Below, one piece after another: positions 1 through 64,000 of a stretch of DNA of 64,000 nucleotides. Source of the stretch: Pyrenophora tritici-repentis (taxonomy: Eukaryota > Ascomycota > Dothideomycetes > Pleosporales > Pleosporaceae); assembly GCF_003171515.1 (NCBI RefSeq), contig NC_089390.1, positions 7,998,001 to 8,062,000 on the forward strand, read 5' to 3'. The first letter of the stretch is position 1. Each line of letters starts with the position of its first letter. A program made the translations under genes and the position numbers. The notes below the pieces were generated by a model that ran no database searches, was not told where the DNA came from, and saw nothing but the letters and a program-made list of their open reading frames with translations.

Positions 1-224
1 ACGAGAATAGCCGATCCAGACGTCGCAGTAATGACGATCGCTCTGACATGTCAAACGAGTCTGGCAGGGAGCGAAAAAGACACCATCGGGACGAGTCCCC
101 TGGCTCGGATGCGTCGGATGCTACTATTGAACTTCCACCTCGTTTCGATGAGCGGGGACGCGAGAGGGATGTGGATCCATTGGCGGACAACTTGGAACGC
201 GTCTTACAAAGCATATTCCGATAA
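1..224 (+). CDS. C-terminal end of an unknown Arg/Ser-rich protein (5' partial)
   Basis: The open frame enters from outside the window in frame 3 and ends with TAA at 222-224. About 73 residues are visible. The first half is rich in Arg, Ser, Asp and Glu. The tail (ELPPRFDERG, then a short amphipathic stretch ending LQSIFR) looks more ordered. I do not recognise the family. The alternative frame-1 frame (31-291) has an ordinary-looking start but reads through the AT-rich 3' flank, so I prefer frame 3, whose composition is protein-like and stops before the AT-rich region. Confidence 0.5.
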   Translation, partial: ENSRSRRRSNDDRSDMSNESGRERKRHHRDESPGSDASDATIELPPRFDERGRERDVDPLADNLERVLQSIFR

Positions 225-349
225 TAATTTCTCTTCTTTTGATTCTCCTTTGGTTGACTTGTTTTACTTCACCATTCAACTCTTTCCTTAGTAATTTCTT
301 TGTTACGGGCGTTCTGATGTGGTTCAATGCAAAATAACGACAGCAGCCC

Positions 350-440
350 GGGTGCCACAAAGCACTTGACACACCTAGGGGGGAAAGGCCATTGTAATCA
401 CCAGACACGCCTATTAGGTGTCAAGCATTTTATGACACCC
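350..440. mobile_element. MITE copy 1 (91 bp)
   Basis: A short element with imperfect terminal inverted repeats: the left end starts GGGTGCCACAAAGC at 350 and the right end finishes GACACCC at 440. It is flanked by the direct repeat GACAGCA at 339-345 and 445-451, a possible target duplication. The right half (about 390-440) matches the element at 61683-61775, sharing CCAGACACGCCTATTA and ATTTTATGACACCC. No coding capacity. It fills most of an otherwise empty 532-bp gap (225-756) between two genes. Confidence 0.7.
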
Positions 441-756
441 ATATGACAGCATGGTATCATGAGCATGATTGGTTGGTATTTTGATGTTTTAATGCGTAAT
501 GACTTGTTCGTTGGATAACCTAGTAATAATTCTCTATTAAAGCGGAATTCGTTTCTTCTTTTGACCGTGTAAAAAAGCAAACATAATAATCTCTTTCGTT
601 TCGTTATTAGGCGGGTGAAGCATAGTACTCACGCTTCAGAAACTCGTAGATGTGATTACCCTCGTCATAGTCATCAGTGTAAGCATTGATCTTCCTGAGC
701 CTATCACCACACTCTTGCAGACTCTGGCACTGTCATCTATTAGCGTCTGAACCAAA

Positions 757-1748
757 TCAGTCCAGTGTAGGAAAACCTACCATATCCGGATCATGTCTCG
801 CGTACTCGAAGAATGCGGCGAACTTCTTGATGTAATCCGGTGTATGAAGATTGTTCTTCAGATTGCGTAGTGCATCGCACGCGTAACTACCTCTCGTTAG
901 TACCCCATTATTATTATTATTATTATCATCCAGTTCCACATACCCCTTGACTGTTCCCGGAATCCCCTTCTCCCTCACAGCATCCACCACAATCTTGGCC
1001 GACGCAACACGATCCGCATGTTCCAGCTGCACATCATCCGTGTCCGTCACCGAAAATGAATCAACATAGTCTAACACGCGGATATCTTTTGCACGTCTGA
1101 ACCCAAGGATGGTAGCAACGACATCCTTGAGTTCAGCAACCGTATACCTATTCCTCCCGTCTGTGGAAGAGATGGCCGGGATATCCGCGCTGTACAATTT
1201 CTTCAGCGTCTCTTTGCCGTACGCCTGGTAGCCTTGACCGTAAAAGGTGCTGCTTTCTGGGAGACGCAGGTACAATATCTGAGCGTTTTTTAGGCCTAGG
1301 AGAGGAGAGGTGGCAATGCTATGATTGCCGATTTGAATGGTTGTGGCAGTAGCAGTGGCAGCAGCAGCAGAAGAAGAAGAAGAAGAAGCCAAACCACTCA
1401 TGTTCCAATATGCAGCTTCCAGCCCACGCTCAAGCTGCAACATACGAGATTCATTAGCTGCCTCGCCACCGGTATCTGCATTGAAGACAACGGTAGTGAC
1501 GCATTTGAAGACGAAGAGGTCGTGCAGGAGATCTGGGTTCTGAAACAACAGGCCGTCCACTGTGTGGGCGGTGAAGTAGACGGAGCCACTGTTCTGTGTT
1601 AGTTTGCCTGCCTTGTAAAGATTCAAGGTGCTAGATGTTGAACTTACCCGGTGCAGGGAAATGGCGATGTTGGGGTTGAGGCAAGCGCACTTGTCAAGAG
1701 AACTGCCAGAAGAATGGCCAGGAACGAGACGCGAAGTCGCGCGAGCAT
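757..1748 (-). CDS. Secreted PIG-L/LmbE-like (GlcNAc-PI deacetylase family) protein
   Basis: Two exons: 1748-1648 and 1588-757. The 59-nt GTAAGT...ACAG intron (1589-1647) joins a signal peptide (MLARLRVSFLAILLAVLLTS, cleaved after ..ALA) to the conserved body, giving 310 residues. The body has the PIG-L-like sequence YFTAHTVDGLLFQNPDLLHD, then C..TTVVFNAD.GG and ERGLEAAYWNM. Family deacetylases normally carry AHPDDE and TxGDxG at these places. Here the metal-binding stretch is AHTVD and GD is replaced by AD, so activity is doubtful. There is a Ser/Ala low-complexity run near residue 100 and a run of six Asn near residue 260, encoded by the ATT/ATA repeats at 905-927. The family call is from motifs and is fairly firm. 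The substrate is unknown. Confidence 0.75.
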
Positions 1749-2366
1749 GTTGACGCGTTGGCAATGATGGTGACTGGGGGATGATGGGGTGTGGGGCGAG
1801 TGAGGTGTGAAAGTAGAAGATGAGGTTTGTCGGAGATGTTGCCTGATCTTAGAAGACAGGAGGGAAGGTGCGTCGGCTGGGCGACTTTATTCTCACTCTC
1901 ACACGGCAGGCGCGACCCAACACGTGATTTTTGTTGGCGGCAACAATGATTACTCATTGATCGTTAAGAGTCTTGTTGCTTCTCTCTCTCGTCCTAGAAA
2001 CATCAATATTGCAAGCCTGGCAGGTAAAGATGAGCTCCGGTTTGTATGAAAGAACACCTTTGAATAAGATCAAGCTTGCTTCGAAGGATACAAAGACAAA
2101 TCCTTCTTCGCCATGAGTGGAGTTTGGAGATATTGTACACGGAAAAAGAATGTAGCTGGAATAGAGGAAATAAGCCATATGCTTTGATGAGATTGCTACA
2201 TGATAAAGCTAGCAAGGAATCAATCGTATCAGATTGACTCAACACTTGCTTGCCTACCTTTGTCCCACTTGTTAAGGATACATAGATGCGTATGTACTGG
2301 ATGCTGTCCCCACTCCAACCCAAACTCCAACAACAAAAATGCAAACAAGCCAACCACATCACTCAT

Positions 2367-4220
2367 TCACTCAAAATCCTTCTTCCACCCAGTCTTCCTC
2401 TTGGTATCAAACTCGTTCTGGCTCAACCTCCTCGCCTCACTGGAGAAGCCACAACCATTCTTTCCCGTACTCGCGGGTGAAAGCGGCGGCGTAATACTAG
2501 CCTCGCTATTCGTGCCCGCTGAAGCTGCCGCGGCCTCCTTTGCCGCCTCCTCGGCCTCCCACGTGCGTCGCTTGGCTAGCATAGCTTCGAGTTTGGGATC
2601 AACGCCGGAGCGTTCCGGCACAGGCGGCGGTGCCTTTCTGGGCCCTGGCGTCTTCCTTAGACCACCCGCCACTGGTCGGTTACTGTTACCACCAGCATCG
2701 GTGTTCGCCAAGGCAGTGGGTACAGGCGTGATGTTTGTCTGGCCTTTGAGTTCTCTGACGAGGGGGACGTCCGAGGCGGATATGGCGCTGCCTAGACGGA
2801 CCATGGGCGAGGGCCCACTGGGACACAGTTTGCCTGGTGTTGGGGGTTGAGCAGGGAGATCTTGGGATTCATGGATAGGCATTGCGCGGGTGCCAAGGGT
2901 GAAACGACCGATTTTCTGGTCGCCGACGGCAGGGAGAGAGTAGTTTATTTCTTTCCTGGGGGAAATGGGCGTTGGTTTGGGGCGGAGCGAGGGGGCTGGA
3001 CCGGGGACAGCTGGCGGTGTGGCGGGTGGAGAAGGAGGGGAGGCGAGGGCTCTTAGGGCACGTTGGGTGTCTGCGTCTTCCTGTTGTTTGCGGAGAGCGG
3101 CTTCTTGGATTGTTTTCTCCTTTTGCATTTTGGCATCACGGTCCATTTGCTCCTTGACGAGGCGGTCGTAGTCTGCTTTTGCTTGGCGCTCGGCTTCGCG
3201 GGCGCGCTGGCGTTCTGCTTCACGGAGGTCCTCGTCGCGTGCAGTTTGCTCGGCCAGACGACGTTTTTCTTCGATTGCCCGCGTTCGTTCTTCGATGGCG
3301 GCGAGCTCTCGCTCGTGCTCGCGGAGACGTTCTGCGCGAGCCTTTATCTCGGCGAGCCGGCGTTGTTCTTCGCGCTCTATCTCTGCTTCTTGTTCTCGAA
3401 GACGCTGCTCGCGGGCTTTCTTGTCGGCGAGACGTCTTTGCTCTTCTTCCATTTCTTGCTGTCTTTCACGTTCTTCGCGGGCTTTCTTCTCAGCGAGACG
3501 TCGCTCTTCTTCCTTCTTCTGCCGCGCTCTCTCCTGCTCCTGCTCCTGCTGTCTTAGACGCTCAGCTCGCTCTCTCTCCTCGGCAACACGTCTGCTCTCC
3601 TCGAGTCTCTCCTGCTCCCTCTGGCGTTCCTCACGTGCTCTTATCTCAGCTTGTCGTCTCTCCTCGTCTTCCCTCTCTTGCTCCCTTTGGCGTTCCTCAA
3701 AGGCCTTCTCAGCCGCAAGACGTCTCATCTCATCGTCCCTCTCCTGTTCCCGTTGGAGTTCTGCAAGAGCTTTTTCAGCAGCTTGGCGTCTCTCCTCAGC
3801 CTGGCGCTTGGCCTCCCTTTTCCGCGCCTGCTGCTCCCTCTCGTGCTCCCTGTGGAGATCGTCGAGGGCTTTCTTCTCAGCAAGACGCTTCTTCTCAGCC
3901 TCTCTGCGGTTCCTGTCAAACAGCTCCTGTTCGCCACGACGTAGTTGTTCTTCTGCCTCTTTGGCATCTTTGAGGCTCTGTTCTCTCCATCTCTCGTTCT
4001 CGCGGCGCATGGCGTCTTCTTCTCTTTCACGTGACAGCTGAAGACATCTGTTACAAATACCATTGCGGTCCCATGTTTTTATTGTGAAACGATCTCGGTT
4101 ATTTGGGTTGTCACGGTCGCAGGCCACTTTTGTTTTTTGAAAGTAGGGGCAGTTGTGTGTGTCGACATGGTCTTCCTGCGGGTGTCCACACTCGAGTGTG
4201 GCAATTGTAAACCTGCACAT
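2367..4220 (-). CDS. Large coiled-coil protein with Cys/His-rich N-terminus
   Basis: A single exon of 617 codons. Residues 1-65 hold regularly spaced Cys and His (C2, C11, H13, C24, C34, then CNRC), which could bind a metal ion. Residues about 70-400 are almost entirely Glu, Arg, Lys, Gln and Ala in EERQREQER-like repeats, a long predicted coiled coil. Residues 410-617 are Pro/Ser-rich and probably disordered. I do not recognise a named family. Because the region is repetitive, long false frames appear on the opposite strand (for example 3295-4041), which I discount. The start was chosen as the first ATG, immediately before the Cys-rich segment. Confidence 0.75.
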   Translation of the reverse strand: MCRFTIATLECGHPQEDHVDTHNCPYFQKTKVACDRDNPNNRDRFTIKTWDRNGICNRCLQLSREREEDAMRRENERWREQSLKDAKEAEEQLRRGEQELFDRNRREAEKKRLAEKKALDDLHREHEREQQARKREAKRQAEERRQAAEKALAELQREQERDDEMRRLAAEKAFEERQREQEREDEERRQAEIRAREERQREQERLEESRRVAEERERAERLRQQEQEQERARQKKEEERRLAEKKAREERERQQEMEEEQRRLADKKAREQRLREQEAEIEREEQRRLAEIKARAERLREHERELAAIEERTRAIEEKRRLAEQTARDEDLREAERQRAREAERQAKADYDRLVKEQMDRDAKMQKEKTIQEAALRKQQEDADTQRALRALASPPSPPATPPAVPGPAPSLRPKPTPISPRKEINYSLPAVGDQKIGRFTLGTRAMPIHESQDLPAQPPTPGKLCPSGPSPMVRLGSAISASDVPLVRELKGQTNITPVPTALANTDAGGNSNRPVAGGLRKTPGPRKAPPPVPERSGVDPKLEAMLAKRRTWEAEEAAKEAAAASAGTNSEASITPPLSPASTGKNGCGFSSEARRLSQNEFDTKRKTGWKKDFE

Positions 4221-5327
4221 TTAGGGCGAGGGTATGTGTGTGTGTTTGTGAATGACGTATTGGACAAATAACAAATGGTTCGAAAGAGTGGTCGGTCAGT
4301 GTAGGCAGCGGGGTATGGGGGGAGAGTTGTTGAGGGAGAAATTTGGAGAACTAAGACAATAGTAAATGCTACTTATATGTCGTCAACGCTGACCGCTACA
4401 AGGCCCTAGTGAAGCGGATGCGGAGATGGAACCCGTGTACACGTAGCTGCAGCATGTGACGTTATGTGCGAGGCTGGAAACAGAGAGAAAAGTTGCTAAT
4501 CGTGTGAAGACGGCGATTTGGCACTGCAAACTTCGATACAACTCATCAAACAGGGAGGAATTTTAGCACGCAGAGCGCGCGAATGAGGCGAGCACGCATG
4601 TAGGCTTGCAGCATCACTCAGCCTACGACACCACAGAGACACCGTTCTTGTGCGTTATTTAGTCGACCGGCTCGCACTTCCCAACGGTTTGGGATCGCAA
4701 GGTGCACCCAGCTCTTGTGGTGGCAGACCCACATGCATCCGACGTGGTAGACCGCTGTAGGCGCATTCCCTTAGCATGTCTGATGTTGAGTAGCGAGTTG
4801 CTTTGCCCAGCAGCTAGCCCCCAAACGCTGACAGCGAAGACATGGACCCGCATCTGGAGTGTCAGCTTTGATCGGAAAAGACGATGAAGGCTACGAGCAG
4901 TGGGTGAGGGGCGGCTGTAAGGCAAGAGATGAGTGTGTCGGTGGAGAGAGCTACGTGGCGGCCCTCTGCCGGACCGGGCATGGCGCGCTGCACCAAGCGT
5001 GGCATGAGAAATGCAGCTTGCGAGACTTGTTTGAACCATACTGATGGAAACGGGCGATGAGGTGATCAGTCACGGGATATAGCCAAGCGGGACGTCGCAG
5101 TCCCAAGAAGCACGTCAAGACGGGACCAAAAGGACACTGGCGATTGGGAAGTGGGAAGTAACCAAGTACACAAGTACAACATGTTAGTGGATATGGTGAC
5201 GTCGACCAATCAGACCTAGTTGATTGCAATAATCCCTGTACGGTCTTGGCGATATCCGGATGAGCTTCATCGTTGACCATGTCCATCCAACGCCATATCC
5301 GCGTCCAGCACCCCCACACATCCCACC
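4221..5327. other. Intergenic, no gene seen
   Basis: About 1.1 kb between divergently transcribed genes. Only short, compositionally random frames are present. It presumably holds the promoters of the coiled-coil gene (leftwards) and the complex I subunit (rightwards). No tRNA, repeat or transposon signature was noticed. Confidence 0.5.
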
Positions 5328-6374
5328 ATGGCCTCGAGACTCGTGCCCTTTGCCTGTAGAGTAGTCCCGCGTGTCTCGCGACCGTTCCAGAGGGCCCAAT
5401 GGCGAGCCTTCAGCCTCTCGCGACCGTCGTGGAACGAGAGCGGCTCGCTCAACGTTGTACGTTTTTACCCTCTGCAATATCCATCTTGGACGCAGAAAGA
5501 AAAGGCCTAGCTGATGCCTATTTTGCAGCACCGCGATACACCCCAAAACAATCTCAAGATCCCATTCAAGTTCACGCCGCAGAATGAGGAGCTCATCAAG
5601 GAAGTTGTTTCGCGATACCCCTCGCAGTACAAAAAAGCAGCTGTAATGCCACTGCTCGACCTCGGACAACGTCAACACGGCTTCTGCAGCATCAGCGTCA
5701 TGAACGAGGTGGCGCGGATACTCGAGATGCCGCCCATGCGTGTCTACGAGGTTGCCACTTTCTACACAATGTACAACCGGGACCCCGTGGGCAAGTTCCA
5801 CGTTCAGGTCTGCACGACGGTGAGTTTTCATTGGTGCGGCCGGTAGTTTGGCTCTAGGAGGATCAAGAGAAGAAAAGGCTGACGCAAGGTATATATCTAG
5901 ACACCCTGTATGCTCTGCGATAGCGACTCGGTCATGAAGGCCTGTGAGGACGTACTGGGTGTACATCACGGCGAGACGACACCAGACGGCCTCTTCACCT
6001 TCTCAGAAGTCGAATGTCTCGGCGCATGTGCAAATGCGCCCATGGTCCAGATCAATGACGATTACTACGAGGACCTTACCTACGACTCCACCGTCAACCT
6101 GCTCAAAGCACTCAAGCACGCCGCGCAAGCCACTGGTGCCCAGCCTGGAGATAAGGGTCTTGCTAGTGGGGCTGGAAAAGGTACGGCAACGGGAGAAGGC
6201 GCTGGCGATGCCGTAGCAAACGCACAGGCTCGCCAATACGAGGCTGGCGGCGTCAAGGTACCATCGCCGGGTCCGTTAAGCGGAAGGGCGAGCTGCGAAC
6301 CTGCTGGTGGGTTGACGTGCTTGACTAGCGAACCGTGGGGCAACGAGACTCTGAGGAAGGATGGTGCTCTATAA
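5328..6374 (+). CDS. nuo-24: NADH:ubiquinone oxidoreductase 24 kDa subunit (complex I, NDUFV2/NuoE)
   Basis: Three exons (5328-5456, 5529-5819, 5901-6374), all introns phase 0, 297 residues. This peripheral-arm subunit of mitochondrial complex I carries the N1a [2Fe-2S] cluster. The four cysteine ligands are visible as CTTTPC across the second intron and CLGAC in [16 protein letters not shown]. The N-terminus is Arg/Ser/Phe-rich without acids, a typical mitochondrial presequence. The C-terminal 80 residues are Gly/Ala-rich and longer than bacterial NuoE, ending in the usual fungal tail with [12 protein letters not shown]. The second intron separates CTT from TPC. Family assignment is secure. 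Confidence 0.95.
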
Positions 6375-6862
6375 GTGAGCGTGTACATAGCATACCAACT
6401 ACTATACCATCTTGTATTCTACACGAAAACAAAAAGATAGACCACTGTGACATCCGACAGCCCCCGTTGATAGTTCCTACGCTATGGTCACGGTTCCTTA
6501 TCATGGCTACATCGACCTCTAAACACTACATCTCGAACAGGGTTGATATTATGTATCCCCTCAATACCCTTATTAGCAAGTATATCATCACATGTTTACT
6601 CTCCGGTATACAGTATACTCTCTCATTATGGTTTCCCCCCCGGCATCTGCCCGGCTCGGAGAATCCCCTTGAGCGCTCGTCCACTGTTATACAATGCGTC
6701 TATGGAGTGAGTCAAGAAAAGGAAAAGAAAAACGCCGTCGCTATATTTCCCAAGGCAAGGAAGGCCCATCCATCCCATGCTATGCAAAAAGTAGAATTAT
6801 AGTCCGTGACGATGCGCCATTTGCGCGACTTTTTGTCTTGATTTCTTTGAATCGTGTTTGCA
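6375..6862. other. Convergent 3' intergenic region
   Basis: About 490 bp between the 3' ends of the complex I gene and the carrier gene. AT-richer than the flanks, with only short frames. Presumably 3' UTRs. Nothing else seen. Confidence 0.5.
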
Positions 6863-8247
6863 TTAAAGAAAGCCCGAATTCAACTTGCCCATGAGCAAGT
6901 CCCTCGTCATCTCAAAGCTGAGCCAACTGCTTGCCATGCTCGGTGCCACCTTGAGGAGGTTAGGGACAATACCCTTGTAGAGGCCGCGGAACCCTTCAGT
7001 CTTGACAATCTGCTTGATTGCATCACCGATTCCCGCATACTGGTAGCCCATGCCGCTCATGGTATTGATTTGGAAGCGGCGACGGAGGACGTCGAAGGGG
7101 TAGGTGATTGTTTGGGCTACAGCGCCCGAGACTGCACCTGCGGCTAGCTTGCCGATGGCCCCGGGGTCTTTGTGGCCTTCTCGAGTGAATTTTGTGCGGG
7201 CAATTTCGTAGACCATGAAGTTGAGGCCGACGTAAGGCGCCACGCCGGCGACGGTGGGGAGAATGCCGCGGTACAAGGCGGGGATGCCACCCTCGGTCTT
7301 GTACATGGTGACGAGAAGTGCCCACATGCCGGGGAGCTTTTGGCCAGCCTCCTTCTTGAGGCTAGCGAATGATGCCGATTGAATTGACAGGCGCGTGCGG
7401 ACGATATCCAGGGGGTATGTGAATGTGACAGATGTAATGCCGGCGAGACCTCCGCAAAGAAGTCGCTGGTATGCGTCGAGAGGACCACCGGGCTCAGCCT
7501 CGAAGAACTAGGTCAAGTCAGCTGTTGAATCCGAGGGTGTCTCACCGCCATTGTTCTCGTGCGAGACGTCCAAACTTCTTGTCCTTGTCCTTGTTTTCGT
7601 CCTCGTCCTCGTCCTCACTCTCTCCTTCTACCTCCCTCTACCACCCCTGTATTCCCCATCTCTACCCCTCCAACCTTCGGCCGTCCCACTCTTGTTGTCC
7701 GCCCACCTTCATCAGTCCACCCAAAAGTTCAGAAAGCAATCCGCTCGGCAAAAATCAAAGACGAAAAGAGCAGAACTTGAGGAAATGAGCTTACCCGCTT
7801 GTAGACGTTGTAGGCACTGAATTGGACGGCAGAGTATGGGACAATGCGAATGCAATTGGTGCCGTTACCAGCCATGAAGCCCCTCCAACCTTCCTCCCTC
7901 CACATCTTTGCCAGCGCCTTGGGGACGGACATTTTGTATTCTTCACGTCCAACGCTTTGGATCTGGAAGAGAATCTTGAGGCGCTCCAGAGGTGAGACGA
8001 CGGTTCGGGAGACTGCACCCGCTACACCACCAGCAACAAAGGAAGCGAGGACGGGCTGTGCGAAGACTTGTCGAATACGCTGCATGCTGGTGATGTCGGG
8101 GGTGCCGAGAGGCTGCAATCATGGGTCAATTGGCATTGCATGGACAGAATATGGGTCGGTGCATACTTTGACGCCCTGTCCAGGCTCGTCGCTCATGATA
8201 GCGGCTGGTTGCGACTGCGATTGCGACTTATCGGGAGGAGTTGACAT
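6863..8247 (-). CDS. Mitochondrial carrier, YPR011C type (APS/PAP carrier-like)
   Basis: Three exons: 8247-8167, 8112-7795, 7507-6863; 347 residues. It has three tandem carrier repeats with the signature Px[D/E]xx[K/R] seen as SPLERLK, YPLDIVRTR and YPFDVLRRR. The run SFVAGGVAGAVSRTVVSPLE, then RLSIQSA and later FQINTMSG, matches the yeast YPR011C subgroup, described as a carrier for adenosine 5'-phosphosulfate and 3'-phospho-AMP in the inner membrane. The N-terminal 27 residues are polar and encoded by their own exon. The second intron (7508-7794) is 287 nt, far longer than others here, and contains a hexanucleotide repeat. Substrate is inferred from the subgroup only. Confidence 0.9.
7578..7620. 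repeat. TCCTTG/TCCTCG hexanucleotide repeat inside an intron
   Basis: Imperfect tandem of CTTGTC and CTCGTC units followed by CT-rich sequence, lying in the second intron of the mitochondrial carrier gene. On the transcribed strand it is purine-rich. It explains part of the unusual intron length. Confidence 0.8.
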
Positions 8248-9272
8248 GGCGCAAGTCGGCAGTGGTCAGAATGACGTGTTGTCGGTAGATACAGAAGACG
8301 GAGTGCAACCGGAGCGAAGGAGAAAGAGATTTATCCAAGGAGGGGAGGGGTCGCGCGTCGCAGTTTCGATGTCATTGGGAGATGCTCTTTCAGAGGTGAA
8401 GACAGATTTCGGGGCGTGTGAGGTGAGCGGTGAAGGATGAAATGCGCGATGAAATCGATCTTCCATGCAACGTAGCTAGGCGAAGACTGTTTGTATGGTT
8501 GGGTGCGCCTGTGTCATAGGTGGCGCGGCGCAATGGGGGACTGAAGCCCTTGGTCGGTTTGGTAGTGGAGATTTGAGGATGCGCGGGAGGAAGCAGCAGA
8601 TTTTGGCCTAGTGCCGCGAACCAACCAAACTCCGCAACGTCTTTGTATCTGACATCTCTCAACGTCGTCTCGGCATGACCCGCATCAATCATGCTCATAT
8701 GGCCCTGAACTACCCGGAGCCATACATGTACTGGCACTGGAAATATATCAGGGGGGGAAGCACATGGTTTATTCAGGAGAAACCGTGGTCGCGACCAAGA
8801 CACGCGTCTGCTTCATCACAGTCAGCTGGGCACTGGGTTCCCCCTTGGGGGGGGGGCTTGTCATGGTTTGAACCATGGCGACACGACCCACTACTCAGCT
8901 GAGTGAGTGAGTCTGCTTGTAGCATTTGGAGCATAGCGTGGCTATCCATCGGCCGTGGAGGTGGTTGTGTACCTTGTTCCGAGGTCGAGAACGATAATAT
9001 GTCGGGTTGTTGAATACGAACATGCAGTTATACCAGCAGTTGCTACCGGCAAATGATGGCTTGCTTCCAGAAGGATCCCGCATCGGTCTATTCGAACTTA
9101 CTCTGCTGATCAGTGTACCTCCATCACATCTCTCTGATGGATAATTGAGAAGAGATGCGCGGCGAGCATCGGACTAGTGCAATGACGTTTTGGCAGGTTC
9201 GGTATCGATAAGAACTTTTGACAGATCCATCATGTCCTTGCATAGCGAAACTCAACCTTTGGCAATCTTCAC
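8248..9272. other. Divergent intergenic region
   Basis: About 1 kb between the carrier gene (leftwards) and MRM2 (rightwards). It contains a run of ten G at 8847-8856 and no convincing gene. Confidence 0.45.
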
Positions 9273-10580
9273 ATGCTGTCACGTCGTCTTTTCCGCCAAC
9301 TCACTGAGAGTTTGCTGTTCGAATCCCCCCACCGTTCCGTGTCTCCAGTCTGCTTTGCTTCAAAATGTGTTGCTTGTTGCTCGCATAGTCGTACAATCCT
9401 ACAACCGGCTCGCCACTCATCCTCATCTTCGACAAGGTGGAAGTCACGTCAAGGCAGAGATTTCTTTGCCAAAGAAGCTCGGGTCAAAGGCTTGAAGAGT
9501 CGGGCCGCATTCAAGCTGCTTGAGGTAGCTGCCCTGCAGTCATCATGTGCGCAATGGCTAATACGCCACAGCTAAATGACAAGCACAAACTGTTCCAGCC
9601 CGGCCAAACCGTTGTCGATCTGGTATGCTGCTTTGAATGGATGAAATTGCAAGGCTAAAGAAGGTGTAGGGGTTTGCACCAGGATCATGGTCTCAGGTTC
9701 GCACACGATGCATCGAAACTAACACGTTGTTAATCTTCTCATCCAGGTTGCTGTAAATCGTACGCTTCCAGGCGGTCGTGTGATTGGTATTGATCTTATC
9801 CCTGCCCAGCCTCCACGAGGCGTCTCCACTCTGCAGGGCAACTTCTTATCACCTGTCATCCAAGCAGAAGTTCGAACTTATGTTCGAGATCCCGAAATGG
9901 GTCGACCGACGAAACAGGCCCCATCGATGACAGGCGATGGGCTTACTGAGGAAGAGCTAGATGAGATAGAGAGGGGGTATGTTGATATGGAGCGACATGC
10001 CCATCTTGAACCCGAGGAGCCCGAGACGGCTGAACATGCAGGCGAGGGCGGACAAGAAGCCAAAGTCTCTCCAACACGACTTTCATTAAAGGAGCGAGAC
10101 GTTCAAAATGGGCGGGTAGTGGATATAGTGCTCAGTGACATGTCAGAACCCTGGGAGCAGACAGTCGGGTTGCACAAGAAGAGCCTTAGTGACCCATATT
10201 TTAGGATGATGAACACCAGCGGCAACGCCTTTCGAGATCACACAGGCAGCATGGTAAGTTTTGGTATTCCGTAACGAAGACGACATTAACGGTATAGGAT
10301 CTATGCATGGCGGCCATGACGTTCGCTTTCGACACGCTGAAGACGGGCGGTCACTTTGTTTGCAAGTACTACAAAGGGTCAGAAGAGAAGGCGTTTGAGA
10401 CGAGGATGAAACGTCTTTTCGCTAAAGTGCATCGGGAGAAGCCTGACTCGTCACGCGCTGTATGGGACATGTCCGTGTTGGACGTCATTTGCTGACAGAA
10501 GGCAGGAATCCAAAGAGGCATACTTTGTGGGACTGCGGCGCAAGGAGACGGCGACAAAGGAGGACGTCTTGGGTGATTGA
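9273..10580 (+). CDS. MRM2: Mitochondrial 21S rRNA 2'-O-methyltransferase (FtsJ/RrmJ family, MRM2)
   Basis: Six exons: 9273-9524, 9572-9622, 9670-9696, 9747-10253, 10298-10459, 10506-10580; 357 residues. The SAM site is split over tiny exons: QTVVDL then GFAPGSWSQ (a 27-nt exon) then VAVNRTLPGGRVIGIDL. The catalytic K-D-K-E set is visible: Lys in RVKGLKSRAAFKLLE, Asp in DIVLSDMSEPWEQT, Lys in GGHFVCKYYKG, Glu in ESKEAYFVGLRRK. The N-terminal 55 residues are basic and Ser-rich, consistent with mitochondrial import. An acidic insertion of about 80 residues (roughly 180-260) precedes the catalytic Asp. The 44-nt intron at 10254-10297 is among the shortest here. Target site is inferred from yeast Mrm2. 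Confidence 0.9.
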
Positions 10581-11253
10581 CCAAGGCCGGACATGTGGCT
10601 CTAGAGCAGGAACGGGGCATGAAGCTTGGTTAATCTCTAGTGTATCTCTGTATCTGACTTCGGTCCGACGCAGGTGCATGCTGAAGGGCCGGCTTCCAGA
10701 ACATGGCATACCATCCCAGCAACACTCTACTCTTTGCAAGACGTATTCCAGGGCCGTGCAGCGACATGTACATGTATACTTACGACGCATGTTGAACCAA
10801 GTATTGAGAGGGTTGATGTTGATGAGGAGTGACGAGCGGCTCCTTCCTGATGTCCTATCTACCCACACATGCCGTCATGGGCTAGAGCTCGCTTAGAGGG
10901 GCGGCATGTGAGCCTATGATGGAGTTGGACTCGGTTGCCAAGCTCATGTCGAATACAGAGGAGGGTGTCGAGTGAGGCAAGAGGGTGTGGTATAGCTATA
11001 GCTATAGCCAAGGTAGCAATACCGAGCAAGGGGAGTAGGGTGGGTGTGATTGGCGAGGTAAATGGCACATGTCCCGTTGATTGTTTTAGAGCTCACTTGC
11101 AGCGGGCGTTCCCTAGATGCCGGATCGAGGCTGAGGGAACCTATGTCGATTATTTTTGTGGGTCGATGCAGCAGGGATGGGAGTGTGAGTGTGAGCATGT
11201 TCAGGGCCGGGCATGGTTTGTGATTAATTTTGCTTTCATAGCAGCGTGTACAG

Positions 11254-11284
<31 letters not shown>

Positions 11285-11500
11285 GTCATAGTCGTAGCGT
11301 AGGCGTGTGAGGAGCGTGTTTGGCTGTTGTGAGGCTACGAGGCTGGCTAGTTATGACTCGCTCGGCTGGCCTGGCGGCTGGGGGGGTCTTCTCCAGCTTC
11401 TTGAGCGACATACGCTTATCACGAACCCGCACGTATTCTCCCCATCAACCCACCGATCAATCTAATCCAAGCTGTGCGACGTGGCCAATGAGTGGCAACG
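10581..11500. other. Intergenic region with a GT repeat
   Basis: About 920 bp between two rightward genes. It carries a (GT)12 microsatellite at 11254-11277 and a short TATAGC repeat near 10991. No gene is supported. Confidence 0.5.
11254..11277. repeat. (GT)12 microsatellite
   Basis: Twelve uninterrupted GT units about 220 bp upstream of the SSXT-domain gene. Confidence 0.9.
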
Positions 11501-11511
11501 ATGGATTTTAA
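11488..11511 (+). promoter_or_regulatory. Overlapping upstream ORF at the SSXT-gene start
   Basis: An ATG at 11488 opens an 8-codon frame (MSGNDGF, stop at 11509-11511) that overlaps the main ATG at 11501 in another frame. Ribosomes that use the first ATG would pass the main start, so the arrangement could lower translation. The transcript start is unknown, so this is only a possibility. Confidence 0.3.
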
Positions 11512-12721
11512 TAACCCTAATGCGTATGGCGGGCAGTTTGCCAATTCCCCGCAACACACGCAATTTGATGCACAGGCGCGGCTTCAACAGCAGGCCAACC
11601 CACATGGCCAGTATGGTCAAGCCGCCTCGTTCCCGGGCATGGGTGCGGCCATGGGCAGTAATGTAATCCAGCCAGGACCGCCATATCTCCAGCGAGGTAA
11701 GCCAGTAACAGTAACGTGCGCCCTCGTCGTCAGCCTGTTCCTATTGCCGCTCAACGTGTGCGCGTTCCTCTTGTCTGACACGATGGAACAGGCGCGCTAC
11801 AGCAGCAACACCAGTTGTCGTCGCCGAGCCCCTACTCGACGGCGCCCTATTCACAAACGATGCCCTCGCCTGCCCACCAGCAGTTTGCCCAGAACCGCCA
11901 GACGGCCTCACCCGCGAGCGCGACGGGCCAGCAGCCCTTTGCGACTCCCACGCCACAGCCACAGCCACAGCCACAGCCCCAACACTCACCCGCCGCCATG
12001 CAGTCAAATGGCCACCACCACCAGCCCATGAACCTCCAGCTTCCCGTGAAGCCCGACCCGCCCCAGCTGCAGACGCCCATCAAGCAGGTGCCAAGGTCGC
12101 CCGTGTCGCCTGTTCACCACGCGCGTGCCCAGGACCGCGTCGCCACTCTGCTCGACATTAACAGCATCCTCATCCGCGAGGTATGTGACCTCCAGGCCCA
12201 GGGCAAAGCCGGGCCCATAGCACCCACGCCCGAGCAAAAGTCCGAAGCCGACAAGGCCCAACCGTCCAAGGAGTACGTAGAGTGAGTACCGCGCCTTCTA
12301 TTTGAGCTTAACCCTAACCACATGACACAGCTACATGCGCCGCCTACAAGCCAATCTCGCCTACCTCGCCCAAAACGCTGAAAAGGTGCCCAAGCCGGGC
12401 CAGCAGGTCCAACCGGGGCCCGCCATCATGTCGCTTCCTGCCTCGCCTCAGGAGCTGGTCAAGCTCTACACCAAACTGCAAGACCTCTTTCCCGGCTGGA
12501 AAGGTCAAACCGCCCAGATGAAGCAATCACCCGGCCCGCAACGCACCTCCTCCAACATGTCACAACCACCCAGCGCAGGCCTACAGCCAAATTGGGGACA
12601 GAACGCTATGCAGCAAAGCATGCAACAAGCACAACAACAGGCACAGCAGCAACAACAGCAACAACAACAAACCCAGCAACAGCAACAGCAAACCCAACAA
12701 CCAAAGCAAGAGAGCCAATAA
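11501..12721 (+). CDS. SSXT/SS18-domain, glutamine-rich protein (SWI/SNF-associated, Snf11-like)
   Basis: Three exons: 11501-11696, 11792-12281, 12331-12721; 358 residues. The central domain resembles the SS18 (SYT) N-terminal homology: RVATLLDINSILIREVCDLQ, then YVDYMRRLQANLAYLAQ, with the second intron splitting YVD codon 3. In animals this region binds Brm-type ATPases of SWI/SNF. Flanks are Pro/Gln-rich, with a (PQ)n run at 11951-11978 and a long polyQ tail encoded by mixed CAA/CAG at 12600-12715. The 3' part keeps the conserved LVKLYTKLQDLFPGWKGQ. A nuclear chromatin-remodelling role is inferred from the domain. Confidence 0.8.
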
Positions 12722-13947
12722 AGCAGGCGGGATACGAGTCGTCTATCGCGGGCGCATAGACGGCAACCACACTGTACTTGTATACACTTGAATGTTTTTC
12801 TTGTCAGAAACCAGACGTAAAGCGACAACACGGAATTTGCACTTGGGGGGCGTTTTCTTCTTTTCGCAAAGGTCCATCAATAACCTCCAGTTACCACTAG
12901 GATGGGTCAATCCCGTTATTATTATTCGGACATAGCAAATTTATTGCCCATGTTGAGCCTTTTTTTTTCACCGTTCCTCAATTCTGGAATGCTAAAACTG
13001 ACTAGGGTACTGCCATACTTAGTGAGGTTGGCCCTTTTGTGATCCAACAAGCTTTGCATGCACTGAGCATGAAGATATACTCCTCTAGCAGGTTCGGTTA
13101 TATAACGGAACTTGATGTCGCTATGCAGCCATGATTGTAGTATAGGAGCGGGTCATTGCCAACTTGCTACCCTGAACGCCTTTTCCTTACACAACTCTAT
13201 GTTTACCTTTTCTTCACTCATCTCGCGACATGACCGAAACTTTTCTTTTTCACATTCATTGCTTGCTTTTTTTGTTCGCATCGGACGTGAGAGGAGGACC
13301 GGGCTAGACGGTTAGACGGTATGTAAGGATCAAATTTTGGGATTTGTTTTCGTACCCCCCTCCCCCCTGCATCTCTCTCCCGTCTTTGTGTTTTGTGGCT
13401 TTGCGTACGAACGGCCTTATGCGTTGGACGTTAGATTTTGCACGCTTTTTTCCAAACCGATATCTTTTTCCAACGGGTTCCTCTTCGTATGGAGGTATGC
13501 AATGACATGTGAGGGTTTGGCTGTTTATGTTACGTGTGAACGTACAACTAAGGTTGAAATTGATTACAAGGAGACCACGTCAAACGACAATTACACGAGC
13601 GAGCAAGACGCAAGAAACACACACACAGTTCGGAGAATCTTTCTTTATTCCTTGTATCATATTCGCTACACCAAGCCACCTCCAAACCACACAAAACCTC
13701 AGTTGAGGAGAAAGAAGAAAATATACAGTAATGTAAGCAATCGTTTCCCATTGCAAGGGGGGTAAACGGATTGCTTCGCCAATGGCTCGTTGTTGTTGTT
13801 CTGTCATGAACAACCCAAACCAACCCAAACCAGTCCGTCTAAGACCGTGTATCCCCGACCGAGACCCAAAAAAGAAGCGCCATAGATGCCATGCAAAACA
13901 TGTTGATAGAAAACCGCCATCGTTCAAACTACGCAACATAGTTCAGC
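12722..13947. other. Convergent intergenic region
   Basis: About 1.2 kb between the SSXT gene and the convergent GH128 gene. T-rich in places (for example 12961-12968). Only weak frames such as 13337-13765 with no recognisable product. Presumably 3' UTRs. Confidence 0.5.
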
Positions 13948-15366
13948 TTAAGCAGTCCCAGCATAGATCTTGCCAGCCGCTGAAAGCGCGCCGTTGGAGT
14001 TGAGCTGGTTTTCGCCCTCACCAACCATGAAATAAGCGTAGCCGTCCACAACAGGTTCAGCATCAAGGTACTCAATGCACTGAGCCAAGAACTCGGCCGC
14101 CTGCTGTGGGTTGGCAGTACCGGGGTTGAGACCGAACTCGGTGATGAAGAGCTTCTGGCCCGTCTGCTTAGCGGCCTTTTCGACGTGCGCCTTGAAACGG
14201 TCGAAGACAGTGGAGTCGTACTGGTCGTAGAAATGGATGTTTGCGGCGTCGACAATGGCGTCGGGGCATACGGTATGGAACCTGCTGAGCCAGTCAAGAC
14301 CCAGAGGGGCTTGGCCGTTGGAGACGGATGGGCCGATGATGGTGATTTCTGGGTAGGTAGACTTGATTGGGTTCATGTATTCTTTCCAGGCGGAGCATGC
14401 AGCCTCGGGGCTAAGGTTGGCCTGGGCGGCGATGTCGGGCTCGTTGAATCCCATGACGGCAGTGCTCTTGTGCTTCTTGACGGCGAGGTCGACATTTGCG
14501 AGCCACTCTTGGGCCGTGGACTTGTCAGGACCGTGCATCATGGGGATGAACTGGGTGCCGATGTCGTTAGTCTCAGCTTGACCCCAGTTGTATCCGAAAC
14601 CAAATTTGGCGCCGAAAGTTGAGCATAGATGAGCATCGTTGTACGCAAGACCGCGCTTGATTCCAGAATAGCCGTTGCCGGCGCTGGGGGAAGGAGCGAG
14701 TGAAGAAGACGGGGCGGCGCTGCTAGCTACGGGCTGCTGGGCCATGGATGTAGTGACGACAGGAGAAGCCTCGGGAGTTTGAGCAGGGTATCCAGCAGCC
14801 GAAGTAGTCTCCGCAACGGGAGTCTTGACGGGAGCCGAAGACGGAATGGGGCTCTCCTTGACGGGGGTGGCAGCAGGAGGAGCAGCAGGGTAGCCAGCGG
14901 CCGAGGAGCTCTGCTCAGCAGCGGGAGTTGCGGGAGCAGCAGGGCTGGGGGACGAAGCGCCGTAGCCTGAGTCAACAGATGACTCGGCTGCGGGAGCAGA
15001 GGGCTTGGGAGCAGGGGTACCAGCACCGGGGGTGATGGTGACGGTGACCTTCTCCTTTGCAGTCACGGTGACGGTATTGGCACCGCATCCAGTGCTGAAG
15101 AGACCAGTGGATGCTGCGGCAGCGTCAACACTCTCAGGGGAACTCGATACATGGAGGTAGACAGTCGAGTAGAGAGTCTGTGTCGAGGTTGAAGTCGTGT
15201 CAATGGTAGTGGTACCAGTTCCAGCAGGGACAGCAGAGCTGTTGTAGGCACCCCATCCGCCGGTAGGGTAAGCAGCGCGGTGGTGGAACTTGTTGTGCTG
15301 GTAGTGGGGAACAGCAGCGGCCACGGAGGCGAGAGCCAAAAGGCTGGTGATCTTGACTGAGGACAT
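13948..15366 (-). CDS. Secreted GH128-type beta-1,3-glucanase-like wall protein (Asl1-like)
   Basis: A single exon of 472 residues. A signal peptide (SLLALASVAAAVP) is followed by a Ser/Thr/Pro/Ala-rich linker of about 200 residues, likely O-glycosylated, then a catalytic domain. The domain begins KRGLAYNDAHLCSTFG and contains GFGYNWG, MGFNEPDIAAQANLSP and LFITEFGLNPG. NEP and TEFG are the two conserved acid-bearing strands of this family (glycosyl hydrolase catalytic core; fission yeast Asl1). It probably acts on beta-1,3-glucan in the cell wall. Upstream lies about 3 kb without genes. Confidence 0.88.
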   Translation of the reverse strand: MSSVKITSLLALASVAAAVPHYQHNKFHHRAAYPTGGWGAYNSSAVPAGTGTTTIDTTSTSTQTLYSTVYLHVSSSPESVDAAAASTGLFSTGCGANTVTVTAKEKVTVTITPGAGTPAPKPSAPAAESSVDSGYGASSPSPAAPATPAAEQSSSAAGYPAAPPAATPVKESPIPSSAPVKTPVAETTSAAGYPAQTPEASPVVTTSMAQQPVASSAAPSSSLAPSPSAGNGYSGIKRGLAYNDAHLCSTFGAKFGFGYNWGQAETNDIGTQFIPMMHGPDKSTAQEWLANVDLAVKKHKSTAVMGFNEPDIAAQANLSPEAACSAWKEYMNPIKSTYPEITIIGPSVSNGQAPLGLDWLSRFHTVCPDAIVDAANIHFYDQYDSTVFDRFKAHVEKAAKQTGQKLFITEFGLNPGTANPQQAAEFLAQCIEYLDAEPVVDGYAYFMVGEGENQLNSNGALSAAGKIYAGTA

Positions 15367-18332
15367 GTTTGTTGTTTACGATTGTTTGTCGATTGAACAA
15401 GGCAGGTTTACTGGTATCGGTTGCGTGCGTGCTTGAGGGTATCGATGAGTAAAAGCAAGATGCAGCTGACCTGAGCGCAAACAATAGGATCTTGACGTGT
15501 CGAACAAGGAATGTGATAGTCAATAGTGACTGAAGAGAATGTACCGAGCAAAAGTGCTCAAAAGAATGGCAGGGCAACGACCGAGAGATGTGAGTCCAAG
15601 GAAGGTGGTGACAAGGAAGAAAAGTCGGGGAGAATGCGGATGGGTTTGAACATTCATATATCCACGCGGGGCACCCGGGCGCGAGCGAGCCCCAATCCTT
15701 CCCACCCGCCCGCCTAGACCTTGGAAAACCTGCGTAAGCAAACTTTTTGCGCAAACGGAGAATACAGGGGTCGGGTGGTGAAGATTGCCCTCTGCAGCCA
15801 TTCACGACACAGAAACAGGCTGAACCGCTAAGGTCGTGGCTTGCCATGATTAGCTACAGCATAGCGCCGGGCGTTTCACATAGCCGCCACTTTCAGGTAC
15901 ACCCGCTCACCCTGCCCACGACGAGCAGGGGCATTGCTGCGGCTCGCTTGCATCGGGCTTCGTCTTTCCGCCTGAATCAGCAAGGCTGATCTATCGATAG
16001 ATGGCTTGGACAGTAATCCTTGGGTGACATCTGCAGTCATCATTGTCCGGTCCCAGCTGTCTACCAAAAGAGACGTGACCTTCTCTTTGCCTGGTCCCAT
16101 GAATCTGGCAGACTTTTCGCCAGACTTCTCCCAACCTTGGCTTTGCGCGGGCTGTAAAGGGGTGGGGCCGCGCAGACGCCGCCACGGGATGGCATCGATT
16201 CTAGACACCTTCTGTCATCTCCGAAGGGTTTGGCCTACGGAGTTTGGCCTTTTTAGATCAAGGCTGACGAGTACCGTCGATTTGTTGAATCTGAGTTCGG
16301 GACCCGGGCTGGACGTTGCGCCTTTGGTGCAGTCACCGCTTACGAGGCTTCTCGTCTTTACGAGTCCGATCGACGAGTCCAAGCCTCAGGATACGGAGTG
16401 GAGGCGTTCAGTCCAGCTCTCGGCACATCCTCCTCCTCCTCAGCTCGTTATCGGGTGCAACCTCGACGCGAAAATCTCCTTTGGTTTCTGCTTCGGATCA
16501 AAGACAAGATACTGCAAGGCGTCCCTTGCTCCATTGTCCACGTTGCTTGTTCGTGGCCACTGGAACGTATGTGGCGTCTACGTGAAAGCGCGCCGATGAG
16601 CCCTTGTTCAACAATGCCGACGTTCTTTCTTTGTCGGCATGCGAACGGCCTTTGTTTTCTTGCTATCTGCTTTGGCCTTCGCGGGGTATACCCTCGCCTT
16701 TGCCCTGTTGATTCATAACCCCATGGTGCTTGACGACGTCATACGGCGTAACCAGTTTCATTATCGTATTTGCACCGAGTCACTGAACCTTGTTTACGTA
16801 CATTCACTGGAGAATACATCCCAGTATATTTGACTTGCTTGTAGCACAACACCACACCTTCTCTACATGACAATTCTCATTTGTTGGCTGAATCGACTTT
16901 GCCACTGTAGAAATAGAAAGACACGATGATTGCTGACGGCCCGCGCTATCGATAGGCTATAATCGACAGCACTTAAGCCTAAGGTTCCTGCATAAGCGCT
17001 GCAACGCTTGCGCAACCTAACGCATGCACATTCATTTCCCAACAGCCGGCGCCTGACATACGTCGCATTGGCTGTCACACGCACACACACATAGGTACAT
17101 ACCGGTGTGCTTTGACTCATGGGGGAAAATAGCAAGCAGACGAATTAATATCCACTGCAAGGACTTCAAAAGCCTCTCCACCAGGGTCTAGCCTCTAGAC
17201 TTACTTATCTGCTGCGCGTGGGTCACCCGGCGGCTAAGCTTCCAGATCATACATGTCACGTGCTGGGTTGCAGGTGCCCAAGGTATGCCTGTATACTCGA
17301 TTTGGCTCAATGCAATTTTCTCGTATTCTAGATTACCATATTCGCCACAACATCTCGAACATGCTACTCTACACTTTTATACAGCAGTATCAAAGCAACC
17401 GTTCTTGTCCTCAACTACCATGACGTCAAGCAAATCGCGCAAATCCGCCCCTAAACCCCCGAAATTGCACCACATCATTGAAGATCATCCGCGCACAACA
17501 ACCGTCGATCACCGTATATTTCATTGGCAGCCAGCCTACCACTACCGTACAACTCCTAAACACACTCGTGAACCAACTTCACAGCACTAATGATTTCCGA
17601 CCCTCGCTCACAAGTACGCAAAAAAAGATACCCACGCGTTCGTGAACCATAACACTCGTTCCGAAACACTCAGGGTCGCGCCTGACATACCAGTCAGCCA
17701 ACCAGATAGTCAGCCGGTCGCTCCCGCTACAGTGCTGACATACTAACAAGACTGTAATTTGATCTGACCACCTACCCCACCTACCCTGGCAGACAGAGCC
17801 TAGATTCAAAGTAATTTCCTGAACCCGTTCGGCTGTGAAGATCGCTGAAAGCTTGTTTTCTCTTCGCCCCCGGCTCGCTGGCGAGGGATGGCTGGTTAGT
17901 AGATGCTAACGGTCCATTTGGGAAAGGGGGGAAGGCGAGTACAATTCGCGCCATATCTACCGCACAAGCTGATGGATGATGACGGACTGAGTTGTTGTCG
18001 CCGTGGATACGATTGCAAGTGGGCTGAACAGGTGACATTCAATAGTGCAAAATCCATGGTTCCTGCGCTCGGTATGCCGTATCCATGGTAAGACAGTAGT
18101 AGCAGGCTGCAATGAACACAGGGACAAGGACCTCGTCATAACACACACCATTATAACTTGTGGGAAGAAGTAGTGGTATTTGTCTTCCTTTACATACACC
18201 ACAATAGCCACGCAATCCAAGCCGAAAACTTAGCAAGTTGGTAAAAAGAGCAAAGGCCCTCTACCAGCACAACTCTGCCACACTCTCTTTCTACCCATTA
18301 TGGAAGACATAATGCTAGATATCACAATCGTG
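15367..18332. other. 3-kb stretch without a supported gene
   Basis: Frames here (for example 16006-16599 and 17420-17590) look random or are too short to assign. No tRNA, inverted repeat or transposase similarity was noticed. The left part is presumably the GH128 promoter. Confidence 0.45.
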
Positions 18333-18989
18333 CTATCCCGCTAAAGTCGTTGTAGCTGCTACAGTCCTACTCATCCCCATCGTAGTACCCCAACCCCCTG
18401 GTAGTGTAAAAGGAGTCGTAGGCCAAGTGAACTCCGATGCCATTGACACTAAAGAAGCCTGAGAGACCGGCCATGTAGCATTTGAAGACGGCAATGGATC
18501 TATAGGCACCATAGTACTAGCCACGGATCCACCTGTCGTGCCTATGTCTGCAAAACTAGACATGGTCATGGATATCGTAGATAATATAGTCGTCCGAGTT
18601 CTCCAGGGTATACCAGATACAGATATGTCTTCTGTAACTGAGATCGGGATTTCGAGTTTGGATTGCGAAGACGCCGTAGCCACCCCTGTCGAACTAGCTG
18701 GGTTTATCTGGCTAGCTGGAGCAGTCGCGGTTGTCGTATCAAAACCAGGAACCTCCTGCTGCTCATCTGGTGTGGGTATGACAGAGCCTGGTGAAGGGGG
18801 AACGGCGAAGCCTGAGCTTGTGAGGTATGGGTCGGATACACAGAGCGTATGTGTGTCGGTGGCAAGGATGGGTTTTGTGGGATCAGAGGTGATTGTCGGG
18901 GGATCAAAGGAGATGGAGGTGGCGGGTGCTGCTAGTATGAGGCTGGATAGTGGGAAGATCATCGTGAGATGGATGGTAGCAAGGTACAT
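18333..18989 (-). CDS. Small secreted Ser/Thr-rich protein, unknown
   Basis: Starting at the internal ATG at 18989 gives 218 residues beginning with a clear signal peptide (MYLATIHLTMIFPLSSLILA, cleavage near APA). The frame remains open 37 codons upstream, but that part would bury the signal. The mature protein is Ser/Thr/Pro-rich with one Cys, one N-glycosylation site (NAT) and no recognisable domain. It could be a wall-associated or effector-like secreted protein, but nothing in the sequence proves a role. Confidence 0.5.
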   Translation of the reverse strand: MYLATIHLTMIFPLSSLILAAPATSISFDPPTITSDPTKPILATDTHTLCVSDPYLTSSGFAVPPSPGSVIPTPDEQQEVPGFDTTTATAPASQINPASSTGVATASSQSKLEIPISVTEDISVSGIPWRTRTTILSTISMTMSSFADIGTTGGSVASTMVPIDPLPSSNATWPVSQASLVSMASEFTWPTTPFTLPGGWGTTMGMSRTVAATTTLAG

Positions 18990-19246
18990 GATGGATGCTG
19001 ACTTGGATTTAGTATATGATAGTGAGTGGAGGGTGAGCGTGTATGGCGGAAGAGGGTATATAAACATAACAAGAAAGATGGAGAGTTCATGCGCTATCAA
19101 TGGTGTGTTGTATTAATGAAGGGGGAACGTGAATTATATATGACGCATCGCTCCACGAGATACGTCAATGATTCACGTCCAAACGCTCCAGTATTCAAGT
19201 GCAGTTACAACTAGAGTTTTGGCCTTAGACAAAACATCTTCTTCAA

Positions 19247-20770
19247 TTAACACCTTATCTCAGCAGCCTTCCTAAGCCGGTTCATGACTGCAGCTGCAAT
19301 ATCATCACCCGTCTTATCGTCAATGCCCTCTACATATATCGTCTCAACAGCCTTCTTGTCCAGCTCTCTAAGCGCCGAGAATAATCCTCTCGCGACATCT
19401 TCTGTCTTGGCCCCAAGATCGATATCCCACACCTGAATCGCGCCGGGTTTGACAATATAGTGATCTGAATGCGGTATTTGGTGCTGAGTGACGGAGCGTA
19501 GGAGGTTGGAAAGTCGTGACGGAGAGGTGTCAGCATCTAGGGAAGCTGCTGTGTCCGGTGAAGAGCAGACCACCTGTCCAATCATATCTGGCTTGTGTAC
19601 TTTCTGAGAGGGGAGGCCTAATACAGGTTCCCAACCCTTTGTCCGGATTATTCCAATCCTGCTCTTACTCTTGAGCTCGTCAGGCGTAGGTTTGTTTGCT
19701 CCGGATTCAAACAAAAGAACGGATGCCTTTGGACTGTAATGTCTGTACTTCATTCCAGGCGCTCGCGGTTTGCTTGAATCTTCTGCTTGCTTATCCTTAT
19801 ATCCAACAATCACGCTCTCCCAACCTGGGCATTGTCTCAACTGCTCTACCGTGACACCGCCTGGTCGTAATATTGCTGGTGGATTTGACAGGCCATCTAC
19901 GACTGTGCTTTCCACACCCACTTCACATGGCCCACCGTCAATTATCAAGTCGAGTTTCTCCCTCAAGTCGTCATGGACATGCTCCGCGGCGGTGGGTGAG
20001 GGTCGCGTCGAAGCGTTCGCAGAGGGTGCAGCAAGTGGGCGTCCGCACAGTCGCAGGAGCGACAATGCGATGATGGAACGGGGCATACGTGCGCCAAAGG
20101 TAGAGAGACCCGCAGTAACCTCTGGCGCGAGGATCGAGTTTTGGGGGACCGGCAGGATGATAGTAATTGGACCAGGCCAGAAGCGTTCAATCACCGGCCT
20201 ATAGATTTCAGGAATCGGATCTTTGCCCAAAATCTTCCCGTCGCCTTCAGCTTCCAGTCTTCCTGCTAACAGGGCTCGCAACTGCGGTAGCGAGTGCACA
20301 TGTACAATCAGAGGATTATCAGCCGGCCTTCCCTTCCTAGCAAATATTTCCTTTACAGCTGCGCTTCTTGTAGCATCTGCGCCGAGTCCGTATACGGTTT
20401 CGGTAGGAAATGCCACCGGGTTGTTGGTATCTTGCAGCTCTTTTGCCGCCCTCTTCATGATGCCAGCATGCTCAGACCCCTCTGATTCATCATATTCAAT
20501 ATCCCACTCATCAATCAAATCATCCGTCCTCCTGAAGGTGATTTTGCCCAATTTCTGGGGGTCCACGAGTTTCATTGCAGAATCAGACATAGTTCCGGCC
20601 ATGCGCTTGGAAGGTGTAGGCGTGAAGAACGTAGCCGGAGCCCTCAGCGTGGTAACCGGGACGTGGCAGCGCTTTGATGCGGCGGCTTGCACCAAAGAAC
20701 GTGTCGGAGCAGAATATGAGCAGAGCTTTGTGAGATTGACATTTGGTATGCGGGGATGTCGATTGGGCAT
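19247..20770 (-). CDS. SUA5: Threonylcarbamoyl-AMP synthase Sua5 (t6A37 tRNA modification)
   Basis: A single exon of 507 residues. The YrdC domain (about 95-300) has PVAFPTETVYGLGADATRSA, KGRPADNPLIVHVHS and PSANASTRPSPT, which hold the family's Lys/Arg and SxN substrate contacts. A linker with PGMKYRHYSPKA leads to the C-terminal Sua5 domain. The enzyme makes threonylcarbamoyl-AMP from Thr, bicarbonate and ATP for t6A at position 37 of ANN-decoding tRNAs. Residues 1-56 are basic and lack acids, like a mitochondrial presequence. A second Met cluster (MAGTMSDS, residue 57) could start a cytosolic form. Confidence 0.95.
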   Translation of the reverse strand: MPNRHPRIPNVNLTKLCSYSAPTRSLVQAAASKRCHVPVTTLRAPATFFTPTPSKRMAGTMSDSAMKLVDPQKLGKITFRRTDDLIDEWDIEYDESEGSEHAGIMKRAAKELQDTNNPVAFPTETVYGLGADATRSAAVKEIFARKGRPADNPLIVHVHSLPQLRALLAGRLEAEGDGKILGKDPIPEIYRPVIERFWPGPITIILPVPQNSILAPEVTAGLSTFGARMPRSIIALSLLRLCGRPLAAPSANASTRPSPTAAEHVHDDLREKLDLIIDGGPCEVGVESTVVDGLSNPPAILRPGGVTVEQLRQCPGWESVIVGYKDKQAEDSSKPRAPGMKYRHYSPKASVLLFESGANKPTPDELKSKSRIGIIRTKGWEPVLGLPSQKVHKPDMIGQVVCSSPDTAASLDADTSPSRLSNLLRSVTQHQIPHSDHYIVKPGAIQVWDIDLGAKTEDVARGLFSALRELDKKAVETIYVEGIDDKTGDDIAAAVMNRLRKAAEIRC

Positions 20771-21222
20771 CAGGGTGATGACTGGTGAGGACCAAAATTT
20801 CTCGGAAAGGTGTGGGGCTGCAGTTCCGATCCGGCCGCGGCAACGACGTCACCGACATCCACCTCAAAGTCATTCATGAATGCCAGGCGAGCAATACATT
20901 CACCTCACTTAATAATGAGAACTAGTTACAGTAATGATGTGGAATTGCATTCGCGCGTCTGTCCAAGCTCGCCAATGTAAACTATCCGACCCTTATACTC
21001 ATGTTACAAAAGTGCTCAATCGAGTAACCAACATGCCCAAAAATACATTGGATCCACATGAAAACAACGCCAATACACCGTCCATCCCAAAAGCCTACGT
21101 TCAAACGTAGTGTGACCAGGAAAAGAAGAAAGGGTATCCAGCCAACGACGCCAGATGAATCAAGCCCCCCGAGGCAGTCAGTCTCGAAGAAGTAATAAGC
21201 CACTTGTTAGAACTCTCGCCTT

Positions 21223-23214
21223 TTAGGCAGATACAGACACCTCTGGGGGACCTTGGAACATGGCCTCGGTGGGCGCATCAACCTCTCCCGCCGGTGAAGC
21301 TTGTGCCTGAGAAGGCAGTTCGCCGCTCGCGCCAGTCTCTGCCCATTGGCCCCAGAGACCGCGCTTAGCGCGAATACGGAGCGGACCACCAAGTTGATTG
21401 ACTGGCTGTTCGACCTTGATAGCGTCCTTGGTAGCTAAGACGAGCATCTCAAAAAACATCTTGGTCGCATCATTTCGCGAGGTGCGCGTTTCCGGGAACA
21501 TGTCCTGGAATACGATGCTGTTCTTTTGGCGTTCGGCTTCGCTTTCTTCGGCTTCAGGTCCAAACTGCTCACGCAAGAAGTGAACGGCGTGTTTTGTGCC
21601 TAGGGAGATTGGTCCAGCTTCCGAGGGATGGACAAGAGGAGCGGTTGTATCGTCAAAGTTGTCTGGAACAGGCGAAAACATGTCTTCCTCTTCTCCTTGT
21701 TCCTCTGCCTGTTGCTGGAAACCGGGCTCGTCGGGAAGTTGGATTATGTCATCAGATCCGGCAATTGTGGTGTTGTTATCACCCCCTAGACCCATGTCAC
21801 CCGCTCCCAAGGTCGGCTCATCTTGGTCAAACTCCAGTTGCAATTGTGGTGTCTTCTCTCCTTCAGCGGCCGCGTCATCTTCTGGGGTACCAGGCTCGGC
21901 AGCAGTATTGTCGCGTTTGCGCTTTTGAGCAGGGCGGGAGACAACCTCTAGAGAAAGAATGCCGCGTAGCTCTGGAGCCCAACCTTGGCTCCGGCCATCG
22001 CCGAGGATGCTTGAGACGAATCCTCCAGACCTTTGCATATTGAGCAATGCCATAAGAAGAGGGTCGCGAGGAAGGAACGAGGCTGGCTTGAGGATCTTCT
22101 CACGATTGTTCTGTTGCTCCCGGAGCTGATGGCTCGATATCATGGTTTCAGCATCGGCTCCAATGACCCTCCTACGCTTCGCCCGGGCTTGGTGAATGGA
22201 TTCTTCCTCTTCTTCCTCCTGCTCTGGCTCTGGCTCAAACACTGTAGTGTTTTGCTCGGCAACTTCTTGCTCTAGCCGGGTAGCCTCTTCCTCTCCCAAC
22301 TCGGAGAGTGGCGATTCTTCACGCTGTCGCATGGGTAAGTCACCAGCTATCGAGCTTGCTGGGAGACCTGTCTCGGTCATGCCGCCCATTGTGATGTCCT
22401 CGTCATCTCCAAGCCCAAGATTGAGTTCCACATCAGCAGCATGGGCCAGTTCCGTTGGGGGGTCTTCACCGATATCCAGGCCAAGGTCGTCGTCGAGGTT
22501 CTTGTCTAGTGCGGTGAAGTCTTCGGACTGATGTCGCTCCAAAGGTGCGTTACGGCCGAGCTCAATACTGGTACCCTCATCATACGCAGCTGGGCGATCA
22601 AAGTCGTCGTACTCGCCGATATCCAGATTCAAATCATCATCTGGAAGCTCCATCGGTTCCATACGTGCCTGCTCAATGCTGCCAGAGAGGAACTGGCTGT
22701 TGTCCCAATCCGGAACGGTGGTGTTTCCAAGATCCAGATTGCCACTAATGGGTTGCGAAAAGAGGAACGAGGGATCTGGCATGGGTGCTAGCAGGTCAAG
22801 ATCGGTGATCTGATCTGGCAGGATCAGGTTGGTGGGGTTGGCGACATGGGTTTGGGCGGGCAGATCGATGTTCCCTGGTCGGAAGGCCTAAAGATGGGTC
22901 AGTAGTGGTCGTGTGGAGTTGTTGGTAGAGAGGGAGCTTACCATCTTAATCTTCCACAGGGCCTCGTTGCAGTCATCCTGTAGATAATGCGCCTTCTTGT
23001 GGTAGATGCGCACTTCACCAAGAAGCAACTGCGCATTCAATCGCAATGCAAGGGGGCCGCCAGCAGCCACCTCGGGTCGGATGATGACCTCGCAACTCTC
23101 CGGGATCTTGTGCTGCAGCACCTGAGCTTTGGTAAGCTTCTTCTGCTGATTCGAGGCGAGCCACACGTGGGCAAGCGCGCCCTGCTTGAACAGCAGATCC
23201 TCGGGAAGAAACAT
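21223..23214 (-). CDS. RAD21: Cohesin kleisin Rad21/Scc1/Mcd1
   Basis: Two exons: 23214-22942 and 22887-21223, phase 0, 645 residues. The N-terminal Rad21/Rec8 domain is clear: MFLPEDLLFKQGALAHVWLA, KKLTKAQVLQ, LLLGEVRIYHKKAHYLQDDC, KIKMAFRPGNIDLP. The intron falls exactly after KIKM. The middle is acidic and disordered. The C-terminal winged helix, which binds Smc1, contains QDMFPETRTSRNDATKMFFE and ends just past RGLWGQW. The protein closes the cohesin ring and is cut by separase at anaphase. It is a mitotic Scc1 rather than Rec8, judging from KIKMAFRP, though the two are hard to tell apart by eye. An MCB motif lies 48 bp upstream of the ATG. Confidence 0.93.
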
Positions 23215-23261
23215 GGTGGCGGTTGAATAGGTCGCGTCGGGTAGCAGTCGTGTTTACGTCG

Positions 23262-23267
23262 ACGCGT
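23262..23267. promoter_or_regulatory. MCB-like box (ACGCGT) upstream of RAD21
   Basis: ACGCGT, within GTCGACGCGTCG, sits 48-53 bp upstream of the RAD21 start. In yeasts ACGCGT binds MBF and drives G1/S genes including MCD1. The same arrangement occurs upstream of RFA1 in this window. Confidence 0.5.
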
Positions 23268-23978
23268 CGGGCAGATCGGATGCGCAGATGGTGGGGGCGC
23301 GCCGACAACGTCCAAATTAGGTGCCACAGGTGCGCGCAAACGTGGCAATGGCAGTGAAGGTCCAAATGAATCGAGCGACGATGGTGTTGCGGATGCGCTC
23401 GGTTGTGGAAAGTGATGAGGCTGGTGATGGCTGGATAGAACATGCCAGGCAGGCACGACCCCGGCGCCACCAGCTCTTGCTTAGTCACCTTTTCGTCTGA
23501 TGGTCACCCCGCCACCACCACCACCACCACCATTCGTCCAGCTTCAACACGTGCATGCTGTCACCTCTTGACTATATATCATCACACTCTTATAGGCCTA
23601 ATGATGACTCTTCAGAGTGCCGATAGTATCAATCACACAATATGGTAGTAATCTGCCCTTGGGGTGCACATGCGTCTGGGTTAAGGTCAAGTCCAAAGGC
23701 TGTGCACTCGTAGTTTCGGCAGTTGTTGCAAGGCTGCTGAAGTATTGAGGCGTATAGTGCTCAATCACTCCGATCATGCTTATTGGCCTCACGGGGAGGA
23801 ACTACCATGCGAATGGAATCGCCAAGGCTTGTTGAACACTATGTCCGGTTGTTCAGTGCTGTTATCAAAATGAGGGCATCGGTATTTGGTACACAGGTCC
23901 TGAGTGTAACTCAGATATAACCAGGTCGTTGTGCTCAGTCAAAAATGCAGGGAACTGAACTGAATTTCTGTCACAGCC

Positions 23979-25381
23979 ATGTATCTCTATCATTCTGCTC
24001 TCTTGCTTCTGTTTGCACGACATACTCTAACCCAGCCACCAACTTACGGACAATATGGAGCTTCAGACTTCCTCCGATTCGGATGCTCGCAGCTAGTTGT
24101 TGAGCGAATTGATCCCCTTGTGACTCCAGGACTGAATCCATCGCCGCATATGCACCAGGCGTGTATACACCTTATCCTAATGTCGAACTCGACTAACATG
24201 AGCAGATTGTCGGGGGTAACAGTTTTGACGTCACGGTATAGTACTCTGCTTGTTGAGTGTATGCATAGGACTAAAGAGGCTAGATGGATCCATACACGAT
24301 AGACCCGCCCGCACAGTCTTCTTGTACCTCCTGTATCTACAAGTTAGCATGGCTGCCATGTGTTTAAACCAGCTTACTGACCTAAGCAGGGAAGATACAT
24401 CAAATTACTGGACTGGCTCCATCTATTTCAAGTCGCCCGAGAATGGCACGTATCGGAAAGTTCCACAGATGGCCAACGGACGTCTGAACCAAACTCTCCT
24501 CGAACAAGAAGGGGGTCTTACCATATACTACATGCGTCCGTTTGGCGATGTGAACAAGACTACAACGGCCATGAAACCCGTGAGTCATAATGCATCATTC
24601 CCTCTCTAGATTCCGTCCTCTTACAAATACACAGGGCTTCCGCATGCTTGCTGGCGACGTCATGAATCGCAACAAGAACGGCACCTTTCCAGGCATCTGC
24701 CATAGATGCCTGCAAGCTAGCGAACGTGTTACAGGTGGTTCTGGAGCACCTTGTTCTGCAAATGACACGGCTAGCTTCCCTTTGACACCTTGCCCTGGAG
24801 GCATTCGCGCCACAGTGATATTTCCCTCGTGCTGGGACGGAGTGACATTGGATTCGCCTGACCATAGATCACATGTTGCATATTCACCCAACTCGGGTGC
24901 GCTCGGCGGACTCGCTGATGATAAATGTCCAAGTACCCATCCGGTCAGAATCCCACAGGTAATGTATGAAGTCATGTTCGACACGTCTGGATTCGCAGAT
25001 GCAAAGTACTATCAAGACGGGAAACAGCCTCTGGTGTACAGCTTTGGCGACAGGTGAGTGGCATTTAGTTTAGTCGACGAGGGCTTTGCTGACGAGGGCA
25101 GGACTGGGTTTGGAGCGCATGGCGATTACCTGTTTGGGTGGAAAGGCGATGCTTTGCAGCGAGCCATGGACGCTTTGGGCAACAAGTGTGGAAGCGAAGA
25201 TTGCTCTGCAACACTGACGATTCAGGACGGAAAAGAAGCGATTGCATGTACGAAGGCGCAACAGGCTGTTGAAGATGTAGGAGTAAATACATGTAGGCAG
25301 GCTCTTCTCCGCGGTAAGGGGCGGGATACTGACATGCGCACAGGGCTTGAGGAACTACCCGGTGGTGTGCAGATTACCTAG
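23979..25381 (+). CDS. Secreted DUF1996-domain protein
   Basis: Seven exons: 23979-24158, 24206-24235, 24284-24342, 24390-24579, 24635-25053, 25102-25292, 25344-25381; 368 residues. A signal peptide is followed by the DUF1996 landmarks: RIDPLVTPGLNPSPHMHQIV, CTSC, NYWTGSIYFKSPENGTY, GLTIYYMRP, GFRMLAGDVM, CWDG, DHRSHVAYS, CPSTHPVRIPQ, FGAHGDYLFGW and the terminal LEELPGG. The first intron appears to start with GC rather than GT (see findings). The others are GT-AG of 47-55 nt. Family function is unknown; members are secreted fungal proteins. A transposon begins 75 bp after the stop codon, but the gene itself is complete. Confidence 0.88.
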
Positions 25382-25607
25382 GTACGGCATCGTGTGCGGG
25401 GGTCTAGCCTGTTGGCCACGCGTCTTTGAACATGGTATTCCAATACAGTCAAAGTACGGAGGTGACTTTCAAAAGTTCTTGCTAGCGTATTTGTTAGCGG
25501 CCGATCAGTCGGCCCGACTTTCTTGGCACCCATCCAGATTTTTTGAAGCTGGAGGTAATGGTGGTGATAGTCTATATACTCAATTTTTTGGTGTTTTCAA
25601 CTATACT

Positions 25608-27091
25608 ATGGCTCCTAACACTGATCCCTATACCCGTGCGCTTATTGTGACGCTGAAGTCACCTTTTGGTGGCAAATCTACCGCCCAGATCAGCGCTATC
25701 ACAGGTATTTCACCACGCACTATTGACTCAATTTATGGTAGAGCCTGCCAACGTGGATTTGAGCCTAATTCACCCACTATTAAACTCCTCCCCGAGTACC
25801 TCGAAGACGCCCCTCGCGCTGGTCGCCCTCATAAGCAGGAAGCTATCCACAACGCCACTCTTTCACAAGTATGCCGAGATAGATATGGGAGAGAGAAGAG
25901 CTGTGCTGATATAGCTGGTGATCTTAGTGTTCACGGTTACAACATATCATCCACCACAGTGTGGAGAGTCCTAAAAGCAGCCGGTTACAACAAGACGAAG
26001 CCCACGAGGAAGCCTGGGTTGACGAAGAAGATGAGACAGGAGAGACTTGAGTGGTGTCTTGCCCATCAAGACTGGACTCTGGAGGACTGGAAGAATGTCA
26101 TCTGGTCTGATGAGACCTCTGTCGTGCTCAACCACCGCCGTGGTGGCTATCGGGTCTGGAGAAAACCTGATGAGGTCTTCACCAAAACAGTCATTCGCGA
26201 GCAGTGGAAAGGCTACTCAGAGTTCATGTTCTGGGGCTGCTTCTCTTATGATCACAAGGGCCCATGCCACATCTGGTGCCCTGAGACTGCACAGCAGAAG
26301 AGAGAGGCAGCTCTTCAAATTGAAGAGATGAACAAGGTCCTTGAGCCTATTATGAGGCAGGAGTGGGAGCTTACAACTGGCATGAAGAGGATGGGATTAA
26401 GGAACAAGCCAGGCAGGACTCCGCAATGGAGATGGACAAAAGAGACCGGCAAGCTGTCTCGTGATAGTGGAAGAGGCATAGATTGGTGGCGCTACCAGAC
26501 TCAAGTTCTAATCCCAAAGCTCATTCCCTTCGCTAAGGAGTGCCAGAAAGGGAGACCATGTACTGTAGTTCAAGAGGACAAGGCTCCTTCGCATGCCCAC
26601 TACGCCCAACAACTAGTATACAGTAGAGAGGGAGTAGAGAAGCTTTTATGGTGTGTAGACTCCGCAACAATCAATTCAATCCGGTCACTCTCCTAGACCC
26701 ACTTACCTATCTAGGTAGGGCTTAAACTCCTATAGGTAACTACTAGGCTTAAAGCGGTAATCAATCAATCCAATCTGAACCTTCTAGGACCCACTTAATT
26801 GATTGTTGCGGACTGTGATGGTGTGGCAATTCACCTGACCTCAACGCTATTGAAGCAGCCTGGCCATGGCTCAAGCGGAGAACCACCAGGAAAGGCGCTC
26901 TAAAAAATAGAGCAGAGGGCACAAAGGCATGGCTGGAGGCTTGGGATGAGCTACCTCAACACCAAATCCAGGCTTGGATAGAGCGTATACAGTTTCATGT
27001 AAAGGAGATTATTAGACTTGAAGGCGGCAACGAATACAAGGAGGGGCGGCGCGACCGAACAGTCCAAGCTTCGGTGGTACTACGGCAGTAA
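25608..27091 (+). pseudogene. Tc1/mariner transposase, interrupted by a MITE
   Basis: The frame opens at ATG 25608 (MAPNTDPYTRALIVTLKSPF), with an N-terminal helix-turn-helix region, then the catalytic domain: first Asp in VIWSDETSVV, second in VVQEDKAPSHAH. At codon WC the reading frame runs into an insertion and stops at 26694-26696. The missing end resumes at 26826 as GNSPDLNAIEAAW and runs to TAA at 27089-27091. Removing the 162-bp insert and one 8-bp duplication restores the frame and puts 34 residues between the second Asp and the final Glu, as in the DD34E (Tc1) group. As it stands the copy cannot make a complete enzyme. Confidence 0.9.
26656..26817. mobile_element. hAT-like MITE (162 bp) nested in the transposase
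   Basis: Terminal inverted repeats of about 21 bp (26656-26676 and 26797-26817, core CTCCGCAACAATCAATT, three mismatches near the tips). It is flanked by an exact 8-bp duplication ATGGTGTG at 26648-26655 and 26818-26825. An 8-bp target duplication and TAG/CA-type tips point to the hAT superfamily. No coding capacity. It inserted after the Tc1 element did. Confidence 0.88.
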
Positions 27092-27136
27092 TATAGACCC
27101 CCCTGTCAGCAAGAACTTTTGAAAGTCACCTCCGTA

Positions 27137-27691
27137 CAGGTAGATGGCAATCCAAGACTACACACTGTCATTTCCACCCATGCTCCAGCTCCAGCCAAAG
27201 CGGCAATAGCGCGTGATGTCATGCATCAGCCCTATCTAGCCATTGATGATTTGAAGGCGTGACGCATACATAAGTATAATGTGCAGGCCGCGAACGGACA
27301 AGTCAAAGTGAGTGCAATCTGTCTCATTTGAAAGCATGTGTCACATGATGGCAATAGAGATCATGTTGCAAGATTGCGAGTTGACGTCAAACAATTGGCT
27401 GAATCAAAGTGTACCAAGTCCCCCGGGGTTGGTACCGATGCTTTGACGTTTTAGTCTAACATGTACATGGATCAAGACGACAAATCAACCCCAACCCCAA
27501 AGACGACGTCACAACAGCAGTCTCCAATTGCACTTTGTTGTTTGAAACACGTGCTAGCCCTTCCCGCCTTTTCCTATTGCTAGCAGCATCAATGCGATAA
27601 CCGAGTATTGCCCGACATCTTTTCACGCCCGCTGTCGAGAGACAGGCCACGTTGGACTGGGGCGCAACAGTCGTCTCCTGGCCATGCCAAC
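27137..27691. other. Intergenic region upstream of PMR1
   Basis: About 555 bp between the transposon and the Ca2+ pump. No gene is supported. It contains a CACGTG E-box near 27549. Confidence 0.4.
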
Positions 27692-30600
27692 ATGTCAAAA
27701 GCCACGACGCCCTCACTGCCCGTGTTCAATGTCGCCCATACGCCCTCAAAGTCCCCGCGCTCAGCGTCGCCAATGCTGCAACCCCCAGAGCCGCACAAGC
27801 GAAACGCGACACCCTCAGTACGCCATGCGCTCTTGTGCCACACTCTTGCCTCTGCCCACGCTTCGCTAACACGTGCCCCAACAGTCAATAACATCGACCT
27901 ACTCTCTCCTGTCGGTCCAGGAGACTGCGCAAAAACTCTCGTCGTCGGTAACACATGGCCTCTCCACCTCGGACGCCTCGGCGCGCATACACGTCCATGG
28001 CCTCAACGAACTCCCGTCCGAAGAGCCCGAGCCGCTCTGGCTACGCTTCATCAAGCAGTTCAAGGAGACGCTCATCCTGTTGCTACTGGGCTCCGCCGCT
28101 GTTTCCTTCCTCATGGGTAATCTGGACGACGGAGTCAGCATAACCGTAGCCGTGACAATCGTCGTCACCGTAGGCTTTGTACAGGAATACCGGTCGGAAA
28201 AGTCGATAGAGGCGCTGAGCCAGCTGGTTCCGCACTCTGCACATGTCATCCGCGCCGGCACAGAGCAGCCACGCCCTGGTCGCACGCCCAGTGGGCCGCC
28301 GACTGAAGATATAGAATTGGATACCCTCAAAGACACGACGTCGTCATTGGCCGCAGCCGAGAGGATGTCTGCAACCATATCTGCCACCCTGTTGGTTCCC
28401 GGCGACTTGGTCCTCTTCCACACCGGCGACCGCATACCGGCAGACATTCGAATCACCCATGCCGCAGACCTCAGCATCGACGAGTCCAACTTGACTGGAG
28501 AGAACGAGCCCGTATCCAAATCCATGGATGCCATTGCACCCCCGTCGGCTACCCTACGCTCGCCTTCGCCTTTCTACTCGTCCGAGGCCGCGGGCACGGT
28601 GGGCGCAGATATCCGGCTCAACGACCAGAAGAACATTGCATTCATGGGTACATTGGTTAGATCGGGTTACGGACAAGGCATCGTTATTGGAACTGGCGCC
28701 AATACTGAGTTTGGTGCCATCTCTGCCTCATTACAGGCCATCGAAAGCCCCCGCACCCCTCTGCAGCTTTCCATGGATCGGCTAGGCAAGGATCTGAGTT
28801 ACATGTCTTTCGCAGTCATTGCATTCATCGGCATGGTGGGTTTATGGCGGGGCTGGGACTTTCTCGAGGTTTTTCAAATTGCTGTTTCGCTCGCAGTCGC
28901 TGCCATTCCGGAGGGCCTGCCTATTATCGTTACCGTGACCCTCGCACTGGGCGTCCTGAGAATGTCAAAGCGCGACGCTATAGTTCGACGGTTGCCCAGC
29001 GTAGAGACTCTGGCATCTGTCAACGTTGTTTGTACTGACAAGACAGGTGAGTCACCCATCCATTCCACAACCACACCCGCTGACCGCTACTAGGCACCTT
29101 GACAACCAACCACATGACAGTCACCAAGATATGGCATTTTGATCAGTCAACACCAATTGACGTCAAGGAGAAGCATGATTCTGCCGATCTGGACCCCCCA
29201 ACTCGCAACATTCTACGCATCGGCAACATAGTCAACAATGCCCGCCTACTAAGCGACCAGGCTGCTTCAGCCTCTACAGCTGCCGTACTTTCCTCAACTC
29301 AAGGGGATGACAACTCTCTAGCTAAGAGCCGATGGGTCGGCCAGCCCACTGATGTCGCTCTACTCGACCTCATGGATGCCTTTGAGGAAGATGATGTCAG
29401 GGAGAGACTTGGCGAGCGCAAGTTTGAGACACCTTTCAGTTCCGAGAGGAAGTGGATGGGTGTTGTAGTCGGTGGCACCTCTGGTAGTCACACCCCTGGA
29501 GCGGAGCACTCGTACATCAAAGGTGCACTGGAAAGAGTCCTAGACCGTTGCGACACGTACGTTACAGCACAAGGGAAAGAGGTAGTTTTGGACCAAGCGC
29601 ACAAGCAAGAAGCGATCAAAGCCGCGGATTCAATGGCCCAAGAAGGGTTACGAGTACTCGGCTTCGCAAGTGGTGCGTCCAAATCCAAGAAAAGGAACGC
29701 CAGCGGTACTGCCTCACCAGCGCCATCCGTGAACTCGGCTCTTGGCGATGATGATCAATATCGCGGCCTCGTGTTTGCTGGCCTGGTGGGCATGAACGAT
29801 CCACCGAGGAAGGGTGTAGAAAGAGCCATCAGGCGCTTGATGGCCGGCAAAGTCAAGGTGATTATGATTACAGGTGATGCGGAGACGACGGCAGTCGCCA
29901 TCGGCAAGAGTCTAGGCATGCCAATTACTGCAAACTCAGCAATCGGTCGCTCTGTCATTCGCGGTGATGAACTGGATCGTATGAGCGAGGAAGAGCTTGC
30001 ACAAGCTATCGCAACTACCTCAATCTTCGCGCGAACTAGCCCGGAGCACAAGATGAAGATTGTCCGAGCGCTCCAGTCGCGAGGTGACGTCGTGGCCATG
30101 ACTGGTGATGGTGTGAATGACGCTCCTGCACTCAAAAAGGCCGACATTGGTATTTCAATGGGTCGACTGGGAACAGATGTAGCCAAGGAGGCCGCAGACA
30201 TGATTCTAACAGATGACAACTTCGCCACCATCCTCAATGCAATCGAAGAGGGCAAGGGCATCTTCTACAACATTCAAAACTTCCTCACTTTCCAACTGAG
30301 TACCAGCGCAGCAGCACTCAGTCTAGTTCTAGTCAGCACATTCCTCGGCTTTCCCAATCCCCTCAATGCCATGCAGATTCTCTGGATCAGTAAGTCCTCC
30401 TCCCTCCCCACCCCTCTTCTCTTCAATCTAACACCCATGACAGACATCCTTATGGACGGCCCCCCCGCACAATCCCTTGGCGTTGAGCCCGTCGACCCTT
30501 CCGTAATGGCCCTCCCACCCCGCCCACGCCACGCCCGCGTCCTCACCCGCCCCCTTATCCAGCGTGTCCTCACTTCCGCTTCCATTATAATGATAGGCAC

Positions 30601-30988
30601 CCTCACAACCTACTACCGCGAAATGTCCGTTGACAACCTCGTCACCGCGCGCGACACCACCATGACATTTACCTGTTTCGTCCTCTTCGACATGTTCAAC
30701 GCCCTGACCTGTCGCTCATCATCCAAATCTGTCCTAGCAGGCGAAATCGGCGTCTTTGACAATAAAATGTTCAACTATGCTGTTGCGGGGAGTCTGCTGG
30801 GACAGCTTGCTGTTATTTACTTCCCGCCGCTCCAAAGTGTGTTTCAGACTGAGGCACTGGGGTTGGGCGATCTTGCGCATTTGCTGGCCGTTGCTAGTTG
30901 TGTTTTTTGGGCGGATGAAGCAAGAAAGGCCTATGTGAGATGGAAGGGACGGAGGAGCTTTGGGGGCGGATATAGTACCGTTGTTTAG
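27692..30988 (+). CDS. PMR1: P-type Ca2+/Mn2+-ATPase, secretory-pathway type (PMR1)
   Basis: Four exons: 27692-27817, 27885-29046, 29094-30389, 30444-30988; 1042 residues. It pumps Ca2+ and Mn2+ into the Golgi. Visible landmarks: actuator loop [12 protein letters not shown]4 ion site [20 protein letters not shown], phosphorylation site [13 protein letters not shown] with Asp-Lys-Thr-Gly split by the second intron, the nucleotide-binding [11 protein letters not shown], and the hinge [26 protein letters not shown](I/V)VTVTLALGV(L/M)RM is typical of SPCA/Pmr1 rather than SERCA. A Gly/Pro/Ser insertion (about residues 165-195) lies before the actuator segment. The last intron (54 nt) is free of stops and in frame. 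Confidence 0.94.
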
Positions 30989-31322
30989 GCGGTGGGTTTG
31001 TGTTTGGTGGGTGGACATGAGGCAGGTATGTTTACATGTGTGCTTCATGTTATTTGTCTGGGAGGGAGAAACATATAGGCTGAAGATTTGTGCTGAGGGT
31101 ACATGTGCGTATGTAGCTTGCGCAATGGAGATCTCTTTTGATTATGGACCAGAACTTGGGAGAGTGAGACAAGATGTAGATACAAGGAGATGTTCGGGCA
31201 AAGTTGGAGCGCTTGGTTAAGAGATCAAGATATCAATCTTGCAAAATGGGTAAGCCTAGGACCCGCCTCCTTTGAATGGTTCGTCTCCTTGCTTATAACC
31301 AAACAGAACTATGGGTATCACT
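30989..31322. other. Short convergent intergenic region
   Basis: About 330 bp between PMR1 and the convergent PCI gene. No feature seen. Confidence 0.4.
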
Positions 31323-33063
31323 CTATGACCCAGCTGGCGCAGCAAACGACAACCGAACGACTTTTCCTCCGTCACCACCGGCTTCCTTCTTCCACCCAAG
31401 CACTTCATCGTCATTATTTTCCTTGTTTATTTTCCATGGATTTAAGAACCCTTGGTTCAAGTCCCCACCCTTGACACCCTGAACAGCCATCTTCTGCTTC
31501 GCCTGCGCGATGTACGCATTCAAGAATCCCTGCGTGATGAGACTACCGCATATACACTCCATTTCCAATTCGTCGTATTGGTGCGTGTACGGGTGAACAT
31601 CGTCGACACCTTCAAAATCTGGATCAATGTACGTAGACTTTGTTGTTGAGGCGTAGTCCTGATACACATGACCCATGCTGCGGCGAGGATCATGGGCTTG
31701 TGCGGCCATTGTGGCGTTCTTGATGAGCGACCGGGTCTCAAGATACTGAAATATATGGGCACATGCGTTGAGGTCGAGAAGAGCAGCGGCATTGGTCTTA
31801 TCTCCTACTTGTGCAGTGAGGATGAAGATTTTCCGAAGCAACGACCGCCATACAAGCGGCTCACAGTAGTTACCGACGGGGTAGAAAACGTTGTACTTGA
31901 TCATGAACCCTGAGATTGGGTGAGAGAGGTCGAGGTTGGTGATTCGACGGAAGGTTTCAAGATCGCCTCTGCGAATGGCCTGGGTGAGGGGTTGAAACGC
32001 TTCGCGAAAACCGGCATTTGCGGGATCGCTATAAACCATCTCATTTGGTATTCGTCCGAGAATAATGTTGGCGGCGACAAGTAATACCGCAATTAAGCGA
32101 CGTTGCTGTAGGCATTGCTGGTGGCAATCTCTGTATGCTATTTCCAAAACTAGTTGAGCTGCATAAAAGTTGGTGTTGCTGAAGTGGTATCGACCAAGGT
32201 AGTAAAGGTAGGTGATCCGTTCTCCCGCTGGGTAGATGTGTAAAGGCGGCGAAGAATTCGATATGTTGTTGAAGATGGTCTCGCAGCTGTCCAGCTTGTC
32301 GGCCTGGAAGAGGGTTCTCAAACAAATATTCGCCATTTTGTAGATACCGACCTTCTTGCCATCTGGTTTTCCATCCTTGATTCCACCGGGCACAGTGTTG
32401 CGGTCGTTCAAGCATATTATAAAGGCCTGTCGCACAATATTGGCGGCCTTCTCTGGCAATGACTCTCGTTGGCCGTCCTCGTCTACTTCAACCATGAGTT
32501 CTTGCGCTAGGTCGGGCCTCTTGTCTAAGCCAATGGCAACACGTGCAAACACCTTGGCGTAGTACATGATAGTGGGAAGCATCATGATGCCTTTGGTAGG
32601 GTGCTGCAGCGCACTGTTTGCTCGCCTAGAGTAACGTGAGTTTACAATTCTTACTGTCATTACAATACCGAACTTACGACTGGAGATCTGTCATCAACTC
32701 AAAGACCAACACAAGGTCATCTATGTCCACATCTCGGAGGAAAGTCATCCATCCAACAAGAAATGTAACCAATGAACTCCACGACTGCACAGGCCTTCCT
32801 TCTTCGTCCTCGGACTCTGCCGTCTCGGTAACAACTCGCCTGACCAAATCCTCGAGGCGCTGTTCAGAGTCTTCATCTTCGTAAGGGTAGTTTGTCCTCA
32901 AAGACCCTACGAGTTCTTGATGGTCGGGCGGCCATACACCGCCTTCGCCTGGCTCCAGGAGCACGATCGACTGAAGTTCATGAGCATCTCCTTTCTGGAT
33001 AGCGACATTGACGGCCGTACACAAGCGCGTCTCTACATCGCCCAGACTGTGAACAAACGCCAT
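31323..33063 (-). CDS. PCI-domain protein of the TREX-2 type (Thp1/PCID2-like)
   Basis: Two exons: 33063-32678 and 32625-31323, 562 residues. Landmarks: RVAIGLDKRPDLAQELM, EKAANIVRQAFIICLNDR, GKKVGIYKMANICLRTLF, GERITYLYYLGRYHFSN, then a PCI winged helix with RKIFILTAQVG. Together these match the Thp1/PCID2/CSN12-like group, which pairs with Sac3 in the nuclear-pore TREX-2 complex for mRNA export. CSN12 is the nearest alternative; the LDKRP and KAANIVRQAF segments favour Thp1/PCID2. The frame is open to 33171, but I chose the ATG at 33063 because the extra 36 residues look unconserved. Confidence 0.8.
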
Positions 33064-33527
33064 GGCTACAGAAGCCGTCGTTGGTGGTTGGCGTGGGTCA
33101 AACCTGGGTGGCAGCTCTGTCGCGGAGCTATGCAAAGGGCCCTCGCTTAGCATCCGCAGCATCCCTGTCACCGATCATTGTGATCGAAAACGGCTCTCGC
33201 TCGGTCCCTTACTTTGGACGACTAAAACTCATGGAGCAGGCAAGCTTAGTAATAAGTCTTGACTCAATTCCTTTTCCCAAGACCCCATACCCCCAGCAAT
33301 ATGACTAACTCAGTAACGATTTTGAAGTACCCAATATTCCTAATAGCATCCCTGGGCTTTCACATGTCACACCTAATGCCACAGCTCCACTGTGACATCA
33401 CAAGTGGTAATATGCGAAACATGACGCATATCTGTGCAATCGTATAATCAAGGCGCAGCTCCGAAGTGAACTCTATGTATCAATCTTCACATGTACTGTC
33501 CCTTCACCCTAGAGCCAGTTCTCCATC
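33064..33527. other. Divergent intergenic region
   Basis: About 460 bp between the leftward PCI gene and the rightward monooxygenase. No gene seen. Confidence 0.4.
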
Positions 33528-35085
33528 ATGGGCTACTATATGGCATACTTTCTCACTCACCCCATTCTCTTCATCTACCAGGTCATCCAACAAGTAATCG
33601 ACCTGATCCTTTCACCCACACCTCCACCGCCAAACCCTAATCTCGTGCGGCCCAAGATTGCCGTCATTGGTGCAGGGCTAACAGGCGTGTCGGCCGCATC
33701 GCATATTGTAGGCCATGGCTTCGACTGCCGCATTTTCGAGGCTGGACCAAAGGAAGAACTAGGCGGGATATGGAGTCGGGTGAACAATACGTCTGGTCTG
33801 CAGATTCATTCTATCATGTACCGCTTTCATCCTTCGGTGCATTGGAAGAAGGGGTATCCCAATCGCCAACAAATCGTCTCGTAGATCAGGTCGCTATGGC
33901 CTGGAAGCAAAGACAGAGTTCAACACGCGCGTGGAAAAGGTTTACAAGGATCCTCATGGTCGATGGATCATCAACGACCCGTCTCATGGACGTTTCGATA
34001 GCGTCATCGCGGCAATTGGCACATGTGGTGACGCAAAGATGCCTACGCTTCCTGGCCAAGAGCACTTCCAGGGCGAGATCTGGCATAGTTCAAAACTCGA
34101 CGGCAAGGTAGCAAAAAGCAAGAAAGTGGCCATTATCGGGGGTGGTGCCTCAGCAGTCGAAGCTCTGGAATTCGTTGCCAGCCAGGAAGCCGAACACACC
34201 AATATACTCGCCCGCAGCGACAAATGGATCATCCCACGGAACCCGCTTGTCGACGCCATTCTGGCATTTAACGTCTTTGGCAGCGAAACAATCTTCTCAT
34301 GGATTCCAGAGTACATCTTGCGCCTCTTCTTCTACCGCGATCTGTACGACATATCGCCCCCACCCAACAGCGGCAAAGGCCTCTTCACTGAGACACCGAT
34401 GGTAAATGATCAAGTCCTTGACCTCATCCGCTGCGGCCGCGCCTCCTGGCTCCGCGGCGACATCAACGGCTACGACCCATGTGGAAAAGGCATCAGGTTC
34501 AATAAGCGCGCCCAAGGGGTACCCAAAAACGGTCCTGGTGTCGAACACATGATAGAAGCGGACATTGTCATCATGGCCACAGGCTACAAGCGCCCATCCC
34601 TAAACTTCCTCCCAGCAGACGTCTTCAAGGAACCCTACGAACCACCAAACTGGTACCTGCAAGTCTTTCCTCTCGACTATCCGGATATCTGCGCCAACAA
34701 CTGCACGTACGTGAATGCAATTGGCACCATAAGAAACTACCACATTGGAATCTATACGCGCTTTCTACTCATGTACCTCGTTGACCCGTTGGCACGACCG
34801 CAGATAAGGTGGATGAAGCGCTGGATAGACTTTACACGATTCATCAAGAGCAAAGCACCGGGTGGTGCTTTCGACTTCTTCACATACTCTGAGCTCATCT
34901 ACTGGTTCTTGTTTACGATTGCGATTAATCCGCTTAGGTGGAAATGGGCGGCGTTTGTGCTGTTTGGTGTGGGCAAGGGACTGCCGCTAAGCGTGGTGCA
35001 GCATGAGGATAGGGCGCGGAATGGACTGGCCATGACGAATGGTATCAGTAATGGCAATTATGACTACAATGAAGAGGAAAGTTAG
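33528..35085 (+). pseudogene. Flavin-dependent monooxygenase (FMO/BVMO type), reading frame broken
   Basis: The first frame (33528-33884, 118 residues) has a membrane-like N-terminus and the FAD site KIAVIGAGLTGVSAASHI with LGGIW. It ends at TAG 33882-33884. A second frame, offset by one base, continues as RYGLEAKTEFNTRVEKVY and runs to 35085. It carries the family fingerprint HFQGEIWHSSKLD, the NADPH site VAIIGGGASAVEALEF and ATGYKRPSLNF, then a hydrophobic C-terminus. No intron with usable splice sites restores the junction. This is either a decayed gene or an assembly error. If intact it would oxygenate a small molecule at the membrane; the substrate is unknown. Confidence 0.82.
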
Positions 35086-36000
35086 ATGAAAGTGGTGGTA
35101 GTGGCAATTATAACCAGGTATTTGCAACGCTCAAACCTAGATTAAACTCGAAACATGTCGCAATTTTTCAACGCACGTGGTTACAAAATGTTATATAAGA
35201 GTTCCATGACATGTCAGAGGAGGGAAGAGTGGTCCGGTATATATAGTACCCTACACACCGCCATGCACTCCTGGCCGTTTGAGAAATGGGGACAGGATCT
35301 CGAACGTGCTTAAGCGAGCGACCAGGCCCTACAGTATGATGAGCAAGTATACCATGTGTCTGCAAATAACATGTATTGAAACAACAACTGAGCTTTATTG
35401 AAACGAGGCTCCACTTTAGGCGAACGCGTGGAAGTAGCCTTTGCAGGATGCGCACAACCCGTAACGAGCAATAAAGCTTGGCAAGGTTGGGTAGGGTGGT
35501 GAGAAATTCAATAGAAATGAGCAACGTCTCAACAAAACTCGGCTTGTCAGAAGGGGGTGTCGGGAAGTGGCACTGGATACATGTTAGACTTGGATTAGCT
35601 TGAGTATGAATGTGAACATCAATTGATCGAGACCGCGGCAGCGATTCAGCCATTGCATCATTGGACGAGATTTTTTTGATATACAATGTCCGACGTGTTC
35701 AATGGCTGGAGGGACATGTGCGCCTGTGCAGATGGTACCGAGATTGGCTGGTAGGTGCCCATTGAAAAATCGTGTGCTTCTCCTTTTTGCACGCGCCAAC
35801 GCGAGGGCTGACGGTGTGGTGTGTTGGTCGGAAAGTTGTGCGAACAGCCCAGGTACACATGAGGCACAGCGGACCCCATGCATCGCCATGGCAACAGTCA
35901 TGGAAGAATTGGCCGAATGCGATGACTGAATCGTGGCTTATGGAAGCGAGTTTGCATACGACGACACCGATGCCATCACCAGGCTTGAGACATTGCAAAT

Positions 36001-36090
36001 ACCCCGCAGGTAGAAATTCGAAACACGACAAACTGCCTTGTTGCGAATCCGACGATGCTTTAACCACTGCTGACCGGATCTCGTCCCCGC
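36001..36090 (-). other. Possible decayed tRNA or tRNA-derived SINE
   Basis: On the minus strand the order GCAGTGGTTAAAGC, then TTCGCAA, then GTTTCGAATTTC resembles a D arm, anticodon loop and B box at roughly tRNA spacing. The stems do not pair well (the T stem fails), so this is not a working tRNA gene by eye. It could be a SINE head or chance. Confidence 0.22.
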
Positions 36091-38841
36091 ATGTCGGAAG
36101 GTCTTGGGGTGTCACAGCGTCCCGCTGTGTCAGGTAGCGACCTTCCGGTTGCGAGGGCGTAAGCGAACCGCATGCGGTGATGAAACCAGTGTTCCCTTGA
36201 GGTATATTATTCTAGGCGGATCCTAATATGGACGAAAGCGGCTTTGATGTGCAACACCGACACAGCGGCGGAATGAAGCGGCACGTCTGACCCGTTGTGA
36301 CCATGACTACGCATGTGTATCTAGTACCTAGTAGTAGTCTATCGGGGAAGCTGACTCTGGCGAAAACGAAAAGTGTGAGTGGTGGGCACACCTCTCTTTT
36401 GATGATGAGTGACGGCATGTATCCGGGGTGTGAACGAATCAGGCGGGCAAGGGTGGTAACGGCAATACAGAGATTTCTTCTTCGTCTTGTTTTCTTCACA
36501 ATGTGCCCACCATGATGTACTTTTTGCAGCACCACGACTCGGAGGCGTGCGGCCAGGTGCCGGGACGGTGACAAAGACTTTGAGCTTAAGCTCTGGCCAT
36601 TTGCACCGATACTCAGGGTCTCGAAACGCGAGCGTCCGTAGACGGCATCGTGGGCGGGTCCCGAGGTCTGGGGTATATGACGGACCCTGTTGTGAGCGAG
36701 GGCTTGGCCTGTATAGGTCAGGTGATGGCGTGCACACGGTTGTTTGTGTACGGGAGCTCGACGCGTAGCACCTGGAGACGAGGTCATGGTTTTTATCAGC
36801 GCTTGCCACAAGCGCTGCAACTTGGCGGGCTTTCGGTCCACTAAAGGAGGGGTCAGGCCGTTGGTGGTGGGGTCCAGGCGATCGTGTGCCCGTTTATGAA
36901 GGTTTTATGCAGTCGGTGAGGTTAGGGGAGAGGCGCCGTTCTCGAACAACGACTCAGCTCGCAACTGGCGTGGTTTGGCGGCAATGACGCCCCTCCCTCC
37001 CCCGGGTGCTCCGAGTAGGTAATTGCGCAGCCGCAGCCGTCTTTGTTGTGACGGGCCCTGGGGCGAGGGTAGCTGGTTGAGAGGAGAGTGTTGTTGCATG
37101 GACTTGTGCAGAAGCGGGTGCAAAGGGGATGATTATTCTTAGCAAACTGGGAAACTCATCTCAGCCTTATTGGCTATGACGTTTTGCGCATGTCGCCATC
37201 GAGATGGTGAGAGCAGCAGTTCGATCGCGGGCATGAGACTAAGATGGGTAGTGTGGGAAGTCCGGTTTTATGCCGCCGTTTGGGGCGTGCCAAAGCCCAA
37301 GCTGAGAGCGATCAGAGAGCGAACGGGCCGGGATGTTGTTCGCAGCAAGCAACCGCCAACGACGTAAGCCTGGCGGCTGCGACGTCGGTCTCGTTGCTAT
37401 GTAGGATGAGAGGAAATCTCCCGCTCGCCCTGAGAGTAGATTGTCACAGGATGCAGCCAATCAGGGCCAGCAGCGAGCATCTGGAGCATCGTGACTTGGA
37501 AGCCGGTTCCCTGGCAGGACGAGGGCCAAGACGATGGTATGCTATGTTTACGAATGACGACGTCAGGGCAACTCGGACCTTGGGTGGGACATGATGGAGC
37601 AGGTTCTGGAGCGCGCTCAGAGCCTCTGTTGACGGCGACTTGAGGGGATTTTGAATTGCATTGGACACTTTTTGATTCTGTCGGGGTAGTAGTAGTTGGG
37701 TAGCGGGCAGTCTAGCGGGTGTAGATAGTTGGTAGGCAGAGATGATCGGTACCGGTCACTTTGGACATGTCATAGTGCAGTGCAGGTATCCGGGAGCCCG
37801 TAGTGTTTGGTAGCCGGTATCCTCGGAGACGGTCGACATGTTACGCAGACAGGTTAGACGGGGCCCACTGCGAGACGCACCACGGCTGCGTCGTCGATGG
37901 ACTTGCAGCCACTTACAACGAGTCGTCTCCAAAGCCAAAGCCGAAGCCACAGAAGCGGAGAAGGAACTCATGGTTTCACGTACCATGCCGAGTTGCGAGG
38001 TTGCAGGGAGCATCCTGTTCGCATGGGTCTGCCATGGTGGAGCTAGGGCGTTGCTTCTCTGGCAACGCGCTGGCTGCCGGGCTGCATGCAGAAATAGAGG
38101 CGGAGGGCTGGCTGCGATGAAGCAGCAGCTGTCAGATGGAGATGAGACACGGTACAGTGCATGTAGCTGGACATGCTACCACGCAGAGGACAAGTCGATG
38201 CAGACGATGAGAGGGAATGGATTACATGTCTTTTTCTTTCCCAAAGATGCGAACTTCTGTTTACACACGGCTAGCTGCAGCGCTGGTGTGCATGGCGCGA
38301 TCAAATCAGCGGGCGGTGTACCTGCGGCGGCATTAGAGGCAGTAGTAGATGGGCTTGTGCATAGGCTCCGCAAGCAAACTCCAGTACCCAGTATATTTCT
38401 TTCGTCCCGTGCGAGAGCCTTCAGGCCTCCGCTGCCTGTGCCAGCGCTTAGCCTGGAGGTCCTGGCCCTGGTCGTCCGCCCTAAGCTCGCTGCAGCCGGC
38501 TACGGGCTACCCCAGCAACCATGGCATGCTCAAATCCAGCTGCGTGACCGACCCGCCTTCCTTCTTCTCTACCCTTCTCGCACCCAAGAAGGACCAGTTC
38601 CCCTCCCTTAAGTTGGCTGAGGATCTTGGACGACGGTCGCTTGTTTGGATATCCATCTAGCAGTCGCTACCTCCCTTCACCCTAAGCAGCCCACTCGCAT
38701 CCATGCCCGGAGCCAGTCACTAGCCCAATTCCCCACGGTCACGCATCCTCGACGAGCGCGAGCTTGAGCTTTGTGCAGAGCTTGCGAGCATCTTCAGATT
38801 GGAATTAGTTTTTCCGTCTTTGTATGCTTATCCATCCCATC

Positions 38842-38890
38842 ATCCACATCCACATCCACATCCACCTCCACCTCCACCTCTACCTATACC
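38842..38890. repeat. CCACAT/CCACCT hexanucleotide repeat
   Basis: About eight imperfect six-base units, starting 94 bp before the CDC25 start codon, probably in its 5' leader. Confidence 0.8.
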
Positions 38891-38983
38891 TCAGCAATCG
38901 CTCGTTTCCGACGGTTGCCCGGTACGACGACGCCCACGCGCACACCTACATTCACGCCCACCACGACCTTCGACCACACGACC

Positions 38984-40870
38984 ATGGAAATGTCGTCGCC
39001 TCTCGCCGCCATGCATGCACCGCCCATCCCAGGCCCCTGGGGCTACCGCCGAGACCTGCCTTCAAAACCACTGTTTGTCGGTGCCCACAGCCTAGGGCCC
39101 AAGAGCTTCAATTTCAGAGACCTCAGCATGAAGAAGAGCAGTGGGGGGGACTACTTTACCCTGCAGCCAATGCGAGGTTCCTCGCCCACTACCAGTCTTG
39201 CTGCCGACATGTCGAGCAACCTGCACATGGACCAAAGGTAGAATACACCACCACTCCCTTGCATCTCATCCGTTTGCACTACTAACCCTCTTTGTCTCGA
39301 TTGCAGCCCCCAGCTTGCCACGCCCCGCCGCTCGCTCTTCACCTCGAACCTGTTTCACCAGCTCGACCCAAAGGAAATCACGACCCCATTAGCCCGATGG
39401 GAGGGCGTCACGACTCCGCCAATCCCCTCGTCCTCGCCCGGCTTCGCTCCAGACTCAATGGACATCTCGCCCCTGCCCCACAAAGCCCCCTTTAGCTTCA
39501 TCAACGACCGTGACCGCTCCCTGCCGCTACCCTCGCCCTCTCCCGACGTCACCCCCGGTAGCGACAGCGACATGCTGACGCCCTGTGACGACGCCGACAC
39601 CCCGCCCACATACCCGACGCCGACGCCGCTCGAGGTCCCAAGACCCGTGTCTGCTGCCGAGTTAGTAGTACCGGTCAATTGGCCGCATGCAATTGCTAAC
39701 ATGATCACGTAGTCGCCGAAAGTCCGCTCTCCTCCGCCCATCGCTTTCGCGCTCAAAGAACTACACTACTAACTCGGTCTCTTTCAAGGACCAAGACAAC
39801 GCTCCGCTGCCCGCCTTCCAGTTTGGATGTGGTGACTTTAACCAGACGCCGTCGCTGGACGAGTGCTTCGCTGCCTCGCCTCCCCAGGACCGCCGCCCCA
39901 CGTCGAATGGCTCGCTGTTTTCCTCCAGGCCCAAGTCGCTCCGCCTCAACTCTGCTGCTAGCTCCACCTCGTCCACCGGCTCGCCCCTCTCTTCGGTGAG
40001 GAAGCCTGTTGGTCCTTCGTCGCGTCGCCCAAGCAAGTTCCGCAGATCATTGAGCATGTTCGAACACCCCGGTGATGTCATGAATGCCAAACAAGAGCAG
40101 GACAGCAACCACCAGCCCAGCGGCCTTCAGTCCGTCATGGACGTCGATGATGCCAACCCGCTCAAACTTCCCCACTTCACCACCAGCGAGCCGGAGAGCC
40201 TCCCTCGCATTACTCACGAGACATTGGTCCAAGTGCTGGATGGTGCATACGATCACTTGTATGACAACAAGGTCGTCATTGACTGCCGCTTCGAGTACGA
40301 ATACAATGGTGGACACATTGAAGGTGCCTTGAACTTCTGTGACAAGGAGAAGCTTGCCGAACGCCTGTTCCAAGCTCCCTCGAGTGCTAACACACTACTT
40401 GTGCTTCACTGCGAATACTCTGCCCATCGTGCACCTCTCATGTAAGTCGCCCTGTCCAGGCACATTCGCCTTCATCAGCTAACAATACCAGGGCCAAGTT
40501 TGTTCGCTCTCAAGACCGCAAGGAGAACGCCCATCAGTATCCCATGCTCTCATTTCCTGAAGTCTACATTCTCGATGGCGGCTACAGCTCCTTCTACCAT
40601 GCCCATGCTACCCGTTGCTACCCCCAGAACTACCTTCGCATGGACGCCAAAGAGCATGAACAGTCGTGCGAACGCGGCCTTAATAAACTCAAGTTTAAGT
40701 CGCGTGCCAAACTCAACCGTGCTACTACCTTTACATTTGGTCAACCTTGCCAGATGGAAGACAGCCCTACTGCCATGGGCCGCTCAAGAAGCGGAAACAA
40801 CATCTTCTCCCTTGGGAATGACTCCTTGGAAGTCGGCCGTGTGTCCTCCCGGCGCCTGGCCTCGTATTAA
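38984..40870 (+). CDS. CDC25: M-phase inducer phosphatase Cdc25/Mih1
   Basis: Four exons: 38984-39237, 39307-39660, 39713-40441, 40492-40870; 571 residues. The rhodanese-fold catalytic domain occupies about residues 345-490: VVIDCRFEYEYNGGHIEGAL, then the active-site loop HCEYSAHRAP (HCx5R), followed by YPMLSFPEVYILDGGYSSFY. It removes inhibitory phosphate from Cdk1 at entry to mitosis. The N-terminal 340 residues are Ser/Pro-rich with many SP/TP sites, the usual regulatory region. The third intron interrupts the codon right after the active-site loop. The start was chosen at the first ATG in frame, with good context ACCATGG. Confidence 0.94.
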
Positions 40871-42495
40871 ACCCACTCATCGGCTTCTGGTCGACTATAA
40901 CGATAATAACCCAACTTACGGAGGATTGATTCACGGCGTTATTCCATGATTGCTGCATCAGCATTGGATCCCCAAAGCATTGGCGTTTGGTCCCTTTTTT
41001 TCTTCTGATTCTTTCCATTACCACGGCGTTCAAGCGATTCCCTTTGTCCTGCATCAGCGACCGGATTTGACCAAAAGAAGCAGTTTGGTCCTGCAACCTG
41101 GGGTGTCCTGTCCCCATTTTCGTTTCTATACCCCATGTCGCGGAGCCGTGGGCCCGGCCATCAGTTACTATTTCACGAGAGGGATTACTGGATACCCATC
41201 TTGTCTACGGCGAGCGATTGGCAGCAAACAGATGACTGCCTCGCTCGCTCCTTAATTTCCTTTGTCTTTACCACCAACCATCCTCCAACGGATCTTCCTA
41301 TGGTCACTGCGAAGCTGAAAAAGGCTCGCATACCTTCTCAGAACAAGAATCTAAGAATCATCAAAGACAAATACAACCAAGGCCTACGTGCCGATACAAC
41401 CGTCATTACCAACACGGCATCCTAATTTCCTATTAAGAGTCTTCTTCCCGGTATCCTTTGTGTGTGCGTGTCCTGCAGCCATTTCCAATGTACTTTATCA
41501 CTTGTCGCTTCTTGTAATTTCTACTGGTCGATGGTTTGTGTTTACACAGAGACGACAGGTCAGAAATGTGGAGGGGTAATGGGTGATGGTGTACTTTGTC
41601 CTAGTACGGAGCGCGAGCGCGAGCAAGATGAAGATGGCTTGTAGCAGTCTGCTCCTGATTAGGCAAATAAGCAAAAAATAATACTCATTCATCAAGACAA
41701 ATCATGCGTGTGTGTTTGCCTCGTGTTGGGTGTCGAGTATGTTGCCAGTCTGTGATTGTTTACTAACATTGTTTACACTGATACGTTGAGCGACACAAAG
41801 GGAAGGGCAAATGTTGGACTCATGGTGAGCATGTTGAGACACTATGACCACGAATGTCTTGATAACGCGGCGGTCCCGGGGTTGGGGTTTGGTCGAGTAG
41901 TTTGTATACTTGTTTCTTCTCAGCCGTCCCGCTACCGGTCAACACGACACGTCGGTCGCGTCCAAGCTAAGCGACGCGTTCTTGACACGCTAGCCGGATG
42001 CAAATGCGGGGGAAGTGCTGATGCAGCTATCCTTGCCCCACCTAAAAACAATCTGCCATGCACTGCTATGCAGCCTCATGCACGACAACGCACTGCACAT
42101 GGACACCTTTACCTTAGTGAACCGGTGAAGCTGCAAAAAAAAGAAAAAAGACCTGCGTCAGGCTTTGCTTTCCATCCTTGCAGGTAGATAACAGCCGTGT
42201 TCATCTCAAACTGAACCTGTTGCTTGTCGGTTGCTTGTGTCGGTTCATTTGGCATCCGTGACTTTTGACGTACCGGTACGTCACGTCAATCGAGCGTGGT
42301 AGCCGTGGGATCGGTGATGAGGATTGTTTTGTTCGGGTCACGCATGTTACGCATTCGGTATACAACGGCTACGACGCACGATACACGCACACGCACGCAT
42401 ACGTCTACTACGCGCCTTCCCGTCGCCTCCCTCACGTCAGCGCCCACTCTATACCGCTACTGTTGCTGCATACGCTCGGTCCTCCAATACCGGGC
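40871..42495. other. 1.6-kb intergenic region
   Basis: Between CDC25 and SLD5, both rightward. Only unconvincing frames (for example 40950-41255 and 41756-42187). Presumably the CDC25 3' UTR and the SLD5 promoter, which has ACGCGC near 42410. Confidence 0.45.
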
Positions 42496-43323
42496 ATGGA
42501 CATTGACGATCTGCTGGCAGAGGTGTCGGTCGACTGCACACCCCAGGAGACACGCGATTTGCAGGAATTGACACGGTGCTGGGTCGCTGAGCGTGTGGCT
42601 CCAGAGATTTTACCATGGCCTGAGCAGCTTATGACTCGTGTCCTTGGACGAATTGCACGACAGGTTAGTCCAACACTTCTATACAAGGTCTACATAGTAG
42701 CGTCTAGCCGTTTTTTTATACTAATAACGCTAGCTTGTAGATTGAGCTCGTGGAAGAGCAGACGGGAAATATGGACCCTAAAACAAACTTCCGATTGATC
42801 ATTATACAAACCGAGTTGGAGCGCTTCAAGTTTCTCGTTCGAAGTTTATTGAGGGCTAGGATAAAAAAGGTAAATACCACCATCTGTTCACTTATCTCGT
42901 GCGAATCATCACCTTTATGCGAGACTGATGAACATGCTCCAGATCGATACACACCCACTCCACATACAATCTCTACACAATACATCGCTCGACACACCTA
43001 CCCCGCTCCTCTCTCCCGCTGAATATCAATACCTCCAATCGCACCAGGCCCTCCTCTCTTCGCACTATAATGCCTCTTTTCTCGCCCAGTTCCCAGCCTC
43101 CCTCCAGCGCATCGATGACACGACGGGCGGAGTTAGCATGGTTAATAGGCCAGACGAAGACAAAGCCGTGTTTGTGCGTGCACTAACTGATGTAGGCCAA
43201 GTTTATGTAGAGGGCGCGGATAAGAAATTTGAGTTGAAGAGGGGGGATGTTTGGGTTGTAAGATGGAGTGCTGTGAGACAGTGGTGTGTGGGCTGTGGGA
43301 CGGGGGATGTTGAGTTGATATGA
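42496..43323 (+). CDS. SLD5: GINS complex subunit Sld5
   Basis: Three exons: 42496-42663, 42741-42869, 42943-43323, all phase 0, 225 residues. The A domain starts MDIDDLLAEV and contains ELTRCWVAERVAPEILPWP, EEQTGNMDPKTNFRLIIIQT and ELERFKFLVRSLLRARIKKI, the Sld5/GINS signature. The C-terminal B domain includes LSPAEYQYL and ends DVWVVRWSAVRQW. GINS joins Cdc45 and Mcm2-7 in the replicative helicase. It is 216 bp upstream of RMT2 on the same strand. Confidence 0.92.
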
Positions 43324-43539
43324 TAAGTAGGAAGAGGACATGCGTGAATTTATCGAAGCAAACGCCAATCTATTCTTTCGAGAGAAAAACTGCCATGTCG
43401 AATGCAGCTGTGTTGACATGAGATCCTGTTTGGCTGGACCCTGCATGACTCGCGTCCCAATAAATTTCCTAGCCCCACCTTCCCCTCCACGCCCTCTTGC
43501 ACAATACAAATCTCGTCCCTGTTAACTAAACTACCCAAC

Positions 43540-44778
43540 ATGGACGATCCAGAATTCGACACGCAAACTGACCTCTCAACTCAAAGCATCTTGCTGGCTG
43601 CTGCAAATCACGACATTGGCGCTCTTCGCAATCTTCTGCGCAACACATCTGCAAACGTGCAAGATTCGGAAACAGGCTTCACGCCTCTACACGCTGCCAT
43701 TGCCGCTTGTGAGCCCGACCAAGAAAATGCAAACACAACCAACGGAGACGTGACCGATGCGACCAAGGAACAGAAGCAGGAACTTGAGGCGGCCGTCAAG
43801 ACAGTAAAGTTTCTGTTTGAAAATGGCGCAATTTGGAACGACCTAGATACAAACGGGGAAACGCCAGGATGTATAGCGCGCAGATTAGGTCTGAAGGAAC
43901 TATACGAGCTATGTGTCGATGCTGGTGTGCGTGCCGAAATGCTGCTGAGTCGTATGGAGCAGTACCAGCTCCTTGGAGATGACGACGAGGACGACGAGGA
44001 AGAAGAAGACGAAGACGAAGAGAAGGTTGCAGAGGTGACGGACTGCGTTGAGGTGATAGATATAGGCCAAGAAGATATACCGGGTGACGAGTCAACAGAG
44101 AACCCAAATTATCTCGCATCGAAACTCACCTTCGATCGGGATCGGCTATTAGACGACTCTTCAAACGGTGTCATGATGGAGTGGGAAACTACTTTGATGC
44201 GGACGTCAGCTGAGCTGCTGGCGCCAACAGAAGGACTGCGCATATTGAACATCGGTCATGGCATGGGGATTATCGATGGTATTCTCCAGGAAAAGAAGCC
44301 CAAGACCCATCATATCATCGAAGCACACCCAGACGTTATCAAGCGCATGAAAGAGCAGGAGTGGGACAAAAGGCCAGGGCTCATCATACATGAAGGGCGT
44401 TGGCAAGACATTGTTCCCAATTTAATAGAAAAGGGCGAATTATTTGATGGCATCTACTTTGACACCTTCGCCGAAGAGTACAAGGCTTTGCGCGAGTTCT
44501 TCACCGAGTATGTCATTGGACTACTAGATCCCGCTGGAGGTTCAGACCGCGAAGGAGGCAAGTTTGGCTTCTTCAACGGCATGGGTGCAGATCGACAGAT
44601 TGTGTACGATGTTTATAACAAGATTGTTGAGTTTGATCTCTTTGAGGCGGGCTTCGACACGGAGTGGGAGACAATAGCTGTGCCGAATCTAGACGACAAG
44701 GGCGAGTGGGAGGGGGTGAGGAGAAAGTACTGGGTGCTCAACGAGTACAAACTCCCGACATGCAGCTTTATTGCATGA
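43540..44778 (+). CDS. RMT2: Protein arginine N5-methyltransferase 2 (Rmt2)
   Basis: A single exon of 412 residues. N-terminal ankyrin-like repeats (ILLAAANHDIGALRNLLRN, GFTPLHAAIAAC, LDTNGETPGCIARRLG) are followed by an acidic stretch near residue 150 and a SAM-dependent methyltransferase domain with LRILNIGHGMGIIDG, HHIIEAHPDVIKRM and FDGIYFDTFAEEYKALREFF. This combination is specific to fungal Rmt2, which methylates the delta nitrogen of an arginine in ribosomal protein uL11 (L12). Cytoplasmic or nuclear. Confidence 0.93.
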   Translation: MDDPEFDTQTDLSTQSILLAAANHDIGALRNLLRNTSANVQDSETGFTPLHAAIAACEPDQENANTTNGDVTDATKEQKQELEAAVKTVKFLFENGAIWNDLDTNGETPGCIARRLGLKELYELCVDAGVRAEMLLSRMEQYQLLGDDDEDDEEEEDEDEEKVAEVTDCVEVIDIGQEDIPGDESTENPNYLASKLTFDRDRLLDDSSNGVMMEWETTLMRTSAELLAPTEGLRILNIGHGMGIIDGILQEKKPKTHHIIEAHPDVIKRMKEQEWDKRPGLIIHEGRWQDIVPNLIEKGELFDGIYFDTFAEEYKALREFFTEYVIGLLDPAGGSDREGGKFGFFNGMGADRQIVYDVYNKIVEFDLFEAGFDTEWETIAVPNLDDKGEWEGVRRKYWVLNEYKLPTCSFIA

Positions 44779-45510
44779 TTGCTGCAGTAGATGCGATTAG
44801 AAAGCGATATGAAAGCGCAACACTCGCAAAAAGGTATAATTGAGCAGTGCCAACGGGTCCAAGATCGAAGTCAGTACATGATCGCATCTCATAAAGGTCA
44901 AAGCGTTATATTTGTTGATGTAGACGTATCTTGCCAATAGGAGGTCAGATAGGTCAAGATGAAAAAGATTGTGGAGTGCATACTCAAATGACAACAACAA
45001 GTCTTTACAAAGCTGCTTCAACTCTTGTCCAAACATCACAACAAAAACAAAACAAAACAAACACGATCCCTACATTCATCGTTGCTAAACAAGTAAAACT
45101 GATCGCGCCAGACTTTCCCGAGACAACTTTGACATCTACTCGCCCCGCCATTTCACGCATCTCGAATATGACGTCAGGCCGCATTATTGGAAAGCTCGGA
45201 GCTTTTCTTGCCAGCAAAGCTTGTGCTTCAAAACTTGGTCGCCCAGTCTGAACACGCCAGGTATAGGACCAGGATCTGCCTCACAAGGTAGTGGAGACGG
45301 CGGGAAATAAATGCCGTCGGAGCGCCCAGCACCGTGCTGCTGCCATTTGAATTGTTGTTGTGGCGTGCAAGGCCACTTGCAGTCCAGTCCCCCCACCCCT
45401 CTAAATCCACGTCAAACGTCAAACTTTCTAGCCAACCAACGGCCTTTCGAACTAAGCCCCAGTAGCAGGAAATCCGGTCATCTACTTGGGGGAAAGAGCA
45501 AAAAAACGAC
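44779..45510. other. Intergenic region
   Basis: About 730 bp between two rightward genes. Contains CAAAACAAAACAAAAC-type low complexity near 45045. No gene seen. Confidence 0.4.
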
Positions 45511-46671
45511 ATGTCAATAACATCGTTTGACGACCGCCCGGGCCGCGGCGGCTTCCTAACTTTCAACTCTGGCCTCCCACGCATCTACCTCAGTTGCGCG
45601 CTTCCCGCACCAGAAAAAGCCCTCCTAGCCTGGCGCGAAGAAGGCTACGATACACGGTTTCTGCCGTACGATGCGCGCACACAGTCACAGGCAGAGTACA
45701 TTGCAAGCGTAAAGGCGCTATCCTCGACGCTCAACCTAGGCGAGCATTATGCGCTAATAGCATACGGCGACGCAGCAAGCGTAGTGCTCAAGACGGCACA
45801 GAAACCTCTAGCCAAATGTTGTGCAATTATTGCTTTTTACCCTACCGTACTGCCCAGCCCAAAGACCATGTATCCAAACTCGCATCAACTCCAAGTTCAC
45901 ATTGCAGGCCGTAGCCAAACGAGTCCGCGACCAGACATGTGCGCCTGGAAACTGTACCGGTACGAAAAATGTGCGACTGGCTTCGCGGACCCGGCATCTC
46001 CAGCATACGAAACAGTAGAAGCCAACCTCGCATGGACACGCACCTTATCCTGCGTCCGCAAAGGCTTCGGTAAGAACCTCGATCTCGAACCCCTGGCCCA
46101 AGCCCACTGGAATGCCAAATTCGAAGACGACGACCCAGACCGGGCAAGCATGGATATCATCAAGAACATGACGCAAGACAGTCCACACGTGACGGTTTTG
46201 CCCACATTGCAAGGTGGCGTGGGACGGCGCAAGCTGGCAGAGTTTTATGGTGAGTTCTTCGTTCCAAGTCTCGTCCCGGACTTTGAGATTAGACTTGTTT
46301 CACGGACCATGGGCGTGAATCGTATCGTGGATGAGATGGTGGTGTCGTTTACGCATTCGGACGAGGTGGATTGGATACTACCGGGGGTCAAGGCGACACA
46401 TAAGCGTGTCGAGGTTGCTATGGTGAGTGTTGTGGCGGTCAGAGGGGATAAGTTGGTGAGCGAGCATATGTATTGGGATCAGGCTTCTGTGCTGGTGCAG
46501 GTGGGGTTGTTGGACCCGAAGGTGGTGCCAAAGAAGATGAAGGGGGAAGGGTTGAAGATGCTGCCTGTGGTTGGGGCTGAGGCGGCCAAGCAACTGGTGG
46601 AACCGCAGCAGGGGAAGTATAATAGGTTATTGCAGGTGCATGGGTTGCTAGATGGGGTGAATGGGAACTGA
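45511..46671 (+). CDS. DLH-like plus SnoaL/NTF2-like fusion protein, unknown function
   Basis: A single exon of 386 residues. The N-terminal half resembles an alpha/beta-hydrolase of the dienelactone hydrolase kind, but where a nucleophile elbow would be expected it reads YALIAYGDAASVV, with no Cys or Ser in the usual place. The C-terminal half (about 210-345) looks like a SnoaL/NTF2-like fold: GRRKLAEFYGEFFVPSLVPD, VDEMVVSFTH, VAMVSVVAVRGDKLVSEHMYW. Similar two-part proteins are common in filamentous fungi without an assigned role. Probably cytosolic. It may act as a scaffold or a lyase/cyclase rather than a hydrolase; this is inference. Confidence 0.7.
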   Translation: MSITSFDDRPGRGGFLTFNSGLPRIYLSCALPAPEKALLAWREEGYDTRFLPYDARTQSQAEYIASVKALSSTLNLGEHYALIAYGDAASVVLKTAQKPLAKCCAIIAFYPTVLPSPKTMYPNSHQLQVHIAGRSQTSPRPDMCAWKLYRYEKCATGFADPASPAYETVEANLAWTRTLSCVRKGFGKNLDLEPLAQAHWNAKFEDDDPDRASMDIIKNMTQDSPHVTVLPTLQGGVGRRKLAEFYGEFFVPSLVPDFEIRLVSRTMGVNRIVDEMVVSFTHSDEVDWILPGVKATHKRVEVAMVSVVAVRGDKLVSEHMYWDQASVLVQVGLLDPKVVPKKMKGEGLKMLPVVGAEAAKQLVEPQQGKYNRLLQVHGLLDGVNGN

Positions 46672-47229
46672 ATGTGTTGCAATTGCGTGGTGTTTGGTGG
46701 ACTGTTTTGAGCTGGGAGTCTGGGTTTGATATGGAGGGGTTGGTGAACGCTATTGCCGGGAGTATGATATGGAAGATTCATGTCTCAGACCCTTCAGTGA
46801 GAAAGATACTGTAAATATAAGTTCATCCTACTACCTGCTAATAGAATGAAGTTTGGAAGCTACAATTACACTAGTGCTCACTTAATGTAATCATCTTTAT
46901 CCGGGCTGTCTCATGTAGTTATTGTGCTTGTTCTTGGACCTTGTCCTTTGCTAGTATAGTAAGAGATTATTCATACATGGCTCCTAAGCACAAATGTAAT
47001 TACAGGCATATATGTAAGCATACAAAACAATGACTTCAGACAAAGAGCTGAGAGTCCCTTCACCCGACTTCGGACCGAACAACTCGAGTGGGGACCTCTC
47101 TGATCCAAAATGACGCCATCCCAAAACCGACATGCCGACATTCGGTTCGCATCAAAATACGTCAGGACATCAGGAATAATTTATATTTATACTCTAGTCT
47201 ATACTTTTCATCATAAAGATTCGCACACA
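46672..47229. other. Intergenic region upstream of the peroxiredoxin gene
   Basis: About 560 bp, AT-richer than its surroundings. No gene seen. Confidence 0.4.
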
Positions 47230-48181
47230 ATGTCTTCCTTTGTCCCCCGCGCAGCTTCCCGTGCTCTTCACTGTTCCGCGCGTCCCGGGCTGCGTCCCGC
47301 AGCAGCAGCAGCCCCACTGCTACGTCGCGGTATTGTGCTCCCTGCTGAGCAACCAAGGTTGAGGTTGGGATCTGTTGGTATGATTTAGATAAGGGTTTGG
47401 ACGAAGAGGGGAGAGTCGTGGCTAATTGGGTTTGTTTCTAGCGCCGAACTTCCAGGCAAAGACTACGCATGGAGACATGGACTTTTACAAATTCTTGGAC
47501 AACAAGTGGACGATCTGTATGTTACATTGGAATAGATATCATAGTTTTGCTATTGACCCTAGGAACAAAGTATTCTCGCATCCGGCCGACTTTACACCAG
47601 TTTGCACAACCGAACTCGGTGCGTTTGCCAAATTGAAAGATGAATTCGATGCAAGAGGGGTTCAAATGATTGGTCTTGTAAGTTCGCAATTTCTCATCGC
47701 AAAGTAAATCAATCTAATGACTTATTCATCACAGAGCGCCAACGACCTAAGCTCCCACTCCCAATGGATCGCTGACATCAACGAAACCTCCAACACAACG
47801 GTCCAATTCCCCATCATCGCCGACGCCGACCGCCACATTGCCTTTCTCTACGACATGATATCACAAGATGACCTAGACGGTCTGCAAAAGAACGGCGGCA
47901 TCGCCTTCACTATCCGCTCCGTTTTCATCATCGACCCGGCCAAGAAGATCCGACTTACCATGTCGTATCCGGCGAGCACGGGGCGGAACACGGCGGAGGT
48001 ATTGAGGGTGATTGATAGCCTACAGACAGGGGATGCTAAAGGGATAGCGACACCGATTGATTGGCAAAAGGGACAGGATGTTATTGTTCCGCCAAGTGTT
48101 AGTACCGAGGATGCTCGGAAGAAATTTGGAGAGGTGAGGGAGGTTAAGAAGTATCTGCGGTTTACCAATGTGGGGAAATGA
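47230..48181 (+). CDS. PRX1: 1-Cys peroxiredoxin, mitochondrial (Prx1/PRDX6 type)
   Basis: Four exons: 47230-47377, 47442-47516, 47571-47677, 47735-48181; 258 residues. The peroxidatic Cys is in [18 protein letters not shown]. The long C-terminal domain ([28 protein letters not shown], then [15 protein letters not shown]) is the 1-Cys subfamily form. The N-terminal 45 residues are Ala/Arg-rich without acids, so mitochondrial targeting is likely, as for yeast Prx1. The second intron splits the codon just before FSHP. It reduces hydrogen peroxide and organic peroxides. Confidence 0.94.
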
Positions 48182-48432
48182 ATGGGTGAGAGAAAGGGCG
48201 TGGTGTATGATGTATTGTGAAGTAGCAATTATGAGAGTCAATCAAGAAGACGAAGAATCAATATGGTCCAAGTTTGAAGAGAGCATAACGTGATAATATT
48301 CAAATGTGGCTTCTGCCAGCCCTAACCCACTCTAACGCCATAGCAAGCCGGCCAACAACATGGGCGAAGCGGGGGAATGATGAGGAAGATTGATGAGATT
48401 TTGATGCCGAAGCGAAAGCAGTAGGAACAGTG

Positions 48433-49478
48433 CTAGTGGGACTGTATCCAGCCCAGCATCTGGCCGAAAGCTTGTGCTTGTGACTGCTTGATTTTGGCGT
48501 CCTCATAGTCTCCATAGACGGCAAAGCCGTGGGGCACGCCAGAGAAGACGTGAATCTCATGCTCAACTTTATTCGCCTCCATGCTTCTTCGACCAGGTGT
48601 TAGTGCCTCGTCTTCTGAAAACATGGGGTCATCCTTGACGGCGGCAATGTAGACGGGCGACTTGACAGCCTCGAGATCCTCCTTGGTTGTCATGGTCGGA
48701 TGTGCAATAGCTCCAGCCCTTAGGACAGGCTCCTTGTTGGCGGTTCCTTGCTCTACATCTTTGGGTGCTTCTTCTCCCCATGCGACCGTGTCGGGAAGGT
48801 TGGAAGCAAGCATGAGGATATATTTGGCACCAAAGCAGTAGCCAACGCCATAGATGCCCCCACCATTTGCGACAGCGTCTGCGTACTCTTCCTTTGCACT
48901 TTCAACCACCTTATTCAGCAGCGGAAGCACCTTCTCTGGGGTATGACGAGCGAGCCACATGTCGATCATGAATGACTTGATGCCCTCTGCCGTCCTAAGC
49001 TTGACCGACTCGAGCCAGGAAGCTTCCTGTGAGATTTCCGTCATGTCGACGCTGTTGGGCGCCGGGTCGTTGTCGAACTGGTCGGGCATAACGACGAGAT
49101 AGCCCTCGGCCGCATACTTGTCAGCCTGTAGCTGGTTGTTGGTCGACTTGACGCCTGTGCCGCCCGTGAGCATGAGAAGAAGTTTCGAGGGCGAGTGAGG
49201 GTAGTCGGCGGGTTTCGCGATATAGCATTCCACGCCGCCAAGTTTTGTAAGGTCACCGGATGGCTTCTCGCCAGAGGCTATGGGACGGTCAGTGGTGCAG
49301 TGTTCCTAAGCTGTCAGTATGCATCATTGGGATACCGAGACTTGGTGCCCATTCTTACACCCATGCTTGGTCCTGCTTGTGCCGGCGTGTCGCCAGGAAA
49401 GACGCTCCCTGAGTCCTGGGCTTTTTCTTGCGCATCGCTCTCTGGCGCACGTGTGGCGATATCCTTGTCAGCCATCAT
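48433..49478 (-). CDS. Dienelactone hydrolase family protein
   Basis: Two exons: 49478-49359 and 49305-48433, phase 0, 330 residues. The 53-nt intron (GTAAGA, branch ACTGAC, TTAG) joins PSMG to EHCTTDRPIASGEK. The alpha/beta-hydrolase core has LLLMLTGGTGVKSTNNQLQA, VVMPDQFDND, the Cys nucleophile in YGVGYCFGAKY, Asp in VKDDPMFSEDE and His in GVPHGFAVYG, a complete Cys-Asp-His triad. The family opens lactones such as dienelactone; the real substrate is unknown. Two adjacent ATGs (49478 and 49475) could both serve as start. It shares a 304-bp divergent promoter with RFA1. Confidence 0.9.
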
Positions 49479-49673
49479 GTATGTTTGGATCTTGTGAGTG
49501 AAAGCAGGCCCAAGTTGATCTTGACCGTTGGAGCTTGAGCTGACTGTACAGTAGCAGAAGCCCAGCTACCCGGAACACCCAAGGGTCCAAGCCGATTACG
49601 TCGCCCCCGCCTGCCACAGTTGCTTGCGGACTAGCGCATGTGCGGGGCCAGATAGTCACGTGATGTCGACAAG

Positions 49674-49687
49674 ACGCGTCGACGCGC
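49674..49687. promoter_or_regulatory. MCB-like boxes (ACGCGT, ACGCGC) upstream of RFA1
   Basis: ACGCGT at 49674 and ACGCGC at 49682 overlap GTCGAC and lie about 100 bp upstream of the RFA1 ATG, in the divergent promoter shared with the dienelactone hydrolase gene. A CACGTG E-box is near 49658. ACGCGT is the MBF site of replication genes in yeasts. Confidence 0.5.
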
Positions 49688-49782
49688 TTTCCCTCTACCT
49701 GGCCGTGCCGCCACCACTCGCACCACCACCACCACCCACACCCACACCATAGACACACACATATATATACGCCACCATCGAC

Positions 49783-51819
49783 ATGGCAGAAGAAGCTATT
49801 ACTCAGGGTGCCATCCAGTAATACATACATGCCTCACTCGTTTCTTTGCTACGTACACTAACACCATGCAGGAGCATCTTCCAACCCGGCGGCTGCTCCG
49901 TGCAGCACCCGGTCATGCAATGCGTACAGATCAAGCCAATGGATCCAAAAGTGGGCGACTCGGGCGCAACACAGCGCTTTCGTGTAGTATTGAGTGACAT
50001 TCGCAACTTCATCCAGACAATGATTGCGACGTGTAAGTCACGCCCGGATAAGACGACCATGTAGCTGACATGTCTGCAGCTGCCAATAATGTTGTCATGT
50101 CCGGACAGCTCAGGAAAGGCTCCATTGTACGACTGCTAAAATATAACCCCCAGCGTGTCAAGGAAAAAAAGTGCGTACACTCTGCAATTCCCCCAAGCAC
50201 AGCTCTGACATATGCTCAGCATCTTGATCATCATGGACCTCGAGGTTCTCTCCCAGTACGGTGAGCTCGAAAAGATTGGACAGCCCGAAGCTCTAGAAAA
50301 CAGGCCTGCCGATCAACAGCCTACCGCTATTTCAGGCAACAACTTTTACGGATCGAAGCCTGCGCCCGCGCCTGCAGCACAAGCCCAACGCTCGCTTCCC
50401 ACCCACCAGAGTAACCCTGGCACTGTCTCACATCCTAACCTCTACCCCATCGAATCCCTGTCGCAATACGCACACAAGTGGACCATTCGCGCCCGTTGCA
50501 CCGCCAAGAGCGATATGAAGGAATGGACAAACGCAAAGGGAGCCGGCAAGCTATTCAGCGTCAACTTACTAGACGATACTGGCGAGATTCGGGCTACCGC
50601 CTTCACCGAAGTCGCTGATAAACTCTACCCCGTCTTCGAAGTGGGTACCGTCTACTACGTCTCAGCCCCCTGCCGGGTTACGCTGGCGAAGAAGCAATTT
50701 TCCAATCTGCCCAACGACTACGAACTGCAATTCGAGCGCGACACGGAAGTCGAAAAGGCAGAAGATCAGGAGAACAAGCCACAAATACGTTTCAACTTCA
50801 CCAAGATTGGCGATTTGAGCTCCGTCGAGAAAGACACTACCATTGACACGATTGGCGTGTTGAAGGAAGTTGCCGACGTCACCACCATAACGTCAAAGAC
50901 GACCAACAAGGACTTCAGCAAGCGGGAGTTGACCTTGGCAGATGATAGTCAAACATCCGTCAGACTGACCATCTGGGGCAAGACTGCAGAAAGCTTCGAC
51001 GCTCCACTGGAATCCATCATCGCCTTCAAGGGCGTAAAGGTTTCTGATTTTGGCGGGAGAAGTCTGAGTCTGTTGAGCTCTGGCTCCATGATGATTGACC
51101 CGGATATTGATGAGGCACACAGGCTACGGGGTTGGTTCGATGCCGTTGGCCAGACTACCACATTTTCTACCCATCAGAACATGGCATCGGCTGCCGGGGG
51201 CTCCAAAAACGACGCAAAGATCATCTCTGCCATCATAGAGGAGGAAGCCTACCTCCAAGACACGCCCACGTATATGAGTCTCAGGGCATCAGTACTGTAC
51301 GTCAAGAACACCACGGTCGCATATCCTGCCTGCTCAACCCAGGGCTGCAACAAAAAGGTCATCGAAGACAACCCCGGCAGCTGGTGGTGTGAGAAGTGCC
51401 AGGCTAGCTTCCCGGAACCCCAGTACCGCTATGTGCTGAGCGTCAACGTTGGCGATCATACCGGCACGCTGTGGCTAAGTTGTTTCGATGAGGCCGGTGC
51501 GGAAATCGTTGGCATGCCTGCAAATGAAGCAATGAAGCTCAAGGTGGACGACGAGGAGAACGGCACTACAAACTTCATGACGGCTATGCAAGAGGCCACA
51601 TGCAAGACTTTCAACTTTCGTGTACGGGCAAAGATGGAGACATATCAGGACCAGCCAAAGTGAGTTGCCTGACAAGATATGTCGACTGTTGCTGACATTA
51701 ATAGGCCACGCTACCAGGTGTTGGGCCTGCACAAACTCAATTACGCCCAGGAAGCCAACAAGCTTGCGCAGCTTATCAAGCAGTACGACCTGAATGAGGA
51801 CAGCCTGTTTGTCAACTAG
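49783..51819 (+). CDS. RFA1: Replication protein A large subunit (RPA70/Rfa1)
   Basis: Five exons: 49783-49817, 49872-50032, 50080-50170, 50220-51659, 51705-51819; 613 residues. It binds single-stranded DNA in replication, repair and recombination. The N-terminal OB domain (SIFQPGGCSVQHPVMQC, YNPQRVKEKNILIIMDLEVL) is spread over the first three introns. DNA-binding domains A and B follow (PNLYPIESLSQYAHKWTIRA, ATAFTEVADKLYPVFEVG). Domain C has the zinc site CSTQGC...WWCEKC. The end LHKLNYAQEANKLAQLIKQY matches the family. Introns of 45-54 nt are typical of this window. Confidence 0.95.
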
Positions 51820-52165
51820 AGCCCGGCATTGGGGCCATCTGTCAGTCTTCTGCCCTGAGTCTTAGTTAGCCGTCGTATGATGCGTGTATTGAGTATAAGC
51901 ATGGTTGCGATGATGCCGAATGCATAACTGGGCCATTGCCTAGATTGTCCGATGTCGTGTACCCCACCAGGGTTTGATTTGTGAAGCCGCCGCCCCTCCC
52001 CAACGTCATTACCAATCAATTCCGCAATCGCCGGAATAGCCTCGGAACAAGCTATGTACCGTTGTGTCCCAACATGTTACCATCCCTCTGACGTCTCTTT
52101 GATGTTTCAAATCTCTCATCGACTTGGTTCCGCTTCAAAACAAAACCATCAAACCTTCCGACAGA
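51820..52165. other. Intergenic region
   Basis: About 345 bp between RFA1 and the quinone oxidoreductase, both rightward. No feature seen. Confidence 0.4.
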
Positions 52166-53293
52166 ATGGGTGATATGATGCGCGCAGTAGGTCCGTACAT
52201 AATGCACTCACCACCTAAACCCCAACAGGCTAAACTTGACAGACATCAAACATGGCAAAGGCCCCCTCGAAAACCTCCACATCGCCGACGTGCCCAAACC
52301 GAAGCTGGGAAAGTCGCAAGCACTCGTCAAGATCAAAGCCTTTGGCCTGAACCGCATGGATCTCCTGCAGCGCGAAGGACAATACCCTGTTCCCCCCGGT
52401 GCATCTAAGATCCTAGGCGTAGAATTCTCAGGCACCATCGCAGAGCTAAGTGCCGAAGGCGGTGGAAAAGAAGGTTTCAAAGCGGGCGATGAAGTGTTTG
52501 GTTTAGCGTACGGAGGCGCATATGCAGAGTACATTGCCGTATCCACACACATGCTTGTGCGGAAACCCAACGAGTTGACATGGGAGCAATGCGCCGGTAT
52601 TCCAGAGGTACGTCTGTTGACAAGTCTCTACACAGCTAGCCCAGCCAACTAACTAAACATTCACAGACATGGATCACAGCCACGCAAGCCATGTACCTAG
52701 TCGGCCACTTTGCGCCCGGTAAAACCATCCTCTGGCACGCAGCCGCCTCCTCCGTATCCATCGCCGGTATTCAGCTGTCCCGGTCAGACAGCGCCGCCGC
52801 TGTCTATGCAACCGCCCGTCAGGACAGCAAATGCGACTTTGCCGTCAAGGAACTCGGCGCCACGACCGCCTTCAACACAACGTCGCAAGACTGGGTACAA
52901 GAGGTTATGAAAGCAACAGACGGAAAAGGCGTAGACATCATCGTCGACTTCATCGGCGCCTCATACTTTCAAGCTAATCTCGACGCCGTGGCCAAGGACG
53001 GTGTCATTGTGAACTTGGGCTTCATGGGTGGCACAAAGCTTCCAGAGGGAACGGATATTAGTGCCTTTATTAGGAAAAGGTGCACTTTTGTCGGTAGTAG
53101 TCTGAGGAGTCGCGATGAAGAGTATCAAGGCAAGCTTAGGGATCAGCTTGTTGAGCATGCGCTACCTAAGATCAAGGATGGTAGCTTCAAGCTCTTTGTG
53201 GAAAAGGTACTACCGTGGGAGCAGATCCAGGATGCGCAGAGGTTATTACAGGAGAACAAGACAAAAGGTAAGGTAATTTGTACAATTGGGTAG
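52166..53293 (+). CDS. NADPH:quinone oxidoreductase-like MDR protein (TP53I3/PIG3 type)
   Basis: Three exons: 52166-52190, 52243-52607, 52667-53293; 338 residues. The first exon codes only MGDMMRAV plus one base. Its donor is GTCCGT, weak at the third base, but it is the junction that yields VDIKHGKGP in frame. Landmarks of the zinc-free medium-chain reductases: ALVKIKAFGLNRMDLLQREG, ILGVEFSGTI, FGLAYGGAYAEYI, HAAASSVSIAGIQL (NADPH region), GVDIIVDFIGASYF and VIVNLGFMGG. It likely reduces quinones or other enones. Soluble. Confidence 0.9.
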
Positions 53294-53425
53294 CAAGTAG
53301 ATGGTGTATTTCAAATGTATTTTCACTTTACTCTATACTTTTTACTATGCAAAAAGAACTGCCTACCACCATACTAGTACCGTACTAGTTTCTTTCCGTA
53401 ATCTCTCTAAATGGATCAAGAGAAG

Positions 53426-53446
53426 AAAAAAAAACCCCTAAAAAAA
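53426..53446 (-). terminator. Pol III-type T-run terminators after the tRNA pair
   Basis: On the minus strand, T7 (53446-53440) begins 6 nt after the end of the AGA tRNA gene and T9 (53434-53426) follows. No run of four or more T lies in the 16-nt gap between the two tRNA genes. Confidence 0.65.
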
Positions 53447-53451
53447 TTATA

Positions 53452-53586
53452 CGACGTTGGCCAGATTCGAACTGACGCTCCCGAAGGAACAAGATTTCTA
53501 GTCTTGCGCGATAACCACTCTTTATGCCTGTTAGTTTACTGTCCGAATCCTACCAGGATAAATCTAGACTTACCCGCCACAACGCC
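53452..53586 (-). tRNA. tRNA-Ser(AGA) with an intron-like insert in the D arm
   Basis: Reading the minus strand, the acceptor stem GGCGTTG (53586-53580) pairs over all seven bases with CAACGTC (53459-53453, one G-U), with discriminator G at 53452. T8-G9 and GCGG follow, then a 54-nt insert (53573-53520), then AGTGGTTAT-CGC. Without the insert the D stem GCG/CGC, anticodon arm CAAGA-CTAGAAA-TCTTG (anticodon AGA), a 13-nt variable arm with a UCC-UUCG-GGA hairpin, and T arm GTCAG-TTCGAAT-CTGGC are all complete: 81 nt, a normal class II serine tRNA. G73 is right for Ser. The insert has GTAAGT, ACTAAC and AAG. Confidence 0.85.
53520..53573 (-). other. 54-nt GT-AG intron-like insert in the tRNA-Ser(AGA) D arm
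   Basis: It starts GTAAGTCTAG and ends CATAAAG, with AAACTAACAG 19 nt from its end. It lies between tRNA positions 13 and 14, inside the A box. Length and signals equal those of protein-gene introns in this window. An early CAG lies directly after the branch site, so CATAAAG is the inferred acceptor because only it restores the D arm. Confidence 0.7.
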
Positions 53587-53602
53587 TAAAGTACATTTGA
53601 CG

Positions 53603-53753
53603 CGACACCTGTGTGATTCGAACACACGCTCCCGAAGGAACTGGCTAACTTTCCCAAAGGGACTAGCAGGCCAGCGCGTTAACCACTCTAGAGTAGTTTG
53701 TTAGCGGATAATGCACACATTGCGAGGTACAACTGCTTACCCGCCAAAGTGCC
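53603..53753 (-). tRNA. tRNA-Ser(GCT) with a D-arm insert and an anticodon-loop intron
   Basis: On the minus strand the acceptor GGCACTT (53753-53747) pairs with AGGTGTC (53610-53604, two G-U), discriminator G at 53603. T8-G9 and GCGG are followed by a 53-nt insert (53740-53688), then AGTGGTTAA-CGC. The anticodon arm is CTGGC-CTGCTA, then a 17-nt intron (53663-53647), then A-GCCAG, giving anticodon GCT with the intron just after position 37, the normal eukaryotic place. T arm GTGTG-TTCGAAT-CACAC and the same 13-nt variable arm as its neighbour complete an 81-nt tRNA. It lies 16 bp upstream of the AGA gene on the same strand. Confidence 0.85.
53688..53740 (-). other. 53-nt GT-AG intron-like insert in the tRNA-Ser(GCT) D arm
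   Basis: It starts GTAAGCAGTT, contains CCGCTAACAAAC 17 nt from its end, and ends CTCTAG. It occupies exactly the same tRNA position as the insert in the neighbouring gene. The two share splice signals but little other sequence. Confidence 0.7.
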
Positions 53754-54295
53754 CAGTTGAAACTGATGATTGATGAGAAATTTTTGTTTTACCAAATAAT
53801 TGTAGTTTAGAATTGAGCGCTGGAAGGTAGGCAAGAATAGTATAGAGTACGTGTCCTCGGGTAAGGATGGAGTACTGTTGAGGTATAGTATGTGGATACG
53901 TGGTGTGGGGCGGGGTAAAAGGGCGGTCTGGTGCGGGGATTGAAGACGTAGGTCAGGCAAATGCTGACGTATTCTTGACAAGGGACTTCGTAGTACATCG
54001 TCTGTGTATTGACTACGGAAACCACTCGGTTATAATATTTGAATTTTCAACCTAACTACATACTTATTATTACAACTACTACTTAAGTTATGCATATATC
54101 TGTGGCGCTATCTATCCCTTTGGTTATCTGTTCCATTCAATTCATAGCGGCACCATCAAGACCTCGCTTCTCGCTATCGAATGCTTTGCTTTAAAACATG
54201 GCAAAAATAAAAAGAATACATAAAGAAATTCGGGGAATCATAAATGAAACAGACATACACACCCTTTAAGTCCCCCCTCCACCCTGTCACCATCA
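53754..54295. other. 5' flank of the tRNA pair and 3' region of the kelch gene
   Basis: About 540 AT-rich bp. No gene is supported. Confidence 0.4.
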
Positions 54296-56804
54296 TTAAT
54301 CCCTATTGATGACCCTTAAACTCCTCCTAGGGTTAAGCAAAACGCCCCTTGCGCCCCAGAAGCTAGGCTCCTGACCATCCAAAAGCCCGTCCACAACGCT
54401 TCCTTCACTGTTTCTTCTACCCCATTCAGCACCCGGACCACCATATGCCGTCGCAGCCTCACCACTATTATTTCCACGCCCAATGTCAAACGAGCCAGCG
54501 GCAGCACCGTGGCTGCTTCCACCAACTGTACCCGGACCTGATGACGAAGTAAACGTGCCTAGTTTTTCAGCGTTGGCGCGTGTCTGCATTGTAGCGGCAT
54601 GTTGTTTCCAGATCTGAACCTGGCGACGGTAGATCCAGGCGCAAAACGCAAAGTACGCTGCAATGACGAAGAAAACACCGGCGATGACACCAGCAACAAT
54701 GGCAGCGATGTTGGGGCCGCTATCTCCGGAACTGATAGCTTGAGGGTTTCCATTGATGACATTGGTGATGGTTGCACCGTCTGGACCTGTCATAGTGTAT
54801 GTTTGAGGTTTTCCGGTTGCGAGAGGGCCTTGGGTGGCTGTTTGGACGGGTGCGGTGAGTGTTGCGCCTCCTGTTGCTTTGCCGCCGATGACGCTTTGCA
54901 CGACTTCAGGAACAGCGTAGCCGTATGAACCTTCAATACCTGCGTTGACACCGAAGCCTCGTTGATTGATCTGCTGAGAAAGCGGATTACCGGTACTACC
55001 CTTGTCCTGACTGTTGTACTGTTGTAGCGCGTTCTTCCCTGTAACGGCGGTGAACTGGTTGCTCCACGACAAACTGCTCAGATTAAACACGTAGATACCG
55101 GGTGTATCGCAACCTAGGTTCGTGTTGTAGCCGCCCATGACTATCATTTGCGCGTCCCAGGCTTGGCACAGGTGTCCAGCACGGGCAGGAGGCATGCTTG
55201 CCTTGCTCGTACCTTGGTCCACTTCGATCCAAGTAAATGAGGGAATGGAAAGAATCCACATGTCATCACGCTGCGTCTGCTTGCCTGCCGGTTCAAGATC
55301 CTGACCGGCGTACATGTAGATATTATGGGACGAGCCGTCTTGAGCAGCAGCGACAACAGTACAGGGGTTGACGCGGTAGTTTGGAGTCTTGCCTGAGGTA
55401 GTTTGCTTGTACCATGTCGACGTCGCAATGTCGTAAACATCGATAGTGTTCATTTGCGTCTAGCTTGTGTTAGAAAGTCGGACTAGACACCGTCATGAAA
55501 TCAACTTACAAACGTAGCATTGTCACCCCCAGTGACACCAATCAGTAAGCCTTCGTCACCAAACCCGGGAACGTATACAAGACTACTGTCCGCGCGTTCT
55601 GGAAACGAAGCCGTGTTTTGCAATCCGCCGTAGGTGATGTTACGGAATGCGCCATCAGACCCTGCGGTCTTTCCGTTTTGCAGAGAGTTTACAGCATTGT
55701 TTGAATGACCCGGAAAGGTGAATTCCAACAAACTCTTGAGATAGACGCGTGCAATCTGGTTGCTCCAGCCTTGGGTGGTGAGAAAGTCCAGATGGCCTGC
55801 AAAATAAAACCCTCTGCCCAGTGTGCTGACAGTAAGACCAGCACCTTCAGCAACGCGCTGTACTGACTGCCCCTCATTCTCAGCCTTTTGGCCGGCCGAG
55901 GTTTTAGGATCGGCATGCTCGAACCATTGTTTCTTTCCAATGTTATACTCCCATATCGAGTTGTTTGCTGGTTCGACAATGGGGGAATCGGAGAATTGAC
56001 CACCATATAGCCAGAGCGAATCGTACGATGCCCAGAGTTGGCCGAGCGACACAGCAGGTGGACCGGCAGGTTTGGGAAGACCGGTCAGGGCAGGCGAGCT
56101 GACTTGCCAGGACTGGGTCAAGTCGAGAGTGAGAAAGTCATTGTCTATGAGAAGTTAGCGTCCGGCAAGAGTGAGATGAGAATTGTAGGGTCGCGAAACG
56201 TACTCCATGTGTTCTGGGTTTGCTGGGCCTCGGTTGTTCTACGAAAGCCATACATGTAGAGGGTGCCGTTTACAATGGCGCTTTGACCGCTCCATCGTCT
56301 GCACGCATCGGTAGGACTATCTTCCCGTCTGACAAGTATGGAGCGTTCGGTGTTGGCCTGGATCGAGTTTGCTGGAATCATGCCACCCCTTACTCCGACA
56401 TGCTTGAGCGGATTGAGTTGCATAATGGGTAGCATCAGTGCCAACAGAAGACTGAGCAGACCCAATCGGTAAAGTTTCGTGGGTGCCAAGTATATCGGCG
56501 CTGTGCAGGTCGTCATAATTGATGGCAACGATTCGTTTGCTTCGTCGTCCTCGTCGTCGTCACCGCACACTGATTCCCAGTCGTCCTCGTCGTCGGCTTG
56601 TCTCTCGCCATTTTCGTTGAAGACATCGTTCAGACTCTTGAATCTCAGCATCTTGACAGGCCGCAACCGCGCAAGCGATTCATGTGTTCGCACTGGGCTC
56701 CGCTCCTCCTGTATCCTATTCTCATCCACCAGTCCAACCTCGGTAAAAATTGACATGCGACGTCCCTGGGCGTATGGTGCAGCTTGAGGTCGTACCCGCT
56801 CCAT
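54296..56804 (-). CDS. Membrane-anchored kelch-repeat protein
   Basis: Three exons: 56804-56204, 56144-55510, 55459-54296; 799 residues. The N-terminal about 110 residues are polar with an acidic run (DDEDDWESVCGDDDEDDE). A hydrophobic helix follows (LYRLGLLSLLLALMLPIMQL), then kelch blades (ACRRWSGQSAIVNGTLYMYG, LWLYGGQFSD, IGVTGGDN, NIYMYAGQ, MIVMGGYN), a second helix (IAAIVAGVIAGVFFVIAAYF) and a Gly/Ser-rich tail. The propeller is probably outside the cell or in the lumen between the two helices. Similar proteins are found in many ascomycetes; the role is unknown. The frame is open to an ATG at 56879, but 56804 leaves a better start. Confidence 0.82.
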
Positions 56805-58200
56805 GGCTGTCAACACAGTGCAAGCACTCGAACAAAAGTCTCTCTGGTCGAGTGCAAAGTAGTGAGAGACGGACGGCAAGACGTAGGTAAAGGGCGTGAT
56901 TGCAAAAGTCGTCTAATGTGAGCAAGGAGCGGGTAAATGGGCAAATGACGTCTGCGTTCAGGCACAAGATGGTACCCTTGACCCCTTGCTTCTGTAGACG
57001 GGTGAGGAGGCGGGTTAGCTAACCGGGCGCTATGTGTACGTTGCTAATAGGTGTGGTGGTGGCAAGTGGCCGGGATGTAAGATGGCGATTTGCGTCTCGT
57101 CTCAACCAGGCGGGATGGCAATCATGGGCTTCAGCAAAGTCGGCGCGTCAAGGTCGGACCAGCAACGGAGGGCGGGCACAGTTGCGCAGCTGTATCTATG
57201 TGTTGTACTTGCAACTGCGACGAATCTGAGACCTCGGGGATTCGAAAGGACAGCCGGCTGTGTCGATGGCGGCGGCGTGCAAGGAACGTCATGGAGGGTG
57301 CCAGTAGAGGCAATGATGGACGTTGCGCATTGGTCATAGTTCAAGCGTTCAAGCCTCCGAGGGGACACAGGCCAGGGATGGGCTGCGCAGTTATCGACGA
57401 GCGCATGACATAAGCCAAGCTATGTGGGGGGCGTAAGCAGGGAATCACCCACACCCATACAGTAAATAGTACTGGCACCGTAATTCCCCATCCTTTCAAC
57501 ATCATTAAACAAGGACGCAGACGGTAGTCGAAAATTTGTATGCCACCTTGTCTCTCTGTCCAAGACGTGCTTTTCGTGGTAGGGTCGAGTCCCGCATCTC
57601 CGTTGATGTAGCTCCGCCACCACACGCACCACCCTGCTCCCCGTCCACGTCCCAGTACAGTAATACAATACGACGACTAAGTACGAGCCGTCACACCACT
57701 TACAGGCAACGGCCTTTGTCCTAGCCCAACAAGCAGCCTCGTATCCGATGCTCCAACGCTCCAAACACGCTCTAGGGTATACCCGGAGATTTCGATAGCC
57801 TGTGCAGCATGCAGTAGTGTCGTGTGTGGATCCCATTCGTGACCCCTAAAATTCTATTCTTGTACCGATCCTCTTCTCGTCCGCCGCACTGCGCCTCCCA
57901 CCTGGCCACTTATGGCTGTCTTGAACCTAGGTCACGAGGTGCGAATGCATATGAAAACGATATATTCGTTGCGTCTTGGCCTGGAGACGAGACACACTTT
58001 GTACTTGTTGGTGCTGTAGACACACCGCGCTACGCACGCGAATCCTTGCTTAGTGGGGTCGACATCTGTCGGGTGCCAACCAAGCTTTGTGCCGACTAAG
58101 CTGGCTTCATTTGCAGACACCACAGCTTTCATTCATCAGCTGATGATGTGGATATCTACTTAGCTTCCTCTACTATGTCTCCTCCATCTTCTACCCTCTC
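56805..58200. other. 1.4-kb intergenic region
   Basis: Between two leftward genes. Only short random frames. No RNA gene or repeat noticed. Confidence 0.45.
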
Positions 58201-59760
58201 CTATGCGCCAGGCTCCGCATTTGGTGTCTTGTGGGACTTGCATTTGCGAGGCTTCTTAGCAACCCTTACTCCCTGTTCTTCTCCATCCGACTTCTCAACC
58301 ATGGTTTCTGTAACGTGACTCTTTCGTGGCCGTCCACGTTTTCTCCGAGTAGCAGTAACAACTGACTGTGGCTGCGATTGCCTGGGCTTGTACTCTACCT
58401 GAATTTCAGGTGGGTTGTCACGCTTCATCATACGGTTCCACTTGACCGAAGCCTGAATGCGACTCCGAATGTTGCCCATCTCGTGGCTGACCTGTGGCCA
58501 GTTGATGTCTTTGTTGGTGTATCCATCTCTGGCCGGCTTGCCCGTCGCTGCGCGCACGTCTTCGTCTTTTTGGGCAACCGTGTTGACGGCGCGGATGAGA
58601 ACATGTTCCTCCTCTTGACTCCAGTGAGACTTGTTCCGGGTCTCGCCACATTTCACGTAGTCGCGCCATCGGTTGTGACAATCCTGCATGGAGCGCGTTC
58701 CCATAGTTACCGAGATGACTTTCCACTGCTTAGGATGCGCGTCGTACAACATCCGTAGTTGTTCGTCTTCTTCCTCGCTCCAAGCCCCGGTTTTGTAGCA
58801 ATGATAGACTGCACGGATGTGGTTCCTCTGTATGTCAAACGGACGCGTCAAATTGACGTTTCTGATATCTGCCCAGAATTCATCGCTCTCTCGTGCATCC
58901 TCCTCGTCTTGCACAGACCAGTTGCTCTTTCGCCACGAGCGGTCTGCGTGATTGAGGCCTGGGTCATGTTTGCTCCAATGTATAATGTCGACCAGCTCCG
59001 ATACCTCCAAGCCTTTTCTCTGCTGGTAATCAGCAATAGCTCGACGAATCAATTCTATTTCATCCTTAGTAAACTCTCCACTATTCCTCAATACCGGAGG
59101 CTGATTGAGATGACGGCATGTAGATAGTGCCCTTTCGGCCGGTGTCGTATCAAACTTGTCACTGCGCCTACGTTGTGGTGTGATGCTTCGTGTGTCTGGC
59201 TCGATTGCAGACACATTATTTGATCGTGCCTTCAACTTCTTCCTTTGCTTGTTCCTGGCGGTCTGGTGCTTATTGGCAGGACGACGATGACGAATCTCAT
59301 CGTTGCTACTTTCAGTCGTTTGAAATATGGTATCCTCATCAGGGTCGGGTTCAGGCGTCTCATTTGACGACTGGCCAGGTTTTCGCACAGCCTCCACTTC
59401 CTTGGGTGAAGATGTTTCTTGCGGTACGGCAACTTGGTCAGCGACCTGGAGTTGTATAAAGCCGTTGGTTGCATTGGTTGCAGTCGTCATTTCGGCCTTG
59501 GCGTCGACATTAGACCGCAGCTCGCTGTATGCTTCTCCTGCCTCAACCGCCGCACCACTCGGAGGATGCGGTTCATCGCCGGGAATGTCGTAAATGTTTC
59601 TTGCCTTTGCGACAGGCGTTTGCGGCTTTTTGACTCGTTTCAACTTGGTCTTTCTGCCGAACTGTACTTGATCTTGGTCGCGTCTGAGGCTGTTTTGAGC
59701 CACGGACGCGTCTGAGTCGTGACTCGAAGCGGGAACTGCCTGCGACGACGTAGTGCCCAT
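58201..59760 (-). CDS. Myb/SANT-domain nuclear protein (Reb1/TTF1-like organisation)
   Basis: A single exon, 519 residues from the ATG at 59760 (7 more from 59781). The N-terminal half is polar and low-complexity with basic KLKRVKKP and KQRKKLKARS clusters. The C-terminal half has consecutive Myb-like segments: TKDEIELIRRAIADYQQRKG, GAWSEEEDEQLRMLYDAHPK with RSMQDCHNRWRDYV, and SHWSQEEEHVLIRAV with INWPQVSHEMGNIRSRIQ. It ends with RKRGRPRK, an AT-hook-like motif. The order resembles the Reb1/Rtf1/TTF1 group, which binds rDNA and promoters, but the match is by architecture only. Confidence 0.75.
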   Translation of the reverse strand: MGTTSSQAVPASSHDSDASVAQNSLRRDQDQVQFGRKTKLKRVKKPQTPVAKARNIYDIPGDEPHPPSGAAVEAGEAYSELRSNVDAKAEMTTATNATNGFIQLQVADQVAVPQETSSPKEVEAVRKPGQSSNETPEPDPDEDTIFQTTESSNDEIRHRRPANKHQTARNKQRKKLKARSNNVSAIEPDTRSITPQRRRSDKFDTTPAERALSTCRHLNQPPVLRNSGEFTKDEIELIRRAIADYQQRKGLEVSELVDIIHWSKHDPGLNHADRSWRKSNWSVQDEEDARESDEFWADIRNVNLTRPFDIQRNHIRAVYHCYKTGAWSEEEDEQLRMLYDAHPKQWKVISVTMGTRSMQDCHNRWRDYVKCGETRNKSHWSQEEEHVLIRAVNTVAQKDEDVRAATGKPARDGYTNKDINWPQVSHEMGNIRSRIQASVKWNRMMKRDNPPEIQVEYKPRQSQPQSVVTATRRKRGRPRKSHVTETMVEKSDGEEQGVRVAKKPRKCKSHKTPNAEPGA

Positions 59761-60329
59761 GCTCTTAGATAGGTGAATCACGTATACCCACGGCTGTCAT
59801 GGAGCATTCGCAAGGTCGCAATGTTTGGAATGCGATGATAGCATTGCCATCGCATGCAGGTGTCGCGTGCGGACTTTTCGGTGCTGGTGCCTCGACTAGT
59901 GCTGTTTAGGCTAGGCAGAAGCTATGCACGTCCCCTTTACATTGACCCGGATACGATACCGATACAGTGACAGTACCATGGAAATGATATTATAAGCCCA
60001 CGACGTATCTTTAGTCTTGATCTTCGATCGACGCATAAGCACTTGTAAACCCTGCGACATATACTTTTGTTAGTGGTTATAAATGCAAACCGTACATGCT
60101 CGTTATTTTAGTCGATCTTACTTCGTCATGGGTCTGCATTAGGGACATATCCACCTAGACCCACGAGAGTTCACTGACGGTCTGGAGTCACATAGGTAAC
60201 AAAATGCCATGATTCATAAAGCTGCAATATTATGTACAAGAAAACAACAACCATAGCTTTAGCCTAAGATGCATCCAGACATGCTCCGTAGGAAGTCTTG
60301 TATCATAGAAACCCGCGTCTCATCCCGTC
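59761..60329. other. Intergenic region
   Basis: About 570 bp between the Myb gene start and the 3' end of the APP1-like gene. No gene seen. Confidence 0.4.
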
Positions 60330-62085
60330 TTACAACAACAGTCCGACAGCAGCGATAAGGGCAACGACGAAGCTAATGGTAGCACCGCTCTTAAGCTGCG
60401 TACCAGCACTACTGCCATGGATACCTAGAATCTCAGCTTGCCTCGAAAAGGTGACGTTCTGCGGGATAGTCTCGTTTAAACATTGACCATTGGCGATATC
60501 CAAGCCAGTCAGGTCATCTGGCACACGGAAGAACATGTAGCTCCTGTTATTCAAGCCCTTGAAGCCTTCAGTGTTGTATGGGAACCACATGCCGGAGTCG
60601 GTAGCCGAAGTGTTGCGGAGGAAGATGCATTGTACCTGGTTGGGATAGGTGTGGGCAAGCTGGGGATAGTCTTTCATGACATCGCTGTTGGAAGTATCGG
60701 CGACAAGGACAAACTTGCGCTGGGGGAAGGTCTCGAAGATCTTGGTTAAGAGGTACATGCGGATAGACAAGGTAGCTTTGACGTCGGAGAAGTTGAGCGG
60801 GCGCGTGTCGAAGGAGCCACCGGGATATGTCTTGTAGATGAAGTCCATGTAGAGGCGGGTGGCTTGTTCTGGCGTCGTGGTCAAGTAGTGGAAAGATGTG
60901 TTGTTTGGGAGGGAGCGCGACCAGTTGGCGTAGATGTCGGGCATGTTCATCCAGGGTGTAAAGGGGGCGGGCAAAAGAGTTGAGGAGACCCTCCTTGGGC
61001 TCGTAGATTTTGGTTACGCGCAGGATGTCGTCAATGTCGGACACAACAGTAATACCCTCGGTGGGCAAGAGAAAGGCAGTGGCATTGCCGGTCATGGTAC
61101 CGTTGGTGTAGACGTTCAGTCGCTGAACATTGTTGGTCTGGTTGCCGGGGGATAAGACCGTTGGACTGGATAGGGACGAAGACATCAAAGTCGCCTTGGT
61201 CGGTCGTCTCGTAGGGCAGTGTGAGGTTCTGGACGCCGCCAGGAGCCTGGATCGAGTTGCCGCCACCGGGTTCACCGTCACCACCTTGTGACGGGGCCGG
61301 CTCGAGCGACATGGAGACATTGACATTGGACTGCTGCACGATGAAGATGGAGCGCGTCAGGTTGCGTGCCTGGTCTTGCTCTACGGAATTGTTTAGCTTA
61401 TCCACGCTTGTATCTATCAGGAATACATTGGCCAGGTCGTCGACCTTGCTTTGGCTGATATTGGGAAACTTGTACACATTGCCGTGGAAGCGCACGTTCC
61501 AGCCCTGGTCGGTCCAGTTCGCGTAGGGAGGGATGTTGAGCACTTGGGTGGGCTGCGCAGCCAAATCGCCATCGTTGATGCCGAGACTTGAGAGCACCTG
61601 GCTACCGGTAGGCAGACCTTCGAACCAGCCGGGGATACCTGGAAATAACTTAGCATAAGCTTGGACTATGACTACACCACCCGGGTGTCATAAAATACTC
61701 GACATAATAGTGTACAAACATCACTGTAGTCGCCAGACACGCCTATTACATGGCGTCAAGTATTTTATGACACCCAGGTGACACGGACAATTATAGTCCT
61801 ACCCTCGGTGAAGAAGCTGGGCAGGTCTGTTCCGAGCACGCTGCCTATCGACTTTACATATTTGTCCGCACCGCTCTGGATATCGTCGATAATGTTTCGC
61901 TTTTGCACGTAACTGTGACGACCGTGGAACCGGATCGCCGCAGGAGTCACCACGGGCGCTTGAATCACGACTTTGGCAGGTGCCACCGTAGGCTCTGGCA
62001 CTGCAACTGCGCCCACGAGGCCGAGTGCCGCACTCAGCAGCAGCAGCAGCCGCCGATTGTGCTGACACATGCTTTGATCCACCAT
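60330..62085 (-). pseudogene. GPI-type APP1/DUF2183 (phosphatidate phosphatase-like) protein with two frameshifts
   Basis: Exon 1 (62085-61803) codes a signal peptide (RRLLLLLSAALGLVGAVAVP) and a propeptide-like HSYVQKR. A 164-nt intron (61639-61802) contains a MITE. Exon 2 (61638-60330) has IPGWFEGLPTGSQVLSSLG, the HAD-like DxDxT-type motif TVVSDIDDILRVTKIY, FARPFTPWMNMPDIY, RKFVLVADTSNSDVMKDYP and a hydrophobic tail (ISFVVALIAAVGLLL) fit for a GPI anchor. The frame slips twice, at C5 runs (plus-strand G runs 61147-61151 and 60963-60967). Dropping one base at each gives 529 residues without stops. Either the gene is decayed or the runs are miscalled. Yeast App1 is a phosphatidate phosphatase; here the protein is secreted, so its substrate is unclear. 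Confidence 0.8.
61683..61775. mobile_element. MITE copy 2 (93 bp) inside an intron
   Basis: Near-perfect inverted ends: GGGTGTCATAAAATACT at 61683 and its complement ending at 61775. Inverted similarity extends four bases outward (CACC), followed by ACAC on both sides, a possible target duplication. Same family as 350-440. It lies wholly within the first intron of the APP1-like gene and accounts for the intron's unusual 164-nt length. Confidence 0.8.
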
Positions 62086-62102
62086 ATTGGTCGTGTTGTT
62101 GT

Positions 62103-62132
62103 GAGGCTGAGGCTGAGGCTGAGGCTGAGGCT
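62103..62132. repeat. (GAGGCT)5 hexanucleotide repeat
   Basis: Five GAGGCT units just upstream of the APP1-like start codon, in its presumed 5' leader. If translation began at 62154 it would encode a Gln-Pro run. Confidence 0.8.
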
Positions 62133-62378
62133 CGGAGGGCGAGGGCGATGTCAAGGACTAGGATCAAAGGGGCCGACGCGTCAAGTACCGTCGATGCGAC
62201 AGACTGAAGGAAAGAGAAGGAATGCACAAAGAATAAAATAGAAGACAAGGGCTGAGGGATATACCAAAGTACAAGACCTGAAACCGCGCTTGTTTTGGTT
62301 CGCGTCTAGCAATAGCAGGTTTACACACGACCTGGCCGTGGTGCTGGCGTGCTGTAGCGCGGCGCAGCCACAGCCAAC

Positions 62379-63212
62379 ATGACGTCATTTTACTTCCTAG
62401 CCGCCCTAGCCCCGGCCCGTGCGATCTGCGAAGACCATCGCAGATCGTCTCCCGCCATCATCCAATCCACAATCCCACAAACACCTTTCGGACCTGAGCG
62501 CGTGGCCAATGTGTCGTACATGATGCTTGAAATTGCAGCCTTCAATCCTCACTCGGCCATTGCCGCCGCAAAATCAGGCGCCCATCGGATTGAACTATGT
62601 GCCGACTACGCTGCTGGTGGCGTCACCCCTTCCCTCTCAGCTTTGCAGCAAGTGCGGAAAGAAACCTCAATACCAGTCAATGTCATGATCCGACCACGGG
62701 GAGGCGACTTCAACTACTCGGACCAAGAGTTTCAGTCCATGAAGCAAGAGGTGGAGAGTCTATCGTCTTTGGCCACCGGCTTCGTCTTCGGCATCTTGGA
62801 CTACACCCATCGTCTGGACAAATCTCGCAACTGCGAGCTAGTAGACATTGCTTCCCCACTTCCATGTACATTCCATCGTGCAATCGATCAAGTAGAAGAC
62901 ATGGAACAAGCTGTCGAGGCCGTCATCTGTTGTGGGTTCAAGAGCATACTGACTAGCGGCGGCAAGAGTACGGCGCTTGAAGGTGCTAAGAAGCTTCACC
63001 ACTTGCAAACAAGATTCGGAACAAGGATATCACTGATAGCTGGAGGTGGGGTCCGGAGTACCAATGCCGAAGAGCTCAGCAAACGGACTGGCATAGAATG
63101 GCTTCACTCCGCTGCTATCACACAGCCCGGAGAAGACGTAGACGACGAAGAAGTGAAAAGGATACAGCAAGTGCTTGCAACATTTCAGCATGAACAAGGC
63201 AGTATGTGCTAA
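62379..63212 (+). CDS. cutC: CutC-family copper homeostasis protein
   Basis: A single exon, 277 residues from the first ATG. The CutC TIM barrel starts at Met48/Met49 (MMLEIAAFNPHSAIAAAKSG) and shows AHRIELCADYAAGGVTPSL, VNVMIRPRGGDFNYSD, FVFGILD, CTFHRAIDQVEDM, ILTSGGKSTALEGA and LIAGGGVRSTNAEEL. The 47 residues before it include a hydrophobic start but look unconserved, so translation may begin at 62520 (230 residues). CutC proteins have been linked to copper handling, but the enzyme activity is not established. Divergent from the APP1-like gene with a 290-bp spacer. Confidence 0.88.
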   Translation: MTSFYFLAALAPARAICEDHRRSSPAIIQSTIPQTPFGPERVANVSYMMLEIAAFNPHSAIAAAKSGAHRIELCADYAAGGVTPSLSALQQVRKETSIPVNVMIRPRGGDFNYSDQEFQSMKQEVESLSSLATGFVFGILDYTHRLDKSRNCELVDIASPLPCTFHRAIDQVEDMEQAVEAVICCGFKSILTSGGKSTALEGAKKLHHLQTRFGTRISLIAGGGVRSTNAEELSKRTGIEWLHSAAITQPGEDVDDEEVKRIQQVLATFQHEQGSMC

Positions 63213-63444
63213 AGTGTGGTATTGTCTATCAAGCGTGACGCGTCCGTGCCGCTTCTAGATAAAACGGTGCAGGAATAGCTACGCAACACATATCGTACTC
63301 TGATACTTTTGTAGAAATAAACAAAGGCTGTAGTGGGTATCATGCATTCCAGAATGCCTAACATGTTCCTGGCGTCAACTAATACGACCAATCCATTGTA
63401 AACAATCACGTGTATACAAAGCCTACAGGTTGGGATCCAAGTCT

Positions 63445-64000
63445 TTACACAAGCGCGTATAGCAAAGCTCCCATAATTGACATTCCAAACGACCTCAATG
63501 AGTCAACAGACACCTGTTCAGCTGCTCCTTTGCTAGTTGATGAAGCAGCATCCTTTGTCTGTGTTACAACAGTCGTCTGCTCGGCCATGGTCGTTGCCTG
63601 ACTAATAATCGTGGCAGGAACTGTAGTCTTGACCTCAACACCGCTTATAGTTGCTGTCTTTACAGTCTGCGCGACGGTAGTAGGCGCCGTGTATGTCGTT
63701 GCAGGAATAGTAGTCGTGTATACGACAATCGACCCAAGCTCGGTAATAGGAATAGCACCTCCAACACCGCTACCTGTAAACTGTGGGGGAATAGACATGG
63801 TCGAAGTGTTAGGCTTCTCCGATTCGTTGGGATAGATGTTGGCCTTCTGGCCATCCTTGGTGTAGGAACCGTTGATAAGGTCTACGTCTACACCTTCAGA
63901 GTGGTACTCTCCCGCCGAGACAGTTCCGTAAGATCCATCTGGAAACTGGAAGTTTGTGGTGAACTTGTCATAGCACATTGGGATATTGAGGTTCTGGACC
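63445..64000 (-). CDS. Secreted, probably GPI-anchored protein (5' partial)
   Basis: The reading frame continues past the window end (VQNLNIPMCYDKF at 64000-63962) and stops at 63445. About 185 residues are visible. The upstream part has a plausible folded segment (FQFPDGSYGTVSAGEYHSEG). It is followed by a Thr/Val/Ala-rich stalk (TTVAQTVKTATISG, TTMAEQTTVVTQT) and a Ser/Ala/Gly site before a short hydrophobic end (GMSIMGALLYALV), which is the layout of a GPI-anchored wall protein. I do not recognise the family. Confidence 0.65.
   Translation of the reverse strand, partial: VQNLNIPMCYDKFTTNFQFPDGSYGTVSAGEYHSEGVDVDLINGSYTKDGQKANIYPNESEKPNTSTMSIPPQFTGSGVGGAIPITELGSIVVYTTTIPATTYTAPTTVAQTVKTATISGVEVKTTVPATIISQATTMAEQTTVVTQTKDAASSTSKGAAEQVSVDSLRSFGMSIMGALLYALV

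Follow-up and report, generated by a model that had tools for sequence, protein, structure and literature searches.

Candidate spliceosomal introns in the D-arm region of nuclear tRNA genes of Pyrenophora tritici-repentis

In the genome of Pyrenophora tritici-repentis, two neighbouring serine tRNA genes are interrupted in the D arm by short segments that are very probably U2-type spliceosomal introns, residing in genes of RNA polymerase III. At the level of sequence, no fewer than ten tRNA genes, spread over six isotypes, show the same arrangement at positions 8-21, which would most likely make tRNA a new host class for spliceosomal introns. We lean towards the further view that two unrelated splicing machines serve a substantial share of the nuclear tRNA genes and that at least one tRNA, Leu-CAA, is supplied only via the spliceosome, so that translation would depend on splicing of the mRNA type.

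A pair of split serine tRNA genes

The window, i.e. the whole stretch of 64,000 nt that was analysed (C1:7998001-8062000), belongs to a genome assembled into 41 contigs that total 40.9 Mb. For one of its proteins the closest named relatives are Pyrenophora teres, with a match of 89%, and P. seminiperda, with 75%. A preliminary description had placed in it a tRNA-Ser(GCT) and a tRNA-Ser(AGA) gene, each with a GT...CTAAC...AG segment in the D arm and each splicing to 81 nt. The segments and their coordinates proved right, as the spliced forms equal intact copies elsewhere in the genome. The common length held for Ser-AGA only, since Ser-GCT without its D-arm intron is 98 nt long and comes to 81 nt only when a second intron of 17 nt in the anticodon loop, not mentioned before, is also taken out (ARAGORN gct i(38,17)). 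The features of the pair are as follows.

53770..53775, minus strand: CATCAA element upstream of tRNA-Ser(GCT), common to other tRNA genes of the genome
53603..53753, minus strand: tRNA-Ser(GCT) gene with two introns, first of the pair; spliced form 98/98 identical to the intact copy at C1:4529844
53741..53753, minus strand: tRNA-Ser(GCT) exon 1, positions 1-13
53688..53740, minus strand: tRNA-Ser(GCT) D-arm intron, 53 nt, GTAAGC...GCTAAC...TAG, between positions 13 and 14
53647..53663, minus strand: tRNA-Ser(GCT) canonical anticodon-loop intron, 17 nt; ARAGORN i(38,17), coordinates from the sequence
53587..53602, no strand assigned: spacer between Ser-GCT and Ser-AGA, 16 nt; its coding strand has no T run of 4 or more (no Pol III terminator)
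53452..53586, minus strand: tRNA-Ser(AGA) gene with D-arm intron, second of the pair; spliced form 81/81 identical to the intact copy at C2:3225860 and to the spliced copy on C3
53574..53586, minus strand: tRNA-Ser(AGA) exon 1, positions 1-13
53520..53573, minus strand: tRNA-Ser(AGA) D-arm intron, 54 nt, GTAAGT...ACTAAC...AAG, between positions 13 and 14
53440..53446, minus strand: T7 run 3' of tRNA-Ser(AGA), at which Pol III probably terminates after transcribing the pair

In the unspliced window ARAGORN finds no tRNA, nor does any place reach the Rfam gathering score, the two that come up standing at 16.9 and 15.0 bits with the cut-off at 29. Once the segments are removed ARAGORN calls both Ser-GCT and Ser-AGA, and the intact copies identical to the spliced window genes score 55.8 bits (AGA) and 47.9 bits (GCT).

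The two genes and the spacer probably form one transcript, because the spacer lacks a run of four Ts, a T run follows Ser-AGA, and Ser-AGA has neither an exact CATCAA nor a TATA[AT] upstream, each of these elements being present in 26 of 43 genes and both being absent in 5 of 33 intact ones. Dimeric tRNA-Ser/tRNA-Met transcripts are known from fission yeast, where likewise two tRNAs lie a few bases apart before one terminator; the pair described here differs in that both partners are serine tRNAs, each with a D-arm intron. By eye, the open reading frame adjoining the pair (52691-53293) resembles the C-terminal portion of a quinone oxidoreductase/alcohol dehydrogenase.

Intact copies and the intron boundaries

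The preliminary description had asked whether intact Ser-GCT and Ser-AGA genes exist elsewhere in the genome, and they do. There are two intact Ser-GCT copies, at C1:4529844 (98/98, 17-nt intron included) and C1:2593266 (96%), and one intact Ser-AGA copy, at C2:3225860, identical to the spliced window gene over 81/81 nt. Since the spliced genes equal these copies, the intron boundaries can be set without recourse to splice motifs. Five split genes were compared in this way with an intact paralog of the same anticodon, and Ser-TGA with Ser-AGA (3 mismatches); the boundaries set by paralogs thus cover six of the ten split genes, the other four having no paralog to set them. The alignments fit equally well at two registers in every Ser gene and in Glu-CTC, and at four in Gln-CTG; in all six genes (Ser-GCT, both copies of Ser-AGA, Ser-TGA, Gln-CTG and Glu-CTC) exactly one of the registers is GT..AG.

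The exons agree closely between split and intact genes. Those of Ser-AGA are identical over 81/81 nt across three loci, two split and one intact, and those of Gln-CTG and Glu-CTC are the same as in their intact twins as far as the anticodon loop, over comparisons of 39 and 37 nt. The window Ser-GCT gene shares its 17-nt anticodon intron with C1:4529844, while C1:2593266 has a different one of 18 nt; within the pair formed by C1:4529844 and the window gene, either a D-arm intron has arisen or disappeared or the exons have undergone conversion. If the segments are introns as proposed, the coexistence of intact and split twins with identical exons makes intron gain and loss traceable. Intact serine tRNA genes were also found for CGA (one) and TGA (one). 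The latter, L100 at C10:2262425, is a second tRNA-Ser(TGA) gene that is divergent, carries a canonical intron and is very unlike the Ser-TGA gene with the D-arm intron.

Split tRNA genes elsewhere in the genome

Ten nuclear tRNA genes of six isotypes were found with introns in the D-arm region, all between positions 8 and 21 (8/9 to 20/21). Besides the two of the window they are the following.

C3:2052979: tRNA-Ser(AGA), second split copy; BLAST of spliced forms and pattern search
C2:2046775: tRNA-Ser(TGA), split; BLAST and pattern, RNA family search 30.1 bits
C9:1953196: tRNA-Leu(CAA), split, intron 15/16; patterns and splice tests
C9:518126: tRNA-Ala(CGC), split, intron 10/11; pattern requiring CTAAC
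C4:999310: tRNA-Pro(CGG), split, intron 20/21; pattern requiring CTAAC
tRNA-Glu(TTC), split, intron 13/14; patterns and splice tests
tRNA-Gln(CTG), split, intron 11/12 if read as GT-AG, the alignment also allowing positions up to 14/15; patterns and splice tests
tRNA-Glu(CTC), split, intron 8/9; patterns and splice tests

With the introns removed, the split genes give a full cloverleaf in ARAGORN. An anticodon intron is present as well in seven of the ten; both Ser-AGA genes and Ser-TGA lack it. Gln-CTG is read as Lys by ARAGORN, with the anticodon intron misplaced, and its isotype was taken from the exons of the intact Gln-CTG twin. For Leu-CAA a split locus was the only one found in a single BLAST search of the genome; being a single locus, and split, it is the best candidate for real spliceosome dependence.

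These ten genes and 33 intact ones make up an enriched sample and no census, with one doubtful gene (L135) and the tRNA-like repeats left out. A looser Ser-type pattern gave 23 matches in the genome, all of which were cut out and tested, yielding four tRNA-Ser genes (in five rows). Of two further patterns, one gave 15 matches, comprising four known Ser genes and 11 others of which six were examined, and the other gave 21, of which six were already known and five of the remaining 15 were examined. A T-loop pattern gave 221 matches, 100 of them listed and 69 examined, from which came three split and 11 intact non-SINE tRNA genes and ten tRNA-like repeats. A pattern requiring CTAAC gave 27 matches, namely four known Ser genes, two tRNA-like repeats, eight copies of another repeat, and 13 that were examined and included two tRNAs. 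Patterns starting with TAGC and TGGT yielded no tRNA among the 13 of 42 and 8 of 38 matches examined, and in the genome scan with RF00005 63 of 1172 first-look candidates were scored, so that this list is incomplete.

The selection is biased towards splice motifs insofar as Ala-CGC and Pro-CGG came from the CTAAC pattern and only segments with GT, AG and a branch motif could enter the splice tests. The sample least biased in this respect is that of the T-loop pattern, where among the 69 examined of 100 listed matches three of 14 non-SINE tRNA genes are split. The 11 that are intact include a doubtful case, L135 (C3:1599250-1599540), which ARAGORN calls Glu(ttc) with an unusual anticodon arm and whose isotype is uncertain.

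Splice signals, size and divergence of the introns

The ten introns are 51-63 nt long, with donors GTAAG, GTACG or GTGAG and AG ends, and in all ten a CTAA[CT] places the branch A 10-17 nt from the intron end, the branch motif having been part of the search for some of them. The resemblance to protein-gene introns of the window in size and signals, which had been pointed out in the preliminary description, was confirmed: joining of reading frames gave 14 candidate protein introns, with 3 in the reversed control, of median length 58.5 nt and with a branch distance of 9-18 nt in 13 of the 14. The fungal intron pattern given in the excerpted text of PMC5832005 has GTRWGT at the donor and RCTRAY at the branch site, with 6-36 nt separating the branch from the acceptor.

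Beyond these signals the four Ser introns have little in common. Five of the six pairs among them lie within 2 sd of shuffled sequences and one stands at 2.36 sd, and the two split AGA copies have introns that cannot be aligned with each other. That the exons of the three AGA copies are identical and the Ser introns are not alike points to selection acting on exons and splice signals, or to exons homogenised by gene conversion.

A chance origin of the segments was rejected on the strength of splice-test controls, a GTDB search and the paralog comparison. When GT[AG]NG...CTAA[CT]...AG segments were cut out of 121 small loci (206 segments), 8 of the loci gave a tRNA spanning the junction. None of the 121 did so in any of five dinucleotide-shuffled sets, which offered 74-109 segments each, or when mirrored motifs served as decoys, with 64 segments to remove. 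Because several of the eight were picked by such motifs and the shuffles destroy the tRNAs as well, this control is weak and the weight rests on the paralog comparison. The sole Ser-type pattern match in GTDB contigs (L098) sits in a bacterial bin, its title and reading frames look bacterial by eye, and it gave no tRNA on splicing; it was rejected as a fungal contaminant and taken as a chance match. In viral contigs that pattern had no match. A D-arm look-alike of the form TAGCTC/GTAAGT...CAG/AG (L075) likewise gave no tRNA and was discarded.

Promoters, terminators and the A box

CATCAA lies upstream of 7 of the 10 split and 19 of the 33 intact genes, with a background of 1.25%, and the counts for TATA[AT] are the same (7/10 and 19/33), with a background of 4.9%. 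A downstream run of at least five Ts is present in nine of the ten split genes, the exception being Ser-GCT, the first of the pair. Nine of the ten introns fall within the A box (positions 8-19), which stays whole only in Pro-CGG (20/21). A split A box should weaken TFIIIC binding, and by analogy with fission yeast the upstream TATA elements may help Pol III at such genes. The idea that the 3' end of the intron re-creates the A box was dropped: by eye a match with one mismatch is seen in the Ser-AGA gene of C3, Ser-TGA, Ala-CGC and Glu-CTC and not in the others, which on a hand count does not exceed chance.

Proposed removal of the introns

The pathway that best accounts for these genes would begin with a tRNA precursor transcribed by Pol III, which for the window pair would probably hold Ser-GCT, the spacer and Ser-AGA in one molecule. 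The spliceosome would take out the D-arm introns by lariat splicing and the D arm would thereby be rebuilt, while tRNA endonuclease would excise the 17-nt anticodon intron of Ser-GCT and tRNA ligase would join the exons. The preliminary description had taken the segments for introns of the spliceosomal type and had seen no obvious bulge-helix-bulge (BHB), and in this it is well supported at the sequence level by the GT-AG ends set by paralogs, the branch sites, the intron size and the lack of a BHB. Its proposal that these serine tRNAs need the spliceosome is the weaker part: intact copies of Ser-GCT and Ser-AGA, named in advance as evidence that would tell against it, exist, so these two tRNAs may not strictly depend on the spliceosome and the window genes may be redundant.

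That the introns are instead non-canonical ones of the kind found in archaea and the red alga Cyanidioschyzon merolae, with the tRNA splicing endonuclease as the enzyme that removes them, we regard as highly improbable. Their position and the coexisting anticodon intron do resemble the C. merolae tRNA-Ile(UAU) with its D-arm intron at 12/13, as described in the part of PMC9602550 available, and the four Ser genes, read at the GT-AG register, form 3 of the 4 outer-helix pairs of a would-be BHB. The central helix of that structure, however, forms only 1-2 of 4 pairs at this register in all ten genes, close to the average of 1.27 for random sequence; at the alternative register, which was examined for the Ser genes, it forms 0-1 of 4. 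The earlier remark that no obvious BHB is present therefore extends to all ten. The introns moreover lie at 8/9 to 20/21 and not at the canonical 37/38, and all ten carry a spliceosomal donor, branch site and acceptor, for which BHB introns have no reason.

The split loci could also be silent pseudogenes into which intronic sequence was inserted, with intact copies doing the work. This would fit the intact Ser-GCT, Ser-AGA, Gln-CTG and Glu-CTC copies and the interruption of the A box in nine of the ten, but in five split genes the exons are identical to the intact copy (over the 39 and 37 nt compared for Gln-CTG and Glu-CTC) while the AGA introns cannot be aligned, promoter elements and terminators are mostly retained, and BLAST, the only search made for it, detected no other Leu-CAA locus; we judge the pseudogene account improbable. 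Introner-like elements are known from Dothideomycetes, and the anticodon intron shared by the window Ser-GCT and C1:4529844 indicates that gain or loss of the D-arm intron may be recent, both of which would suit recent copies of such a mobile intron that landed in tRNA genes by chance, whatever their removal. Against this, the four Ser introns share little beyond the splice signals, with one pair only exceeding 2 sd, and we take this origin to be extremely improbable. U2-type spliceosomal introns in Pol III tRNA genes remain our preferred reading.

Relation to known systems

To our knowledge, eukaryotic tRNA introns have been treated as the business of the tRNA endonuclease alone, with at most one per gene. 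The tRNAscan-SE 2.0 paper, in the text seen of it, describes eukaryotic tRNA genes as limited to one intron (PMC8450103). The canonical introns, at 37/38 and removed by tRNA endonuclease, also reside in nuclear tRNA genes, and seven of the ten split genes carry one in addition; the introns described here differ from them in position (8-21), in length (51-63 nt), in having splice-site and branch motifs, and in that the endonuclease structure was not found.

The nearest parallels are in other small RNAs. Fission yeast U6 RNA has a spliceosomal intron (PMC10484740, excerpt), and according to the excerpted text of PMC5832005 (2017) such introns occur in fungal U6 and U3 genes, U3 and U6 being named there as the only small structured RNAs known to be interrupted often by an intron. 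As in our genes, these are short GT-AG introns with an RCTRAY branch site in small structured non-coding hosts, those of U3 lie mostly in the 5' half, and intron-bearing and intronless U3 paralogs stand side by side in some genomes (PMC5832005, same excerpt). The difference is the host, which here is tRNA of at least six isotypes; on present sequence evidence the tRNA D-arm introns would work like those of U6 and U3. No report of spliceosomal introns in tRNA genes was found in the open-access titles and opening lines of abstracts among the matches listed; an earlier report in subscription papers, preprints or tRNA databases is possible.

The D-arm introns of C. merolae are cut by the endonuclease. 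There, as far as the excerpt of PMC9602550 goes, they occur together with anticodon and T-arm introns, and the D-arm location and the presence of several introns in one tRNA gene are what that system and the archaea have in common with ours. Archaeal non-canonical introns, however, have a BHB (PMC8450103, in part), where ours show none and carry spliceosomal signals instead.

If the proposed reading is true, spliceosomal introns in six isotypes would open tRNA to spliceosomal control and pose the problem of how Pol III transcribes genes whose A box is interrupted. The genes would also offer natural test substrates for the splicing of transcripts with first exons of 8-19 nt, and standard tRNA finders would be missing real genes, as neither window gene is seen by ARAGORN or Rfam.

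tRNA-like repeats and mitochondrial tRNAs

The genome holds a tRNA-like element of 84 nt in at least 19 copies (e.g. C1:458516-458599), each scoring 46.1 bits in the RF00005 scan. Four of five copies read (L041-L045) share, by eye, a 3' tail with an inverted repeat, and ARAGORN reads the element as Arg(tct); it is probably the tRNA-Ser-headed SINE of Pyrenophora tritici-repentis described in PMC3538342, as judged from the portion of that paper at hand. A second tRNA-like family, beginning GGGGGGATGGCGCAGTGGTAAAGCG, has ten copies (L113, L118, L122, L123, L126, L128 and L185-L188), which ARAGORN reads as Gly (acc, once gcc) with an implausible intron; its 5' head is that of the 84-nt element and its middle is different. 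Contig C41 (183 kb) carries tRNAs of the mitochondrial type.
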